A DNA stretch of 64,000 nucleotides from Kushneria pakistanensis (GTDB taxonomy: Bacteria > Pseudomonadota > Gammaproteobacteria > Pseudomonadales > Halomonadaceae): assembly GCF_014652795.1 (NCBI RefSeq), contig NZ_BMZM01000001.1:1-64000 (forward strand), given 5' to 3'. Under the pieces are notes generated by a model. The model was given only the letters and a program-made list of their open reading frames with translations. It was not told the origin of the DNA and searched no databases. Below, in pieces: positions 1 to 64,000 of this stretch (positions are counted from its first letter, which is position 1; every line of letters starts with the position of its first letter). The translations under genes and the position numbers were made by a program.

Positions 1-42
1 CATTGAGCTGACGCGTACTAATTGCCCGTGAGGCTTGACCAT
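1..42 (+). rRNA. 23S rRNA, 3' end (partial)
   Basis: The first bases match the conserved 3' terminus of 23S rRNA (GAGCTGACGCGTACTAAT, then CCGTGAGGCTTGACC). The rest of the gene lies left of the window. The exact mature end near position 42 is estimated by comparison with the E. coli 23S end. A 5S gene follows about 105 bases downstream, the usual bacterial rrn order. Confidence 0.93.
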
Positions 43-148
43 ATAACACCCAAGTGGTTCGCGTCACACGACGCCGGATACGAGAGACGTATCGATCAGC
101 ATGATCCCGTTTTTGACCCGCTGCCCACGGGCAGCCGGTCTGCAGAAT

Positions 149-267
149 TGCCTGACGACCATAGCGTACCGGTCCCACCCGATCCCATCCCGAACTCGGC
201 AGTGAAACGGTTCCGCGCCGATGGTAGTGTGGGGTCTCCCCATGCGAGAGTAGGTCATCGTCAGGCA
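149..267 (+). rRNA. rrf: 5S rRNA
   Basis: The 119-base segment begins TGCCTGACGACC and ends GGTCATCGTCAGGCA, so the two ends pair as 5S helix I. The internal block with GTCCCACC, CCGAACTC and AGTGAAACG is the universally conserved 5S loop region. It follows the 23S end with no tRNA between them. Ends are accurate to a base or two. Confidence 0.97.
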
Positions 268-276
268 CCCCTTCCG

Positions 277-310
277 AACCCCGGTCCCAAAAGGACCGGG
301 GTTCCTTTAT
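277..310 (+). terminator. rrn operon terminator
   Basis: A perfect 11-bp stem (277-287 with 293-303), loop CAAAA, is followed by a T-rich tract (TTCCTTTAT) just after 5S. This is the intrinsic terminator of the rRNA operon. Confidence 0.85.
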
Positions 311-344
311 GTGCGCCATCGACAGCGGCGGCGCAGCCCGGCCC

Positions 345-374
345 GCCCGGCGGTCACTGACGTGACCGCCGGGC
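345..374 (-). terminator. strong hairpin behind a gene remnant
   Basis: A perfect 13-bp inverted repeat (345-357 with 362-374), loop TGAC. It lies directly downstream, in the minus direction, of the truncated reading frame at 382-450, as a terminator would. There is no clear T-run, so the orientation is inferred from that frame. Confidence 0.45.
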
Positions 375-381
375 AGGGGCC

Positions 382-450
382 TCAGGCCCGACGCTCATCC
401 CCCATTGCCTGCAGGGCGTCAACCAGCGCCATCATCTCCCGATCGATACC
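382..450 (-). pseudogene. orphan C-terminal gene fragment
   Basis: On the minus strand, 450 to 382 reads as a GC-rich coding-like frame of about 22 codons, ending in residues MALVDALQAMGDERRA and TGA, then a strong hairpin. Upstream, the composition switches to AT-rich and the frame closes with TAA about two codons earlier. It looks like the 3' end of a lost gene together with its terminator. The parent family is not recognised. A chance frame of this length cannot be excluded. Confidence 0.3.
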
Positions 451-601
451 AATCAATTATATTGTGTGGGGAAATCAATCCCTTCCTGAGCAAAGAGATT
501 TGGTATTACGTCTGTTTTTGCACCACAATGGATGGGTAAGCGCTCAAGGTTTTGGGCATATCGTTGATGTACTGAATACAGTAGGCAAGGGAGAGCTGAC
601 G
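451..601. other. AT-rich non-coding leader
   Basis: This 150-base stretch between the gene remnant and the small lipoprotein is more AT-rich than its surroundings. It should hold the lipoprotein promoter, but no -35/-10 pair is convincing. A clear ribosome-binding site (AAGGGAGAG) lies at about 588-595. Nothing else is seen. Confidence 0.4.
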
Positions 602-853
602 ATGAAAAAGACACTGGGTATTTTGCTGGCCGCAATGATGACGTTTGCTGTAGCCGGTTGTGACAATGATGATGGTCCTGCAGAAGAGACCGGTGCACAG
701 ATTGACAATGCAGCCGACAATGCTGGAGACACTACACGCGATACGGCTGATTCCGTAGGCGATGCTACCAGCGATGCAGCGCATTCTACTGGCGAAGCCA
801 TGGAAGACGCAGGTGACTCCATCAGCGACAGCGCTGACGAGCACAGCAACTGA
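602..853 (+). CDS. small acidic lipoprotein, unknown function
   Basis: An 83-residue protein with a lipoprotein signal: MKK, a hydrophobic core, and lipobox VAGC with the lipidated Cys at residue 20. The mature part is very rich in Asp, Ala, Ser and Thr with repeated AxDxAxD-like units, so it is probably an extended or helical acidic periplasmic tail. The start at 602 is preceded by AAGGGAGAG at good spacing; the longer upstream frame lacks this and a signal. It is a single-gene unit followed by a terminator. Such acidic low-complexity lipoproteins occur in halophilic bacteria, but I do not recognise a family. Confidence 0.8.
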   Translation: MKKTLGILLAAMMTFAVAGCDNDDGPAEETGAQIDNAADNAGDTTRDTADSVGDATSDAAHSTGEAMEDAGDSISDSADEHSN

Positions 854-883
854 TCTATCCCGATAAAGTAGGGTAGGGAAGTG

Positions 884-918
884 AAAAAGCCTCCTGACTA
901 TTGTCAGGAGGCTTTTTT
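884..918 (+). terminator. bidirectional terminator
   Basis: A 10-bp stem (889-898 with 903-912), loop TATT, has an A-run before it and TTTTTT after it. It sits between the convergent lipoprotein genes at 602-853 and 943-1155 and can serve both. Confidence 0.88.
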
Positions 919-942
919 GCTATGGCACTACCGTCCTAGCCG

Positions 943-1155
943 TTACTGGGCGCTGGCTGCGCCTACAGCTGCACCGGCAGCGCCGCCGATCAGGGCGCCT
1001 TTACCTGCGCTACCACCCGTAATGGCGCCAGCAGCTGCGCCCGTGGCACCGCCGATACCGGCACCCTGAGCTGCGCTACGCCCTGTAGGACTGCTGCAGG
1101 CGGTCAGAAACGCCAGGGCAGCTATGGCCGCCATTGTCATGATGCCCTTGTGCAT
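943..1155 (-). CDS. glycine-zipper lipoprotein
   Basis: A 70-residue protein with signal peptide and lipobox (LTAC, Cys20). It then consists of Gly/Ala repeats of the form GxxxGxxxG (GIGGATGAAAG, GALIGGAAG), which define glycine-zipper outer-membrane lipoproteins such as OsmB/YMGG-type proteins. These typically associate with or insert into the outer membrane and are often osmotically or stress induced. The strong ribosome-binding site GAGAGGAGA precedes the ATG at 1155. Monocistronic, convergent with the previous lipoprotein. The specific function is unknown. Confidence 0.82.
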   Translation of the reverse strand: MHKGIMTMAAIAALAFLTACSSPTGRSAAQGAGIGGATGAAAGAITGGSAGKGALIGGAAGAAVGAASAQ

Positions 1156-1261
1156 GTGTGTCTCCTCTCAAGCCTTGAGTGAAAGATAGCGTAGTCGCCT
1201 TATTATCGGCCATTCCTGTTGATACTGGACCTTTAGTAAGGGCCGTTTTAAGGATGGACAT

Positions 1262-1286
1262 AAAAAAGCCCTGCAAAGAGCAGGGC
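1262..1286 (-). terminator. nrdAB terminator
   Basis: On the minus strand a 7-bp stem (1268-1274 with 1280-1286), loop of five, is followed by six T residues (1262-1267). It lies 60 bases beyond the nrdB stop. Confidence 0.82.
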
Positions 1287-1347
1287 CGTTCAGCTTGCAT
1301 ATCGTTTTCGGCCCCTTTTGCAAGTCAGGGCCTGAATGGCTTTTGAC

Positions 1348-2457
1348 TCAATCCCAGGTCAGCGCGCCGCCTGTCTGATACTCGGTGACACGTGTTTCGA
1401 AGAAATTCTTCTCCTTGGGCAGGTCGATCAGTTCCGACATCCAGGGGAAGGGGTTTTCCACATCATCAAACAGCAGACCCAGGCCAATCTGTTCACTACG
1501 ACGATTGGCAATGAAGCGCATGTACTGCTCGGTTAGCTCGGCATTGAGACCCAGAATCCCGCGGGGCATGGTCTCACGGCCATAGGCGACTTCAAGCTCG
1601 TAGGCTTCCATCAGCATGCCGCGAACTTCCTGCTGGAATGCCTCGTCCCAGAGATGAGGATTTTCGATCTTGATCTGATTGATGCAGTCGATACCGAAAT
1701 TCAGATGGATTGATTCGTCACGCAGGATGTACTGATACTGCTCGGCAATACCGACCATCTTGTTGCGACGACCCAGCGACAGGATCTGGGCAAAACCGGT
1801 ATAGAACCACATGCCTTCAAAGACGACGTAGAAGGCGACCAGCGCACGCAGGAATGCCTTGTCACGCTCAATGGTGCCGGTAGTGAAGCTCGGGTCTTCA
1901 AGCGCCTGTGTGTACTTGAGCGCCCAGGCGTCCTTGTCCGTGATTGAGGGGATTTCACGGTACATGTTGAAAAGCTCACCCTCATCCAGCCCCAGTGACG
2001 TACAGATATACTGGAAGGTATGAGTATGAATGGCTTCTTCAAAGGCCTGACGCAACAGATACTGACGGCATTCCGGATTGGTGATGTTGCGATAGACCGC
2101 TAAAACGATGTTGTTGGCGACCAGCGACTCGGCGGTGGCAAAGAAGCCGAGGTTGCGCTTGAGCATCAGAACTTCGTCTTCGGTCAATCCTTCGGGGCTA
2201 TTGACCGGAGCGCGCCATGTGGCGATATCACCCTGCATGGAGACTTCGGTCGGCATCCAGTGGTTGTTGCAGCCTGCCAGATACTTTTCCCACGCCCAGC
2301 TGTACTTCAGCGGCAGCAGCTGGTTGACATCGGATTGTGCATTAATCATCGCCTTCTGGCTGGCATCAATACGCTGAGCACCTACCTGAATCTCGCCCAG
2401 ACCGGTGTTATCGACCTGATCTTCCTCATTGCCGGAAAACAGTGTTGTGTCTTGCAT
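1348..2457 (-). CDS. nrdB: ribonucleotide reductase R2 subunit, class Ic-like
   Basis: A 369-residue radical-generating subunit of class I ribonucleotide reductase, which activates NrdA for dNTP synthesis in the cytoplasm. Metal ligands are visible: Glu110 (TAESLVANN), Glu141 and His144 (AFEEAIH), a Glu in FEGMWFY, and Glu/His in [10 protein letters not shown]. Compared with E. coli R2, the first ligand is Glu instead of Asp84, and the radical Tyr122 position is Phe148 (HTHTFQY). Both changes match the Chlamydia Mn/Fe class Ic R2 (Glu89, Phe127). The C-terminal Tyr needed for radical transfer is kept (TEYQTGG). The start was chosen at ATG 2457, which follows GGGAGAG; a longer frame to 2532 has no support. 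It lies 93 bases after nrdA in one operon. Confidence 0.95.
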
Positions 2458-2550
2458 GTGTCTCTCCCTTGCCGTCCCTGTGCCTTCAAACGGCGAGGAT
2501 GGCCTTGAAAATGGAACACCGGCGCCCGTCACGAGCGCCGGAAAAACGTT

Positions 2551-5451
2551 TTACTGGCAGGCTTCGCAGTCCGGATCGTCCAGTGAGCAGGCCAGCGGCG
2601 GTGCCGAACCCAGCGGCTGCTCAGGCGTCTGTGAGGCCTGCGGTGCCGGTGCCGCGCTCGGCTGTGGCGCCGGTGCGTTGGGCTTGACCCCGGTCAGCTT
2701 GCCATCGGTGCCCTTGAGTGTTGATTTCTCAAGGCGCGTGGATGCCTGGGCACGGAGGTAGTAGGTGGTCTTCAGACCCAGCTGCCATGCCATGCGATAG
2801 GTGGTATCCAGCTTGCGACCGGAAACACCGCTGATATAAAGGTTCAGCGACTGCGCCTGATCGATCCACTTCTGACGACGTGAAGCAGCTTCGACGATCC
2901 AGCGCGGTTCAATTTCAAATGCCGTGGCATAGCGCTGCTTGAGATCTTCCGGAATACGGTCGATTGGTTGCAGTGAGCCGTCGTAGTACTTGAGGTCATT
3001 GATCATCACCTCGTCCCAGAGCCCACGCTCCTTGAGCGCATGCACCATGTGCGAGTTGACCACGGTGAACTCGCCCGACAGGTTCGACTTCACATACAGG
3101 TTCTGGTACGTCGGCTCGATCGACTGCGTGACGCCACAGATATTGGAAATGGTGGCTGTCGGTGCAATCGCCATGACGTTGGAGTTACGCATGCCCTGGC
3201 TGCGGACCTTGTTGCGAATGCGGTCCCAGTCCTGCGTGGTGGAAGTATCCATCTGCAGGTACTGTTCGCCACGCTCACGCTGCAGGTCACGAATGGAGTC
3301 GATGGGCAGTACACCCTGGCTCCAGAGTGAACCCTCATAGGATTCATAGTGGCCGCGCTCCGCCGCCAGATCGCTGGAGGCTTCAATGGCGTGATAGCTG
3401 ATCAGCTCCATGGAGTGATCGGCAAAGGTCACGGCCGCATCGGAAGCGTAGGCAATGCCATGCTTGTAAAGCGCGTCCTGAAAGCCCATCAGGCCCAGAC
3501 CGACCGGACGATGACGGAAGTTCGAGCGTTTGGCCTGCGGTACGGCGTAGTAGTTGATGTCGATGACGTTATCGAGCATGCGTACGGCAGTCCTGACCGA
3601 ACGCTTGAGCTTTTCATTGTCCAACTGGCCGTTGATCACGTGAGCAGCCAGGTTGATCGAGCCCAGATTGCACACGGCAATTTCGTCAACGCTGGTATTG
3701 AGTGTGATCTCGGTGCACAGGTTGGAGGAGTGCACGACACCGGCATGACGCTGTGGGCTGCGCAGGTTGCAAGGATCCTTGAAGGTGATCCAGGGGTGGC
3801 CTGTTTCAAACAGCATCGACAGCATCTTGCGCCACAGATCCTTGGCCTGTACACGCTTGAACAGCGTGATTTCACCGGTCTGCGTCATGGCTTCGTATTC
3901 TTCATAACGCTTCTCGAATGCCGCGCCATAAAGATCGTGCAGGTCAGGGCAGGTGGCCGGCGAGAAGAGTGTCCACTCCTTTTCTTCGCTGACACGCTTC
4001 ATGAACAGATCCGGTACCCAGTTGGCCGTGTTCATGTCATGCGTACGGCGGCGGTCGTCACCGGTGTTCTTGCGAAGCTCGAGGAACTCCTCGACATCCA
4101 TGTGCCAGGTTTCCAGGTACGAGCAGACAGCACCCTTGCGCTTGCCGCCCTGGTTGACCGCCACAGCCGTGTCGTTAACGACTTTCAAAAAGGGCACAAC
4201 ACCCTGCGACTTGCCGTTGGTCCCCTTGATATAGGAGCCCAGCGCGCGTACCGGTGTCCAGTCATTGCCCAGACCGCCGGCCCACTTGGAGAGCATGGCG
4301 TTGTCGCGGATGGCGCCATAGATGCCTTCCAGGTTATCCGGCACGGTGGTCAGATAGCAGGAGGACAGCTGGCTGCGGATGGTACCGGCATTGAACAGTG
4401 TCGGCGTCGATGTCATGTAATCGAAGCTCGACAGTAGTTCGTAGAATTCGATGGCGCGTGCCTCACGATCCTGCTCATTGAGCGACAGACCCATGGCCAC
4501 GCGCATGAACATGACCTGCGGCAGTTCGTAGCGAACACCGTTGCGGTGCAGGAAGTAACGGTCGTAGAGCGTCTGCAGGCCCAGATAAGTGAACTGGTTG
4601 TCACGCTCATGGTTTAGGGCATCGCCCAGACGCTCTAGGTCAAAGTCGGCCAGGGTTGGATCAAGCTGTTCGAACTCGATGCCGCGGGCAATGTAGTTCT
4701 TGAACGCTGGCTTGTAGAGCGATGCCATGTCGCTGAAGGTCGCTTCCTCGGTCACCTCAAGGAAGGACAGGGCTTCACGACGCAGGTTGTCCTGCAAAAG
4801 GCGTGCAGTGACGAAGGTGTAGTTGGGTTCCTTCTCGACCAGCATGCGCGCGGTCATCATCAGTGCCGTAGCGACACCTTCAGGCGTTACCCCGTCATAG
4901 AGATTGCGCAGTGATTCATCAACGATGCGACGGGCCTCAACGTTTTCAAGGCCGGCACACGCCTCATTAACCAGTGTCTCGATGCGTGCCAGATCAAGCG
5001 GGCGTCGGCTGCCGTCGGGCTGGGTCACATTAATGGTGGGGTGGGGCTTTTCAATACCCTGGTGCTGAGCGGCGCGGGCACGTGCATGTTCTTCGCGGTA
5101 CAGCACATAGGCGCGTGCCACCTTGTGCTCGCCCGAGCGCATCAGGGCCAGCTCTACCTGATCCTGAATATCTTCGATATGCAGGGTGCCACCTTCGGGC
5201 ATGCGGCGGGTAAAGGTGTCCATGATGGACTGTGTCAGCTGTTCTACCTGCTCGCGAATGCGAGAAGAGCCAGCAGCATTGTCACCTTCCACGGCAAGAA
5301 AGGCCTTGCTCATGGCTACGGAGACCTTGCTTGCATCAAAGGTGGCGGTATCACCGGTACGCTTGATGACGCGCAGCTGCTGATCGGTCGAGCGTGTATG
5401 AGCATCATCAAATGCTGATGAAGTATCACGCTCGGTATGCGAGGTTTCCAT
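2551..5451 (-). CDS. nrdA: ribonucleotide reductase R1 subunit, two ATP cones
   Basis: The 966-residue catalytic subunit reducing NDPs to dNDPs. Residues about 27-120 and 138-222 look like two successive ATP-cone modules, as in the long Pseudomonas-type NrdA. The core carries the active-site cysteines (SQLSSCYLTT; SSNLCTEI, with the conserved Asn, Cys and Glu) and the stacked tyrosines of the radical pathway (KTTYYLR). The tail is a Pro/Ala-rich flexible linker ending in Cys955, Cys962 and Cys965 (DPDCEACQ), the redox-active tail re-reducing the active site. The start ATG 5451 is preceded by AGGAAGG; the upstream extension in frame is not family-like. First gene of nrdAB, behind a promoter overlapped by NrdR boxes. 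Confidence 0.97.
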   Translation of the reverse strand: METSHTERDTSSAFDDAHTRSTDQQLRVIKRTGDTATFDASKVSVAMSKAFLAVEGDNAAGSSRIREQVEQLTQSIMDTFTRRMPEGGTLHIEDIQDQVELALMRSGEHKVARAYVLYREEHARARAAQHQGIEKPHPTINVTQPDGSRRPLDLARIETLVNEACAGLENVEARRIVDESLRNLYDGVTPEGVATALMMTARMLVEKEPNYTFVTARLLQDNLRREALSFLEVTEEATFSDMASLYKPAFKNYIARGIEFEQLDPTLADFDLERLGDALNHERDNQFTYLGLQTLYDRYFLHRNGVRYELPQVMFMRVAMGLSLNEQDREARAIEFYELLSSFDYMTSTPTLFNAGTIRSQLSSCYLTTVPDNLEGIYGAIRDNAMLSKWAGGLGNDWTPVRALGSYIKGTNGKSQGVVPFLKVVNDTAVAVNQGGKRKGAVCSYLETWHMDVEEFLELRKNTGDDRRRTHDMNTANWVPDLFMKRVSEEKEWTLFSPATCPDLHDLYGAAFEKRYEEYEAMTQTGEITLFKRVQAKDLWRKMLSMLFETGHPWITFKDPCNLRSPQRHAGVVHSSNLCTEITLNTSVDEIAVCNLGSINLAAHVINGQLDNEKLKRSVRTAVRMLDNVIDINYYAVPQAKRSNFRHRPVGLGLMGFQDALYKHGIAYASDAAVTFADHSMELISYHAIEASSDLAAERGHYESYEGSLWSQGVLPIDSIRDLQRERGEQYLQMDTSTTQDWDRIRNKVRSQGMRNSNVMAIAPTATISNICGVTQSIEPTYQNLYVKSNLSGEFTVVNSHMVHALKERGLWDEVMINDLKYYDGSLQPIDRIPEDLKQRYATAFEIEPRWIVEAASRRQKWIDQAQSLNLYISGVSGRKLDTTYRMAWQLGLKTTYYLRAQASTRLEKSTLKGTDGKLTGVKPNAPAPQPSAAPAPQASQTPEQPLGSAPPLACSLDDPDCEACQ

Positions 5452-5581
5452 AACGTTACCTTCCTGCCGTAAGGTCAAAACCATGCCGTGCCTGTCATTT
5501 ACGAAAGTAAAAGCAGGCAGCAACAGGGCCAAAAAATTGGATCGAAGGGTATTGACAGTCACCAGGCGCTTTTGCTTCAAA

Positions 5582-5597
5582 ACACTACATGGTGTGC
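5582..5597. promoter_or_regulatory. NrdR box 2 (nrdA operator)
   Basis: ACACTACATGGTGTGC matches the NrdR consensus ACACWATATATWGTGT at 12 of 16 positions. It begins exactly 31 bp (three helical turns) from the box at 5613, the spacing typical of paired NrdR sites, and lies just downstream of the expected nrdA start point. Confidence 0.75.
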
Positions 5598-5612
5598 CTT
5601 CTCAAAAAGTAG

Positions 5613-5628
5613 GCACAATATAGTGTGT
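5613..5628. promoter_or_regulatory. NrdR box 1 (nrdA operator)
   Basis: GCACAATATAGTGTGT matches the NrdR consensus at 14 of 16 positions and contains the predicted -10 element of the nrdA promoter. Binding would block RNA polymerase, consistent with NrdR repression of ribonucleotide reductase genes when dATP is plentiful. Confidence 0.85.
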
Positions 5629-5645
5629 CTGGGAAAACGTCTCAA
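5617..5645 (-). promoter_or_regulatory. nrdAB sigma-70 promoter
   Basis: On the minus strand TTGAGA (5640-5645) and TATATT (5617-5622) are separated by 17 bp; each differs from consensus at one base. Transcription would start near 5610, giving a leader of about 160 bases before nrdA. Confidence 0.72.
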
Positions 5646-6020
5646 CACGAAAAGGTTGCCTATTCTGTGGACAAGTTGTGTTTATTTCTCTGAAGGCCCT
5701 GTAATGACTGGGGTATTTGTAGTTACATGAAAAAATCTGCGAAGCCCGTGGTATTTTGTCGCGAATATTTCAGTTCGAGGGAGGGTAGGCCAAATCAGAT
5801 TCATGCCGATCAGATCCTGACGATGAGAATCGTATGCAAATACGTTCTGCTATATGGGCACGTTCGTGTAACAGTGGCACAATGGCCCCAAAGTTGAACG
5901 ACCGTTACATTTGAAGGTCACATTCTTATTGCTGTCTGCCTGCCGCATGCCCGGGCGCTGCTCGCGCAGTCACCGGCAACGGCACGAAAGCTTCTTTATC
6001 AATGATCGGACGGACAAGCC
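5646..6020. other. divergent nrdA/rstA intergenic region
   Basis: No gene is visible here. It holds a DnaA-box-like TTGTCCACA (minus strand, 5666-5674; 8 of 9 to TTATCCACA), a palindrome CGTAT-gcaa-ATACG at 5831-5844 flanked by AGAA/TTCT, and TGTAAC/GTTACA half-sites at 5867-5872 and 5904-5909. The rstA promoter must be here but is not obvious. Confidence 0.5.
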
Positions 6021-6734
6021 TTGGATAACATTACAACCGCCAACGAACACATTCTTATCATCGAAGATGATGAACGACTGGCCGCGTTGACGCGTGAGTA
6101 TCTTGAAGGCAACGGTTTCAGGGTCAGTGTTGAACATGATGGTGCCAACGGCGTTGAGCGTATCCTGTCCCTGCGCCCGGATCTGGTCATTCTTGACCTG
6201 ATGCTGCCGGGAGAAGACGGCCTGTCAATCTGTCGCCGCGTACGCCACCAGTATCCCGGGCCCATTTTGATGCTGACAGCCCGTACTGATGACATGGATC
6301 AGGTACTGGGGCTTGAAATGGGTGCTGATGATTACGTGCCCAAGCCGGTACCACCGCGCGTACTGCTGGCGCGCATGCGTGCACTGCTGCGCCGCGCTGA
6401 CGGTTCGGAAAACACCGAACAGGAAGAAACCCGCCTTGAATTCCGCGATCTGGTGGTGGATTCATCGACCAGGGAAGCATGGCTCAACGGTGAGCGTATT
6501 GATCTGACCAGTGCCGAGTTCGATCTGCTCTGGCTGCTGGCCTCACATGCCGGTCGAGTACTGACGCGTGAAGAGATATTCTCGGCGCTGCGCGGTATTC
6601 GTTACGATGGTCAGGACCGCTCGATCGATGTGCGTGTTTCACGCATCCGACCCAAGATCGGCGATGATCCGCATCAGCCGCAGCGTATCAAGACCGTACG
6701 CAGCAAGGGATATCTGTTCGTTCGAGAGGTCTGA
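6021..6734 (+). CDS. rstA: OmpR-family response regulator, RstA-like
   Basis: A 237-residue two-component regulator. The receiver domain (about 11-125) has acidic pocket Glu15-Asp16-Asp17, phospho-acceptor Asp59 (LVILDLML) and conserved Lys108 (YVPKP). The winged-helix DNA-binding domain (about 140-237) ends with RIKTVRSKGYLF. Segments such as LPGEDGLSICRRVR, VLGLEMGADDY and LRGIRYDGQDRSIDVRVSRIR closely follow E. coli RstA, which responds through RstB and acts with acid and PhoP regulation. The start is TTG at 6021, the only in-frame start before the receiver fold; its ribosome-binding site is weak. The partner kinase follows 73 bases downstream. Confidence 0.87.
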   Translation: MDNITTANEHILIIEDDERLAALTREYLEGNGFRVSVEHDGANGVERILSLRPDLVILDLMLPGEDGLSICRRVRHQYPGPILMLTARTDDMDQVLGLEMGADDYVPKPVPPRVLLARMRALLRRADGSENTEQEETRLEFRDLVVDSSTREAWLNGERIDLTSAEFDLLWLLASHAGRVLTREEIFSALRGIRYDGQDRSIDVRVSRIRPKIGDDPHQPQRIKTVRSKGYLFVREV

Positions 6735-6807
6735 TTCAGCGGTAACTGACCTCGTTGCATGAAGGCGGCCTCGTCTATCGTGAAGAAACATGTATAAAGG
6801 ATAGACG

Positions 6808-8514
6808 ATGCCGTCAAGATTCCCTTCTCTGACCTCATGGCACACCCGCTCAAACGGAGCGGATGGCCTGTCCCCGCCGCCTCACCGCCCGCTGTCCGCT
6901 CACGGTGGTTTTCGCCGTCTTTATCTGACCCTGTTCTTCTCGCTTCTGGCCATTTTCTGGACGGGGCTTGTCGCGTCATGGCTGATCGATGACTGGCGTG
7001 AAGATCACTATCGTCAGCGTCTGGCCAGTGGACCGATGGCACTGCTGACCTCACTGGTCGCCAGCCAGCCGGAAGGCTCCCGCGATGCCTGGCTGAGTGC
7101 CTATGAGGACGAGCTGGGCATTCGCCTGGCGCTGTCGGATTCCGAAACGCTGATGCTCGGCTTCATGGACCGCCGTCGTCTGTCGCGGGGCGACGTGCTT
7201 GCTCGTCAGGCCCAGGGCGAAATCGGCTGGCAACTCTATCAGCGCCTGCCCGGAGAAGATGATTCCATTCTGGTGGCACACTTCACCGGACTTTCCGAAC
7301 AGCAGCCCCTGCAGCTGGTTTCCCTGCTGCGCCAGTGGCTGGAGCTCTCACCGGATGAGGAGCGTGAGACACGCTTTCAGGAGCTGCGCAGCCGTATCTC
7401 ACTGCCCATGGGCATGGGCAGTGGTACCCCCCCGGGGCTGTCCAATAGTCAGCTGACCCAGCTCAATGCCGGTCATGTCGTGATCAATGTGGTCGCCGAA
7501 CGTTCAAGCCTTGGTTTCTACGCTCAGTTCTCGGGCGGCCGCTGGATCATGGTCGGTCCGCTGTCACCCTTCGAGTCGCTGCCCATCCTGACCATTGCCA
7601 TGGTCATGGCCCTGATGCTGACCATGCTGGGCACGGCCATCTATTTCATCATGCGCAGCGTGGAGAAGCGCCTGACCCGGCTTGAGCAGACCACGGCAAG
7701 CTTTACGGCCGGTGACTACAACGCGCGTGTCACCATTCAGGAAGGAGAGTACCTCACGCAACTGGGACTGGCCTTCAACACCATGGCCGACCAGGTACAG
7801 GCGGTGCTCTCTTCACAGCAGGATCTGATGCGCGCGGTATCGCATGAGTTTCGAACGCCCGTGGCGCGAGTGCGCTTTGCACTGCAGATGGTCGATGACA
7901 TGAGCGAATCGCCAGGTATCAGGCGATTGCTGAAAGGCGTGGATGACGACATCGAGTCCATTGATCGGCTTATTGACGAAATCCTGACCTACGCACGTCT
8001 GGACAGCGCCACCGATGGCCTTTTGCCGCTGGAGCCGGTCAGTCTTGAAGTTCGCGAGATTGCCGACCGCGTCGTCGAAACGCTGACGCCGTTGCACCCG
8101 CAGCTGACGCTCGAGGTTACCGGTGGTCAGGACCTTAACGTGCATGCCGATGCACGCTATCTGCAGCGTGCGCTGCAGAATCTGGTGTCCAACGCCTGTA
8201 CCCATGCCAGTAGCCGGGTCCATGTTCGCCTGCTGGGTGATGAGCGGCTGGTGTATCTCAGTGTCGAGGATGATGGCGCAGGCGTTCCTCCCGAGGATCG
8301 TGAACGTATCTTCAAGCCCTTTGCCCGCCTCGACGACAGCCGTACCCGGCATCAGCCCGGTATAGGGGGTTACGGACTGGGGCTGGCGATCGTGGCACGT
8401 ATCGTTCAGTGGCACCACGGACGCATTACGGTGGATACCGCCCCCGAGCTTGGCGGGGCCCAGTTCATTCTCTCCCTGCCGCGTCATTACGAAGTGGTTG
8501 AAGAGTACGTCTGA
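6808..8514 (+). CDS. rstB: sensor histidine kinase, RstB-like
   Basis: A 568-residue inner-membrane kinase. Transmembrane helix 1 lies at about 38-60, a roughly 195-residue periplasmic sensor at about 61-257, helix 2 at 258-282, then HAMP (283-335). The dimerisation/phospho-acceptor domain has His346 (AVSHEFRTP), and the ATPase domain has an N box (NLVSNACTH), DDGAGVP and GGYGLGLAIV. It phosphorylates the upstream RstA-like regulator. The N-terminus has an extra 35-residue cytoplasmic Pro/Ser-rich segment compared with E. coli RstB. AAGGA six bases before the ATG supports the start. The sensed signal is unknown. The stop is 5 bases from the convergent metR stop. Confidence 0.88.
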   Translation: MPSRFPSLTSWHTRSNGADGLSPPPHRPLSAHGGFRRLYLTLFFSLLAIFWTGLVASWLIDDWREDHYRQRLASGPMALLTSLVASQPEGSRDAWLSAYEDELGIRLALSDSETLMLGFMDRRRLSRGDVLARQAQGEIGWQLYQRLPGEDDSILVAHFTGLSEQQPLQLVSLLRQWLELSPDEERETRFQELRSRISLPMGMGSGTPPGLSNSQLTQLNAGHVVINVVAERSSLGFYAQFSGGRWIMVGPLSPFESLPILTIAMVMALMLTMLGTAIYFIMRSVEKRLTRLEQTTASFTAGDYNARVTIQEGEYLTQLGLAFNTMADQVQAVLSSQQDLMRAVSHEFRTPVARVRFALQMVDDMSESPGIRRLLKGVDDDIESIDRLIDEILTYARLDSATDGLLPLEPVSLEVREIADRVVETLTPLHPQLTLEVTGGQDLNVHADARYLQRALQNLVSNACTHASSRVHVRLLGDERLVYLSVEDDGAGVPPEDRERIFKPFARLDDSRTRHQPGIGGYGLGLAIVARIVQWHHGRITVDTAPELGGAQFILSLPRHYEVVEEYV

Positions 8515-8519
8515 GCGCT

Positions 8520-9437
8520 TCAGCCGGCCGGGCGAATACCATTGAGTACGGAAAATGACGTCTCGCGTGCCGTACGCAAAAAATCGCTCATCCAGACCTG
8601 ATTCATCTGATCCAGTCTGACGGCGGCATAGAGCGTTCCCCACACGCCTTCACTGCCCAGTGAACAGGCTCTTACATAGTCTCTTTCCAGATATTCGGTC
8701 AGCGCCCAGTTGGGCAGCGCGCACACCCCACGCTCACTCGCCACCAGCTGCATCATCATCATGGTCAGCTCGGCCGTGCGGGTCTCGCGTGGATGCACGC
8801 CGGCAGGTTCCAGAAACCGGCTAAAGATATCCAGCTTGGAATGTTCGACCGGATAGGTAATCAGGATCTGATCCACCAGATCATTCGGCGTCACATAACG
8901 CTTGTCGGCCAACGCGTGCTGTCGCGCCACGGCCAGCAGACTTTCGTAGCGAAAAAGCGGCTCATAGTGAATGCGCGGCAAGGGCTGCGGATCCGCCGTG
9001 ATGACCAGATCCAGCTGTTCGCGCGCCAGCGCCGGCAGCGGGTCAAAATGCTGGCCGGCCGGGATATCCACTTCCACCTCGGGCCAGTGATCACGAAAGT
9101 GATCGATGGTGGGCATGAGCCACTGAAAGCAGCTGTGACATTCGATGGCCATGTGCAGGCGGCCCTGTTCACCGCCCGCCATGCGCGCGATATCGCGCTC
9201 GGCGTTGCGAATCTGCGGCAGTACCTGTTCGGCCAGTCCCAGAAGGCGCTGACCGGCGCGCGTGAACTGCACCGGCCGCGTCTTGCGCAAAAAAAGCGGG
9301 CAACCCAGGCGCTCTTCCAGATCCTTGAGCTGGTGGGACAGCGCCGACTGGGTCAGATGCACGCGCTCGGCGGCCTCGACCAGCGACCCGGTATCGCGCA
9401 GCGCCAACAGGGTGCGCAGGTGCCGGAACTCGATCAT
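8520..9437 (-). CDS. metR: LysR-type regulator MetR
   Basis: A 305-residue LysR-family activator of methionine biosynthesis genes; in relatives its co-inducer is homocysteine. The N-terminal winged HTH (about 1-60) reads MIEFRHLRTLLALRDTGSL and QSALSHQLKDLEERLG. The effector domain carries the MetR-specific segments AIECHSCFQWL and YPVEHSKLDIF. It closely follows E. coli MetR over its length. No met structural gene lies beside it, so its targets are elsewhere. Convergent with rstB. Confidence 0.9.
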   Translation of the reverse strand: MIEFRHLRTLLALRDTGSLVEAAERVHLTQSALSHQLKDLEERLGCPLFLRKTRPVQFTRAGQRLLGLAEQVLPQIRNAERDIARMAGGEQGRLHMAIECHSCFQWLMPTIDHFRDHWPEVEVDIPAGQHFDPLPALAREQLDLVITADPQPLPRIHYEPLFRYESLLAVARQHALADKRYVTPNDLVDQILITYPVEHSKLDIFSRFLEPAGVHPRETRTAELTMMMMQLVASERGVCALPNWALTEYLERDYVRACSLGSEGVWGTLYAAVRLDQMNQVWMSDFLRTARETSFSVLNGIRPAG

Positions 9438-9501
9438 TAAAGCGTCTCTCTCATGGCTTGTCTGAATAATGAATCATCTAAGGATGGGGGCTGCAGGTTT
9501 G

Positions 9502-10560
9502 TCACCCCCGTGAACGACATTCGGATTCCGGCAGGAGCCGGTCGTGATCGCCAAAGTCCGAGGGACACAGTGCATCAGGTTGCGTAATGCGTTTAAACAA
9601 TGCCGGCAACAGACTGGTATCAGGCCGGGCCGTGTCGGCTGCCCGAGGCGTCACGGGATGCCACTGGCCGTCATCATCGCGCTCACCGGTGACAAAGGCA
9701 AAGGAATAGACGCCGGGTTGCCCCATGCGCAGATCGGTCACCACCAGGGTGCCATCGCGCGTCTCACTGCGCCAGAAAGGCGCTGCAAACCAGCCCAGAC
9801 GCTGGCCTGCCCAGCTATCGACAAGCATGTCATGGGCGTCCATGGGGCGACTGAAACTATCAAGGGCAAGCTTGTCGCGGTCATCGAACAGACTGACCAG
9901 CGCTTCCAGCTGACGGTTATCATCCATCACGGTGACACGCCAGACCAGTGTGTTCAGCGGCGTGGGCTGTACCATGACCGGACGATCATCGAGTCCGCGC
10001 TGGACAAGCACCGGATGGACCTGTGCCAGCACCATGGCCTTGGCGGCAACGGAAAAACCCAGATACACCGTCGAGATGGTCAGACCGATACCCGCGGCCC
10101 GTCCATGTGCCCCCCTGATCAGCGCTACGACAATGGCCAGCAGCATGGGGAGAGTATAGAGCGGGTCGATGATGAAGATGGTTTTCCAGGCCACCGGCGG
10201 TGAGGCGATGGGCCAGAGCAGCTGGGTGCCGTAGGCGGTGAAGGCGTCCAGAATCGGGTGCGTGACCAGACATAGCCACCAGAACCAGAACCATAAAGGG
10301 GTGGGTATCGCTCTGGTTGTTGGCAGACGTGTGCAGGCAAGGGTCAGTAGCCCCGCCAGCGCCGACAGGACAAACACCGAATGCGTCACACTGCGATGGT
10401 AGGTGTAGTCGGCCACCGCGTTGCCATAATCGATGAAACTGTCCAGATCCGGCAGCGTGGCAGCCGCGGCCCCCAGCAGAATCGACTTGCGGCCCAGTCG
10501 TCGGCCCAGTACGGCACCGCCCAGCACCCCGCCGAGACAGGCCTGTGTCAGTGAGTCCAT
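9502..10560 (-). CDS. YdjM-like membrane-bound metal-dependent hydrolase
   Basis: A 352-residue protein of the YdjM/DUF457 family of predicted membrane-bound, metal-dependent hydrolases. The N-terminus MDSLTQACLGG is family-typical. Conserved His/Asp motifs follow in the first half (LPDLDSFIDYGN, YHRSVTHS, THPILDAFTAYG), with several hydrophobic helices at about 60-190. The C-terminal 150 residues form a soluble domain with few landmarks. The start at ATG 10560 matches the family N-terminus; an AGGAG lies a little far upstream (13 bases). In E. coli ydjM is LexA controlled, but no LexA box is visible here. The substrate is unknown. Confidence 0.8.
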   Translation of the reverse strand: MDSLTQACLGGVLGGAVLGRRLGRKSILLGAAAATLPDLDSFIDYGNAVADYTYHRSVTHSVFVLSALAGLLTLACTRLPTTRAIPTPLWFWFWWLCLVTHPILDAFTAYGTQLLWPIASPPVAWKTIFIIDPLYTLPMLLAIVVALIRGAHGRAAGIGLTISTVYLGFSVAAKAMVLAQVHPVLVQRGLDDRPVMVQPTPLNTLVWRVTVMDDNRQLEALVSLFDDRDKLALDSFSRPMDAHDMLVDSWAGQRLGWFAAPFWRSETRDGTLVVTDLRMGQPGVYSFAFVTGERDDDGQWHPVTPRAADTARPDTSLLPALFKRITQPDALCPSDFGDHDRLLPESECRSRG

Positions 10561-10688
10561 CGCTGTCGTGTCACTCCTGTCTCTTGAGAGATATCGCATC
10601 GGGTCATGGCAGCTATGCTTGTTCAGAGCCGATACCGGTACGGCCGGCACGGGGCCGGATGATCAAAGAGTAACAAGGAGTCGTGAAC

Positions 10689-11381
10689 ATGTCCCTGACC
10701 CAGCGGCAGCAGGAAGCCTTCAGAGCGCTGGCGGCCGAGACCGACGGCATCGATGTCGAAGTCTACAAGCGTTTTGAGCGTGATCCGCTCGACCCCATTA
10801 TTGGGCTGGGGCGGCGTAATCTACGGATTGGTTTTTTCGGCCGCGATCCCGGCCGTGATGAGGTCAGACACGGCGAACCCTTTATCGGTGCCGGCGGACA
10901 GCTGGTCAGAAAGGCGCTGCATGAGCATCTCTATGGCGAGAAGATGCCGGATTTCGAGGCCTCGCGTGCTGTGGGCGAGCATTTTTTCTGGATCAACACG
11001 GTGCCTTACAAGCCGGTAGGCAACAAGGCATGGTCGATGAAGGTCAAGCGCCACTTTCATGGCCTGATGAATGAGCTTTTGATCTCGCGCTGGGAGGGGC
11101 GCTCACTGATTACCCTGGGGCGTGAAGCCTTTTTATGGTTTGGCATTGATCGGCCAAAGGCAGAGCGTGATCGTCTCGAAGCGTTCTGGAAGCAGGAGGA
11201 TCGTTTTGAAAGCAGCATTGATGTGACGCTGGAGGATGACCAGGGTCAGTCGCAGACGTTCACGCTCTATCCGCTGCCTCACCCATCGCCGCTGAATCAG
11301 ACCTGGTATGGCCGATTCCCCGGGCTGCTGGCGCAGCGTCTTGAACAGCTTGATGTCCGCCCTGACAACCTGATGCTTTAA
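10689..11381 (+). CDS. uracil-DNA glycosylase superfamily protein, cysteine-free
   Basis: A 230-residue protein of the uracil-DNA glycosylase fold. Motif A appears as GRDPGRDEVRHGEPFIGAGG, a middle NTVPYKPVGNKAW resembles the family NxxPxxPPGN segment, and motif B is LPHPSPLNQTWYGRFPG. Family 4/5 enzymes carry four Fe-S cysteines, but this protein has no cysteine at all. It may excise uracil or another damaged base, or process a nucleotide. The start was chosen as ATG 10689, eight bases after AAGGAG, rather than GTG 10683, which would be only two bases away. Apparently monocistronic. Confidence 0.72.
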   Translation: MSLTQRQQEAFRALAAETDGIDVEVYKRFERDPLDPIIGLGRRNLRIGFFGRDPGRDEVRHGEPFIGAGGQLVRKALHEHLYGEKMPDFEASRAVGEHFFWINTVPYKPVGNKAWSMKVKRHFHGLMNELLISRWEGRSLITLGREAFLWFGIDRPKAERDRLEAFWKQEDRFESSIDVTLEDDQGQSQTFTLYPLPHPSPLNQTWYGRFPGLLAQRLEQLDVRPDNLML

Positions 11382-11399
11382 CCATCAAGTGTCTGCGGG

Positions 11400-11801
11400 C
11401 TAGTCGGGGCGAATGGCCATGCGCCCGCTGCCACAAAATACCAGGGCCAGTGCAGCACCCAGCATCAGGATTTCGGTCTCGATGCGCCAGCCCCCGGTAT
11501 CGCTCAGCGCCCAGACCGCCCCCAGGCGCATCAGGACAATGGCAAACAGCATGTTGATGGCGGCGAGCGCGCCACCGATGCGACAACGCCAGCCGGCAAG
11601 AATCATCAGCGGCGCGAGCAGCTCGCCGGCAAAGACACCAAAGGCCAGCGGCGAGGGCAGGCTCCAGCTGCTCAGACGTTCTGCAATGGCATCCAGCACG
11701 CCGGTTTCGCCAATCTTGGCAATGCCATGCAGCAGCAGGGGAACGCCCAGCGCCAGTCGAAGGATCAGCTTGCCCAGATGTTCATTGCTAAAAAACGACA
11801 T
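11400..11801 (-). CDS. DoxX family membrane protein
   Basis: A 133-residue protein with four predicted membrane helices and the DoxX signature (LILRLALGVPLLLHGIAKI near the N-terminus, VFAGELLAPLMILAGW in the middle). DoxX-family proteins are small inner-membrane proteins associated with quinone or thiol redox functions; the exact role here is unknown. It is convergent with the glycosylase-like gene 18 bases away and divergent from the glyoxalase gene. The start ATG 11801 is the first in-frame Met before helix 1. Confidence 0.82.
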   Translation of the reverse strand: MSFFSNEHLGKLILRLALGVPLLLHGIAKIGETGVLDAIAERLSSWSLPSPLAFGVFAGELLAPLMILAGWRCRIGGALAAINMLFAIVLMRLGAVWALSDTGGWRIETEILMLGAALALVFCGSGRMAIRPD

Positions 11802-11965
11802 GATGTTTCCCGTATGTCAGAGCTGACTTGAAAAACCCCTTGTTAGCCAGCATTACAGTGCCATTGTTTTTAAGTGTTCACCAGATTGCGCACGTTCGTC
11901 GGTTGTGCAGTCAATGTTTCATGCGCGCCCAACAGCGCACGCCATGCGATCCCAAGGAGTCTATC

Positions 11966-12409
11966 GTGCAATACTTACATACCATGGTCCGTATCACGGA
12001 CATCGATCAGTCCCTGCATTTTTACTGTGATCTGCTGGGCATGAAGGAAGTGCGCCGCAAGGAAAGTGAAAAGGGACGTTTTACCCTGATCTTTCTGGCA
12101 GCCAATGACGATGAGACGTCCTCCAGCGAGCAGCAGGCGCCGGAGCTGGAACTGACCTGGAACTGGGATCCGGAAGAGCTGACCACCGGTGCCCGTAACT
12201 TCGGTCATCTGGCCTATCGTGTCGATGACATCTACGCCACCTGCCAGCACCTGATGGACAATGGTGTGACCATCAACCGCCCGCCGCGCGATGGGCACAT
12301 GGCGTTCGTCAAGTCGCCCGACGGCATCTCCATCGAACTGCTGCAAAAGGGTGACCCGAAATCCGAACAGGAACCCTGGGCGTCGATGGAAAATACCGGC
12401 AGCTGGTAA
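11966..12409 (+). CDS. gloA: lactoylglutathione lyase (glyoxalase I)
   Basis: A 147-residue enzyme converting the methylglyoxal-glutathione hemithioacetal to S-lactoylglutathione. Metal ligands can be placed: His5 (LHTMVR), Glu in LELTWNW, His in FGHLAYRVDD and Glu in GISIELLQK, as in E. coli GloA. The start was chosen as GTG 11966, which has AAGGAGT about seven bases upstream and gives the family N-terminus MQYLHTM. The frame extends upstream to 11828 but that part resembles nothing. The insertion after residue 45 (DDETSSSEQQAP) is slightly longer and more acidic than in E. coli. Confidence 0.93.
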   Translation: MQYLHTMVRITDIDQSLHFYCDLLGMKEVRRKESEKGRFTLIFLAANDDETSSSEQQAPELELTWNWDPEELTTGARNFGHLAYRVDDIYATCQHLMDNGVTINRPPRDGHMAFVKSPDGISIELLQKGDPKSEQEPWASMENTGSW

Positions 12410-12431
12410 GGATTGTCAGTATCCGGACATG

Positions 12432-12461
12432 ACAGGGGGCACCCAATCGGGTGCCCCCTGT
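12432..12461. terminator. bidirectional terminator hairpin
   Basis: A perfect 13-bp stem (12432-12444 with 12449-12461), loop AATC, between convergent gloA and the first lpxT-like gene. It has only a short T tract, so termination strength is uncertain. Confidence 0.65.
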
Positions 12462-12489
12462 TGCGTTGGAACGCTGTGCTGGTCGTCGC

Positions 12490-13197
12490 TTAGCGCGTAC
12501 TGCGAGCGCCGGGCAGATGAAAGCGCTCGGCCATGCGTTCCATGCCCTCCACACAGCGCGGTGCAATGGGTGTGCAGAGCACCCAGGGCAGCACCACCAG
12601 TGCAATGGCGAGTGACCCCATATAGACATCCTGCAGCCAATGCGCGCCGACCATGACACGTGGCGCGCTGAGCACTGCAATCATGATGGCACTTGCAATG
12701 GCCGGGCGACGGTCACCAAAGCGCAGCATGAAGGCCGTAAAGACCATCAGCATCAATCCGTGATCACCGGGAAAGCTGTTCTTGTCGGCATCCTTGGTAT
12801 CAAATGACACCACATCGGTCAGAAAATTGACGTTGTCAAAGCTGAGCGTGGGGCTTGGATGGCCATAGGACATCTTGTTGGTCGCCAGAGCCAGCAGCCC
12901 GGCCACGACCAGCATCGTCAGACCCACGCCCAGCCAGCGCCAGAAGCGGCCCGGACGGTTATCCAGCGAGATGGCCCAGCCAAAGATGGCCAGCAGTACG
13001 AAAAAGGATGCCGCATCGAAATAGCGGGTGTTAACCACAGCCAGAAAATTGATCCATACAGGATGTTCGCTGGTAATGAACTGATTGAAAAACCAGAAGA
13101 TATTGTCATCAAGCAGTGACCAGACGGAAAGCCACAGCCAGCTTCCGAACAGGGCAAGCCCCGCCAGATTGCAGTAGATGATACGTTTTAGATGCAT
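12490..13197 (-). CDS. lpxT: LpxT-like lipid A phosphotransferase (PAP2 fold), copy 1
   Basis: A 235-residue inner-membrane PAP2-superfamily protein. It follows E. coli LpxT (YeiU), which transfers phosphate from undecaprenyl pyrophosphate to lipid A: NLAGLALFGSW at the N-terminus, IFWFFNQ, HPSPTLSFDNVNFLTD, the catalytic block DKNSFPGDHGLMLMVFTAFM, APRVMVGAHWLQDV and LPWVLCTP. About six helices are expected, with the catalytic His residues on the periplasmic face. AGGAAGGGG precedes the ATG. A paralogue lies 33 bases upstream. The LpxT assignment rests on remembered similarity; a generic PAP2 phosphatase is the alternative. Confidence 0.8.
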   Translation of the reverse strand: MHLKRIIYCNLAGLALFGSWLWLSVWSLLDDNIFWFFNQFITSEHPVWINFLAVVNTRYFDAASFFVLLAIFGWAISLDNRPGRFWRWLGVGLTMLVVAGLLALATNKMSYGHPSPTLSFDNVNFLTDVVSFDTKDADKNSFPGDHGLMLMVFTAFMLRFGDRRPAIASAIMIAVLSAPRVMVGAHWLQDVYMGSLAIALVVLPWVLCTPIAPRCVEGMERMAERFHLPGARSTR

Positions 13198-13230
13198 GAC
13201 ACCCCTTCCTGAAATAACCCGACCCTCTGG

Positions 13231-13959
13231 TTAATCGTGATGAATTTCCCGGCGATGACGGCCCGGGCGTATGGCAAGCTTTTTTAAAAGACGCATGACG
13301 CCATGAACGGCACCCGAGACCAGTGGCGTACACAGCACCCAGGGCAGGGCGATCAGGGCAATGGACAATGCACCGACAGATACATCGCTGACCCAGTGGG
13401 CACCCACCATGATGCGAGGCGCACAGACGATCACCACCAGTGCCGTGGCAAGCCCTGCCATCAGACGATCGGCAAAGCGCCACATGAAGGCGGCAAAGAT
13501 CATGGCCATCAGCCCGTGGTCACTGGGAAAACTGCTGGAGGCACTGTCCTTGGCCGGCAGCGTGGTCAGCGCGGACAGTCGATTGACGTCATCCAGCATC
13601 GCGGTCGGGCTGGCGTGCTTGTAGGTCATGACGTTATGGATGATGTCCTGAAGGATCAGGGCCGTGATGGTCATTACGACCCCGATAGCGCCCCACTTGA
13701 GCCAGCTGCCCTGGGGGTCGCGCTTCATGGCGATATAGAGCATGACCACCAGCAGCACGAACATTGCCTTGTCAAAGGCACGTGTATTCAACGCCGCCAG
13801 GATCTCGGTCCAGGTCGGATAGTCGGCCGTGATGAACTGGTTGAAAAACCAGAAGATGGCGTCATCCACGGACGACCAGACCAGAAACTGGGGCAGCCAC
13901 CAGGTGGTGACCAGCGCCACGCCCAGCAGGTTATAAAAAAGAATTCGGTGAAGGTTCAT
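13231..13959 (-). CDS. LpxT-like lipid A phosphotransferase (PAP2 fold), copy 2
   Basis: A 242-residue paralogue of the next gene, with the same landmarks: NLLGVALVTTWW, IFWFFNQF, KHASPTAMLDDVNRLSAL, SSSFPSDHGLMAMIFAAFMWRF, APRIMVGAHWVSDV and LPWVLCTP. The catalytic loop is PSDHG here and PGDHG in copy 1. The C-terminus is longer and basic (RPGRHRREIHHD). ATG 13959 gives the family N-terminus; a GTG at 13968 is an alternative and neither has a strong ribosome-binding site. Both copies are probably cotranscribed from the AT-rich region upstream. Different lipid substrates are possible. Confidence 0.77.
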   Translation of the reverse strand: MNLHRILFYNLLGVALVTTWWLPQFLVWSSVDDAIFWFFNQFITADYPTWTEILAALNTRAFDKAMFVLLVVMLYIAMKRDPQGSWLKWGAIGVVMTITALILQDIIHNVMTYKHASPTAMLDDVNRLSALTTLPAKDSASSSFPSDHGLMAMIFAAFMWRFADRLMAGLATALVVIVCAPRIMVGAHWVSDVSVGALSIALIALPWVLCTPLVSGAVHGVMRLLKKLAIRPGRHRREIHHD

Positions 13960-14083
13960 GACAGGCACGGTCAGGTTATAAAACAGTGTTCATTGTAATT
14001 TAATGTTCTTTTAATAAAAAGCCGTGGGACGTAATCGCGTTGCAAGCTCGAGGCTATTGCTTCGAGGAGGGGCAGGCAGACAC

Positions 14084-14110
14084 AAAAACAGCAGACCCGA
14101 AGGCCTGCTG
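14084..14110 (-). terminator. valS terminator
   Basis: On the minus strand a 9-bp stem with one mismatch (14089-14097 with 14102-14110) is closed by a UUCG tetraloop and followed by TTTTT (14084-14088). It lies 29 bases past the valS stop. Confidence 0.85.
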
Positions 14111-14138
14111 TAAAAGAACAGCGTCTGTAAAAGTGGTG

Positions 14139-16982
14139 TTACAGGGTTTCGATGGTACGGCGCTGCGCCATGAGCGTATCGCGATTGGCGCGGGCCTCTT
14201 CGAGCTTGCCGCGCTCCTTGTCGACTACGGCTGCCGGCGCCTTGTCCATGAAGCTTTCATTGGCGAGCTTTTTCTCGACGCCATTGATCAGCTTGTCCTG
14301 CTTTTCGATATCGCGATCGATGCGGGCAAGCTCGGCATCGCGGTCGATATGACCAGCCATGGGAACGCGTACTTCCAGCGTGCCGACACGCTGAACGCTG
14401 GAGACCGGCACCTCGTCAGGGGTCACAAAACGTACGCTTTCCAGCCGTGCCAGCTTGCTCAAAAACAGGGCATTGTCTTCAAGGCGCTGGCGGTCGGCGT
14501 CCTCACCGTGGGTCAGCAGGACTTCCAGCGGCTTGCCCGGGGCGATGTTGAGCTCGGCGCGGATGTTGCGAATGGCGATGATTACGGCCTTGACCCACTC
14601 GATATCGGCAATGGCAGCCTCATCGATGCGCGTCTCATCCGCCTGCGGCCAGGGCTGGACCATGATGGAACTGCCCTGTTGCTCGATATCCACACCGGCC
14701 AGCAGTGACACCTTCTGCCAGATTTCCTCGGTGATGAACGGCATCATCGGATGGGCCAGCCGCAGAATCACTTCAAGCACGCGGACCAGCGTACGGCGTG
14801 TGCCACGGCGCGCTTCAGGCGTAGCCTCGCTGTCCCACAGTACCGGCTTGGACAGTTCCAGATACCAGTCGCAGTACTCGTTCCAGACAAAGTCATAAAG
14901 CGCCTGGGAGGCGTGGTCGAACCGGTATTCATCCAGTGCCCTGGTGACCTGGGTCTCGACCTGCTGAAGGCGCGAAACGATCCAGCGATCCGCCAGTGAC
15001 AGTACGACCTGACCGTCAGGTCCACAGTCCTCGCCTTCGGTGTTCATCAGCACGTAACGCGCGGCGTTCCAGAGCTTGTTGCAGAAGTTGCGATAGCCTT
15101 CCAGACGTCCGGAATCGAACTTGACGTCCCGTCCGGTGCTGGCCAGCGACAGGAAGGTATAGCGCAGCGCGTCGGTGCCGTTGGACTCGATGCCCTCGGG
15201 AAATTCCGCCCGCGTGGCCTTGGCAATCGCCTTCGCCTTCTGCGGCTGCATCATGGCGCCGGTGCGCTTTTCCAGCAGCGTGTCCAAGTCGATGCCGTCG
15301 ATCAGATCGATCGGGTCGAGCACGTTGCCCTTGGACTTGGACATCTTCTGGCCCTGGCTATCGCGCACCAGCCCGTGGACATAGACCGTCCTGAAGGGCA
15401 CCTGACCGGTGAACTTCAGCGTCATCATGATCATCCGGGCGACCCAGAAGAAGATGATGTCGAAACCGGTGACCAGCGTATTGGTCGGGTGGAAGGTCTC
15501 GAGTTCCGGCGTCTTTTCGGGCCAGCCCAGCGTGCCGAAGGTCCAGAGCCCGGAGCTGAACCAGGTGTCCAGCACATCATCGTCCTGGGTCAGGATCGTA
15601 TCGGGAGAAAGCGCGTACTTTTCACGCGCCTCTTCCTCGCTGCGCGCCACATAGAACTTTCCGTTCTCGTCATACCAGGCCGGAATGCGATGGCCCCACC
15701 AGAGCTGGCGGGAAATGCACCAGTCCTGCAGATCGCGCATCCACGAGAAGTACATGTTCTCGTAGCTTTTGGGCACGAAGCGGATATCGCCATTTTCCAC
15801 TGCCTTGATGGCAGGCTTTGCCAGCGTTTCCACCGCCACGAACCACTGATCCGTCAACAGCGGCTCGATGACATCACCAGAGCGGTCGCCATAGGGCAGG
15901 GTGTTGGTGATGGTTTCGACCTTCTCCAGAAGTCCCTGCGCGTCCATATCGGCCACGATACGCTCGCGTGCTTCGAAGCGGGGCAGCCCCTGATAGGCCT
16001 TTGGCAGGGCAGTGTCGATATCATCGCGCGGGCTGCCGTCCATATTGAAGACTTCGGCCGCATCCCGAATGAAGGCTTGCTGGGTGAAAACGTTGATCAG
16101 GGCGCTGTCATGACGCCGGCCGACGCCATAGTCATTGAAGTCATGCGCCGGGGTGATCTTCACACAGCCCGAGCCCTTGTCCATATCGGCGTGCTCATCG
16201 GCAATCACCGGAATACGTCGGCCCACCAGCGGCAGCGTAATGTATTTGCCGATCAGAGAGGCATAGCGCTCATCAGCGGGGTTGACCGCCACGCAGGTGT
16301 CGCCCAGCAGTGTCTCGGGGCGCGTGGTGGCTACCACCAGGTGATCGAGACCTTCATCGGTGGTCACACCATCGGCCAGCGGATAGCGAAAATGCCAGAA
16401 CTGCCCCTGTTGATCACGGTTTTCCACTTCCAGATCCGAGATCGCGGTGCCCAGCGTCGGATCCCAGTTGACCAGCCGCTTGCCACGATAGATCAGGCCC
16501 TCGTCATGCAGACGCACAAAGGCTTCGCGCACGGCATTGGAGAAACCGTCATCCATGGTGAAACGCTCTCGGCTCCAGTCAACGCTGGTGCCCATACGCC
16601 GCAGCTGGCGGGTGATGTGACCGCCGGACTCGTTTTTCCACTCCCACACCTTGTCGATGAACGCTTCGCGGCCCAGGTCGTGGCGCGACTGGCCGGTCTC
16701 GTGCTGCAGCTTGCGCTCGACCAGCATCTGGGTGGCAATGCCGGCGTGGTCGGTACCGATCTGCCACAGCGTGTTGTGACCCTGCATGCGCCGATAGCGG
16801 ACCAGGGTATCCATCAGCGTGTCCTGGAAGGCGTGACCCATGTGAAGGCTGCCGGTCACATTGGGCGGTGGGATCATGATGGCGTAGGGCGTGCCCTGAC
16901 CGGAGGGCGCAAAATAGCCTTTGGATTCCCAGTGCTGATACCAGGCGCGTTCAATCGATTCAGGCTGATAGGTTTTTTCCAT
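14139..16982 (-). CDS. valS: valyl-tRNA synthetase
   Basis: A 947-residue class I aminoacyl-tRNA synthetase charging tRNA-Val. The HIGH motif is HMGH at residues 47-50 ([13 protein letters not shown]), and KMSKSKGNV lies near residue 560. The large CP1 editing insert lies between them, with an anticodon-binding helical domain and a C-terminal coiled coil (about 880-947, Asp/Glu/Arg heptads) as usual for ValRS. ATG 16982 gives the family N-terminus [11 protein letters not shown]; the longer frame to 17087 is not family-like. It normally follows pepA-holC; here a chemoreceptor gene separates it from holC. Confidence 0.97.
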
Positions 16983-17100
16983 GGACCGGCTCGGTTTGAA
17001 GCTATGAAGTACTCGCGCTGATCCAGCGTACGCGCGAGTCTGCGAAAAATGGCGCCAATTATAGCGCTGCCGGGGGGCTGCCGTCATGGCATGGCTCGGC

Positions 17101-17127
17101 TAAAGAATTGTGGGTCGACGCCGATAG
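17101..17127 (+). promoter_or_regulatory. sigma-28 (FliA)-type promoter of the chemoreceptor gene
   Basis: TAAAGAAT (17101-17108), exactly 11 bases, then GCCGATAG (17120-17127), compared with the consensus TAAAGTTT-N11-GCCGATAA: 13 of 16 positions. It lies about 100 bases upstream of a methyl-accepting chemotaxis gene, the usual kind of target. Confidence 0.65.
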
Positions 17128-17227
17128 AGTGCGACCGGTTAATACTAAAGTCTAAAAAGCATGGAATGCTGGATGGGACCGGTGAGATCGCTTCTTTTTT
17201 GGCAGGTATTCAAATGAGTATGCAGAC

Positions 17228-18886
17228 ATGCAGGTAACAGGAACGCCACGCTCAAACCTTTTCTCGGGATTTCGAAAACATGCCGGTGCTTCAGGGGCTG
17301 GTCACACGCTGACAGAAGAAACAGGCCAGCAGCAGGGTATGACCCTGCGCCGTCAGATGGTGGCCGGCATCGCCATCATGTGGCTGATTCTGGTAGGCAT
17401 GCTCATGATCAATGCCTGGCAAAGCCGTGGCGTCATGTACGAAGAGCGTGAGGCGCGACTCACCAGTGCGGTGGACATGGCACAAAGCCTGGTACAGCAC
17501 TACCAGAGTCGGGTCGAGCGCGGCGAGCTGACAGAAGGCGCGGCCCGGCAGCAGGCGTTCGACGAGATTCGTGACCTGCGCTTTGATGGGGGCGACAACT
17601 ATGTCTACGTCGTCAACGGCAATCTGCAGATCATGGCCCATCCCAAAAGACCCTATGGACAGGACGTCTCTCAGGTCACCGACCCGGCAGGGCGGCTGCT
17701 GTTTCAGGATCTGATCAATGAGGGCCGGGCCCACGGGCAGGGCTTTACCGAATACCGGTCCAACTTTGCCCGCGGCTCGGAGGCGCAGCCTCGCGTCAAG
17801 GCATTTGTCTCCCAATACCAGCCCTGGGATATCTATCTGGCCAGCGGTGTGTTCATGGGCGACGTCAATGCCACTGTGCTGGAAAACCTGATGGAATCTG
17901 CCCTGGTGGTACTGGTCGCCGGTGCACTGCTCACTGCCATGTTCTGGTGGGGCATGCAGCGTGTCCTGCGTCGTCTGGGCGGTGAGCCTGCCTACGCCGC
18001 AGGTGTGGTCCGACAGATTGCCGACGGTGATCTGACCGCCCCCGTGGTACTGCGTGAGGGAGACCGCACCAGCCTGCTGGCGAACATTCGCAGCATGCGT
18101 GATGCGCTGGCAGATTCGGTTCGTGCCATTCAGACCACGACCCTGTCGGTGGATCAGGGCGCCGGTGAAATCGCCTCGGGCAATCAGGAGCTTTCCTCGC
18201 GCACCGAACAGCAGGCCGCCGCGCTTGAAGAAACCTCATCAAGCATGGAGCAGATGACGGCCAGCGTACGCCAGAGTGCCGAAAGCGCCGATCAGGCACG
18301 TCAGTTGGCCCAGCAGGCACGCGATACCTCGCGTGAAGGCCAGCAGGCCATCGATGAGGCCGTCCAGTCAATGGCCGCCATTACCGAAGGCTCGACGAAG
18401 ATTGCCGATATCGTTTCGCTGATCGACAGCATCGCCTTTCAGACCAATCTGCTGGCGCTTAACGCTTCGGTTGAGGCCGCCCGCGCCGGTGAGGAAGGGC
18501 GCGGTTTTGCCGTGGTCGCCGGTGAAGTCCGCCAGCTGGCCAATCGCTCTGCCACGGCGGCGCAGGATATCAAGGCATTGATCGACAGATCCGGACAGCA
18601 GGTAGGCGAGGGCGCCCAGCGGGTGCAGTCGGCCAGTGAGCGCATGGGAGATGTGGATGCGCGTATTCAGCGCATGAATGATCTGCTGGGTGAAATCGCG
18701 GCCGGCGCTCGTGAGCAGAGCAGTGGTATCGAACAGATCAATCAGGCGGTGAGCCAGATGGATCAGTCCACCCAGCACAATGCTGCCCTGGTAGAGCAGA
18801 CTGCCGCCGCGGCCGGTGAGCTTGAAGGGCGCGCGCAGGAGCTGCGTGAATTTACCCGCCGCTTCAAGGTGGAACAACAGCACTGA
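17228..18886 (+). CDS. methyl-accepting chemotaxis protein, single-Cache sensor
   Basis: A 552-residue chemoreceptor. Transmembrane helix 1 is at about 43-65. The periplasmic sensor at about 66-210 looks like a single Cache domain ([20 protein letters not shown], then [17 protein letters not shown]). Helix 2 is at about 219-241, then HAMP, then a long signalling coiled coil whose tip contains [21 protein letters not shown]. It signals to CheW/CheA and controls motility. No NWETF-like CheR docking tail is present. The start is uncertain: ATG 17228 adds about 37 residues before a second ATG at 17339, and neither has a good ribosome-binding site. It interrupts the holC-valS order. Confidence 0.92.
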
Positions 18887-18921
18887 AGCACTGCCAGAAA
18901 AGGCATCTGGAAAAGGCAAAT

Positions 18922-18960
18922 AAAAGGGGGCCGGCACCGGCATCTGCCAGCCCCCTTTTT
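18922..18960 (+). terminator. bidirectional terminator
   Basis: AAAAGGGGGC pairs with GCCCCCTTTTT (18922-18931 with 18950-18959), with inner GGCA/TGCC pairing. It ends in a T-run and lies between the convergent chemoreceptor and holC genes. Confidence 0.82.
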
Positions 18961-18982
18961 CGTGCGGTGGCATGTCTCACGA

Positions 18983-19414
18983 TCAGCTGTTGATGTGGTG
19001 TGCCTTGACCTCATAGCCGCGGCTTTTATAGGTCTGCCAGCATTCGCGCTTGGCGCTGAGCACCTCCTGATGCTGATTGATGATCTCGGCGACGCGTTCA
19101 AAGCGGGAAAACCAGGCTGGAATGGCAGCGTTAAGGTTCAAAAGCGCCTCGATGCCCGGTTCGGGCGGCGCTTCCCAGCCCAGCGTGACCGGCGCTGGCG
19201 GCAAGCGCTGATCATTCATCAGCACATGCGGCACGAAGGCGTCCTGGCGAAAGACCCATAGACGCTCGTCAAATTCGTGCGCCATGGCCTCATCTTCCAG
19301 ATGCACATGCAGCCGGTAACCCTTGCGATAGATGGTCTCGGCCAGCCGGCAGGCGAAGTCGAACCGGGCCTCAAGGGTCGTGGCCGTGAGCACGTAGAAA
19401 TCGATACGGGTCAT
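18983..19414 (-). CDS. holC: DNA polymerase III chi subunit
   Basis: A 143-residue chi subunit of the clamp-loader complex, which contacts single-strand-binding protein during lagging-strand synthesis. The N-terminus (TRIDFYVL), the central segment RLHVHLEDEAMAHEFDERLW and the tail RVAEIINQHQEVLSAKRECWQTYKSRGY, shown here only in part, fit HolC. It starts two bases after the SDR gene stop, so it is translated in the same transcript. The pepA-holC-valS neighbourhood also supports the assignment. Confidence 0.9.
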   Translation of the reverse strand: MTRIDFYVLTATTLEARFDFACRLAETIYRKGYRLHVHLEDEAMAHEFDERLWVFRQDAFVPHVLMNDQRLPPAPVTLGWEAPPEPGIEALLNLNAAIPAWFSRFERVAEIINQHQEVLSAKRECWQTYKSRGYEVKAHHINS

Positions 19415-19416
19415 GC

Positions 19417-20163
19417 TCAGACGCCGCCGTCGATGTCCAGGCGCGCCCCGGTGGTAAACGATGCCTCGTCACTGGCCAGCCACAGGATGCCGTTGGCAAT
19501 CTCGTCAGCATTGCCGGCACGTCCCATGGGAATGCTCTTGCTGGATTTCTCCGGCTTGTCCGGGTTGCCGCCGCTGGCATGAATCTCGGTGTTGACCACG
19601 CCCGGGCGCACACCGTTGACCCGAATGCCTTCCCCGGCGAGCTCCTTGGCAAGACCTTCGGTAAAGGTATCAATTGCGCCCTTGGAGGCGGCATAGTCCA
19701 CGTATTCACCCGAGCCGCCGCGATGGGCCGCCGCTGAGGAGATATTGATGATGGCGCCGCCCTTGCCGCCGTGACGGGTCGACATGCGCTTAATGGCCTC
19801 GCGCGCGCACATGAAGGGGCCGGTGACGTTGATGCGCATCATGCGATCCACACGCTCAAAGCTCATGTCCTCCACGCGCGAAATCTGATCGATCACACCG
19901 GCATTGTTGACCAGCACGTCCACCGGGCCCAGCTCGCGATCGACCGTTTCGAAAAGGGCGACGATATCGGCTTCCACGGCCATGTCGGCCTGCACGGCCA
20001 GTGCGCGGCCACCGCTGGCCGTAATGTCGTTGACGACCTGGTCGGCGGCCTCACGATTGCTGACGTAGTTGACGGCGACCTGATAGCCGCGGGCGGCGGC
20101 CAGGCGGGCCGTGGCGGCACCGATACCGCGGCTGCCGCCGGTTACGATCATGACGTTGCTCAT
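19417..20163 (-). CDS. SDR-family oxidoreductase
   Basis: A 248-residue classical short-chain dehydrogenase/reductase. The NAD(P)-binding motif is TGGSRGIG at residues 9-16, then NNAG near residue 88, catalytic Ser in IINISSAAA, and YAASK (Tyr and Lys) near residues 158-162. It resembles the YgfF-type proteins annotated as glucose-1-dehydrogenase-like, but the substrate cannot be read from sequence. AAAGGAGAG precedes the ATG. It lies between ilvE and holC in the same direction, probably one transcript. Confidence 0.88.
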   Translation of the reverse strand: MSNVMIVTGGSRGIGAATARLAAARGYQVAVNYVSNREAADQVVNDITASGGRALAVQADMAVEADIVALFETVDRELGPVDVLVNNAGVIDQISRVEDMSFERVDRMMRINVTGPFMCAREAIKRMSTRHGGKGGAIINISSAAAHRGGSGEYVDYAASKGAIDTFTEGLAKELAGEGIRVNGVRPGVVNTEIHASGGNPDKPEKSSKSIPMGRAGNADEIANGILWLASDEASFTTGARLDIDGGV

Positions 20164-20239
20164 CGAATCTCTCCTTTGCCCGTCGAAGGTCTGCTTCGAG
20201 AGCAGGTGGGTTCAAAAGTGGGTCGGACGTTAACATGAC

Positions 20240-20261
20240 AACGCCGCCCGAGGGCGGCGTT
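20240..20261 (-). terminator. hairpin after ilvE
   Basis: A 9-bp GC-rich stem (20240-20248 with 20253-20261), loop CGAG, eight bases beyond the ilvE stop. No T-run follows, so it may only attenuate transcription into the SDR gene. Confidence 0.5.
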
Positions 20262-20269
20262 CAGAGGGC

Positions 20270-21370
20270 TCAGGCCAGACGCGTCAGCCAGCCATGACGA
20301 TCCTCGGCGCGACCGTACTGGATATCCAGCAGCTGCTTGCGAATCGACTTGCCGACTTCGCCGCCGCTGCCATCGCTGCAGGTCAGACGATCGCTGTCGC
20401 TGACCAGCTCGCCGATGGGGGTGATGACCGCGGCGGTGCCGCAGGCGAACACTTCGGTGATCTCGCCGGAGCGTACGCCTTCGCGCCATTCTTCAATGCT
20501 GATGGCACGCTCTTCGGGCTTGAGCCCGGCGTCGGCGGCCAGCTGCAGGACCGAATCACGTGTGACGCCCTCAAGAATCGTACCGGTCAGGGCCGGCGTG
20601 ACGATGCGCCCGTCCTTGAACACGAAAAACAGGTTCATGCCGCCCAGCTCTTCGACCCACTTGTTCTCGACTGCGTCCAGAAAGGCCACCTGGTCACAAC
20701 CGTGGGCCTCGGCTTCCTTTTGCGCGGCAAGCGATGCCGCGTAATTGCCGCCGCACTTGGCAAAGCCCGTGCCGCCGGGCGCCGCGCGGTTATAGTTCGA
20801 GGAGAGCCAGATCGATACCGGCTTGACGCCACCCTTGAAGTAGGCCGCCGCCGGGGAAGCGATCACGTAGTAGTCCACTTCCTTCGAGGGCCGCACGCCG
20901 AGAAACTTCTCGCTGGCGATCATGAACGGGCGAAGATAGAGGCTTGATTCCTCGGCCTCGCTGGCGGGCGTAGGCACCCAGTCAACGTCCTGGCTGACCA
21001 GCGCCTTGAGTGAGGCGATAAAGGTATCGGCGTCCAGCTCCGGCAGGGCCAGACGGCGGGCCGAGGCCTGAAAGCGCGCGGCATTTTTTTCCGGGCGGAA
21101 GGTCCAGACCGAGCCGTCCGCGTGACGGTAGGCCTTGACCCCTTCAAAGATCTCCTGGGCGTAATGCAGTACCGAGGCGGCCGGGTCCAGCGACAGCGGC
21201 CCGTAGGGGCGCACTTCACTGCCGCTCCAGCCGTCGGCATGGGTCCAGCGCACATGCGCCATGTGATCGGTGAAATAGCGGCCAAAACCCGGATTCTTGA
21301 GGATCTCGTCACGCTGACCGGCGTCGGTAGGCGTGGCAGTGGGGCGCAGCTCAAAGCCTTGAGAAGACAC
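20270..21370 (-). CDS. ilvE: branched-chain amino acid aminotransferase
   Basis: A 366-residue fold-type IV PLP enzyme interconverting Val/Leu/Ile and their 2-oxo acids. The length and segments are those of the longer eukaryote-like BCAT group: GPLSLDPAASVLHYAQEIFEG, RPFMIASEKFLGVRP, the Schiff-base Lys in GTGFAKCGGNYAAS, WVEELGGMNLFFVF and EVFACGTAAVITPIG. The start was chosen as GTG 21370, which follows GGAG and gives a normal N-terminus; the frame to 21523 has no family support. It lies between pepA and the SDR gene on the minus strand. Confidence 0.93.
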   Translation of the reverse strand: MSSQGFELRPTATPTDAGQRDEILKNPGFGRYFTDHMAHVRWTHADGWSGSEVRPYGPLSLDPAASVLHYAQEIFEGVKAYRHADGSVWTFRPEKNAARFQASARRLALPELDADTFIASLKALVSQDVDWVPTPASEAEESSLYLRPFMIASEKFLGVRPSKEVDYYVIASPAAAYFKGGVKPVSIWLSSNYNRAAPGGTGFAKCGGNYAASLAAQKEAEAHGCDQVAFLDAVENKWVEELGGMNLFFVFKDGRIVTPALTGTILEGVTRDSVLQLAADAGLKPEERAISIEEWREGVRSGEITEVFACGTAAVITPIGELVSDSDRLTCSDGSGGEVGKSIRKQLLDIQYGRAEDRHGWLTRLA

Positions 21371-21526
21371 GATTCGGATTCTCCGTTCGTACGGTGGCCA
21401 GGCGAGAAGTACACATCGCTGTCGATCATCGGCAACGGCGTATCCGATAACGCTGGTCCGACAGTTGTTTAAGGGAAACGTCAGAAACAGGGGATCAAGA
21501 ATGACACAGGCGCCCTGTGCCAATAA

Positions 21527-21549
21527 AGCCCGCCGCGCGGCGGCGGGCT
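21527..21549 (-). terminator. pepA terminator hairpin
   Basis: A 10-bp GC-rich stem (21527-21536 with 21540-21549), followed on the minus strand by TTTATT. It lies 20 bases past the pepA stop. Confidence 0.6.
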
Positions 21550-21568
21550 CAGGACAACTCGAGCGTGA

Positions 21569-23053
21569 TCAGTGAGATTCTTGGGAAAGCAGGTATTCAC
21601 TGAGAAGGCCGACCGGTCGGCCGGTGCCGCCCTTCTTGCCGTCCCAGGCCGTCCCGGCGACATCCAGATGCGCCCAGGGATAGCTATCGGCAAAGCGCGA
21701 GAGAAAGCAGGCCGCCGTGATCGTGCCGGCCGGCCGACCACCGATGTTGGCCATGTCGGCATATTCGGAATCGAGCTGACTCTGATACTCGTCCCACAGC
21801 GGCAGCTGCCAGGCACGATCCCAGGCGGTGGTGCCCGCTTTCAGGAGCTGCTGTGCCAGGGCGTCATCATTGGCCAGCAGCGCCGAGGTCTGATGGCCCA
21901 GCGCGATAATGCAGGCACCGGTCAACGTCGCGATATCCACGACCGAGGCAGGCTTGTAGCGCTCGGCATAGGTCAGGGCATCGCACAGTACCAGTCGTCC
22001 TTCGGCGTCGGTGTTGAGAATCTCGACGGTCAGGCCCTTGAGCGTGGTGATGATATCGCCGGGCTTGAAGGCTTTGGCGTCCGGCATGTTTTCGGCCGAG
22101 GCAATGATGGCGACCACGTTGATCTTCGGCTTCAGTGCCACCATCGCCTTCATGGTGCCCATGACACTGGCGGCGCCGCCCATGTCAAACTTCATCTCGT
22201 CCATGCCGGCACCGCCCTTGATCGAGATGCCGCCGCTGTCAAAGGTGATGCCCTTGCCGACCAGCACATGGGGTGCTTCCTCGGGGTCCTCGGCCCCGTG
22301 ATATTCCATGACGATCAGACGCGATGGCTCGGCGCTGCCCTGACCGACGGCCAGAATCGCGCCGGCGCCCATGGCTTCCAGGGCCTTCTCGTCATGAATG
22401 GTGACCTTGAGATCACCCTGGGCGCCCAGCTTTTCGGCTTCATCGGCCAGATAGCGCGGCGTACAGACATTGCCCGGCAGATTACCCAGCTCCCGGGCCA
22501 GATTGATACCGGCGCCAACGCCGGCACCGATACGGGCACCGGCCTCGGCGCTGGCGGCATCGCTGGTATCACTGACCATCAGCGACAGCCGGGCAAGAGT
22601 GATCGGCGGGCGCTTTTTCGATTTGAAGGTGTCAAAGCGATAGGTGGCGCGCAGAGTGGCCTCGGCAATCATGCGCGCCTTCCAGGTGACGTCATGCGGC
22701 CCGTTTTCCCTGTCCAGCATGGCAATGGCGGCATTTTCGACCGGCAGGGCCAGCAGGGCCGTCAGGGCAGCATCAAGCGCCCGGCGGAAGGCGGCTTCAT
22801 TGAAGTCCTTCGTCTCACCGCAGCCCACCAGCAGCAGGCGGGCGGTATTGAGGCCGGGAGCAAAGGGCACCAGCTGTACACTGGCAGTGGTGGGGTCGAA
22901 GTCTCCCCGTTCCACGAGCTGCGTAATCAAACGCTCGCTGGCGTCATCCAGACGCTCGCTGGCCGGGGGCAAATCACCGTCCTTGAACACCGGCACGATA
23001 ATACAGTCGGTTTCGGATCGGGCCGGGTTGGCGGTGAGCACGGGAAATTCCAT
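21569..23053 (-). CDS. pepA: leucyl aminopeptidase (M17)
   Basis: A 494-residue cytosolic metallo-aminopeptidase; in E. coli PepA also binds DNA in Xer recombination and carAB control. Signature elements are GKGITFDSGGISIK (metal and catalytic Lys), KFDMGGAASVMG and NTDAEGRLVLCDAL (metal ligands and catalytic Arg), then LTGACIIALG. The start ATG 23053 has GGGGAGA upstream; the frame to 23203 is not family-like. It is divergent from lptF, as in E. coli and Pseudomonas. Confidence 0.96.
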   Translation of the reverse strand: MEFPVLTANPARSETDCIIVPVFKDGDLPPASERLDDASERLITQLVERGDFDPTTASVQLVPFAPGLNTARLLLVGCGETKDFNEAAFRRALDAALTALLALPVENAAIAMLDRENGPHDVTWKARMIAEATLRATYRFDTFKSKKRPPITLARLSLMVSDTSDAASAEAGARIGAGVGAGINLARELGNLPGNVCTPRYLADEAEKLGAQGDLKVTIHDEKALEAMGAGAILAVGQGSAEPSRLIVMEYHGAEDPEEAPHVLVGKGITFDSGGISIKGGAGMDEMKFDMGGAASVMGTMKAMVALKPKINVVAIIASAENMPDAKAFKPGDIITTLKGLTVEILNTDAEGRLVLCDALTYAERYKPASVVDIATLTGACIIALGHQTSALLANDDALAQQLLKAGTTAWDRAWQLPLWDEYQSQLDSEYADMANIGGRPAGTITAACFLSRFADSYPWAHLDVAGTAWDGKKGGTGRPVGLLSEYLLSQESH

Positions 23054-23274
23054 GGTGTCTCCCCAAGACAATGCGGTGGGTATTGGCGATAATGCCTGTT
23101 TTGAACAAGACATGTTGTCGAGTACGGTAAACGGATATTCGGGGCGTTGAACAGGCGGGTCCGAACAGGCCTTCAGTGTACGCAAACCCCTGCGCCATTG
23201 CATGGTCAGGGGTCATCTCCCGATGTATGCATCGGAAACGATCGCTTGATATTGATGTATGAGGGAGTCTGCGC

Positions 23275-24354
23275 TTGATCGTTTTTCGCTATTTGATTCG
23301 TGAAATCCTGACCACGATGAGTGCCGTGACCGGCATCCTGTTGCTGGTCATCATGGGCAATCGCTTCATCCGCTACTTCAGCGATGTGGCTGAAGGCGAC
23401 TTTCCGGCCAGCCTGCTGGGCAGCCTGATGCTGTTTCACATGCCCAGCTTTCTCCAGCTGATCCTGCCGCTTGCCTTCTTTCTGGGTATTTTGCTGGCCT
23501 ACGGACAGCTCTATCTCAACAGCGAAATGACCGTGCTGGCGGCCTGTGGCGTCAGCCCTGCCCGCATTCTGGGCGCATCCTGCTGGCCGGCACTGCTGAT
23601 GGCCTGCGTGGTCGGGGCCTGTAGCCTGTGGCTGACCCCGGCCGGGCTGACCAAAAACGAACAGATACTGACCGAGCAGCAGGAGCGGGCTGATTTCAGC
23701 GCGCTTACGCCCGGGCGCTTTCAAAAGCTGGGGGATCGCACCATCTATGCCGAGCGCGTCGAGCAGGGCAGCAGCCGGATGGAAAACGTCTTTATTGCCG
23801 AGCAGACCCGCAATGATCAGGGGCAGCGGGTCGATGTCCTGACCCAGGGCGCGAGCGGTTACCAGACCACTGACCCGGAAAGCGAAAGCCGCTTTCTGGT
23901 GCTGTCCGACGGCACCCGAGAGAGTGTCAGGCCCGGGAGTCGGGTTGCCGAGCGCCTGGAATTTGATACCTATGCTGCCCGGCTTGAAAACGGTACGGCC
24001 CAGATGGATGTAGACGATGTCGAGCTTCAGCCGACCTGGCGTCTTCTTGGGGATGAGAGCAACAAGGCGCGCGCTGCCCTTCAGTGGCGGATCTCGCTGG
24101 CATTGATGGTGCCGATACTGACGCTGATTGCCCTGCCGCTGTCGCGGGCCAATCCCCGCCAGGGGCGGTTTGCCAAGATGATGCCGGCCATCATCCTGTA
24201 TGTGGCCTATATGAGTCTTTTGCTGGCCGCCCAGGACGCAGTGGGTAGCGGCGCTCTTCCGGCCGCAATCGGCCTCTGGCCCGTTCACGCTGTCTTTGCG
24301 CTGATCGGGGGCTGGCTGTTGTACCGAAGCAGTCAACATGGAGGCGCGCGCTGA
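23275..24354 (+). CDS. lptF: LPS export permease LptF
   Basis: A 359-residue inner-membrane subunit of the LptB2FGC transporter that extracts LPS for delivery to the outer membrane. Helices lie at the N-terminus (LIREILTTMSAVTGILLLVI), about 55-80 and 100-125, and three more after about 270, flanking a periplasmic beta-jellyroll domain (about 130-265). The start is TTG 23275 with GAGGGAG seven bases upstream; it gives the family N-terminus MIVFRYLIRE. It overlaps lptG by one base. Confidence 0.95.
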   Translation: MIVFRYLIREILTTMSAVTGILLLVIMGNRFIRYFSDVAEGDFPASLLGSLMLFHMPSFLQLILPLAFFLGILLAYGQLYLNSEMTVLAACGVSPARILGASCWPALLMACVVGACSLWLTPAGLTKNEQILTEQQERADFSALTPGRFQKLGDRTIYAERVEQGSSRMENVFIAEQTRNDQGQRVDVLTQGASGYQTTDPESESRFLVLSDGTRESVRPGSRVAERLEFDTYAARLENGTAQMDVDDVELQPTWRLLGDESNKARAALQWRISLALMVPILTLIALPLSRANPRQGRFAKMMPAIILYVAYMSLLLAAQDAVGSGALPAAIGLWPVHAVFALIGGWLLYRSSQHGGAR

Positions 24355-25409
24355 TGTTCAACCGGCTCGATCGCTACATTGCGCGCAATGTCCTCATGGG
24401 CATGCTCATCGTGCATCTCATTATTCTCGGTCTTGATTTCACCATCAGCTTCATCAATGACCTGGGCGATACCGAAGGCAATTACGGCACGCTCCAGGTG
24501 TTGATGTACGGCGTGATTCGCCTGCCATGGCGCTTTTATCAATACGCGCCGGTCAGCGTGCTGATCGGCTCGCTTGTCGGGTTGGGTGCCATGGCCTCCA
24601 GCAACGAGCTGACCGTCATGCGCTCGGCGGGGTTTTCCCTGTGGCGCATTCTGATCGGGGTCATGAAGCCGCTGCTGGTCGTGGTGCTGGTGGTCATGGC
24701 GATTGGTGAGTTCGCAGCGCCACGCACCGAGATGTTTGGTCAGGCATGGCGTACCGAGCTACAGGAAGGCAACGCCATTTCCCGTCGCGGCGGCTGGCAG
24801 CGCGAGGGCGACAGCTTCTACCGTTTTGGCTCCATTCGCTCGGACAATACACTTTTGGACGTCAATCGCTTTCGCTATGACGAGGGGCGGCTGGTGGAGG
24901 CCACCCACGCCACACGGGCAGTACTTGAAGATGATGAGTGGACGCTGGAAAACGTGGATCGCACCCTGATCAGCGAGGATGCCACGCAGTCGGAGCATCT
25001 TGACCGGCTTGCGTGGGATACGTCGCTTGATCCGGAGCTGTTGCGCCTGATCATCACTGATCGCAACAGTCAGTCGATCGAGGATCTCTGGCGCTACGGC
25101 AGCTATCTCAATGCGCAGGGGATCAGTGCCACCGATACCTGGCTCTATTTCTGGCAGAAGGTGCTGTTGCCGCTGACGTTGATCTCGCTGGTGATCATTG
25201 CGGCGTCGTTCATCTTTGGCCCCTTGAGAAGCGTCGCGGCCGGCACTCGGGTGTTCTACGGCACGGTGGTGGGGCTGATCTTCAAGTATGTGCAGGATCT
25301 GCTCGGGCCCGCGGCGACCATTTTCGGCTTTTCGCCCATCTGGGCCATTGTGGTGCCAATGAGTGTCTGTTTTGCCCTCGGTTTCTGGCTGTTGCGTCGC
25401 GCCGGCTGA
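24354..25409 (+). CDS. lptG: LPS export permease LptG
   Basis: A 351-residue partner of LptF in the LptB2FGC LPS exporter. It has the same architecture: six membrane helices flanking a periplasmic domain, with family segments LDRYIARNVLMG, NELTVMRSAGFSLWRI and a C-terminal FIFGPLRSVAAGTRVFYGTVVG. The ATG overlaps the lptF TGA (TGATG), so the two are translationally coupled. A terminator-like hairpin follows. Confidence 0.96.
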   Translation: MFNRLDRYIARNVLMGMLIVHLIILGLDFTISFINDLGDTEGNYGTLQVLMYGVIRLPWRFYQYAPVSVLIGSLVGLGAMASSNELTVMRSAGFSLWRILIGVMKPLLVVVLVVMAIGEFAAPRTEMFGQAWRTELQEGNAISRRGGWQREGDSFYRFGSIRSDNTLLDVNRFRYDEGRLVEATHATRAVLEDDEWTLENVDRTLISEDATQSEHLDRLAWDTSLDPELLRLIITDRNSQSIEDLWRYGSYLNAQGISATDTWLYFWQKVLLPLTLISLVIIAASFIFGPLRSVAAGTRVFYGTVVGLIFKYVQDLLGPAATIFGFSPIWAIVVPMSVCFALGFWLLRRAG

Positions 25410-25437
25410 TCTATCCACGATACCTGCCATCGCCTGT

Positions 25438-25465
25438 ACGCCCTGAAGTGAACGCTTCAGGGCGT
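25438..25465 (+). terminator. lptFG terminator hairpin
   Basis: A perfect 11-bp stem (25438-25448 with 25455-25465), followed by CTTGCGTTTT. It lies 28 bases past the lptG stop. Confidence 0.7.
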
Positions 25466-25602
25466 CTTGCGTTTTACACCCTTTTTAGCCCCGAGCGTGT
25501 TGGACCAATATCCGTTTGTGGCGGCGTTGTGGCGATGCCAGAGTAGGCAGGGGCCGAGAGCTTCTCTCATCGATCGCTACCCTGATTCTCTGGAGGTGGA
25601 CA

Positions 25603-27123
25603 ATGCAGTACGCCAGACCCGGCAGTTCGGATGCACTCGTACGCTTTCGCGACCGCTACGACAACTTCATCGGCGGGGAGTGGTGCGCGCCACACGATGG
25701 CCGCTACATGGATAACATCACGCCGGTCACCGGTGAGGTGTTCTGTCAGGTGGCACGCTCCGGACGCGAGGATGTTGATCGCGCCGTGAAGGCCGCGCAA
25801 CAGGCAGCGCCCGGCTGGGCGGCCACGGCGCCGGCCGAGCGCGCCGGCATCATGTTGAAAATTGCCGATCGCATCGAGGAGAACCTCGAGATGCTGGCCG
25901 TGGCCGAGACCTGGGACAACGGCAAGCCGATCCGGGAATGTCTGGCCGCCGATATTCCGCTGCTGGCCGATCACTTTCGCTACTTTGCCGGCTGTATCCG
26001 CGCGCAGGAGGGCGGCATCAGCGAAATCGACAGCCAGACGGTGGCCTATCACTACCATGAACCCTATGGCGTGGTCGGGCAGATCATCCCCTGGAACTTT
26101 CCGCTGCTGATGGCCGGCTGGAAGCTGGCGCCGGCGCTGGTGGCCGGTAACTGCAGCGTGCTCAAGCCTGCCGAACAGACCCCGGCGTCCATCTGCGTAC
26201 TGCTGGAACTGATCCAGGATCTGTTGCCGCCGGGCGTGCTCAACGTGGTACAGGGCATTGGAGAAGAGGCCGGCGAGGCCCTGGCCACCCATCCGGGCAT
26301 CCAGAAGATTGCCTTTACCGGCTCCACCCCGGTGGGCAGTCACATCATGTCCCGGGCGGCGGAGCGCATTATCCCGGCCACGCTGGAACTGGGCGGCAAG
26401 TCGCCCAACATCTATTTCGAGGACGTGCTGGATCACGGCGATGCCTACATCGACAAGTGCGTCGAAGGGCTGATGATGACTTTCCTCAATCAGGGTGAGG
26501 TCTGCACCTGTCCGTCACGTGCGCTGATTCATGAGTCAGTCTATGACACGCTGATATCGCGTGCCGTGGCACGGGCCAAGCGGCTTAAATCCGGCAATCC
26601 GCTGGATACCGACACCGAGATGGGCGCTCAGGTCTCGAAAGAACAGTTCGACAAGATCCTCTCCTATATGGAGATCGGCCGTGACGAGGGTGCCGAGCTG
26701 TTGCTGGGTGGCGAGCGGGCGCAGGTCGATCACGACCATGAAAACGGCTTCTATGTGCAGCCCACGATCTTCAAGGGCCGCAACGACATGCGCATCTTCC
26801 AGGAGGAAATCTTCGGGCCCACGCTGTCCGTGACGACCTTCAAAACCGAGGAGGAGGCGCTGGCGATCGCCAACGATACCGAGTTCGGCCTGGGGGCCGG
26901 AGTCTGGACGCGTGACATGAACCGCGCCTATCGCATGGGCCGGGCCATTCAGGCAGGTCGTGTCTGGACCAACTGCTATCACCAGTATCCGGCGCACGCC
27001 GCCTTCGGCGGTTACAAGAAATCCGGTATCGGCCGCGAAACCCATCTGGCCATGCTGGGCAACTACCAGCAGCTCAAGTGCCAGCTGATCTCCTACAGCG
27101 ATAGCCCGGTCGGGCTCTACTAA
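25603..27123 (+). CDS. NAD-dependent aldehyde dehydrogenase, AldB/ExaC type
   Basis: A 506-residue aldehyde dehydrogenase closely resembling E. coli AldB and Pseudomonas ExaC (acetaldehyde dehydrogenase). Conserved segments are [33 protein letters not shown], catalytic Glu in LELGGKSPN, catalytic Cys in [19 protein letters not shown] and the C-terminal YSDSPVGLY. It would oxidise acetaldehyde or other short aldehydes to acids. The start ATG 25603 follows TGGAGGTGG; an upstream frame to 25516 is unlikely. It is a single gene with its own terminator. Confidence 0.92.
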
Positions 27124-27143
27124 ATACGATCCCCGGGTATCAG

Positions 27144-27168
27144 AGAGCGACTTCGGTCGCTCTTTTTT
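27144..27168 (+). terminator. aldehyde dehydrogenase terminator
   Basis: An 8-bp stem (27144-27151 with 27156-27163) closed by a TTCG tetraloop and followed by TTTTTT. Confidence 0.9.
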
Positions 27169-27238
27169 GTGCCTTTCACGCTGCAGAGATTGACGCGAAT
27201 GAAAATGTTTCGCATATTGCGCCAATGCAATCTCTTAT

Positions 27239-27257
27239 GAGAATCATTTGTATTCTC
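27239..27257. promoter_or_regulatory. Fur box upstream of bfd
   Basis: GAGAATCATTTGTATTCTC is a 19-bp element with perfect 6-bp arms, and the overlapping ATGAGAATCATT is a classic Fur half-site. It lies 20 bases upstream of the bfd start, so Fe-Fur should repress bfd when iron is sufficient. Confidence 0.8.
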
Positions 27258-27276
27258 TTTGCGGGTGGGGGTCACC

Positions 27277-27504
27277 ATGTTTGTATGCATGTGCAAGAAG
27301 GTCACGGACGGGCAGTTAAAGCAGGCAGTGGCGCTGGGCGCCTCGAGCTGGGAAGACGTGTCCCGGATGACCCGGTGTGCCACCCAGTGCGGCAAGTGCA
27401 CCTGTCTTGCGCAGGAGATCGTCGATGAAGCGCTTTTGAAACGCCACATGGCGCAGCATATCCCGACGCGGCATTATGAAGAGCTTGCCTACGCCGTGCG
27501 CTGA
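27277..27504 (+). CDS. bfd: bacterioferritin-associated ferredoxin
   Basis: A 75-residue [2Fe-2S] protein that reduces bacterioferritin to mobilise stored iron. The Cys ligands are Cys4 and Cys6 (MFVCMCKKVTDGQ) and the pair in TQCGKC. The helix-turn-helix BFD fold sequence ALGASSWEDVSRMT lies between them. Two extra Cys (RCATQ and CTC) are present. The start ATG 27277 gives the family N-terminus. A Fur box directly upstream implies induction in iron starvation. bfr follows after a terminator. Confidence 0.92.
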   Translation: MFVCMCKKVTDGQLKQAVALGASSWEDVSRMTRCATQCGKCTCLAQEIVDEALLKRHMAQHIPTRHYEELAYAVR

Positions 27505-27567
27505 GCAGGGCGCTTGCGCAAAGGAATCGGTATTAACTGCTAACTGTTTGAATTATCTTCTGATAAT

Positions 27568-27589
27568 GGCTCGCATCGAGCCTTTTTTT
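27568..27589 (+). terminator. bfd terminator
   Basis: A 6-bp stem (27568-27573 with 27577-27582), followed by seven T residues. It is preceded immediately by a second small inverted repeat (ATTATC-ttct-GATAAT, 27552-27567). It separates bfd from bfr transcription. Confidence 0.82.
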
Positions 27590-27690
27590 ATGCCCGTGTG
27601 GTCGAAATCCCCGTGCGTTTGATGGATACTGCCTCCACAGGCGGACGCAGGTTTCGGCGACTGCCATGACCACTGATGGCGGAGAAACAC

Positions 27691-28194
27691 ATGAAAGGCG
27701 ATCCTCAGGTTATCGAGCACCTCAACAAAATCCTTGGCAATGAGCTTATTGCCATCAATCAGTATTTCCTGCATGCCCGCATGTATCGCAACTGGGGCCT
27801 GCATGGTCTGGGCGACTGGGAATATCAGGAATCGATCGAAGAGATGCAGCATGCCGATATCCTGATCGAGCGCATTCTGTTTCTTGACGGTCTGCCCAAC
27901 CTGCAGGATCTGGGCAAGCTGCACATCGGCGAACACGTCAAGGAAATGCTGGAGTGCGATCTGCGTATCGAGCACGACGGGCGTAACGATCTGATCGCGG
28001 CCATCCGCTACTGCGAATCCGTGGCCGACTACCCCAGCAGCGAAATGCTCAAGAAGATCCTGGCCCAGGAAGAAGAGCACATCGATATCATCGAAACCGA
28101 ACTGCACCTGCTTGAACAGGTCGGGCTGGAAAACTACAAGCAGCGCCAGATGCGCGCTGCCAGCGAGCGTGAAGAAGGTGAAACCACGACCTGA
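27691..28194 (+). CDS. bfr: bacterioferritin
   Basis: A 167-residue heme-containing iron-storage ferritin, forming a 24-mer cage. Ferroxidase ligands are visible: Glu18 (NELIAINQY), Glu51 and His54 ([10 protein letters not shown]), Glu94 (DLRIEHD), and Glu127 and His130 (AQEEEHID). Heme ligand Met52 is present, so it is a heme-binding type. The start ATG 27691 ([12 protein letters not shown]) matches the family and follows GGAG; an ATG 15 bases upstream is less likely. The C-terminus is about nine residues longer than in E. coli and acidic. Confidence 0.95.
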
Positions 28195-28217
28195 TCCGGT
28201 CACCTTCTCACGCATGT

Positions 28218-28247
28218 CAGCGGGCCGCCCCAGGGGGCGGCCCGCTG
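28218..28247 (+). terminator. bfr terminator hairpin
   Basis: A perfect 13-bp GC-rich stem (28218-28230 with 28235-28247), loop CAGG, 24 bases beyond the bfr stop. There is no T-run. It may also serve the convergent DUF1653 gene. Confidence 0.6.
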
Positions 28248-28284
28248 TCGTTCGGGGGGGCGGCAGTGTCGAAGTTCGGCCGGA

Positions 28285-28518
28285 TTAGAAGTGCCGAATC
28301 AATGAAAAACGCGCCACCGGCTCACCATCGATCTCGACGTTTTCCCGGAACATGGCCAGCGGCCGGACCCAGAGGCCAAATTCGCCATAAAGAGCGCGAT
28401 AGACCACCAGCGGTTCTTCCGTCTCGCTGTGATGCGCAACGCCCAGCACCTCATAGTCACTGCCCTTGTAATGCCGATAGATACCGGGCGTCACGGCGTG
28501 TTCATTTTCTCGTTTCAT
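28285..28518 (-). CDS. DUF1653 family protein
   Basis: A 77-residue soluble protein of the DUF1653 family (PGIYRHYKGSDYEVLGVAHHSETEE, here split, then VVYRALYG and LWVRPLAMF). These small all-beta proteins have no established function. The ATG overlaps the tcdA stop by four bases (ATGA), so it is the last gene of a coupled truC-tcdA-DUF1653 operon, which hints at an RNA-related role without proving it. Confidence 0.88.
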   Translation of the reverse strand: MKRENEHAVTPGIYRHYKGSDYEVLGVAHHSETEEPLVVYRALYGEFGLWVRPLAMFRENVEIDGEPVARFSLIRHF

Positions 28519-29393
28519 GCAGGCTCCATTGTGGCGGATTCGGCATCACTGTCCGTGTTGTCAGCGGCGATGCCGGTACGAATCAGGCGTTCGATAGCGT
28601 GGCCGACGGCGGCAAAGCCAAAGGCGCCGGTGACGAAAGTGGCAGAACCATAGCCAGCGCTGCAACCGAGTTTCAGGGTCTCGCCATCGCCTGGTCGTGT
28701 ATTGCACACCTCACCGGCACCGTCGGGATAGCGGCGCTGTTCGGGCGAGTAGACGCAGGTGACCGAAAACCGGCGTTTTGGGTTGCGGCTGAAACCATGG
28801 TCGCGCCGCAGCCGGCTGCGCACCTTTGACAGTAGCGGGTCATGCTCGGTGCGTGTGAGATCCGCGGTCATGATGCGGGTCGGATCGGTCAGGCCACCGG
28901 CGCCACCGGTCACGGTCAACCCGATTTTATGACGCCTGCAATAATCGATGAGCGCACACTTGGCGCCCACGTGGTCGATGGCATCAATGACGTGGTCGGT
29001 ATCGCTTGGCAGCATGCGGGCAATATTATCCGGGGTGATAAAGCCCGAGATGGCCTCGACCTGAATCCACGGGTTGATCAGACGGCAGCGCTCGGCCATG
29101 ACCTCGACCTTCGGGCGGCCGATGGTGCCATCAAGGGCATGGAGCTGACGGTTGATGTTGGTGGTGCAGACATCATCAAGGTCGATCAGGCTGATGCGCT
29201 CAAACCCCGAACGCGCCAGTGCCTCGACGCTCCAGCTGCCCACGCCGCCGATCCCGATGACCACCACGTGGGCGCTGCGAAGACGCTCGACGCCCGTATG
29301 ACCATAAAGACGGCGCATGCCGTCAAAACGCGCGGCGAAGTCGGCCTCGTGACGGGCCGTGTCCAGATGCTCGGCGCTGGAGAAATCGCTCAT
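28515..29393 (-). CDS. tcdA: tRNA threonylcarbamoyladenosine dehydratase
   Basis: A 292-residue E1/ThiF-like enzyme (CsdL/YgdL) that cyclises t6A37 of tRNA to ct6A using ATP. The nucleotide-binding segment is VVVIGIGGVGSWSVEALARSG, with LIDLDDVCTTNINRQ and the E1 motif; residues FSVTCVYSPEQ follow the family. It overlaps truC by four bases upstream and the DUF1653 gene by four bases downstream, so all three are translationally coupled. Confidence 0.93.
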   Translation of the reverse strand: MSDFSSAEHLDTARHEADFAARFDGMRRLYGHTGVERLRSAHVVVIGIGGVGSWSVEALARSGFERISLIDLDDVCTTNINRQLHALDGTIGRPKVEVMAERCRLINPWIQVEAISGFITPDNIARMLPSDTDHVIDAIDHVGAKCALIDYCRRHKIGLTVTGGAGGLTDPTRIMTADLTRTEHDPLLSKVRSRLRRDHGFSRNPKRRFSVTCVYSPEQRRYPDGAGEVCNTRPGDGETLKLGCSAGYGSATFVTGAFGFAAVGHAIERLIRTGIAADNTDSDAESATMEPA

Positions 29394-30172
29394 GATGTGG
29401 GTTCTCTCCTGTAAGAGCTGTCGGTGGTGTCATGCCACTGCACCTGATTGACCGGGCAGTGGCCGCCCCAGCCAAATCGAAGCATCAGCGCTGCCATGTC
29501 CTCTTCAACGGCGGCGCTCACCCTGAGTCTTTGCTCGCAGGCAGGGTGATAAAACTCAAGCGTCACGGCCGCCAGCAGCAGGCGACCGGCATCGAAGTGA
29601 TCCCGAAAGAAGCGGTTGTGGATGCCCTTGCCATGTTTGGCATCACCAATGATCGGATAGCCCCCGCGGCTCAGGTGACGACGAATCTGATGACGCCGTC
29701 CGGTCATGGGGGTGACCGACATCAGGGAATAGCGGCTGGTCGGGTAACGATCGATGGCAAGTGGCAGCTCCACGCTATCGAGTCTTCTGACATGGGTCTC
29801 GGCATCCATGGCCGGCATCTCCGCCTTGGGACGCTTGCCATCCTCTTCGCGCAGGGGCCAATCGTAGGTCGCTGCTTCCGGGCCGGTGCCCCGCACAATG
29901 GCAAGATAGCGCTTTTGTACCTGCTGGTGCTGGAACTGCTGACCCAGCGCGGTGGCCATTTCGGGTGTCAGGGCAAAGAGCAGGGCGCCCGAGGTGGGGC
30001 GGTCCAGCCGGTGAGCCGGATAGACACGCATTCCCAGCTGATCGCGCAGGGCCTGCAGCATGATCACTGGGGCGTGCCGGTCCAGCGCGCTGCGGTGCAC
30101 CAGGGCACCGGAAGGCTTGTGAACCACCACCAGGTGATCATCGCGGTAAATAACGGGTATGGGCGTGGTCAT
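29390..30172 (-). CDS. truC: tRNA pseudouridine(65) synthase
   Basis: A 260-residue RluA-family enzyme making pseudouridine 65 in tRNA. The catalytic Asp lies in YPAHRLDRPTSGALL. Other family segments are HKPSGALVHRS, QVQKRYLAIVRG and GRRHQIRRHLSRGGYPIIGDAKHG. The spacing HRS.LDR near the N-terminus is TruC-like rather than RluA or RluC. The start ATG 30172 gives the family length; ATG 30193 is an in-frame alternative and neither has a strong ribosome-binding site. First gene of the coupled operon with tcdA. Confidence 0.9.
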   Translation of the reverse strand: MTTPIPVIYRDDHLVVVHKPSGALVHRSALDRHAPVIMLQALRDQLGMRVYPAHRLDRPTSGALLFALTPEMATALGQQFQHQQVQKRYLAIVRGTGPEAATYDWPLREEDGKRPKAEMPAMDAETHVRRLDSVELPLAIDRYPTSRYSLMSVTPMTGRRHQIRRHLSRGGYPIIGDAKHGKGIHNRFFRDHFDAGRLLLAAVTLEFYHPACEQRLRVSAAVEEDMAALMLRFGWGGHCPVNQVQWHDTTDSSYRREPTS

Positions 30173-30365
30173 GGCAACATCATGGCTGGGCATCAGGGGC
30201 TATTGTCGGCAATTGCATGGTCGGATGTACAGGGTCAGGATGGCGTGATGATCGGACTCTGTTAAAATCCCTGCGCCATCGGTAGCCCCCTGCCTGCGAT
30301 GTCATGTCATCGCCTGCTGTCGTGTCGATGGGTCGCCTGGATCACATCTTCATGAGGACACATGC

Positions 30366-31094
30366 ATGGCTCACCTGGTTGTACTCACTGGTGCCGGCAT
30401 CAGCGCTGAAAGCGGTATCAAAACCTTTCGTGATGGTGATGGCCTCTGGGAAAATCATCATGTCGAGGATGTGGCGACGCCCGAGGCCTGGACGCGTGAT
30501 CCCCACACCGTGCTGCGCTTTTACAATGAGCGTCGTGCCCAGGTGCGGGCCGCCCGTCCCAATGCCGCCCATCTGGCGCTGGCCGAACTCGAAAGGCATT
30601 TCCGGGTCAGCATCATTACCCAGAACATTGACGACCTGCATGAGCGCGCCGGCTCGCGCGATGTTCTGCACCTGCACGGCGAGATCCTGAAGGCGCGCTC
30701 CAGTCGCGATGCCCGCCTGGTGTATCGACTCGGCGAAGACGAGACCATCGAGATGGGCGACTGCTGTGACGACGGCGCTCAGCTGCGCCCGCACGTGGTC
30801 TGGTTTGGTGAAAACGTGCCGCTTTATGCCACTGCCTGCGATATTGTCGCAGAAGCTGATCTGCTGCTGATCGTGGGCACCTCGCTGGCCGTTACCCCGG
30901 CCTCGATGCTGATGGACGAGGCACCCATAAACGCCCCGCGTGTACTGGTGGATCCCGGTGCACGCGAGCTTGCCATCCAGGGCGTTGTGCCGCTTGCCAC
31001 GAGCGCCACCGAAGGGGTCAGCCGCCTGCGCGACTTCTGGTCACAACATGGCCGCCTGCTCAAGCCCGACCCTGACATACTGCTGGATAGCTGA
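30366..31094 (+). CDS. cobB: NAD-dependent protein deacylase (sirtuin)
   Basis: A 242-residue Sir2 protein removing acyl groups from lysines with NAD+. The NAD motif is GAGISAESGIKTFR, then TQNIDDLHERAG, with catalytic His in LHLHGE. Tyr and Arg in FYNERR form the YxxR pair that allows succinyl-lysine removal in SIRT5/CobB-type enzymes. The zinc site is incomplete: the first Cys pair position reads KARSSRDA and the second has only DCCDD. GAGGA precedes the ATG. Monocistronic or leading into the BASS gene. Confidence 0.9.
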   Translation: MAHLVVLTGAGISAESGIKTFRDGDGLWENHHVEDVATPEAWTRDPHTVLRFYNERRAQVRAARPNAAHLALAELERHFRVSIITQNIDDLHERAGSRDVLHLHGEILKARSSRDARLVYRLGEDETIEMGDCCDDGAQLRPHVVWFGENVPLYATACDIVAEADLLLIVGTSLAVTPASMLMDEAPINAPRVLVDPGARELAIQGVVPLATSATEGVSRLRDFWSQHGRLLKPDPDILLDS

Positions 31095-31190
31095 GGCTCT
31101 GATCGAGCCCCGTGCCCCCGCGGTTTATCACGAGCGCCGCCCATTTGCGGGCAGCGCGCATCCTGTCATCGCTATCAGATAGATACCTTC

Positions 31191-32129
31191 ATGTTTGAGC
31201 AGATCAATCGATTCTTTCCGCTGTGGGCGCTGGGCGCGGCACTGCTGGCGGCCCTTTTCCCCGAATCCCTTGTATCGTTGAAGGGCTGGGTGCCGGTACT
31301 GCTGGCGCTAATCATGTTCACGATGGGGCTGACGCTGTCGCGTCACGACTTTGCCCGTGTGGCCCGCTCACCGCGGGCCGTGGTGATCGGGATCGGCCTT
31401 CAATACCTGTTGATGCCCGCAGCCGCCTTTGCCATTTCGCATCTTTTGGGGCTCGCACCGGAGCTTGCCGTGGGCATGATGCTGGTCGGGGCCACCTCGG
31501 GCGGGACGGCCTCCAACGTTATCACCTGGCTTGCCGGCGGCAATGTGGCGCTGTCGATCAGCATGACGCTGGTGTCGACGCTGTTGTCGATTGTCATGAC
31601 GCCGCTGCTGGTCTGGCTCTGGATGGGTGCCAGCATCGATGTTCCGGTAGGCGGCATGCTCTGGAGCATTGCAAAGCTTGTGATCGTGCCGATCGCGCTG
31701 GGCAGTCTGATCAATCACTTTCTGGCCAGCACCATTGCCCGTATCGAGCCGGCGCTGGCAACAATTGCCATGGCCGCCATCGTGATGATCATCGCCATTG
31801 TGGTAGCGCTTAACGCCGGGCGTCTGGCGAGTCTGGGCCCCGTGATTGCGCTGGCCGTCATACTGCATAATGCCTGCGGGCTGGTGGGCGGTTTCTGGCT
31901 GTCACGGCTGGCAGGGCTCAATGCCCGGGACTGCCGCGCCGTGGCCATCGAGGTCGGCATGCAGAACTCCGGGCTTGCCGTATCGCTTGCCACCAACTTC
32001 TTTCCGGCGGCTGCGGCGTTGCCCGGCGCGCTCTTTTCGGTATGGCACAACATCTCCGGCTCGCTGTTGGCCGGCTACTGGAAAAGACGGCCTGCCACGT
32101 TGTCAGACGAGAAGCAGGGCACACCATGA
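31191..32129 (+). CDS. bile acid:sodium symporter (BASS) family transporter
   Basis: A 312-residue membrane protein with about nine to ten hydrophobic helices. The BASS/SBF signatures are LIMFTMGLTLSRHDF, GATSGGTASNVITWLAGGN (the family glycine-rich crossover) and AIEVGMQNSGLAVSLA. Bacterial relatives carry organic acids such as pantoate or pyruvate with sodium; the substrate here is not deducible. A sodium-driven carrier fits a saline habitat. The stop overlaps the next gene start by four bases. Confidence 0.9.
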   Translation: MFEQINRFFPLWALGAALLAALFPESLVSLKGWVPVLLALIMFTMGLTLSRHDFARVARSPRAVVIGIGLQYLLMPAAAFAISHLLGLAPELAVGMMLVGATSGGTASNVITWLAGGNVALSISMTLVSTLLSIVMTPLLVWLWMGASIDVPVGGMLWSIAKLVIVPIALGSLINHFLASTIARIEPALATIAMAAIVMIIAIVVALNAGRLASLGPVIALAVILHNACGLVGGFWLSRLAGLNARDCRAVAIEVGMQNSGLAVSLATNFFPAAAALPGALFSVWHNISGSLLAGYWKRRPATLSDEKQGTP

Positions 32130-32839
32130 GCGAGGGTCATGATCCGCTGGCGCCGCGCAAGCCGTTCAATGCACGCGGCAGCCTGGTCAAGCGCTGTGAG
32201 CAGTGCCGAATGCCGGGGCTGCACTGCATCTGTGCCTATCGCCTGCAGGTGGCCACGCGTGCGCATTTCTGGCTGATCACCCATCGCATCGAGCACTACA
32301 AGCCGACCAACACCGGTCGGCTGATTGGTGACTGCATTGCCGATACCCGGGTTTTCGAGTGGTCGCGGACCGAGCCGGACCCGGCACTGCTGGCCGCACT
32401 CGAGGATTCGCGTTTTGCCCCCTGTCTGGTCTTTCCCGATGATCAGGAAGACTATCGCCACCGGGTGGTAAACGTGGAAAAGGCCTGTGATACGTCGCGC
32501 ATTCCGGTCTTTATCCTGCTTGATGGTACCTGGCGTCAGGCGCGGCGGATGTTTCGCAAAAGTGACTATCTCGCCACGCTGCCCATCGTGGCCCTGCGCA
32601 CCGACCGTCTCACCCGCTATCGGCTGAGAAAACCGGCCAGCCCCGAGCACCTGTGCACGGCGGAAGTCGCCGCCGAACTGCTGCGACTCGCCGGCGACGA
32701 GGAGGGCGCTCAGGTACTCGATGACTACTTCATGGTGTTCAACGAGCAGTACGCCGCCGCCAGGCGCGATGCCGGTACACCCCATGAATCCGACGCTGCG
32801 CAGCGTCTGCTGACCAGACGCTGCGCGCACAACGCCTGA
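32126..32839 (+). CDS. tapT: DTW-domain tRNA aminocarboxypropyltransferase
   Basis: A 237-residue TapT/YfiP-type enzyme, which adds 3-amino-3-carboxypropyl to U47 of tRNA using SAM. A four-Cys zinc knuckle, KRCEQCRMPGLHCIC, lies at residues 23-38, and the DTW-like motif FILLDGTWRQARRM lies in the middle. The start ATG 32126 overlaps the BASS transporter stop (ATGA); the longer frame from 32042 is internal to that gene. Cotranscribed with the transporter, probably by chance of packing. Confidence 0.88.
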   Translation: MSEGHDPLAPRKPFNARGSLVKRCEQCRMPGLHCICAYRLQVATRAHFWLITHRIEHYKPTNTGRLIGDCIADTRVFEWSRTEPDPALLAALEDSRFAPCLVFPDDQEDYRHRVVNVEKACDTSRIPVFILLDGTWRQARRMFRKSDYLATLPIVALRTDRLTRYRLRKPASPEHLCTAEVAAELLRLAGDEEGAQVLDDYFMVFNEQYAAARRDAGTPHESDAAQRLLTRRCAHNA

Positions 32840-32882
32840 GCCGGCTATCCTTTGAACGCATGTTCATGACAGGAGAAATGAT

Positions 32883-33170
32883 ATGACACTGGGTATTCTG
32901 GCGACCATCGATGCCAAATCGGGTGAGGAAGGACGCGTTGAGGCCGAGCTGACCAGGGTTGTGGCGCCGTCCAGAGCCGATGACGGGTGCCTGCTTTATA
33001 CCCTGACGCGGGACAGCGAGCAGCCATCGCGCTTTATCATGGTGGAACAGTGGCGTGATCGCGCCGCACTCGATGCCCATATTGCCACCGAGCACTACAA
33101 GCAGATGGCGCAGACCCTTGAAAACGCCATTGAGCACATGGAAGTCCGCGAGTACGACGTATTGACCTGA
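32883..33170 (+). CDS. antibiotic biosynthesis monooxygenase (ABM) domain protein
   Basis: A 95-residue single ABM domain (dimeric ferredoxin-like fold) with DDGCLLYTLTRDSEQPSRF split across the sheet, FIMVEQWRDRAALDAH and EHYKQM. YgiN-type relatives are quinol monooxygenases, but most are uncharacterised. AGGAG lies eight bases before the ATG. A strong terminator follows. The physiological substrate is unknown. Confidence 0.85.
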   Translation: MTLGILATIDAKSGEEGRVEAELTRVVAPSRADDGCLLYTLTRDSEQPSRFIMVEQWRDRAALDAHIATEHYKQMAQTLENAIEHMEVREYDVLT

Positions 33171-33193
33171 TCATGCGTCGCCGGGTAACAAAG

Positions 33194-33221
33194 CGCCGTG
33201 ACATCGTCACGGCGTTTTTTT
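33194..33221 (+). terminator. terminator after ABM gene
   Basis: A perfect 9-bp stem (33194-33202 with 33206-33214), then seven T residues. It lies between the convergent ABM and TraB-family genes. Confidence 0.92.
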
Positions 33222-33237
33222 GCCTGGCCTTTCAAGT

Positions 33238-34452
33238 CTAGCCAAAGAGCTGCCCGGCAATGCGCAGCCCGGCAATCCAGGTGGCTGCCGCCGAGCCTAG
33301 GGTGGAGAGCAGAAAGACCAGCAGCGTGCGGGCCACCCGGTTGCGCCACCAGCCGCGCCAGTGGCTGACGTCACGTCGCAGGGTAGAAAAGTCACCCACC
33401 GTGGGTTTTCGCATGTAGAGCTCGACGCCGGCCGTGACAAAGCCCACGCCGATGGTCGGATTCAGCGATGTCAGCGGTGCTGCCACCAGCGCAGCCAGTA
33501 TGGTCAGCGGGTGACCCAGCGCGATCAGCGCGCCCAGGGCGGAAAGCGTCGAGTTGATCAGGACCCATTCGCCGACCAGCGACCAGCCCAGCCCGGTGTC
33601 GCGGCTAAAGCCCAGCGCGAAGCCGGCCACCACCAGTGCCACCACCAGCCAGGGCAGCAGCTTCCATATACGACCCGAGGGGGCCAGGGCCTCAAGCGTC
33701 TGACGCTCTTCGGTCACGGCCGGCGCTTTGGGAGGCTCGGCGTCCAGCGTGCGCAGGTGCGCGCTCATGCCCTTGAGGTGGCCGGCGCCAATGACCACCA
33801 AAACGCGCCGCGTCTCGCCTTCGGGCAGTGCTTCGACCACCTTGAGCGCCATATAGCGGTCGCGCTCCTCGACCAGCGGCGTATAAAGATGGCTGGATTG
33901 CTGTGCGAATTCGGCAAAGGTGGCCTCCAGCACGTCACCTTCCTTGAGGCGTTCGATCTCCTGACTCGAGACCTTGTCACGTGACAGTACGCTGCCGATC
34001 AGGCCTGAAATGAGCGTCATGCGCCGATACCATGGCACGTTGCGATAGACCCGTTTAAGGGTCACGCCGATCTCGCGATCGATCAGATACAGTGGCAGGT
34101 CGGCGCGTTGTGTTTCCTCGACGGCGGCCTTCATGTCAGCACCCGGCTCGATGCCGGACTGTTCCGCCACGCGCTGCTGGAAGGCGCCCAGCGCCAGACT
34201 GGCGGCCACCATGCCGGCCTTGCCCTGGCGCAGTACCTGGAAAAGATCGAGCCGGGCGATGGCATCGGGGTCCACCAGGCTCTGATGACGCGAGGCGCAC
34301 AGCTCGATGGCTACGGCGTCAAATTCACCGGAGCGAATCAGGTCGCGTACCTCTTCGGCACTTTCACGGGACACATGGGCGGTGCCCACAAGGGTCAGAT
34401 GATGATGACCGACATCAAGGGTTTCGCGCGGACCCTGTCCTTGGTTGGGCAT
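33238..34452 (-). CDS. TraB/PrgY family membrane protein
   Basis: A 404-residue TraB-family protein. The N-terminal domain carries the GTAHVSRES motif and a conserved Glu in AIELCASRH. A second conserved motif, VIGAGHLKGM, lies near residue 225. After about 265 there are four hydrophobic helices. TraB/PrgY proteins of plasmids act against pheromone peptides, and the family resembles Tiki-type metalloproteases, but the role of chromosomal bacterial members is unknown. ATG 34452 is the natural start. Divergent from the DUF2784 gene. Confidence 0.85.
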   Translation of the reverse strand: MPNQGQGPRETLDVGHHHLTLVGTAHVSRESAEEVRDLIRSGEFDAVAIELCASRHQSLVDPDAIARLDLFQVLRQGKAGMVAASLALGAFQQRVAEQSGIEPGADMKAAVEETQRADLPLYLIDREIGVTLKRVYRNVPWYRRMTLISGLIGSVLSRDKVSSQEIERLKEGDVLEATFAEFAQQSSHLYTPLVEERDRYMALKVVEALPEGETRRVLVVIGAGHLKGMSAHLRTLDAEPPKAPAVTEERQTLEALAPSGRIWKLLPWLVVALVVAGFALGFSRDTGLGWSLVGEWVLINSTLSALGALIALGHPLTILAALVAAPLTSLNPTIGVGFVTAGVELYMRKPTVGDFSTLRRDVSHWRGWWRNRVARTLLVFLLSTLGSAAATWIAGLRIAGQLFG

Positions 34453-34614
34453 GGTGACTCACAGGCTGGCGTCAATGAAGCTCGGCGTCGGATAGCGCCG
34501 ATGCGGGAGGCGACATTATCGCTGAAGCGTCCACAATGAACAAAAGCTGACGCTGAACGGCCGGCGTCATCGGGCCCGGCTTTCGTAGCGAAGGCTTCTC
34601 GAGGGAGGGATGTC

Positions 34615-34983
34615 ATGGCGTATCGACTGGCCGCCGATGGCGTGCTGATCGTGCATCTGGCCTTTATCATCTGGGTCGTGCTCGGTGCGCTGGCCGTCCT
34701 GTGGCGTCCGCATCTGGCATGGCTGCATCTGCCGGCACTGGCCTGGGCCGTGGCGCTGGAGCTCAATGGCTGGCGTTGCCCGCTCACCCCGCTTGAAAAC
34801 ATGCTGCGCCTGCAGGCAGGTCAGGCGGGGCTCGAGGGCGGTTTCATCGAGCACTATCTATTGAGGGTGATTTATCCGGCCGGCCTGACGCCGACCATAC
34901 AGCTCTGGCTGGGGCTTGGGGCGCTTTTGATCAACCTGCCGCCTTACGTCTGGCTGATACGCAGGCGGTGGCGGCAGCGATAA
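34615..34983 (+). CDS. DUF2784 membrane protein
   Basis: A 122-residue protein with three or four membrane helices and the DUF2784 pattern (LIVHLAFIIWVVLGAL, then LNGWRCPLTPLENMLR and FIEHYLLRVIYP). Its function is not known. GAGGGAGGG precedes the ATG. It lies alone between the divergent TraB-family gene and convergent trkA. Confidence 0.85.
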   Translation: MAYRLAADGVLIVHLAFIIWVVLGALAVLWRPHLAWLHLPALAWAVALELNGWRCPLTPLENMLRLQAGQAGLEGGFIEHYLLRVIYPAGLTPTIQLWLGLGALLINLPPYVWLIRRRWRQR

Positions 34984-35017
34984 GACCGGGCAGTGCTGGC
35001 AAGGGTGCGTTTGCCTG

Positions 35018-36391
35018 CTAGAAAAAGCTCAGGCCCACCTGGAAGAGGCGTTCGACTTCCTTGAGCTTGCGCTTGTCGACCACAAAAAGAATGATGTGAT
35101 CATCGGTCTGAATGGTGATGTCACGGTGAGCGATCATGACATCACGTCCGCGCACGATGGCGCCGATGCTGACTCCCTCGGGCAGCTTGACCTCACCGAC
35201 GGTACGCCCGACCACCCGCGAAGAGCGCGAATCCCCATGGGCAATCGCCTCGATCGCCTCGGCGGCACCGCGGCGCAGGGAGTGCACGTTGACGATGTCC
35301 CCACGGCGCACGTGGGTCAAAAGCCCGCCGATGGTGGCCTGCTGGGGGGAAATGGCGATATCGATCTCGCCGCCCTGCACCAGATCCACATAGGCCGGGT
35401 TGTTGATCAGGGTCAGCACCTTCTTGGCGCCCAGGCGCTTGGCCAGCATCGAGGACATGACGTTGACCTCGTCATCATTGGTCAGCGCACAGAAGATGTC
35501 GCACTCCTCGATGTTTTCCTCCACCAGCAGCCGCTTGCTGGTGGCACTGCCGTGCAGTACCACGGTGCGCTTTAGATTCTCCGACAGATGATTACAGCGC
35601 TCCAGATTCTGCTCCAGGATCTTGACCTGATAATCCTGCTCCAGCGTCTCGGCCAGACGCTCACCGATGTTGCCGCCGCCGCCGATCATCACCCGGCGAA
35701 AGCCCCGATCCACCCGCCTGAGTTCTCCCATGACGGTGCGGATGTCCTTGCGCGCGGCAATGAAAAATACCTCGTCATCGGCCTCGATGACGGTATTGCC
35801 ACGGGGCATGATCGGGCGGTTGCGGCGATAGATGGCCGCCACCCGGGTATCGACATTGGGCATGTGGCGGCGCAGAAAGCCCAGCTCCTGACCCACCAGC
35901 GGCCCGCCGTAATAGGCCTTGACCGCCACCAGCTGCGCCAGGCCATTGGCAAAGTCCAGCACCTGCAGGGCACCGGGGTATTCGATCAGGCGGCGGATAT
36001 GGTTGGTCACGACCTGCTCGGGGCTGATCAGCACATCGATCGGGATGGCGTCCTGGGAAAAGAGGCCCTTGCTGGTGAGATACTGGGTGGCCCGCACGCG
36101 GGCAATCTTGGTCGGCGTGCTGAACAGCGTATGGGCCACCTGACAGGCCATCATGTTGACCTCGTCGGAATTGGTCACGGCGATCAGCATGTCGGCGTCT
36201 TCGGCCCCGGCCTCTTTCAGGGTGATCGGGTAGGAGCACACTCCCTGCACGGTTCTCAGATCAAGGCGTGTACTTAAATCACGCAGGCGAACGCCATCGA
36301 CATCCACCACGGTAATGTCGTTGTCTTCATGCGCCAGATGCTCGGCCAGCGTACCGCCTACCTGGCCTGCGCCCAGAATGATGATTTTCAT
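35018..36391 (-). CDS. trkA: Trk potassium uptake NAD-binding protein TrkA
   Basis: A 457-residue peripheral regulatory subunit of the TrkH/TrkG potassium transporters. It has two RCK modules: Rossmann motif [19 protein letters not shown] at the N-terminus and a second at about 232 ([15 protein letters not shown]), each followed by a TrkA-C domain. It gates potassium uptake in response to NAD(H)/ATP and is important for osmoadaptation. In E. coli trkA directly follows def-fmt-rsmB; here nicotinamidase and dodecin genes lie between. Confidence 0.96.
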
Positions 36392-36529
36392 GACGTTGGT
36401 CCGAAAGGTGATGGGGCAAAATCATTGGCGAGGATGTTGGCACCAAACGGCGACAAGGGAAAGGGCAGGGGGGATGGGTTATATGCAAAAGCAGGGTGCG
36501 GCAGCCAGGAGCTGGCTGCCGCAGGCGTA

Positions 36530-36736
36530 TCACTCGAGAGTGAAGCCTACCTTGATGCTGACCTGCCAGTGGCCGACACGGTCATTTTCGATATGGCCAC
36601 GGGTTTCGGTGACCTGAAACCAGTTCATGTTCTTGACCGTCTCGCTGGCCTTGGTCAGGGCATTTTGTACGGCATCCTCGATGCTGGTCTCCGAAGAGCC
36701 GGTCAGTTCGATGGACTTGTAGACATGATCGCTCAT
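36530..36736 (-). CDS. dodecin, flavin-binding protein
   Basis: A 68-residue dodecin ([48 protein letters not shown]). Dodecins form hollow dodecamers that bind flavin stacked between Trp residues, buffering FMN/FAD or riboflavin. The flavin-stacking Trp (NMNWFQV) and the HWQV strand are present. A short gene between trkA and the nicotinamidase gene on the same strand. Confidence 0.93.
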
Positions 36737-36769
36737 GGTGTCTTTCCTTTAACGTGGCCCCTGTTGGCT

Positions 36770-37462
36770 TCAGGCATCAGGGGGGTCCATGGAAGCGGTA
36801 TCGACGATCGCGATACCGCCGTGTTCCAGCCGTTGATGCGTCGCGGTGTCGGATGCAAAGGACACCGGACGCGTCAGCGGCCAGAGAAATCGGGTGGTAA
36901 ATCCTGCTCTGGCAGCATCCTCGGCCGTCCAGAGCACACAGACCTCGCGCGCCAGACCACAGACAGAGACCTCGGTCACTCCTCGCTCATGCAGCCAGCC
37001 GGCAAGCCCGGTGGATGGCCGCGTGCCGTCAGGGCCCAGGTTGTCACGAAAGCCGCTGTAGCTGTCCACGCGCGGGTCGCTGCCCTTGCGAATGATGACG
37101 TCCGCCAGTGACCAGTCCAGACGCGTATCCAGCACGGCACCGCTGGTCGCGCGTACGCAGTGATCCGGCCAGAGTGTTTGTGTCTCGCCATAAAGCGCGA
37201 TCGTATCAAAGGGCTGATGATGGCCATGGCTGCTGGCAAAGGAGATATGGCCGGGCGGGTGCCAGTCCTGGGTCGCCACGATATGGCCATATTCACCGCT
37301 GGACAGGGCTGCCTGAATACCCTCAACGATTTCATTGCCGCGGGCACAGGGCAGTGCGCCTCCCGGCATGAAATCTACCTGCATGTCCACCACGATCAGT
37401 GCGCGCTGATCGATCGGTGGCCGAGTTTCGGGCATGTCAGTATCACGATGTGAGTGGGCCAT
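36770..37462 (-). CDS. pncA: nicotinamidase (isochorismatase superfamily)
   Basis: A 230-residue enzyme hydrolysing nicotinamide to nicotinate in NAD salvage. The catalytic triad can be placed: Asp in VVDMQVDFMPGGAL, Lys in IIRKGSDP, Cys in VCGLAREVCVLW. Metal ligands are in TQDWHPPGH and LWPDHCV. The segment before the catalytic Cys is LAREVC rather than the usual LATDYC. ATG 37462 is used; ATG 37435 is an alternative. It lies with dodecin between rsmB and trkA, pairing an NAD salvage and a flavin-buffering gene. Confidence 0.88.
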   Translation of the reverse strand: MAHSHRDTDMPETRPPIDQRALIVVDMQVDFMPGGALPCARGNEIVEGIQAALSSGEYGHIVATQDWHPPGHISFASSHGHHQPFDTIALYGETQTLWPDHCVRATSGAVLDTRLDWSLADVIIRKGSDPRVDSYSGFRDNLGPDGTRPSTGLAGWLHERGVTEVSVCGLAREVCVLWTAEDAARAGFTTRFLWPLTRPVSFASDTATHQRLEHGGIAIVDTASMDPPDA

Positions 37463-37573
37463 GCGTGGTCAGATGTCCGGCAGCCAGGATGGCCTTCAGT
37501 ATCGAAGGCCCCTGGCTATCTGACAAGCGTCGGCGTGTGAAAGGTTGTTGCCGGCGATGGTCAGCCTGTTTTT

Positions 37574-38911
37574 TCAGTTGGCTGCCTTCTCTAAAAGTGC
37601 ATAGAAGAAGCCGTCATGGCCATCCGGTGTTGGCATCAGCTGGCGGCCCTCGCCGGAAGGCTTGCCCCAGTCGGCCGTGATCGGCAGTGCGCGCGCCTCA
37701 GGCGTGCGGGCCAGAAAGGCCGTGATCTGCTCGGCGTTTTCTGCCGGCAGTACCGAGCAGGTGGCATAAAGCAGCCGACCGCCTGGTGCCAGACGCTGCC
37801 ATTGGGCATCCAGCAGGCGTGCCTGCAGCGCGGCCAGCTCGGCAATATCCTTTTCCCGGCGCAGGGCCTTGATGTCCGGGTGACGACGAATGACGCCGGT
37901 GCCCGAGCAGGGCGCGTCCAGCAAAATACCGTCGAAGGGCACGCCGTCCCACCAGTCATCCGTAGTGGCATCGGCCGCCACCAGCGTTGCCGAGAGATTC
38001 AGGCGTGCCAGCGTCTCGCGCACGCGCTCAAGGCGTGTGGCATCGCTGTCCAGTGCCGTCAGCGTACTGTCCGGAGCGCATTCCAGTAGATGCGCGCTCT
38101 TGCCGCCCGGGGCGCTGCAGGCGTCGAGCAGGCGAAGCGATGCGGGATGGGGCTTGAGACCTTCAAGCAGCAGTGATGCAGCCAGCTGGGCGGCTTCGTC
38201 CTGTACGCTGACATCGCCGTCCTGAAAGCCCGGCAGCTGCTCGACATCGCAGGGTGTCTCCAGCGTCAGGCCATCCGGGCTGAAGGGGCAGGGGCGGGCA
38301 GCCAGACCTGCGCCTTCCAGCCGCTCAAGCCATTGCGTGCGGGACTGATGGCGGCGGTTGACGCGCAATGTCATGGGGCCGGGCGTGTTGTTGGCGGTGA
38401 CAATATCGCGCCACTGCTCGGGCCAGGACTGCTGCAACAGGGTGAGCAGCCACTGCGGGTGCCAGTGTGCGGCAGCAGGCGTCTTTTCAACGTCTGCCAG
38501 CAGCGTGTCACGTTCACGATCGGCGCGCCGCAGGCAGCCGTTGATGACCCGGGTCGCCCACTCCTTGTTGAGTTCGCGCGCGCCACCCGCTGTTTCACCG
38601 ACGGCGGCGTGCGCCGGAATGCGCATGTGATAAAGCTGATACAGCCCGATCAACAGCAGGGCGTGAATGTCCTGATCGCGTTGCTTGAACGCGGATTTCA
38701 AAAGTCTTTCGGCCAGAGCTTCAAGCTGTGGCAGGGCGCGACAGACGCCAAAGCACAGCGCCCGATAAAGCCCCTGATCCCGCGGAGCAACCCCTTCAGG
38801 AACATCACCTGACAGCGCACCGCGCTGATTGAGCACGGGGGCCAGTGCCAGGGCGGCATGGGCACGCACGCCCATGGTGCGTTTGGGCTTTTGAGGGCGT
38901 TGACGTGTCAT
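37574..38911 (-). CDS. rsmB: 16S rRNA m5C967 methyltransferase
   Basis: A 445-residue SAM-dependent methyltransferase of 16S rRNA C967. The N-terminal NusB-like RNA-binding domain is about 1-140. The catalytic domain has SAM motif LDACSAPGGKSAHLLE, DAPCSGTGVIRRHPDIK (one catalytic Cys) and LLYATCSVLP (the second). It overlaps fmt by four bases (ATGA) and is thus translationally coupled in the def-fmt-rsmB order. Confidence 0.95.
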   Translation of the reverse strand: MTRQRPQKPKRTMGVRAHAALALAPVLNQRGALSGDVPEGVAPRDQGLYRALCFGVCRALPQLEALAERLLKSAFKQRDQDIHALLLIGLYQLYHMRIPAHAAVGETAGGARELNKEWATRVINGCLRRADRERDTLLADVEKTPAAAHWHPQWLLTLLQQSWPEQWRDIVTANNTPGPMTLRVNRRHQSRTQWLERLEGAGLAARPCPFSPDGLTLETPCDVEQLPGFQDGDVSVQDEAAQLAASLLLEGLKPHPASLRLLDACSAPGGKSAHLLECAPDSTLTALDSDATRLERVRETLARLNLSATLVAADATTDDWWDGVPFDGILLDAPCSGTGVIRRHPDIKALRREKDIAELAALQARLLDAQWQRLAPGGRLLYATCSVLPAENAEQITAFLARTPEARALPITADWGKPSGEGRQLMPTPDGHDGFFYALLEKAAN

Positions 38912-39873
38912 TGGTCTGCTCCCAGCAGTGTGCCGGCGGCAAGGTATTCGCGCCGGCTATTGAGCAATTCGTGGGCCGATAGCGCCTTGCCGCCCGGTAG
39001 CTGGGCATGGGTGATGCGCAGGACGCCATCACCGCAGGCCACGCACAGGGCATCCGGCTGGGCTTCGAGCAGCTGGCCCGGCAAGGCCTTCGTCTCATTG
39101 CCCTGGGCCGCGCGCGCTTCGGCATGCCAGATCCGCAGTGTGTCACCGCCCAGCGTGGTCCAGGCGACCGGGAAAGGGTTGAACGCCCGCACGCGCTGCG
39201 AAAGCGTGGTAGCACTCTGGCTGAAGTCGAGCCGGGCTTCGGCCTTGCTCAGCTTGGCAGCATACGTCACGCCTTCCTCGGGCTGTGGTGTGGCCGGCAG
39301 CTGGTTGTCACTCATGCGATCGAGTGCTTCGATCAGGGCAGCGGTGCCGATACTGGCCAGCTGATCATGCAGCGTGGCGGCCGTGGTCGTGTCATCAATG
39401 GGGGCGCGGGCCGTCAGCAGCATGTCGCCGGTATCGAGCCCTTCATCCATCGCCATGATGGTCACGCCGCTTTCACGATCGCCGGCCTCGATGGCGCGCT
39501 GGATCGGCGCCGCGCCGCGCCAGCGCGGCAGCAGGGAGGCGTGAACGTTAATGGCCCCCAGCCGCGGGATGTCCAGCACGGCCTTGGGCAGAATCAGTCC
39601 GTAGGCGACCACCACCAGCAGATCAATGTCGGCCTCGATCAGCGGGGCATGGGTATCGGGGGTTTTCAGTTTCTCGGGCTGATGCACGGCAAGGCCATGT
39701 TCCAGCGCCAGCGCCTTGACCGGGGAGGGGGTCAGGCGACGTCCGCGCCCGGCCGGGCGGTCGGGCTGGGTGTAGACACAGATGACCTCATGGCGGCTGG
39801 CGAGCAGGGCGCGAAGATGTTCGGCGGCGAAGTCCGGCGTGCCGGCAAAGGCAATGCGAAGGGGGCTGGGCAT
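38908..39873 (-). CDS. fmt: methionyl-tRNA formyltransferase
   Basis: A 321-residue enzyme formylating initiator Met-tRNA with 10-formyl-THF. The N-terminal domain reads LRIAFAGTPDFAAEHL. Its folate site is GLILPKAVLDIPRLGAINVHASLLPRWRGAAPI, of which NVHASLLPRWRG is the signature, plus GDMLL. The C-terminal OB-fold domain begins near 205. The start ATG 39873 follows AGGA; the frame to 39933 is unsupported. It lies between def and rsmB. Confidence 0.97.
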   Translation of the reverse strand: MPSPLRIAFAGTPDFAAEHLRALLASRHEVICVYTQPDRPAGRGRRLTPSPVKALALEHGLAVHQPEKLKTPDTHAPLIEADIDLLVVVAYGLILPKAVLDIPRLGAINVHASLLPRWRGAAPIQRAIEAGDRESGVTIMAMDEGLDTGDMLLTARAPIDDTTTAATLHDQLASIGTAALIEALDRMSDNQLPATPQPEEGVTYAAKLSKAEARLDFSQSATTLSQRVRAFNPFPVAWTTLGGDTLRIWHAEARAAQGNETKALPGQLLEAQPDALCVACGDGVLRITHAQLPGGKALSAHELLNSRREYLAAGTLLGADQ

Positions 39874-39956
39874 GGCGTGGTCCTGAAAGACGTCAGCGCC
39901 CCTGCAGGGGGCGCCGATGAAGGTGATGGGCAATCAGTGATGGCAGGGCAACAGGA

Positions 39957-40463
39957 TCAGGAAGCCGTCTTTTGCCGCTTGAGCATCTTCTTTTTGACAC
40001 GATCACGCTTGAGCGGGGAGAGATAATCGATAAACAGCACCCCCTCCAGGTGGTCCAGCTCGTGCTGAATGCAGTGTGCCAGCAGGCCATCGGCTTCCAG
40101 CTCATAGGGCTTGCCGTTGCGATCCTGTGCCTTTAAATGTACCCGCAGGGCACGGGGCACCTCGGCGTAGTATTCCGGAATCGACAGGCAGCCTTCCTGC
40201 AGGGGCTCACGCGCCTCGCCCAGCAGCGTGACTTCCGGATTGACCAGCGCCAGCGGCTGGTTCTTTTCTTCGCTGACATCCATCACGATCACGCGGCGAT
40301 GCACGTCGACCTGTGTGGCGGCAAGGCCGATCCCCGGGGCGTCATACATGGTTTCAAACATGTCATCGATCAGGCGACGCACGTCGTCATCCACCTGGGT
40401 GACAGGCTCGGCACGGGTGCGCAGGCGTTCATCGGGGTATTCGAGAATAGTCAGTAGAGCCAT
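39957..40463 (-). CDS. def: peptide deformylase
   Basis: A 168-residue metalloenzyme removing N-formyl from nascent peptides. Motif 1 is GIGLAATQ, motif 2 EGCLSIP (Cys metal ligand), motif 3 QHELDHLEG (two His ligands and catalytic Glu). The C-terminus is Lys-rich, as in proteobacterial PDF, and may contact the ribosome. First gene of def-fmt-rsmB; divergent from the envelope protein upstream of dprA. Confidence 0.97.
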
Positions 40464-40625
40464 GTTCGTATCTGTTGTGGGGTCGTCACTCGTGCGTCCC
40501 GAGGATTACTGCGGGTCAAGAAAGCCGGGATGACGGCCGTAAATGCATGAATGGATTCACTCCGTATGGCGCCCATTGTAGTGCGCAGGCGTTGGCAACG
40601 GAACCGACAGCAGGGCGAAGATGAC

Positions 40626-41507
40626 ATGAGAAGGCAAAAGATGGATGCCAGGGGTACCCGCGTCAGCCAGGCCACAAGGTATATGGCACTGGTGGCGATC
40701 ATGGTGACCGCCGTTGTGCCCTGGGCCGGTGCAGTGAAGGCAGCCCCCGCAGACGCGCAGGACAGTGTCGTGACCCTGGCGCCCAGACTGCGCTTTCTCC
40801 CGCTGGAGCAGCAGCAATCACCCGTGGACATTTCCGCCCGGGCGCAGTCACTGATGAACTATCGCATCATCGAGACCGGCGCGGAGGCGCCGAGCGCCTA
40901 TGTGGTCAGCGGCAGTGAGGGCCGATTGATCAGCGGTGCCGGCGATCAGGTGCTGGCGCGCCATGTTGAGGGGCGCTCGGGTCAGCGTTTTGGCATCTAT
41001 ACCCCGGGCACCCTGCTGAAGGATGCACAGGGCAATGCGCTGGGGCAGGTCATGATACGCCAGGGGGTGGCACGCCTGAAGCGTCCGGGCATGCCACTGT
41101 CGACGCTTACGATCGAAAAGAGCCCGCGTGAAGTGAGCGCCGGGGCACAGCTCATGGCGCTTGATGACTGGACGCCCCCGGCGCAGCTGATGCCACAGGC
41201 CACGCCGGAGGGTACGCAGGGCCGAATTATCGACCGGCCGGGCGACGGCCATATGGTAGGGCTTCGCGATATCGTGGTGATCGATCTGGGACGTCATCAG
41301 GTAGCACCCGGCATGCGCCTGCGGGTGCTGGGTGAGGCCGAGGGCGTGACCGACCCGGTGACCGGTGAATCGCTGACCCTGGAGGGTGGCGTACTGGGCA
41401 CGCTGATGATCGTGCGCACCTTTGAGCAGGCCAGCCTTGCGCTGGTGACCCGCGCCGGACTGCCCATGGCCACGGGAGATCGGGTGGAGGCGGCTTCTGA
41501 TGACTGA
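40626..41507 (+). CDS. exported protein upstream of dprA, LysM domain missing
   Basis: A 293-residue protein with a probable signal peptide (hydrophobic stretch ending about WAGAVKAAPADA). From VVTLAPRLRFLPLE to MIVRTFEQASLALV it follows the C-terminal part of the LysM-containing proteins that sit between def and dprA in Pseudomonas (PA0020 type). The N-terminal LysM segment with its GDTLW-type motif is absent; the mature protein starts directly at the post-LysM region. ATG 40626 was chosen; ATG 40641, after AGAAGG, is equally possible. It overlaps dprA by eight bases. Probably a periplasmic cell-wall-related protein; function unknown. Confidence 0.75.
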   Translation: MRRQKMDARGTRVSQATRYMALVAIMVTAVVPWAGAVKAAPADAQDSVVTLAPRLRFLPLEQQQSPVDISARAQSLMNYRIIETGAEAPSAYVVSGSEGRLISGAGDQVLARHVEGRSGQRFGIYTPGTLLKDAQGNALGQVMIRQGVARLKRPGMPLSTLTIEKSPREVSAGAQLMALDDWTPPAQLMPQATPEGTQGRIIDRPGDGHMVGLRDIVVIDLGRHQVAPGMRLRVLGEAEGVTDPVTGESLTLEGGVLGTLMIVRTFEQASLALVTRAGLPMATGDRVEAASDD

Positions 41508-42657
41508 CATCACGCAACCTCAGACGCCTCATGAGTGGCTGGCGCTGTCGATGCTGCCCCGCGTGGGCGCGCGCCGTTTGATGGCGCTCAGGCAGGCGGC
41601 CCCTGTCTGGCCCGACGGCTGGCTGGCCCGCCTGCCCGAGGAGGCCGCACAGATGATGCGGTATTACCTTCAGATGCCGGGCCAGGGGTCACTGCATGCG
41701 CGGGTCGAAACAGCCATGGCGTGGCTTGAAAGGAGTGAGCAGCACCACCTGCTGACGCCGGATCATCCGGCCTGGCCGGCCATGCTCGATGAGCTGCCGG
41801 ACCCGCCGCCGGTACTGTGGGGCTGGGGCGCGCTTGAGGCGCTGTCGCTGCCGGCGCTGGCGGTCGTGGGCACTCGTCGGCCCACCCGAGAGGGGCAGGA
41901 CAATGCCTGGCGGTTGGCGCGTGACATGGCCGGGGCCGGTTATGGCGTCGTCAGCGGCCTGGCCCTGGGCGTGGATGGGTGCGCCCATCACGGCGCGCTG
42001 GAAGCCGGTGGCGCGACCGTGGCAGTGCTGGGCTGCGGCGTTGATGTGCTCTATCCGCGTACCCATGCCCGTCTGCGTCAGCAGCTGCTGGACCGGGGAG
42101 GTCTGCTGCTGTCGGAGCATCCGCCCGGCACGCGGGCGCATCCTCAGCACTTCCCTCGGCGCAATCGCATCATTACCGGACTGTCGCTGGGCGTGCTGGT
42201 GGTCGAGGCAGCCATGGCCAGCGGCTCGCTGGTGAGTGCACGACTTGCCATGGAACAGAATCGGGAAGTGTTTGCCCTGCCTGGGTCATTGCACAACCCT
42301 CAGGCGCGCGGTTGCCTGTGGTTGATTCGCGAAGGCGCCCGGTTGGTGACCTGTCTGGAGGATATCCTGCAGGAGCTGCCCGAGCGTCAGTGGTGCGCTG
42401 CAGCGTCCGGCACGGCGGGTGTGATCGCTGCGCCTGACGCGCATGGGATCCCAGATGCGGCCTCGCCCGGCGCAGCACCGGTCGATGGTCCCGAGGACCC
42501 GCTGTGGCAATGGCTGTCAGATGCACCCTTGCCAGTCGATGCGCTGGTCGAGCGTACCGGTGACTCGATCGGCGCGCTGCAGTCGCGTCTTCTCATGCTG
42601 GAACTGGAAGGCTGGGCCGCGCAGGTGGCAGGTGGCTGGGTCCGCAGGCTGGCATGA
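41500..42657 (+). CDS. dprA: DNA processing protein DprA
   Basis: A 385-residue Rossmann-fold protein that binds incoming single-stranded DNA and loads RecA in transformation. The core reads VVGTRRPTREGQ, GVVSGLALGVDGCAHHGAL, VLGCGVDVLYPR, RNRIITGLSLGVLVVEA and SGSLVSARLA. The N-terminal SAM-like part is about 1-90, and the C-terminal winged-helix DML1-like part is after about 320. It overlaps the upstream exported-protein gene by eight bases. Confidence 0.94.
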   Translation: MTDITQPQTPHEWLALSMLPRVGARRLMALRQAAPVWPDGWLARLPEEAAQMMRYYLQMPGQGSLHARVETAMAWLERSEQHHLLTPDHPAWPAMLDELPDPPPVLWGWGALEALSLPALAVVGTRRPTREGQDNAWRLARDMAGAGYGVVSGLALGVDGCAHHGALEAGGATVAVLGCGVDVLYPRTHARLRQQLLDRGGLLLSEHPPGTRAHPQHFPRRNRIITGLSLGVLVVEAAMASGSLVSARLAMEQNREVFALPGSLHNPQARGCLWLIREGARLVTCLEDILQELPERQWCAAASGTAGVIAAPDAHGIPDAASPGAAPVDGPEDPLWQWLSDAPLPVDALVERTGDSIGALQSRLLMLELEGWAAQVAGGWVRRLA

Positions 42658-42698
42658 GATACACTGCCCCCTGACTGGGGCAACGGTATTCACGCAGC

Positions 42699-43277
42699 AT
42701 GTCTTCACGTTTTGACACTTCTTCTGTTCAGCATCAGCAGCTCAAGGACGCCGTCGTGTATCTGCACGACGGCGGCGTTGTGGCCTACCCGACGGAAGCC
42801 GTCTGGGGGTTGGGCTGCGATCCCGACAATACCGAGGCGCTGGAGCGCCTTGTGACCCTCAAGGCGCGCGACCCGGCCAAGGGACTGATCCTGATCGCCT
42901 CTCGCATCGAGCAGTTCGCGCCATGGCTTGCCGGGCTTGACGACACGCATCTGGCACGCCTTGAGGCCAGTTGGCCCGGCCCCGTGAGCTGGCTGGTACC
43001 GGATAACGGTCGTGCGCATCCGCTGGTGCGTGGCGAACATGAAAGCGTGGCCCTGCGGGTCAGCGACCATCCGCTGGTCGGCGCGCTGTGTGACGCCTTT
43101 GGCGGCCCGCTGGTGTCGAGTTCGGCCAACCGGGCCAATGAGGCGCCATGCCTTGATGCTGAAGAGATCCGGGATGTCTTTGGTACCCACGTCCTTGTTG
43201 TGGATGGACCGCTGGGTGGGCGCACGCGCCCCAGCGAGATCCGCGATCTGCTCACCAATGATGTGCTGCGCGACTAG
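42699..43277 (+). CDS. tsaC: L-threonylcarbamoyladenylate synthase
   Basis: A 192-residue Sua5/YciO/YrdC-family enzyme making threonylcarbamoyl-AMP for t6A37 of tRNA. Visible segments are GGVVAYPTEAVWGLGCDPDN, KARDPAKGLILIA, WPGPVSWLVP and GPLVSSSANRANEAP. The short TsaC form lacks the Sua5 C-terminal domain. The window also carries tcdA, which acts on the t6A product. It lies between dprA and hemF. Confidence 0.95.
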   Translation: MSSRFDTSSVQHQQLKDAVVYLHDGGVVAYPTEAVWGLGCDPDNTEALERLVTLKARDPAKGLILIASRIEQFAPWLAGLDDTHLARLEASWPGPVSWLVPDNGRAHPLVRGEHESVALRVSDHPLVGALCDAFGGPLVSSSANRANEAPCLDAEEIRDVFGTHVLVVDGPLGGRTRPSEIRDLLTNDVLRD

Positions 43278-43317
43278 ACGTATCCCCGCAATACAATGCC
43301 CGTCATGGCCGGGTTGA

Positions 43318-45089
<1,772 letters not shown>

Positions 45090-45104
45090 TCGGCCCGGCA
45101 GGGG

Positions 45105-45896
45105 TCAGGATTTGATGTTGCCACAGTTGGGGGTATGGCCTGCAGCGCGTGCCTCCTCCGACAGCTTTAGCGCGCTTTGCATGCGCCCCTTGAGGGCTTC
45201 GCTGCGCTCGCCGCTGTTGGGGTGGGTCGAGGCCCATTCCGGGGGCTGGCCGCCGCCGGCGCTGGCCATGTTCTGCCACAGCGCAATACTGGCCTGTGGG
45301 TCAAAGCCTGCCCGTGCCATCAGATCCAGCCCCAGCAGGTCAGCTTCACTCTCCTGACGGCGTGAGTAGGGCAGCAGTACGCCATACTGGGCGCCGGCAC
45401 CGAGCAGCTGGGCCAGCGCATTGTTGCCTGTCACTGACTGCACCACACCCAGCCCGGTGCTGGTCAGCGACTGGGTCGAGGTACGTTCGTTGGCATGGTT
45501 GGCCAGCACGTGGGCCATCTCGTGACCCACCACCGTGGCGATCTGATCCTGATTCTTTGCCACCTTCATCAGACCGGTATTGATCACGACGTAGCCACCC
45601 GGCAGGGCAAAGGCGTTGGGTTCCTCATCCTGATAAACGCCAACGGTCCATTTTGATGGGCCCTGACCTTCAGGTAGCGTCTTGATAATGGCATCGGCAA
45701 TACAGGTGACATACTGGCCGTCACGGCCGGTGGCCTGCTTGTGGCTCTTGCGGTATTCATCAAAGGCTTTCTGGCCCTGCTGGTCAATTTCACTGCTGTC
45801 AAACAGCGACAGCTGGGATCTTCCCAGAGGCGAGGTCGTGCAGGCACTCAGGCCAAGGCTCAGGGCCAGTGCGCCCAGCATGGTCTTGCGCATCAT
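45105..45896 (-). CDS. M48 family metalloprotease lipoprotein
   Basis: A 263-residue lipoprotein (LSAC lipobox at about residue 19) with an M48 peptidase domain. It has the zinc motif HEMAH in ATVVGHEMAHVLANHANER, and the third ligand Glu in SRRQESEADLLGLDLM. It resembles E. coli LoiP/YggG, an outer-membrane quality-control protease partnered with BepA/YcaL in osmotic stress. ATG 45896 was chosen, downstream of AGGAG; TTG 45905 is too close to it. Convergent with aroE. Confidence 0.88.
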   Translation of the reverse strand: MMRKTMLGALALSLGLSACTTSPLGRSQLSLFDSSEIDQQGQKAFDEYRKSHKQATGRDGQYVTCIADAIIKTLPEGQGPSKWTVGVYQDEEPNAFALPGGYVVINTGLMKVAKNQDQIATVVGHEMAHVLANHANERTSTQSLTSTGLGVVQSVTGNNALAQLLGAGAQYGVLLPYSRRQESEADLLGLDLMARAGFDPQASIALWQNMASAGGGQPPEWASTHPNSGERSEALKGRMQSALKLSEEARAAGHTPNCGNIKS

Positions 45897-46011
45897 GAAC
45901 GGCAAAACTCCTGTAATGGTTGGATAAGCCCGACTGGACGCGCACCAGGCGAGCGCGGCAGGATAGCGGGATCATTGTCACATGACAGCATAACCCGATG
46001 CGGAGCAATAC

Positions 46012-46863
46012 ATGAATGCGCAGTTGAGCACACGTCTTTTGAACCTGCTGGACAGGCTGGAGCCTCTGCTGCCGCCCGAACGGGCGCCCATCGACTGGTC
46101 ACGTGATATTGCCGCGCTCTGGCAGCGTCACGCGCTGGGTGGACGACTCACACCGGTACAGCCGCGCGATAGCGTGCGCGTGGCAGAGCTGATCGGTATC
46201 GACAGCCAGAAAAACGCGCTGGTGGAGAACACGCGAACCTTCCTGCGCGGCCGGCCGGCCAATCATGCGCTGCTCTGGGGTGCGCGCGGCACCGGCAAGT
46301 CATCGCTGATTCGCGCACTGATCAACGACCTGGCAGGCGAAGGGCTGCGGCTGATTCAGGTCGACCGTCATGATCTGGTCGGGCTGCCCACGCTGGTGCA
46401 AACGCTCAGAGACAGCGACTATCGCTTTGTCGTCTATTGCGACGACCTCTCCTTTGAAGGCAGCGATGATGCCTACAAGGCGCTCAAGAGCGTGCTGGAT
46501 GGCACCCTGACCGGCCCGCCGGACAATGTATTGCTGTATGCCACCTCCAACCGGCGTCATCTGCTGCCGGAAAGCATGACTGACAACAATGATACGCAGG
46601 TCGTGGGTGGCGAGATCCATCATGGTGACGCCGTCGAGGAGAAGATCTCGCTGTCGGACCGTTTCGGGCTGTGGCTGTCGTTTTATCCCTTTGATCAGGA
46701 TACCTATCTCCAGACCTGTGCTCACTGGGTGGCGCATCTGGGCGGACAGTTTGATGACGCCGCCGAGGCAGAGGCGCGCCGTTTTGCGCTGTCGCGAGGC
46801 GTGCGCAGCGGCCGTGCGGCATGGCAGTTCGCCATTGCCTGGACGGGGCGTCATGATGCCTGA
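46012..46863 (+). CDS. DUF815 family AAA-type ATPase
   Basis: A 283-residue predicted ATPase. Walker A is GARGTGKSSLIRAL near residue 90, Walker B-like VVYCDDLSFE near 145, sensor-like LLYATSNRRHL near 185, and a C-terminal helical segment. DUF815 proteins are widespread single-domain P-loop ATPases distantly like DnaA/Cdc6-type AAA proteins, without a settled function. Divergent from the M48 lipoprotein gene and convergent with the next gene, six bases away. Confidence 0.86.
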   Translation: MNAQLSTRLLNLLDRLEPLLPPERAPIDWSRDIAALWQRHALGGRLTPVQPRDSVRVAELIGIDSQKNALVENTRTFLRGRPANHALLWGARGTGKSSLIRALINDLAGEGLRLIQVDRHDLVGLPTLVQTLRDSDYRFVVYCDDLSFEGSDDAYKALKSVLDGTLTGPPDNVLLYATSNRRHLLPESMTDNNDTQVVGGEIHHGDAVEEKISLSDRFGLWLSFYPFDQDTYLQTCAHWVAHLGGQFDDAAEAEARRFALSRGVRSGRAAWQFAIAWTGRHDA

Positions 46864-46869
46864 TGGCCA

Positions 46870-47577
46870 TCAGGCGCCGGGCGCAGTGCCTGAAGAAGAT
46901 TCAGTGTCGACGCCTGCAGCGTTGTTACTGCTGACCGGCACGGCTGGGATGGCATTTTCCGGCAGGCCCGATGCGCTGCGCTGCTCGGCAGAGCCTGCGA
47001 TATCCAGCGTAATGGTGGGCGCCGGTATCAGGCGGGCCATCTCGCTGTCCAGTCGCGGCGTCAGCGACAGGGTACTGCCTGCCGGCAGCTGCTGGTGATT
47101 CGCCAGACGCTGGGCCAGTGCCAGCAGCGCTTGATTGTAGCTGGCGCCTTCACGCTCTGGCGCCTCGGGGAAAAGCTCAACGGGCAGACGCAAATTGGCA
47201 GGTTCACCGCCGCGCAGGGTGACGGGCTCATCCACGTCACCGCTGACCGGTTCGGCGCCGGGCACCACGAGCTGCCAGGCATAGCCCGCCAGCGTGACAT
47301 CGGGGGCCGCGTCCGGTGGCGTCAGGGAAAGGGGCAGATCCAGACTGACCGGCATACCGGCCATATCAAGGCCGGCCCGGGCCAGCGCCGTGGGTTCAAG
47401 CGTCAGGGCATCCACGGGTACGGCCCAGCGGCCGATACGCACGTTTTCCACCCCCATTGACTGCAATGCCAGCCGGCCCAGCATGAAGCTGGCCTGTGGC
47501 AGGGCCAGACAGCCGGCCAGTGACAGTGTCATGGCCAGCAGCAGCGACTGGCGATATCGATATACTTTTGATGTCAT
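46870..47577 (-). CDS. lipoprotein of unknown function
   Basis: A 235-residue predicted lipoprotein (signal, LSLAGC lipobox near residue 23). The body is rich in beta-strand-like segments of Leu, Val, Pro and acidic residues. Examples are VENVRIGRWAVPVDALTLEP and MPVSLDLPLSLTPP, which recall LEA14/WHy-type beta-sandwich proteins, though the match is not clear. The tail after about 205 is Ser/Ala/Gly-rich and disordered. It follows der on the same strand. I do not recognise a family. Confidence 0.7.
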   Translation of the reverse strand: MTSKVYRYRQSLLLAMTLSLAGCLALPQASFMLGRLALQSMGVENVRIGRWAVPVDALTLEPTALARAGLDMAGMPVSLDLPLSLTPPDAAPDVTLAGYAWQLVVPGAEPVSGDVDEPVTLRGGEPANLRLPVELFPEAPEREGASYNQALLALAQRLANHQQLPAGSTLSLTPRLDSEMARLIPAPTITLDIAGSAEQRSASGLPENAIPAVPVSSNNAAGVDTESSSGTAPGA

Positions 47578-47657
47578 GCCGGGCTCCGATCAGTAGTACG
47601 TTTTTGATAAACGCATACTGATGAAAGCCTGGTCGAGATTGGAAGGAAAGTCATACC

Positions 47658-47679
47658 GGGCCTTCAGATGTGAAGGCCC
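47658..47679 (-). terminator. der terminator hairpin
   Basis: A 9-bp stem (47658-47666 with 47671-47679), loop GATG, eight bases past the der stop. T-run weak. Confidence 0.45.
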
Positions 47680-47686
47680 TGTGGGA

Positions 47687-49090
47687 TCAGCGGCGGTTCT
47701 TGCGCGCTTCCTTCGTGCGTGCCAGCTGACGGGCCTTGGCCTTTTCTCGATCGCTGTCGCCACTGTTCTTGTCGTAGGGGTTGTCGCCGGAGCGAAACTC
47801 GAAGCGGATCGGCGTGCCCTTGACCTTGAGTACCTTGCGAAAGGTATTGATCAAAAAGCGCTTGTAGGCTTCCGGCAGGGCATTGGTCTGATTGCCGTGC
47901 ACCACGATCAGCGGCGGATTGGCACCCCCCTGGTGCGCCATGCGCAGCTTGATGCGACGACCGTTGACCAGTGGCGGCTGGTGCTCGCTGACCGCGTCCT
48001 GCAATAGCGTGGTCAGGCGGTTGGTGGACCAGCGTGCCGTGGCCGAGGCGAAGGCGCGATCGATGGACGGGTAGAGATCTCCCACGGCCGTACCGTGCAG
48101 CGCCGAAATGAAATGCAGGTCGGCGTAATCGGCAAACCCCAGACGCCTTTTGATATCGGCACGCATCTTCTCGCGGGCTTCCTGCTCCAGCCCATCCCAC
48201 TTGTTGACGGCCAGCACCAGGGCGCGCCCGGTGGTCAGCACATAATCCAGCAGGTGCAGATCCTGCTCGACCAGCCCGGTCCGGGCATCAAGCACCACGA
48301 TGGCAACGTTGCACTCCTTGATGGCGTCCAGCGTCTTGATGATCGAAAACTTTTCGGCCGCAAGGCTTATATTCTTGCGTCGACGGATACCCGCCGTATC
48401 GATCAATACGTAGGGCTTGCCGCGGCGCTCAAACGGAATCTCGATGGCATCACGGGTGGTGCCGGCCTCGTCAAAGACCACGACGCGCTCTTCGCCCAGC
48501 AGCCGGTTGACCAGTGTGGACTTGCCCACATTGGGCCGACCGACCACGCCGATGCGAATGCCGTTGGCGATCAGGTCCGGGTGGGTCTGCTCGGCAACCT
48601 CGGGGAAGGGCTCGAGCACATGCTCGATCAGGGCAGTAACATTGCGCCCATGAGCAGCGGCAATGGCATGCGGGTCGCCCAGCCCCAGCGCCCAGAAATC
48701 AGCAGTGGCAATCTCTTCCTGCAGGCCGTCGCTTTTATTGACTACAAGCCAGGTCTTTTTCTGATTGACGCGCAGATGATTGGCGATCGCCTCATCGGCC
48801 GGCATGACGCCGGCGCGCGCATCCACCATGAAAAAGACAATATCGGCTTCATCGATGGCCAGCAGCGACTGTTCGGCCATGGCCGCATCGATACCCATCT
48901 CATCGCCGCTGATACCCCCGGTATCAATGACGGTGTAGGGCTTGTCACCCAGCTGACCGTTGCCATAGTGGCGGTCGCGGGTCAGGCCGGGAAAGTCAGC
49001 GACGATGGCATCGCGCGAGCGGGTCAGGCGATTGAATAGCGTGGATTTGCCGACATTGGGTCGGCCGACAAGTGCGATAACGGGATTCAT
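47687..49090 (-). CDS. der: GTPase Der (EngA)
   Basis: A 467-residue essential double GTPase for 50S ribosome assembly. Domain 1 has GRPNVGKST at residues 8-16 and its own NKSD. Domain 2 has a second GRPNVGKST near residue 185 and NKWD. A C-terminal KH-like domain follows, ending in a Lys/Arg-rich tail. ATG 49090 follows AGGA and gives the family N-terminus MNPVIALVG. It lies downstream of bamB, as in many gammaproteobacteria. Confidence 0.97.
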
Positions 49091-49237
49091 GAGGGTCCTG
49101 CAAGATAAGAGGGAGCGGGCTGTCGGCTTGATAGAGGACAGCGCTGATACCGTCCGTCCTGATGGGGGCATTCTAACCCGAAAGGCGCCGGTATTCGAAA
49201 CAGGTGATGTGCTCGACAAGGCAGACATGATAAACGA

Positions 49238-49270
49238 GCGGGCCTTCCGGGCAGATACCGGAAGACCCGC
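49238..49270 (-). terminator. hairpin between bamB and der
   Basis: 13-base arms with one mismatch (49238-49250 with 49258-49270), just past the bamB stop, followed on the minus strand by TCGTTTATC. It may attenuate readthrough into der. Confidence 0.5.
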
Positions 49271-49294
49271 AGCGAGGAGGCCATCAGAACAGGT

Positions 49295-50512
49295 TTACTG
49301 TTGGTTCATGGCCTTGAGGGAGTAGGCGATCAGCTCACCGCTGTTGGTCAGCACGAAGACATGCTCACCATCGGTCAACGGCGTGATGCTGATACCGTCA
49401 CCCCCCGGACGTGTGCGGCCTTCGAGCTCGCCATTCTGGGCATCAATGATGTGCAGATAGCCCTGATAATCGCCAACCACCAGTTTGTTATCCACAAAGA
49501 CCGGCGCGCTCAGCGAGCGGCCTTCGAGTTCGTCCTGGTTCCAGATGACACGGCCGTTGTTGGCATCAATTGCCATGATGTGGCTATCCGCCGTGACCGT
49601 GAAGAGATAGTCGCCCACCAGCACCGGGGTGTGATAGCTGGACTGTTCCCGATCCCACAGGGGCTGGCCATTGCGTGCATCAAGGGCCATGACGCGGCCG
49701 TTGTAGCTGGTCACGAACAGGCGGCCGTCCTGGGTCAGGACCGGCTGACCGTCAAGGTCCACCAGCTGTTCGACTTCGGTGCGCCCCTGGGGCACGGCGA
49801 CCCGCAGGTCCCACAGTTGCTGGCCGCTGCGGTTGTCAAAGGCGGCCAGACGACCGTTGGCAAAGCCTGCAAAGGAGACCGGATCAATGGTGCGTGGGGC
49901 ACCGGTGCCGCGCAGTGTCAGTGCCGGCTGGGAGGAGGCGTACAGCCACTGCTGATCGCCGGTAAAGCGATCCAGCGCGGTGAGTGTGCCATCCACGCTC
50001 TGCACCACGACCTGGCCACTGTTGAGCTGCGGCGGGGCAATGACTTCGCTGGAGACGCGCGAGCGCCAGACGATGTCACCGTTGTCTTCATTGAAGACGA
50101 TCACCTCGCCGTTGCGCGTGCCGGCAAACAGCTGGCCGCTATCCGCCGTCAGGCCGCTGGAAATGGGCGTGTTCAAACGCTTTTCCCATTCGATCCGGCC
50201 GTTTTCACGGTTGATGGCCTTGACGTTGCCTTCGGCATCACTGGCATAGAGGGTGTTGCCTGAAATGGCCGGCGAGATCGGATAGCGGGCGCGCGTCAGC
50301 GAGCCGATGCCACGTGACCAGATGCCATCAACCCTGACGCTTTGATCAATATTGGTCAGCTCACGGGGCTGGGTGCCGGTCTGAACATTGCCCGAGCAGC
50401 CAGCCAGTGCCAGAAGCGAGGTGGCGCACAACAGTGCGCCCAGCGGTTTTGCCATCAGCGCGAGTCGCTTGATGCCCGGGTATGAAGAAGAGCCGTTTTC
50501 AAGCGTGCTCAT
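49295..50512 (-). CDS. bamB: outer membrane assembly lipoprotein BamB
   Basis: A 405-residue lipoprotein of the BAM complex. The lipobox is LALAGC (Cys39). The mature protein is an eight-bladed beta-propeller with recurring PQQ-type repeats (such as GEVIVFNEDNGDIVWR, GRLAAFDNRSGQQLW and GYLHIIDAQNGELEG). The n-region before the signal is unusually long (about 20 residues), but ATG 50512 has a strong AGGAGG five bases upstream and overlaps yfgM by four bases; Met20 is the alternative start. It supports outer membrane protein folding with BamA. Confidence 0.94.
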   Translation of the reverse strand: MSTLENGSSSYPGIKRLALMAKPLGALLCATSLLALAGCSGNVQTGTQPRELTNIDQSVRVDGIWSRGIGSLTRARYPISPAISGNTLYASDAEGNVKAINRENGRIEWEKRLNTPISSGLTADSGQLFAGTRNGEVIVFNEDNGDIVWRSRVSSEVIAPPQLNSGQVVVQSVDGTLTALDRFTGDQQWLYASSQPALTLRGTGAPRTIDPVSFAGFANGRLAAFDNRSGQQLWDLRVAVPQGRTEVEQLVDLDGQPVLTQDGRLFVTSYNGRVMALDARNGQPLWDREQSSYHTPVLVGDYLFTVTADSHIMAIDANNGRVIWNQDELEGRSLSAPVFVDNKLVVGDYQGYLHIIDAQNGELEGRTRPGGDGISITPLTDGEHVFVLTNSGELIAYSLKAMNQQ

Positions 50513-51177
50513 GAAGCCTCCTGAGGCGCCAGATCATCGAGTTTGAGTTGTATGCCGGAGAGCTCCTGATTGTGCTCACGCGCCAGATTGACGGCGTCCT
50601 GCCAGGCACTGCGTGCCTCGGCGGTATTCCCCAGCGCCCGCTGAATATCGCCACGGATATCCGCCCCGCGCGCGCTCATGGCATCGGGCAGCTGCAGGCC
50701 GTCAAGCGCTTCAAGCGCCTTGTCGGCGTTATCCTGGCCCAGCTGTACACGTGCCAGCTCAAGGCCTGCCAGCGCACGGATCTCGTCACGATCACTGCTC
50801 TGGCGTACATCGTTCAGCGCCCGCTCGGCTGCTGACAGATCATTGCCATCCACCGCCATACGTGCCTGAATCATGCCGGCCAGGTCAGCGTACAGGGTGC
50901 CACCGTGCTGATCACGAATGGCATCGATGATGCTTTGTGCCGCCTGGCGACCGTTGTCATCGAGGCTGTCCTGGGAGGTCAGCTGGATCAGCTGCTGGTA
51001 CTGGAGCGAGGCAGCCTCGGACTGCGCCTGCTGATGATCCTGCCACCAGTGCCAGGCAAAAAGCGCTGCCGCGGCAATGATAATGCCGCCCAGAATCGGT
51101 TTAGCGTAGTCATGCCAGAGCCGTTTGGCAGCTGCCAGCTGATCGTCTTCTTCGTGAATATTCAACTGATCCGCCAC
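50509..51177 (-). CDS. yfgM: YfgM-type TPR ancillary SecYEG translocon protein
   Basis: A 222-residue inner-membrane protein: a short cytoplasmic N-terminus, one helix at about 27-45 (PILGGIIIAAAALFAWHWW), then periplasmic TPR-like helices to the end. E. coli YfgM binds PpiD at the Sec translocon and is also linked to Rcs regulation. The start is GTG 51177, eight bases after AGGAG; a GTG nine bases further upstream is too close to it. Located hisS-yfgM-bamB-der as in E. coli. Confidence 0.9.
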   Translation of the reverse strand: MADQLNIHEEDDQLAAAKRLWHDYAKPILGGIIIAAAALFAWHWWQDHQQAQSEAASLQYQQLIQLTSQDSLDDNGRQAAQSIIDAIRDQHGGTLYADLAGMIQARMAVDGNDLSAAERALNDVRQSSDRDEIRALAGLELARVQLGQDNADKALEALDGLQLPDAMSARGADIRGDIQRALGNTAEARSAWQDAVNLAREHNQELSGIQLKLDDLAPQEAS

Positions 51178-51236
51178 GTGCGGCACTCCTGTAGGTTCGA
51201 TCTCATGACGGTCTCTGCCCGGGTCATCGAAAAGCG

Positions 51237-52553
51237 CTAAACGCGGTTCGAGTGGCCGCTGTCTGTCGGGCGCTCGTCGATCCAGCGCGCAAGACGCTCG
51301 ACCAGCGAGTGGGTATCCAGCTGCTGCTGGGGTTCTTCGCCGCGCAGATCCTTGATGGTGGCCACACCGGCCGCCAGCTCGTCTTCACCCAGCATGACCA
51401 CAAAGCGGGCGCGACTCTTGTCGGCCTTTTTAAGCTGACTCTTGAAGCTGCCACCGCCGCAGTGTACCTGCACACGCAGACCAGGCAAGCGACTGCGCAG
51501 GGTTTCCCCCAGCACCAGCAGCTGCGTGTCGACGCCTTCGCCCTGGCCCATCAGGTAGACATCCAGAATGTCTTCAGCGGCCGCCGGGACCAGCGCCAGC
51601 GTTTCCAGCAGCAAAATCAGACGCTCGACGCCCATGGCAAATCCCACGGCTGGCGTGGGCTTGCCGCCCAGCTGCTCGACCAGACCGTCATAGCGCCCAC
51701 CGGCACAGACGGTGCCCTGACTGCCCAGCGCCGTGGTGGTCCACTCAAAGACCGTGCGGCTGTAGTAATCCAGTCCGCGTACCAGACGCGTATTGATCAC
51801 GTACTGAATGCCCAGCGCGTCAAGGCGCTGCTTGAGGCCTTCAAAGTGCGCCACGGAGGCTTCATCAAGATGATCGATGAGCTTCGGTGCTGCCTCGATC
51901 AGCGCCTGCATGTCGGGGTTCTTGCTGTCGAGAATGCGCAGTGGATTGCTGTCGAGACGACGGCGTGCATCCTCATCAAGCTGATCCAGATGCGCGTTGA
52001 AATACTCGACCAGCGTGGCGCGATAGGCGTGACGCGCTTCGAGCGAACCCAGCGAGTTGATCTCGAGCTGCACGTGATCGATCAGGCCCAGCGCCTGCCA
52101 AAGGCGAGCGGAAAGGGCGATGACCTCGGCATCGATATCCGGGCCTTCAAGCCCGAAGGTCTCAACGCCGACCTGATGAAACTGGCGGTAGCGGCCCTTT
52201 TGAGGGCGCTCATGGCGAAACATGGGACCGGCATACCAGAGCCTGTGGGTCTGGTTATGCAGCAGCCCGTTTTCGATGGCGGCACGCACGACCGAGGCCG
52301 TACCTTCCGGACGCAGGGAAAGGCTGTCACCGTTGCGATCGTCAAAGGTATACATCTCCTTTTCGACGATGTCGGTCACCTCGCCAATGGAGCGCTTGAA
52401 AAGCGCCGTCTGCTCGAGCACCGGTGTGCGCATTTCCAGGTAGCCGTACTGTGCCATGAGCTGGCGTACATGCTGCTCGAAGTACTGCCAGAGCGGGGAG
52501 CGCTCGGGCAGCAGGTCATTCATGCCTCGGATGGCCTGTAATTTACTGGACAT
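51237..52553 (-). CDS. hisS: histidyl-tRNA synthetase
   Basis: A 438-residue class II synthetase. Motif 2 is in [25 protein letters not shown] (shown in full here only for orientation around residues 105-130). The histidine-specific signature [15 protein letters not shown] and motif 3 [14 protein letters not shown] follow, then a C-terminal anticodon domain from about 335. The start ATG 52553 gives the family N-terminus [16 protein letters not shown]; the ribosome-binding site is weak. Between ispG and yfgM. Confidence 0.96.
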
Positions 52554-52594
52554 TGATCGCTTATCGCTGCATTTCAAAAAAGGGCGCCCGGAAC

Positions 52595-53707
52595 TCAGAC
52601 GCGGGTGATGACATCTTTTTCTTCGGCTTCCTTGCGCGCAACACGGTCTCGAATCAGTTTTTCAAGATCGTCAACGAGATGATCGTTGCGCAGCTTCTGC
52701 GCAGGCTTGCCATCGATATAGACAAGATTGGCCGGACTGCCGCCGGTCAGGCCGACATCGGTTTCCTTTGCCTCGCCTGGGCCATTGACCACGCAGCCGA
52801 TCACCGACACGTTCAGCGGTGTCATGATGTCTTCAAGACGCTCTTCGAGAGCATTCATGGTGCCGATGACATCGAAGTTCTGGCGTGAACAGCTCGGGCA
52901 GGCAATGAAATTGATGCCGCGCGAGCGCAGCTTCAGACTTTTAAGGATGTCATAGCCTACCTTGATCTCTTCGACCGGATCCGCGGCCAGCGAAATACGC
53001 AGGGTATCGCCGATGCCATCCATCAACAGCGCGCCCAGGCCAATCGAGGACTTGACCGTGCCGCCGCGCAGGCCGCCGGCTTCGGTAATCCCCAGATGCA
53101 GGGGCTGATCGATCTGGCTGGCGATCTGGCGATAGGCGTCAACGGCCATGAAGACGTCGCTGGCCTTGAGCGAAATCTTGTACTCCTGGAAATCCAGACG
53201 GTCGAGATAGTCAATGTGGCGCATGGCTGATTCGACCAGGGCTGCCGGCGTCGGCTCGCCGTACTTTTTCTGCAGGTCCTTTTCCAGCGAGCCTGCATTG
53301 ACGCCGATGCGAATCGGAATGCCATTGTCACGGGCTGCCTGCACCACGGCATGCACACGGTCTTCCCGGCCAATGTTGCCCGGATTGATACGCAGGCAGT
53401 CGGCACCCAGTTCGGCCACGCGCAGGGCAATGCGGTAATCGAAATGGATATCGGTGACCAGCGGCACCGAGGTGCGCTGCTTGATTTTGCCGAAGGCCTC
53501 GGCACAGTCCATATCCGGCACTGACACGCGAACGATGTCACCGCCGGCGGCGGCAATACGCTCGATCTGTTCGACGGTGGCATCGACGTCCAGCGTATTG
53601 GTGTTGGTCATGCTCTGTACGGAAATGGGTGCATCGCCGCCCACCGGCACATTGCCGACGTGGATCTGACGCGACTTGCGCCGTACGATCGGGGACTGGC
53701 TAATCAT
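52595..53707 (-). CDS. ispG: 4-hydroxy-3-methylbut-2-enyl diphosphate synthase (flavodoxin/ferredoxin)
   Basis: A 370-residue [4Fe-4S] enzyme of the non-mevalonate isoprenoid pathway. The N-terminal TIM-barrel has VQSMTNTNT and [10 protein letters not shown]. The cluster cysteines are in [11 protein letters not shown] and [11 protein letters not shown], the latter with the conserved Glu. The short bacterial form without the extra insertion domain. It lies rodZ-ispG-hisS as in E. coli. Cluster delivery would depend on the Fe-S genes encoded about 4 kb upstream. Confidence 0.97.
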
Positions 53708-53713
53708 GATAAA

Positions 53714-54688
53714 TCACTCCCCCAGGGTAAAACGGGCAACGTTGCTGCTGCCGGCGTGTTGGGACATGTCTACGCGTTCGCCTCTGTAATCAATGGTGAC
53801 CTGATTGGCATTGCCTACCGTCAGGCGAAAGGGCGGCACGCCTTCGATCGTGGCGGTGGTGCCACTTTGCTGCAGGCCGCGCAATACGGTGGTGCCGTTG
53901 GCATCACGAACATCCACCCACGACTCACTGCCAAAACTCATCTGCACATTGCGACCACTGGCGGCCGGATCGGCCGCGCTGTCTTCATCACTGCTGGTGT
54001 CTACCAGACCACCGGTCGCGCCGTTGCGCCCTTCAGGCGTATCTACCTGGAGGGTGCCGGGACGGGGGATGTCGCTGGTGGTTTCACCACCGGCCACCTG
54101 AGTGGCAATACTGCTGTTGACCGGGGTGCTGCCAGCCATGTTACCCGAGCCATCCGTCGCCGTGGGAGTCGTGCCGGGTTGTGCTTCAGGTGCCGGCGGC
54201 AGATCGCGATCGGCTGCGGCCTCCTGCTGTACGACATTCTGCTCGGGCATGGCGCTGTCATCGCCGTAGCCTGGCGCACTTTCACGGCCTTCCCACCATA
54301 GCAGGGTCATGACCGCCAGAATGACCACGACAGCAACCGAGGCGACGCGAAAGGCGATGGCGCCCATGCGCGAGGGCGGCTTGATGCTGCTGATGGGCGC
54401 TACGCGACGCTCATCAAGGTCGCTGCGGCCGTGAACACGGTCATAGGCTGCCACAATGGCCCGGTCATCAATGCCCAGCAGGCGGGCATAAGCGCGCAGA
54501 TAGCCTCGACGATAGGTCGGAATCGGGATCTGCTCGTAGTTGTCACGTTCCATGTCAGCGACCAGAGACGGGCGCAGGTTCAGCTGCTCGGCGGCATCTT
54601 CCAGCGGCAGACGCTGACGTTCGCGCTCTTCACGCAGCATTTCACCGGCGCCCGGCTCCACGGCGGAGGAGGCATGCTGTTCGCTCAT
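53714..54688 (-). CDS. rodZ: cytoskeletal protein RodZ
   Basis: A 324-residue single-pass protein linking MreB to the elongation machinery. The N-terminal XRE-type HTH is about 15-85 (LREERERQRLPLEDAAEQL, YRRGYLRAYARLLG), a basic juxtamembrane segment, then a helix at about 107-131. A long acidic Pro/Thr/Ser linker follows, then the C-terminal RodZ beta domain (WVDVRDANGTTVLRG, PFRLTVGNANQVTIDYRG). Six bases separate it from ispG. Confidence 0.93.
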   Translation of the reverse strand: MSEQHASSAVEPGAGEMLREERERQRLPLEDAAEQLNLRPSLVADMERDNYEQIPIPTYRRGYLRAYARLLGIDDRAIVAAYDRVHGRSDLDERRVAPISSIKPPSRMGAIAFRVASVAVVVILAVMTLLWWEGRESAPGYGDDSAMPEQNVVQQEAAADRDLPPAPEAQPGTTPTATDGSGNMAGSTPVNSSIATQVAGGETTSDIPRPGTLQVDTPEGRNGATGGLVDTSSDEDSAADPAASGRNVQMSFGSESWVDVRDANGTTVLRGLQQSGTTATIEGVPPFRLTVGNANQVTIDYRGERVDMSQHAGSSNVARFTLGE

Positions 54689-54754
54689 GCAGAATGTTCC
54701 TTGTTCGGTCGTGGCACGAAAGGTTCCTTTTCCGGCGTTTGACGTAAGGCCGCC

Positions 54755-55450
54755 TTACCCGTCATGGGATGATCCGGCGCGAAGCTTTTGAGAAAGCTGC
54801 GTGCTCTCGTCATCGTGACCGGCAAGCTGAATATAGTGTTCCAGCGACGCTCGGGCAGCATCGGGCTGTTGCTGGCGATATTGTACTTCGGCCAGACCCA
54901 GCCATGCGCGAGGCAGTCGTTCGTCAAGCTGCAGGGCGCGCTGGTAGGCCAGCAGTGCGGCGCTATTCTCGCTCTGACGCTGCCGACACTGCCCCAGGTT
55001 GGTAAAAAGCTGGGCGCGGCGTTCATAGCGCAGATCCGTACTGGCCTGCTCAAGCTGTTCACAGGCCTGCGGGATACGATTCTGGCTGAAAAGAAACGCT
55101 GCGTAATTATTGCGCGCCTGGGTAAACGAGGGGCGTGCGCTCAGGGCACGCTGAAAATATTGATCGGCGCTGGTGGTTTCACCCTGGCGTTGATAGATCA
55201 GGGCAAGCCCCTGCAGGGCATCGGGATCATTGGCAGAAAGGTCAATGGCTCGACCGAAGGCCTGCTGGGCACGCTCCAGATCGTCGCGCTGCAGGTAGGC
55301 CATGCCCAGCTGGGTATAGGCGGTGGCCGGTGACTCCTGCGATGACGTCACGTTGCTGCCATGGCTGGCGCATCCTGCAAGTGCCAGAGTGGCCAGCAGC
55401 AGGGCGCTCATGACCAGTGATGTCCTGAGAGTGCAGCAAAAATGAATCAT
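54755..55450 (-). CDS. pilW: type IV pilus biogenesis/stability lipoprotein PilW (PilF)
   Basis: A 231-residue outer-membrane lipoprotein (LALAGC, Cys27) with about five to six TPR units (AYTQLGMAYLQRDDLERAQQ, ALQGLALIYQRQGETTSA and so on). It is the pilotin for PilQ secretin assembly in type IV pili. The rlmN-pilW-rodZ-ispG order is the standard one. With dprA elsewhere in the window this fits a potentially transformable lineage, which is inference. Confidence 0.92.
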   Translation of the reverse strand: MIHFCCTLRTSLVMSALLLATLALAGCASHGSNVTSSQESPATAYTQLGMAYLQRDDLERAQQAFGRAIDLSANDPDALQGLALIYQRQGETTSADQYFQRALSARPSFTQARNNYAAFLFSQNRIPQACEQLEQASTDLRYERRAQLFTNLGQCRQRQSENSAALLAYQRALQLDERLPRAWLGLAEVQYRQQQPDAARASLEHYIQLAGHDDESTQLSQKLRAGSSHDG

Positions 55451-55568
55451 CGACTTCCCGACGTGATGAACATGCCCGAATCCATTGAACAGGAATAATA
55501 GCGTCGACCATCAAAGCGCCGGTGCCCCGTCAAGTCAAGCCGGCGACGGACAGGGCATCGCGCACAGG

Positions 55569-56702
55569 TCATGACGCGTCGAGCTGAACGGCATTGATAT
55601 AGCGCTCTGCACGCCGGGTGCGATCCTTGACACGTCCGACCAGTTGTCCACAGGCCGCATCGATGTCGTCACCACGCGTCATGCGTACCGGCGCATTATG
55701 GCCAAGCTCGTAAAGCCATGCCTGAAAACGCATTACCTGATTGCGCGAGGGCTTTTCATAACCGGCGTGCGGGAAGGGGTTAAAGGGAATCAGGTTGATC
55801 TTGCAGGGCAGATCACCCAGCACTTCGGCCAGCTGTTCGGCGTGTTCACGCTGATCGTTGACGTCCTTGATCAGGGTGTATTCGATCGTGATATGACGGG
55901 TGCCATCGCTTTTGGACAGATAGCGCCGGCAGGCATCCAGAAGCGTTGCAATGTTGTACTTGCGATTGAGCGGCACCAGGGTGTTGCGAAGCGCATCATT
56001 GGCGGCGTGCAGCGAAATGGCCAGGGCGACATCAATTTCATCGCCCAGGCGGTCGATCATGGGCACCACACCCGAGGTGGACAGGGTGACACGGCGCTTG
56101 GAAAGGCCATAGCCATTGTCGTCGAGCATCAGATGCATTGCCGGCACGACATTGTCGTAGTTCAGAAGCGGCTCGCCCATGCCCATCATGACCACGTTGG
56201 TCACGGCCCGGCGCCCGTCATCATGGCCCATGCGCCCACCGGCGCTGGCCTGGGCGACCCAGACCTGGCCAATGATTTCAGCCGCCGTCAGATTGCGCTG
56301 AAATCCCTGCTTGCCGGTCGAACAGAAGCTGCAGTCCAGCGAGCAGCCGACCTGGGAGGAGACACACAGCGTGCGCCGGTTACCGTTCTCGGAAGGAATC
56401 AGGACGGTTTCCACAAAGCTGCCGTCTTCCACTTCCAGTACCCATTTGCGGGTGCCATCGCTGGACTGTCCTTCGTAGACCACCTTCGGTCCACGAATTT
56501 CGGCCACGCGTGAGAGCTTGTCACGCAGGGCCTTTGAAATATTGGTCATCTGCGAGAAATCATCGACACCCTCATGATGGATCCACTTCATGATCTGGGC
56601 GGCACGAAACTTTTTCTCGCCCTGCTCGATGAAGAACTGTTCCATCTGGCTGCGTGAAAGACCCAGAAGATTGACGGGTGTCGTCGTGGCAGTCTGTGTC
56701 AT
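55569..56702 (-). CDS. rlmN: dual-specificity rRNA/tRNA m2A methyltransferase RlmN
   Basis: A 377-residue radical-SAM enzyme methylating C2 of A2503 in 23S rRNA and A37 in certain tRNAs. The [4Fe-4S] motif is [16 protein letters not shown], and [12 protein letters not shown] follows. The C-terminal methyl-carrier Cys is in [10 protein letters not shown]. The N-terminal HhH-like domain is about 1-80. Located ndk-rlmN-pilW as in E. coli and Pseudomonas. Confidence 0.97.
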
Positions 56703-56736
56703 GGCAGTGAGCTCGCTGGTGTCATAGTAGAAAGAA

Positions 56737-56769
56737 GGCCGCCCTCTGCCTTCAAGGCAGAGGGCGGCC
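56737..56769 (-). terminator. ndk terminator
   Basis: A perfect 14-bp stem (56737-56750 with 56756-56769), loop TTCAA, followed on the minus strand by TTCTTTCT. It lies 16 bases beyond the ndk stop. Confidence 0.75.
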
Positions 56770-56784
56770 GAACGCGGCAGTCAA

Positions 56785-57213
56785 TCAGCCGCGCGGGCAG
56801 ATTTCTTCGTCAGAGAAGAAGTAGGCCACTTCACGCTGGGCAGATTCCGGCGCATCGGAGCCGTGAACGGCGTTGGCATCGATGGAAGTAGCGAAATCGG
56901 CGCGGATGGTGCCGGCTTCGGCTTTCTTCGGGTCGGTGGCACCCATCAGTTCACGGTTTTTGGCGATGGCGTTGTCGCCTTCGAGTACCTGAACAACGAC
57001 CGGGCCGGAAGTCATGAAGGAGACCAGGTCATTGAAGAAGGGACGCTCGCTGTGCTCGGCGTAAAAGCCCTCGGCCTTGTCCTTTGACAGGTTGACCATC
57101 TTGCAGGCCACAACCTGCAGACCGGCCTTCTCGAAACGAGAAATGATGTCGCCAACGGCATTCTTGGCAACGGCGTCCGGCTTGATGATGGAGAGAGTAC
57201 GTTCCTGGGCCAT
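56785..57213 (-). CDS. ndk: nucleoside diphosphate kinase
   Basis: A 142-residue enzyme balancing NTP pools. The N-terminus is [15 protein letters not shown], and the phospho-acceptor His is in [15 protein letters not shown]. The length is normal. The start ATG 57213 follows AGGAG at nine bases; the frame to 57246 has no support. Lies between iscA and rlmN, flanked by hairpins on both sides. Confidence 0.97.
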
Positions 57214-57272
57214 GTTAAAGGACTCCTGACATGGTGATGGGTTCAAGGGTATTCGTGATTCAGGATAGCGCA

Positions 57273-57304
57273 GAGCCGGCAGCTGCTTTAACAGCTGCCG
57301 GCTC
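57273..57304 (-). terminator. iscRSA operon terminator hairpin
   Basis: A perfect 13-bp stem (57273-57285 with 57292-57304), loop of six, between iscA and ndk. There is no T-run, so partial termination is likely. Confidence 0.55.
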
Positions 57305-57369
57305 CGGCGAAAATCGCGCCATTATAGCCATACCCGACGCAACATGCATCCGGCATGGTGAGGGTGGTA

Positions 57370-57696
57370 TCAGACGCTGAAGCTTTCGCCACAGCCGCAT
57401 TCATCGCGCACGTTGGGATTATTGAAGCGAAAGAAGCGGTTAAGCCCTTCGCTGACATAATCCACCTCCGTGCCGTCAAGCACGGACAGGGCCTCATTAT
57501 CGACAATGACCCTGACGCCATGATCCTCAAACACCTGATCATCGGCATCAATGCGGTCGGCAAAATCGAGCACATAGCTGTAGCCCGAGCAGCCGCTGGG
57601 CTTGACCGCCACACGCAGTCCCTCGCCACTGCCGCGCTCTTCAAGCACGTGGCGAATCTGGTGGGCGGCGGCTTCGGAAATCGAGATCCGGGCCAT
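57370..57696 (-). CDS. iscA: A-type iron-sulfur carrier IscA
   Basis: A 108-residue A-type carrier with the three cluster cysteines ([14 protein letters not shown] near residue 36 and DECGCGESF at the C-terminus). [12 protein letters not shown] and [12 protein letters not shown] match IscA more closely than ErpA or SufA. The start ATG 57696 follows GGAGGAAAAG; the frame to 57759 runs into iscS and is not family-like. It directly follows iscS; iscU, normally between them, is absent. Confidence 0.92.
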
Positions 57697-57751
57697 GGCT
57701 TTTCCTCCCCGGTGATGCGCGCCTGTCGCGCGCGAAAATGATAAATTAACG

Positions 57752-58909
57752 TCAGGCACTCTGACGTGTGCGCAGCTGGCTCAATGCGTTTGAAAGCGAT
57801 TCAATCGCCTGATCAATGTCGGATGTCTGACTGAAGCGACCAAAACTGAAGCGAATCGAGGCCAGCGCGCGCTCACGCGGCACACCAATACCGGTCAGGA
57901 CATAAGAGGGATCAACGCTGGCCGAGTTGCAGGCCGACCCGGTAGACACCGCAAGCCCGCGCAGCGCCATGATCAACGCTTCGCCATCCACGCCTTCAAA
58001 GCCGACGTTGATGATGTTGGGCACGTGCGCGCCGCCCTCGGCGTTGATCCAGGTGCCTTCAAGACCGCGAAGTCCCTGACGAAATCGCTGGCCGAGCTGT
58101 TCAAGATGAGCGTTATCGCTGGCCTGTTCCTCCTGGGCCAGCGCAAAGGCCCGGCCCATACCGGCAATCTGATGGGTCGGCAGGGTCCCGGAGCGCATGC
58201 CGCGCTCATGGCCGCCGCCGTGAATCAGGGCCTCGATGCGGGTGCCGCGACGCACGTAAAGCGCACCGATACCCTTTGGCCCGTAGACCTTGTGTGCCGA
58301 CAGCGACAGCATGTCGATGGGCAGGGCGCTCATGTCGAGTGTGATTCGACCGGCCGCCTGAGCGGCATCCACATGAAAGGCGGCGCCATGTTCGGCGGCG
58401 ATGGTGCCCAGCGCCTGCAGATCATTGATGCTGCCCAGTTCGTTATTGACCGCCATCAGGGAGACCAGAATGGTATCCGGGCGCAGCGCGGCCTTCAGGT
58501 CAGCAGGGGAGACCGTGCCGTCAGCCTGTGGCGCCAGCAGGGTAACCTCAAAGCCTTCACGCTCAAGCGCTGCGACACTATCGAGCACGGCCTTGTGTTC
58601 GATGCTGGAGGTGATCAGATGGCGCCCACGGTCACGATGAGCGCGCATGTAGCCAATGAGCGCCAGGTTATCGGCCTCGGTCGCCCCCGATGTCCAGACA
58701 ATCTCGCGCGGATCGGCACCGATCAGATCACTGACCTGGCGTCGCCCGGTCTCGACGGCCTGTTCGGCCAGCCAGCCCGACATGTGGCTGCGTGAGGCGG
58801 GGTTGGCAAAGGTGCCTTCCAGTGTCAGATGACGTGCCATGACCTCGGCAACACGCGGGTCGACCGGGGTCGTGGCCGCGTAATCAAGGTAAAGGGGCAT
58901 GGTGCTCAT
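57752..58909 (-). CDS. iscS: cysteine desulfurase IscS, C-terminal tail missing
   Basis: A 385-residue PLP enzyme releasing sulfur from cysteine for Fe-S clusters and thio-tRNAs. PLP Lys is in [12 protein letters not shown]. The catalytic Cys, on its mobile loop, is in [18 protein letters not shown]. coli IscS is 404 residues and ends in a tail finishing WAHH that contributes to IscU binding; this protein stops at QLRTRQSA, about 20 residues short. No iscU lies downstream. AAAGGA seven bases before ATG 58909 supports the start. Second gene of iscR-iscS-iscA. Confidence 0.95.
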
Positions 58910-58960
58910 GATGTTTTCCTTTCTCCAACGTCATGACCCTCTGCACGACGCACAATGACA

Positions 58961-59437
58961 TTATGACGTATGAGCAATCGGCAGCACGGCAATCTGATTG
59001 GTGCTGTCGTGTTGCCGATCGGCAATACGCTGCACATCGTGACGATGAATCAGTTCCTCAAGCGTAATACGGTCGAGGAAATCGTGTATGGCGTCGGACA
59101 GATCGCTCCAGAGATGGTGCGTCAGGCAGGTCGTACCCTGCTGACAATCGCCCGTACCCTGACAGCGCGTGGCATCAATGGACTCGTTGACAGCGTTGAT
59201 GATGCTGGCCACGGAGATATCGCCGGGCGCCCTTGCCAGCAGGTAACCGCCACCCGGCCCTCGAACGCTGGTGACCAGGCCCTGACGACGTAGCTTGGCA
59301 AAGAGCTGCTCGAGATAGGAAAGCGAAATGTCCTGACGCGTAGAGATATCGGCCAGACTGATGGGCGAGCCGTTACCGTGCAACGCCAGATCAAGAATGG
59401 CAGTGACGGCGTAGCGGCCCTTGGTCGTCAGACGCAT
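58961..59437 (-). CDS. iscR: Fe-S cluster-sensing regulator IscR
   Basis: A 158-residue Rrf2-family repressor/activator. The N-terminus is [18 protein letters not shown]. The [2Fe-2S] ligands are three Cys in [14 protein letters not shown] and the following His (LTHHLW), as in E. coli IscR. Holo-IscR represses its own operon through a type 1 site that is visible upstream. First gene of the operon. Confidence 0.95.
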
Positions 59438-59470
59438 GATCCAGATTCCGCAGCATGACAGTAGCCACCA

Positions 59471-59503
59471 ATTATGATAATCCCGAGAGTTTTGGTCAAC
59501 AAT
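59471..59503 (-). promoter_or_regulatory. iscR promoter with type 1 IscR site
   Basis: On the minus strand TTGACC (59494-59499) and CATAAT (59471-59476) are 17 bp apart. The overlapping 25-mer 59479-59503 matches the type 1 IscR consensus ATASYYGACTRWWWYAGTCRRSTAT at 19 of 25 positions. This predicts feedback repression of iscRSA by holo-IscR, as in E. coli. Confidence 0.78.
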
Positions 59504-59536
59504 TGCAGGCGGCGGTCCAGCGTACGGGTGTCATTG

Positions 59537-60334
59537 CTATGATGTTTCGGTCTGGTCCGGGGGAGTACCGGGGCGGTTCTGCAACCGATCCACCCGCGTT
59601 AGAATGCCGCGCAGCATGTTGAGTTCCATCACATCCAGCCGGCTTCTCATGTAAAGACGCCGCAGGCGCGCCATCAGCTGGCGGGGATTGGCCGGGTCAT
59701 GAAAGCCGATATCGGTCAGGGTACGCTCAAGATGCTCAAAAAAGCGTTCGGTGTCGGCGTGACTGGCCAGCGGATTATCCCATTCGACCCCAAAGGGATA
59801 GGCCGAGCCGGGCAGGGTATCCACTGAAGCTGTCTGTGTGGCAAGAAACGCCTGGCGACATTCATAGGCCAGTACCTGTACGGCGGCGGCCAGATTGAGC
59901 GAGCTGTAATCGGCCGAGGTCGGAATATGCACATGCGTATGGCAGCGCTGGAGTTCTTCATTGGTCAGCCCCTTGTCCTCGCGACCAAAGACCAGTGCAA
60001 CCGTGCCTTCGTGACCCTGCATTTCGCCCGGCAGACGGGCGGAGAATTCGCGCGGTGAGCACAGCGGCCAGGGCAGATGACGTGAACGTGCACTGGCGCC
60101 CACCACCCACCGGCAGTCCGTCAATGCCGGCTCCAGCGTGTCATGCAGGGTGGCGCGAGTGAGAATGTCATCGGCGCCCGAGGCTCGAGCAATGGCTTCG
60201 GGCGTGATCCCTTCGCAGCGCGGCGCGACCAGCGCGAGCTGCTCAAGCCCCATGGTTTTCATGGCGCGCGCGGCGGCGCCGATATTACCGGGATGACTGG
60301 TGCCAATCAGAACAATACGAATGCGCTCTAGCAT
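59537..60334 (-). CDS. trmJ: tRNA Cm32/Um32 methyltransferase
   Basis: A 265-residue SPOUT methyltransferase acting on the 2'-OH of residue 32 in tRNA. Visible segments are IVLIGTSHPGNIGAAARAMKTMG, VGASARSRHLPW, ALVFGREDKGLTNEEL and HIPTSADYSSLNLAAAVQVLAYE (given in part). The C-terminal helical extension is about 170-265. It lies divergent from suhB and upstream of iscR, as in E. coli and Pseudomonas. Confidence 0.95.
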   Translation of the reverse strand: MLERIRIVLIGTSHPGNIGAAARAMKTMGLEQLALVAPRCEGITPEAIARASGADDILTRATLHDTLEPALTDCRWVVGASARSRHLPWPLCSPREFSARLPGEMQGHEGTVALVFGREDKGLTNEELQRCHTHVHIPTSADYSSLNLAAAVQVLAYECRQAFLATQTASVDTLPGSAYPFGVEWDNPLASHADTERFFEHLERTLTDIGFHDPANPRQLMARLRRLYMRSRLDVMELNMLRGILTRVDRLQNRPGTPPDQTETS

Positions 60335-60426
60335 GAAAATCGCCGTGATACAGAAAACGTGGGCCGTGGGGCATTGGAAGGGGCGAGTCTAGCATGGAGT
60401 GACGATGCCTTGCCCTGATGAAGTAC

Positions 60427-60455
60427 TGGCGAGCCTGCGGCGTCTCTGCTAGCAT
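60427..60455 (+). promoter_or_regulatory. possible suhB promoter (extended -10)
   Basis: TGCTAGCAT forms an extended -10 (TAGCAT at 60450-60455) with only a weak -35 (TGGCGA, 60427-60432) at 17 bp. The leader would be about 150 bases and include the hairpin and boxA. Confidence 0.35.
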
Positions 60456-60505
60456 CGTCGGCCACTTTTCCAGACAGTCCGCTTTTCAGACACCCATTCT
60501 ATCGC

Positions 60506-60546
60506 GTCGCCAGCGTGACCGCCCGAGGGCATGTCACGCTGGCGGC
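60506..60546 (+). promoter_or_regulatory. hairpin in the suhB leader
   Basis: 12-bp perfect arms (60508-60519 with 60533-60544) around an inner GCCC/GGGC helix, giving a long stable RNA hairpin about 30 bases before boxA. No T-run follows, so it is a leader structure rather than a terminator. Confidence 0.6.
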
Positions 60547-60576
60547 GTCTGAATCTGTCAGCAAATGACTTGCCCC

Positions 60577-60587
60577 GCTCTTTAACA
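60577..60587 (+). promoter_or_regulatory. boxA antitermination element in the suhB leader
   Basis: GCTCTTTAACA is identical to the core of the rRNA-operon boxA bound by NusB-NusE. It sits 12 bases before the GAGGA ribosome-binding site (60599-60603) of suhB. In E. coli the Nus complex, including SuhB, represses suhB through a boxA in its 5' untranslated region. Confidence 0.85.
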
Positions 60588-60609
60588 GCACTCGGTTCGA
60601 GGATTGATC

Positions 60610-61416
60610 ATGCATCCAATGGTCCAGTTTGCCCTGCGCGCGCTGCGTGGCGCCCAGGAACAGTTCGTTCGCGTTCGCGATCGACTTGATATTGCCCGTG
60701 AAGACAACACGCTTGATACGCTGCTCAGCGATACCGCCCAGCGCGCTGAAACCCTGATTGCCTCCCAGTTTGGCAAGGGGTACCCGGAACACGGCATGTC
60801 GGGGCGCTATATCGGCTGGAACGAAGGCCGTGGTGAAGGACGTGATTACCACTGGAAGATCGAAATCTTTCATGGCTATGCCAATCTGGCCTCTGGTACC
60901 TCGGGCTGTGCGCTGTCGATGGTATGTCTCTACAAGGGACGTCCCGAACATGCCGTCATTGTCTCGCCCTTTACCGATGAAGAATATCTGGTCAGCCGCG
61001 GCCGCGGTGCCCACTACAACGGCCGGCGCATGCGTGTACCCACGCGCACCAGCATTGACGGCAGCCGCATCGCTCTGGGACTTCCCGAGAGCTGGATGCG
61101 CGAGCGCTACTTCTCGACCTGGCAGATCCTGACGACCCAGCTGGGTGCGCGCGTGGACATGCTGCGGGCCTCCGGCTGCCCGCTGCTGGACATGCTGGCG
61201 CTGTGTGCCGGTCATGTGGATGCCGGCTTTATTCTGGGGCTGGATGAGCAGGACATGCACATCATCAGTCTGGTGCTCAAGGAGTGCGGTGCGCTGTCCG
61301 GTACGCCGCAGGGCAATCCGCAGATCAAGGTGGAAGGGGCGCTCATGGCGGCCTCGCCCCGTCTTTTCAAGCAGCTGGTGCAGGCCATGGGCAGCGCGAA
61401 CCTGCCGGATCTTTGA
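60610..61416 (+). CDS. suhB: SuhB-like protein, degenerate inositol monophosphatase
   Basis: A 268-residue protein collinear with SuhB from MHPMVQFALRA onward and in the orthologous place (secDF-suhB-trmJ). The phosphatase site is largely lost: the EESG metal-binding segment reads HGMSGRYIG, the WxxDPxDGT motif reads WKIEIFHGYAN (two metal Asp replaced by Glu and His), and the C-terminal WD motif reads LDEQDMHI. Catalysis is therefore unlikely. E. coli SuhB also works, independently of catalysis, as a Nus-factor in rRNA transcription antitermination; that role probably remains. ATG 60610 follows GAGGA, preceded by a boxA and a hairpin leader. Confidence 0.9.
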   Translation: MHPMVQFALRALRGAQEQFVRVRDRLDIAREDNTLDTLLSDTAQRAETLIASQFGKGYPEHGMSGRYIGWNEGRGEGRDYHWKIEIFHGYANLASGTSGCALSMVCLYKGRPEHAVIVSPFTDEEYLVSRGRGAHYNGRRMRVPTRTSIDGSRIALGLPESWMRERYFSTWQILTTQLGARVDMLRASGCPLLDMLALCAGHVDAGFILGLDEQDMHIISLVLKECGALSGTPQGNPQIKVEGALMAASPRLFKQLVQAMGSANLPDL

Positions 61417-61444
61417 GTTATCAGGCGCACACATTGCGCTGAAC

Positions 61445-61480
61445 AAAAAAAGGCCCGCCTCATGGAGGCGGGCCTTTTTG
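61445..61480. terminator. bidirectional suhB/secF terminator
   Basis: A perfect 11-bp stem (61451-61461 with 61465-61475), loop ATG, with an A-run before and TTTTT after it. It lies between convergent suhB and secF. Confidence 0.92.
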
Positions 61481-61515
61481 ATGGTGCGATCCCGGGTGCC
61501 GGATGCGCTAACGGC

Positions 61516-62424
61516 TCAGGGCATGCCATCGTCGGCGGCGTTTTCGCGCTTGGCGGGAATCAGATCCTCACGTTCCAGCTTGACCAGCAGCAGCATGGCC
61601 GCCGCTACATAGATGGAGGAGAAGGTGCCCAGCACCACGCCCACAATCAATGCCAGCGAGAAGTTGTGGATCATGTCGCCGCCCAGGAAAAACAATGCCA
61701 GCAGCACCAGAAGGGTCGTGCCCGAGGTCGACAGGGTGCGCGACAGGGTCTGGTTGATGGCGTCGTTGAAGATCCTGATCAGATCACTGGACTGGGAGCG
61801 TCGTATGTTCTCGCGGATACGGTCGTAGACAATGATGGTGTCATTGAGTGAGTAACCGATCACGGCCAGCACCGCGGCCAGTACCGTCAGGTCGAAGTCG
61901 AGGCCGAACAGGGCAAAAAAGCCCAGCAGGATGACCACGTCATGGCCCAGCGAGATCAGCGCGCCAAGGGCAAACTTGTACTGGAAGCGAAAGGCCACAT
62001 AGAGGGCGACCACGCCAAGTGCAATCAGCATCCCCAGGCCGCTCTGATCACGAAGCTGATCGCCGACCTGAGCCCCGACATATTCGGCGCGTACCAGACG
62101 GACCTGCTCGCCCTGAGCACGCAGGGCACCGAGCACCTGCTCACCGATGCCTTCATCAAAGGTCTGCTGAAGGCGGACCAGTACATCGGTATCGGCACCA
62201 AAGGTCTGCACGGAGTAATTGCCGAACCCGGCCTCGCCCAGCTCGTCACGCACCTCATCAAGTGAAGGTGCCTGTGCGTAGCTCACCTCGACCTGGGTGC
62301 CCCCGGTGAAATCGAGCCCGAGACTCAGGCCCTTGACGGCCAGTGCCCCGAGGGCAATGACCGTCAACAGGATGGAGATGATGTAGGCAGCCTTGCGCTT
62401 GCCCATGAAGTCAATTTGCGTCAT
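61516..62424 (-). CDS. secF: protein translocase subunit SecF
   Basis: A 302-residue RND-like membrane protein with six helices. The first helix is followed by LGLDFTGGTQVEVSY (the SecD/F GG motif), then a periplasmic domain, then helices with the family segment ALGALISLGHDVVILLG and YSLNDTIIVYDRIREN (conserved DRIRE). With SecD it uses proton-motive force to pull proteins through SecYEG. Twelve bases separate it from secD. Confidence 0.97.
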   Translation of the reverse strand: MTQIDFMGKRKAAYIISILLTVIALGALAVKGLSLGLDFTGGTQVEVSYAQAPSLDEVRDELGEAGFGNYSVQTFGADTDVLVRLQQTFDEGIGEQVLGALRAQGEQVRLVRAEYVGAQVGDQLRDQSGLGMLIALGVVALYVAFRFQYKFALGALISLGHDVVILLGFFALFGLDFDLTVLAAVLAVIGYSLNDTIIVYDRIRENIRRSQSSDLIRIFNDAINQTLSRTLSTSGTTLLVLLALFFLGGDMIHNFSLALIVGVVLGTFSSIYVAAAMLLLVKLEREDLIPAKRENAADDGMP

Positions 62425-62436
62425 TTGCCGGCCTCC

Positions 62437-64000
62437 TCAGATCCACAGCTTCTTGAGCGACTTGCCGCCTACGGCAAGGTTGGTAAGGGCACGGCTCACC
62501 ATGACGCCGGTAAAGACCGAGGTCAGAATGCCCAGCGAGAGCGTGACAGCAAAGCCCTTCACGGGACCGGTACCAATCGAGAACAGAATGACCGCCACCA
62601 GCAGGGTCGTGATATTGGCATCCAGAATGGCGGTAAAGGCGCGTTCGTAGCCGGTATGGATGGCCTGCTGTATCGACCTTCCTCGCATCTCTTCGCGGAT
62701 GCGCTCAAATACCAGCACGTTGGCGTCGACCGCCATGCCCAGTGTCAACACGATACCGGCAATGCCTGGCAGGGTCAGCGTGGCGCCCAGGATCGACATG
62801 GCCGCGATCAGGAGTGTCAGGTTAACGGTCAGTGCCAGGTTGGCGATCAGGCCAAAGCCCTTGTAGCGCACGATCATGAAGGCCAGCACCATTATCAGGC
62901 CGACGATAACCGACATGACGCCGCGGTCGATGTTCTGCTGACCCAGGCTTGGCCCGATGGTGCGCTCCTGGGCGAAGTAGATGGGCGCGGCCAGCGAGCC
63001 CGAACGCAGCAGCAGCGACAGCTCGCGCGCCTCGGTGGGCGAATCCAGACCGGTAATGCGGAACTGATTGCCCAGCGCGCTCTGGATGGTGGCCAGGCTG
63101 ATGATGCCGCGTTCGGTGTAGGGCACACGCTCTTCGACCTGTTCGCCGTCGCGCGTGACGGTACGCGTGCGGGTCTTGTGCTCGATGAAGAGCACCGCCA
63201 TGTTGCGTCCGATGTTGGCACGTGTGGCGCGATTCATCTGGCTGCCGCCCGGGCCATCAAGATTGATGTTGACCTGGGGGCGGCCACTGTCATCAAACGA
63301 GGTGCTGGCGCTGGAAACACGATCACCGGTGATGATGACGTCGCGTTCAAGCGCTGCCCTGCGACCACTGTCGTTGCGGAAGTCGAACGCCTGCTGCTGA
63401 TCGGCGCTGGTGCTGTCGGATGCCTCAAGACGGAATTCGAGGTTGGCCGTCGCCCCCACGATTCGCTTGGCTTCGGCCGTGTCCTGAACACCCGGCAGCT
63501 CGACCACGATGCGGTTGGGGCCCTGACGCTGCACGATCGGCTCGGAGACGCCCAGCTCGTTGACGCGGTTGCGCAGGGTAGTGAGGTTCTGATTGACCGC
63601 GTAGTCCTGGATGTCGGTGACAGCCTGATCGGTCAGCATCATTACAAGCGTCGGTCCGGCCTCATCATCGTTGGCAAGGGAGAATTCGTTGTACTGCCGG
63701 TTGAGGAGCTGGCGGGCCTGGCTGCGGTCCTCTGCATTGGCAAAGGTAAAGCGAATGGCGTTATCCCCGGTGGTGTTATTGCGATAACGAATGCCTTCGC
63801 TTCGCAGGGCCTCGCGCATGGCGCTGGCATTGACATCCAGGCGCTGATCGATGGCGGCGTCCATGTCGACTTCCAGCAGGAAGTGCACACCACCACGCAG
63901 ATCAAGCCCCAGGTTCATGGGCTTGGCGCCGATGCCCTGCAGCCATTGGGGAGTTGAGTCGGCCAGGTTCAGTGCCACGGTATAGCCCTGTCCCAGCGCC
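62437..64000 (-). CDS. secD: protein translocase subunit SecD (N-terminus beyond window)
   Basis: The C-terminal 521 or so codons of SecD; the frame stays open to the right edge, so the first roughly 100 residues with helix 1 are missing. Visible are MNLGLDLRGGVHFLLEVDMD (GG motif), the large periplasmic domain, a second repeat region near INLDGPGGSQMN, and the membrane block with GIVLTLGMAVDANVLVFERIREEMRGR, given in part here. It partners SecF in preprotein translocation. The usual upstream yajC and tgt would lie right of the window. Confidence 0.96.
   Translation of the reverse strand, partial: ALGQGYTVALNLADSTPQWLQGIGAKPMNLGLDLRGGVHFLLEVDMDAAIDQRLDVNASAMREALRSEGIRYRNNTTGDNAIRFTFANAEDRSQARQLLNRQYNEFSLANDDEAGPTLVMMLTDQAVTDIQDYAVNQNLTTLRNRVNELGVSEPIVQRQGPNRIVVELPGVQDTAEAKRIVGATANLEFRLEASDSTSADQQQAFDFRNDSGRRAALERDVIITGDRVSSASTSFDDSGRPQVNINLDGPGGSQMNRATRANIGRNMAVLFIEHKTRTRTVTRDGEQVEERVPYTERGIISLATIQSALGNQFRITGLDSPTEARELSLLLRSGSLAAPIYFAQERTIGPSLGQQNIDRGVMSVIVGLIMVLAFMIVRYKGFGLIANLALTVNLTLLIAAMSILGATLTLPGIAGIVLTLGMAVDANVLVFERIREEMRGRSIQQAIHTGYERAFTAILDANITTLLVAVILFSIGTGPVKGFAVTLSLGILTSVFTGVMVSRALTNLAVGGKSLKKLWI

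Follow-up and report, generated by a model that had tools for sequence, protein, structure and literature searches.

A chimeric ribonucleotide reductase in Kushneria: native NrdA beside a predicted Mn/Fe-type NrdB that was probably replaced in place

Background

Radical transfer in class I ribonucleotide reductases (RNRs) spans a long path across the interface between NrdB (R2) and NrdA, and the two subunits are therefore expected to co-evolve; for phages that carry both genes, nrdA and nrdB trees are reported to be congruent (PMC3653736). Class Ic R2 proteins carry Phe (or Leu, Ile or Val) in place of the radical Tyr, and the R2 of Chlamydia trachomatis (class Ic; structures 1syy and 4d8f) also has Glu for the Asp ligand at site 1. 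In this R2 the tyrosyl radical is described as replaced by a Mn(IV)/Fe(III) centre in which site 1 holds the Mn (PMC4118035, PMC8463856), and a relay role is given to W51 (PMC4118035). The R2 of Saccharopolyspora erythraea has likewise been solved (6y2n; PMC7467353). Class Ic is already known outside Chlamydia, with Mn/Fe-type proteins published for extremophiles (PMC4118035) and Phe-type R2 proteins for halophilic archaea (PMC3019208), and the diagnostic residues alone therefore add no more than another case. How such proteins are related to each other is described differently: the tyrosine-less NrdBs are called a tight cluster in PMC4390871, and PMC3824934 found R2c monophyletic while citing Lundin et al. 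2010 for the opposite, polyphyletic result.

Here we describe an RNR in which the two subunits appear to have different histories. In those parts of the open-access PMC literature that were consulted, neither a swap of nrdB alone nor any Kushneria RNR was found described. Kushneria is a free-living genus and, like Larsenimonas, halophilic.

Results

The window (the whole 64,000-nucleotide stretch of Kushneria pakistanensis DNA analysed here) carries nrdB on the minus strand at 1348..2457, encoding 369 amino acids from an ATG. The best family model for this protein is NCBIfam NF005550 (639 bits), and among solved structures it matches 6y2n with 641 bits and C. trachomatis 1syy with 427.9 bits, which supports the first-pass annotation in its view that the remainder of the protein is Chlamydia-like. 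An identity as R2lox was rejected, because the best R2lox model reaches 46 bits against 639 for NF005550 and the C-terminal radical-transfer Tyr that R2lox lacks is present as Tyr360.

Direct codon reading and alignment place Glu110 (GAG, 2128..2130, minus strand) in the column of C. trachomatis E89 and Escherichia coli D84, and Phe148 (TTC, 2014..2016, minus strand) in that of F127 and the radical tyrosine Y122. Both substitutions had been proposed in the first-pass annotation, together with a spacing of 31 residues between Glu110 and Glu141, and the alignment, in which the Kushneria protein has no Tyr at the radical position, bears out all of them; the radical tyrosine expected of a class Ia (Asp/Tyr) protein is missing. 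The other metal ligands, located by alignment on the minus strand, are Glu141 and His144 (2026..2037; E120 and H123 in C. trachomatis), Glu214 (1816..1818; E193) and Glu248 and His251 (1705..1716; E227 and H230), and the putative electron relay includes Trp67 (2257..2259, minus strand; W51). Thirteen positions of the metal site and the electron relay (E89, F127, W51, E120, H123, Y129, E193, F197, Y222, D226, E227, H230 and Y338 of the C. trachomatis R2) were compared in the multiple alignment, and the Kushneria protein is identical at every one of the 13. Tyr243 (Y222) was rejected as a class Ic marker, as the Asp/Tyr relative L012 has it too.

Across 212 aligned R2 rows, which include references and several copies of one gene, the residues in the Asp84 and Tyr122 columns read Glu/Phe in 126, Asp/Tyr in 83 and Glu/Leu in 2, with one row unreadable (L206), and an Asp/Phe or Glu/Tyr pair is found in none of the 212. 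The pair in Kushneria is thus not due to chance, because Glu goes strictly with Phe or Leu, and Asp with Tyr. Two R2 proteins from the search of the actinobacterial phylum (L177, L178) have Glu and Leu at the diagnostic positions. All 25 native-type Halomonadaceae NrdB loci that were fetched are Asp/Tyr (further genomes at ~66% identity are listed), and so is the plasmid copy of Pseudomonas sp. Leaf58 (L200), in agreement with the first-pass annotation, in which Pseudomonas NrdB keeps these residues. The assignment of the Kushneria NrdB to class Ic (Mn/Fe), a prediction made from its sequence, is well supported. The first-pass annotation had presented a class Ic enzyme in a free-living halophile as unexpected: the signature stands, the surprise does not, as cases from extremophiles and halophilic archaea are in print (PMC4118035, PMC3019208).

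By analogy with C. trachomatis, the protein would most likely assemble Mn(IV)/Fe(III), with the Mn in site 1 next to Phe148, and this centre would serve as the oxidant in place of a stable tyrosyl radical. The oxidising equivalent would then travel from the metal centre by way of Trp67 and Tyr360 of NrdB to the native NrdA, which would have to accept it from a metal centre because Mn(IV)/Fe(III) replaces the tyrosyl radical. Three Nramp-type transporters score over the cut-off in the genome and would be compatible with manganese uptake, and resistance to peroxide or scavengers may be supposed from Chlamydia alone.

The nrdAB product is the only RNR detected in the Kushneria genome: it holds a single PF00268 match and hence no second nrdB, which the first-pass annotation had named as a possible objection, and the profile searches found neither a further NrdA/NrdJ barrel nor an NrdD, the NrdD search covering the window's own genome. 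An NrdB of at least 86% identity is encoded in 12 of the 151 Halomonadaceae genomes searched (149 with a match); all 12 loci read Glu/Phe, and PF00268 and PF02867 each match exactly once in every one of these genomes. These counts bear on the possibility that the Glu/Phe signature goes with another cofactor, di-manganese or di-iron, or with poor activity. According to PMC4118035, an Mn/Fe centre in vivo had as of 2014 yet to be demonstrated for any R2c, and the biochemistry in the papers cited here is that of the C. trachomatis R2; however, the Kushneria protein matches that R2 at 13/13 positions and, as the sole R2 in 12/12 genomes, must work, which makes this alternative unlikely in our estimation. 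Two further genomes of the same genus, G002 and G007 (loci L142 and L141), are without the Kushneria-type nrdAB operon. They encode a distant NrdA (32-33% identical) and a distant Asp/Tyr R2 (26-27% identical; in L141 of the NF007184 type), and have a second PF02867 match in a frame of 588-589 aa that is possibly class II.

The nrdA gene lies at 2551..5580 on the minus strand as an ORF from TTG, with the start likely at the ATG at 5451, and its product has two ATP-cone matches (Pfam). Over the best aligned segment it is 77-79% identical to the NrdA of three native Halomonadaceae loci, whose NrdBs are Asp/Tyr, ~71% to that of two other Pseudomonadales and 60-67% to actinobacterial NrdA. In the NrdA tree the Kushneria group (7 rows; 100/100, starred) joins the native Halomonadaceae NrdA (100/99, starred), and a tree forced to unite it with the actinobacterial NrdAs is worse by 306 log units (AU test, p-AU 0.005). 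Judged by identity and tree position, NrdA is native to Halomonadaceae. This bears directly on the hypothesis that a class Ic operon was taken whole, nrdA and nrdB together, from an actinobacterium: it agrees with the grouping of NrdB with Actinobacteria reported below, but the shared history of the two genes that it demands is contradicted by the identities, the position and the rejected grouping of NrdA, and as it could be saved only by supposing that nrdA was later replaced back, we regard it as highly improbable. The locus L148 (G055), whose NrdA is 65% identical to that of Kushneria and whose Asp/Tyr NrdB is 38% identical, shows another possible mismatch between alpha and beta subunits.

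The NrdB, on the other hand, shares 77-82% identity with its nearest Glu/Phe counterparts from Actinobacteria (within the best 80 of 590 loci) and ~66% with native Halomonadaceae NrdB. Such NrdBs are a minority among Actinobacteria: in a sample of 198 genomes from this phylum, centred on Nocardiopsis, the type at ~80% identity occurs in 2, the centre genome counted, and 5 further genomes have an R2 at 56-58%, of which the three that were read are Glu/Phe. NrdB trees were inferred from chosen subsets of the fetched loci with both diagnostic columns masked; eight long or distant rows of the 86-row tree (L177, L179, L148, L174, L176, L205, L207 and L201) were left out of the 78-row tree. The Kushneria group (9 rows) forms one clade (100/99, starred), which falls inside the actinobacterial-type Glu/Phe clade in three trees (83/97; 95/86, starred; 100/99, starred). 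Its neighbour is Micrococcales bacterium 31B (96/90, starred, and 98/79; the same in the 86- and 78-row trees), joined in the 57-row tree by Kineococcus (82/88). In the 86-row tree the Asp/Tyr row L148, whose branch is very long, is placed in the actinobacterial clade. When the Kushneria NrdB is forced together with its native Halomonadaceae counterparts, the tree is worse by 191 log units (p-AU 7.2e-47), and tree and identity together argue that this NrdB is non-native. The Chlamydia-like relationship for which the first-pass annotation had proposed a tree thus holds for the Glu/Phe type and is incomplete for ancestry, since beyond Halomonadaceae its closest relatives come from Actinobacteria.

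The donor need not have been an actinobacterium, even if the swap is real. Trees that keep Kushneria together with gamma75, the other gammaproteobacterial Glu/Phe group (families f180 and f168), are not rejected (p 0.12), nor are those that unite Actinobacteria, with the alpha and viral rows, to the exclusion of Kushneria (p 0.19), which leaves room for another gammaproteobacterium or an unsampled lineage as the source. Against this, the best trees join Kushneria with Micrococcales bacterium 31B at the support given above, and gamma75 falls outside the Kushneria/31B clade (83/94), so that we consider a non-actinobacterial donor unlikely.

An identity scan, in which each window was compared with the closest among three native rows and among five actinobacterial rows, puts the swap junction at or near the 93 bp gap between nrdA and nrdB (2458..2550). 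With 50-residue windows, NrdA is closer to the native rows in 19 of 20, the last (951-1000) being a tie; with 20-residue windows, NrdB is closer to the actinobacterial rows in 17 of 18, the scan ending at residue 360. The exception is window 341-360, which is native-like, and because of it the downstream breakpoint may lie within nrdB.

The C-terminal tail (residues 352-369; 1351..1404, minus strand), which holds Tyr360 (C. trachomatis Y338 by alignment), reads TEYQTGGAL[T/S]WD in all 14 Kushneria-group rows (12 genomes), TEYQVGGAL[S/N/A]WD in all 25 native Halomonadaceae rows and IEYQ[S/T]GG[A/G]LDWD in 53 of 81 actinobacterial rows. Thr358 is present in 14/14, 25/25 and 11/81 of these rows, respectively, and the Kushneria tail is closer to the native tail than to most actinobacterial tails. 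Either a native 3' end of the gene may have been retained, or the tail may have been re-adapted to the native NrdA; a handful of sites is involved. A second peculiarity is a four-residue insert, APVN (residues 83-86; 2200..2211, minus strand), of the Kushneria/Larsenimonas group. In the 212-row alignment it is present in every row of the group, once as APIN, and the remaining rows are gapped except for two Kribbella rows with a four-residue insert of other letters.

The native-like tail, and the fact that the signature amounts to two codons only, would also suit a native Asp/Tyr NrdB that became Glu/Phe by point substitution, without any transfer. However, 17 of 18 NrdB windows are nearer to the actinobacterial rows, vertical placement is rejected (p 7.2e-47), and the main Glu/Phe group is set apart from the Asp/Tyr group by 63 columns, the two diagnostic columns and the insert counted, so that we find this origin scarcely credible.

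Upstream of nrdA, at 6021..6734 on the plus strand, lies a response regulator (Pfam) that is a conserved neighbour in native Halomonadaceae loci; read in the Kushneria locus L149, it is 76-82% identical in three native loci (L216-L218). Taken together, the junction scan, the tail, the insert and this native upstream neighbour point to a replacement of nrdB in place. Because the junction is near the nrdA/nrdB boundary, the upstream neighbour is native and the histories of NrdA and NrdB are separate, it would be the radical-generating subunit alone that was replaced. A palindrome directly upstream of nrdA (5611..5628) is presumably NrdR-box-like, with two mismatches to the consensus. The GC content (0.537 in nrdB, 0.576 in nrdA and 0.606 in the window) is a weak signal that stands outside our argument. 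In this assembly (window 1-1347) and in five related ones (G004, G005, G006, G008 and G009) nrdB lies 1.0-1.4 kb from a contig end, and this position in six assemblies suggests a long repeat directly downstream of nrdB.

Discussion

We consider it probable that Kushneria possesses a chimeric RNR, in which a native NrdA works with a class Ic NrdB, predicted to be of the Mn/Fe type, that was replaced in place. The ancestral state would be the Halomonadaceae NrdA that related genera still encode beside an Asp/Tyr (di-iron/tyrosyl-radical type) NrdB. In an ancestor common to Kushneria, Larsenimonas and a third genus, presumably in a single event, the native nrdB would have given way to an incoming class Ic nrdB, whose type is best represented, among the sequences analysed, in a minority of the Actinobacteria.

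The locus resembles three described systems, and differs from each of them. With the class Ic R2 of C. trachomatis it shares Glu/Phe, the six ligand residues, the Trp and the C-terminal Tyr, but the NrdA lineage of Kushneria pairs with Asp/Tyr R2 in other Halomonadaceae. With the S. erythraea R2, its closest solved relative, and actinobacterial NrdBs of the PRK07209 type it shares the signature and the clade; in the actinobacterial loci examined, however, the neighbouring NrdA is actinobacterial, whereas that of Kushneria is native, and the Kushneria NrdB differs by its APVN insert and its native-like tail. With class Ia NrdAB of the Halomonadaceae/Pseudomonas type it has the NrdA lineage and the upstream response regulator in common, whereas the NrdB found there is Asp/Tyr and ~66% identical.

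Partners of the two types appear to have been exchanged elsewhere as well. On the NrdA tree of the matched 57-row trees, the NrdA set being without L231 and L203 (for which there was no nrdA match long enough), the type of the partner (Glu/Phe or Asp/Tyr) changes 5 times (5-5 over bootstraps, at least 4 changes being forced by starred branches), and on the NrdB tree 2 times (1-2 over bootstraps); a single clade of all Glu/Phe-partnered NrdA is rejected (p 4.6e-29). A second case of a swap is family f180 (gamma75), whose NrdA groups with the gammaproteobacterial sequences although its NrdB falls among those of actinobacterial type. Three Asp/Tyr-type nrdB genes on large plasmids (L200, L201 and L202) have no nrdA within ~4.5 kb, according to annotation and long tblastn matches, and nrdB can therefore travel alone; these plasmids are possible vehicles for nrdB-only transfer. 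We lean, with some reserve, towards the wider reading that the radical-generating subunit of this NrdA/NrdB family is an exchangeable module, and that through nrdB-only swaps a single catalytic lineage has gone back and forth several times between partners of the Fe/Tyr-radical and the Mn/Fe kind. If this is true, it makes no difference to NrdA what its oxidant is chemically, and the cofactor class is a horizontally exchanged trait and not a property of the enzyme lineage.

As the only RNR detected, with one subunit exchanged and the predicted oxidant changed, the Kushneria enzyme offers a natural experiment that bears on the requirements of the catalytic subunit. Since NrdAs that are 77-79% identical have partners of different predicted cofactor class, cross-reconstitution can test whether metal oxidant and tyrosyl radical are interchangeable, and the pair is matched closely enough for locating the residues that set the metal. 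It also raises the question why a halophile would abandon iron and tyrosine.

Five gammaproteobacterial Glu/Phe NrdBs from two families (L122, L131, L123, L132 and L135) nest inside or beside the Asp/Tyr group in the trees. They are Asp/Tyr-like at 44 of the 63 separating columns and Glu/Phe-like at 13, among them E110, F148, V143, I151 and T/C147, as well as A107 in four of the five, and are thus candidates for a minimal set of class Ic determinants. An independent origin of Glu/Phe in these five is not claimed, because a single clade of all Glu/Phe NrdB is not rejected with 78 rows (p 0.34) or with 71 (15 of the 86 rows left out; p 0.46), nor with residues 98-122 and 136-160 masked (71 rows, p 0.34).

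Two further loci hold both genes. A 45 kb viral contig (L209, IMG/VR) carries at 4501-5556 a class Ic-type Glu/Phe nrdB, 78% identical, with nrdA in the same stretch, and on a Paraburkholderia plasmid (L203) nrdA and nrdB are separated by an annotated IS21-type element.
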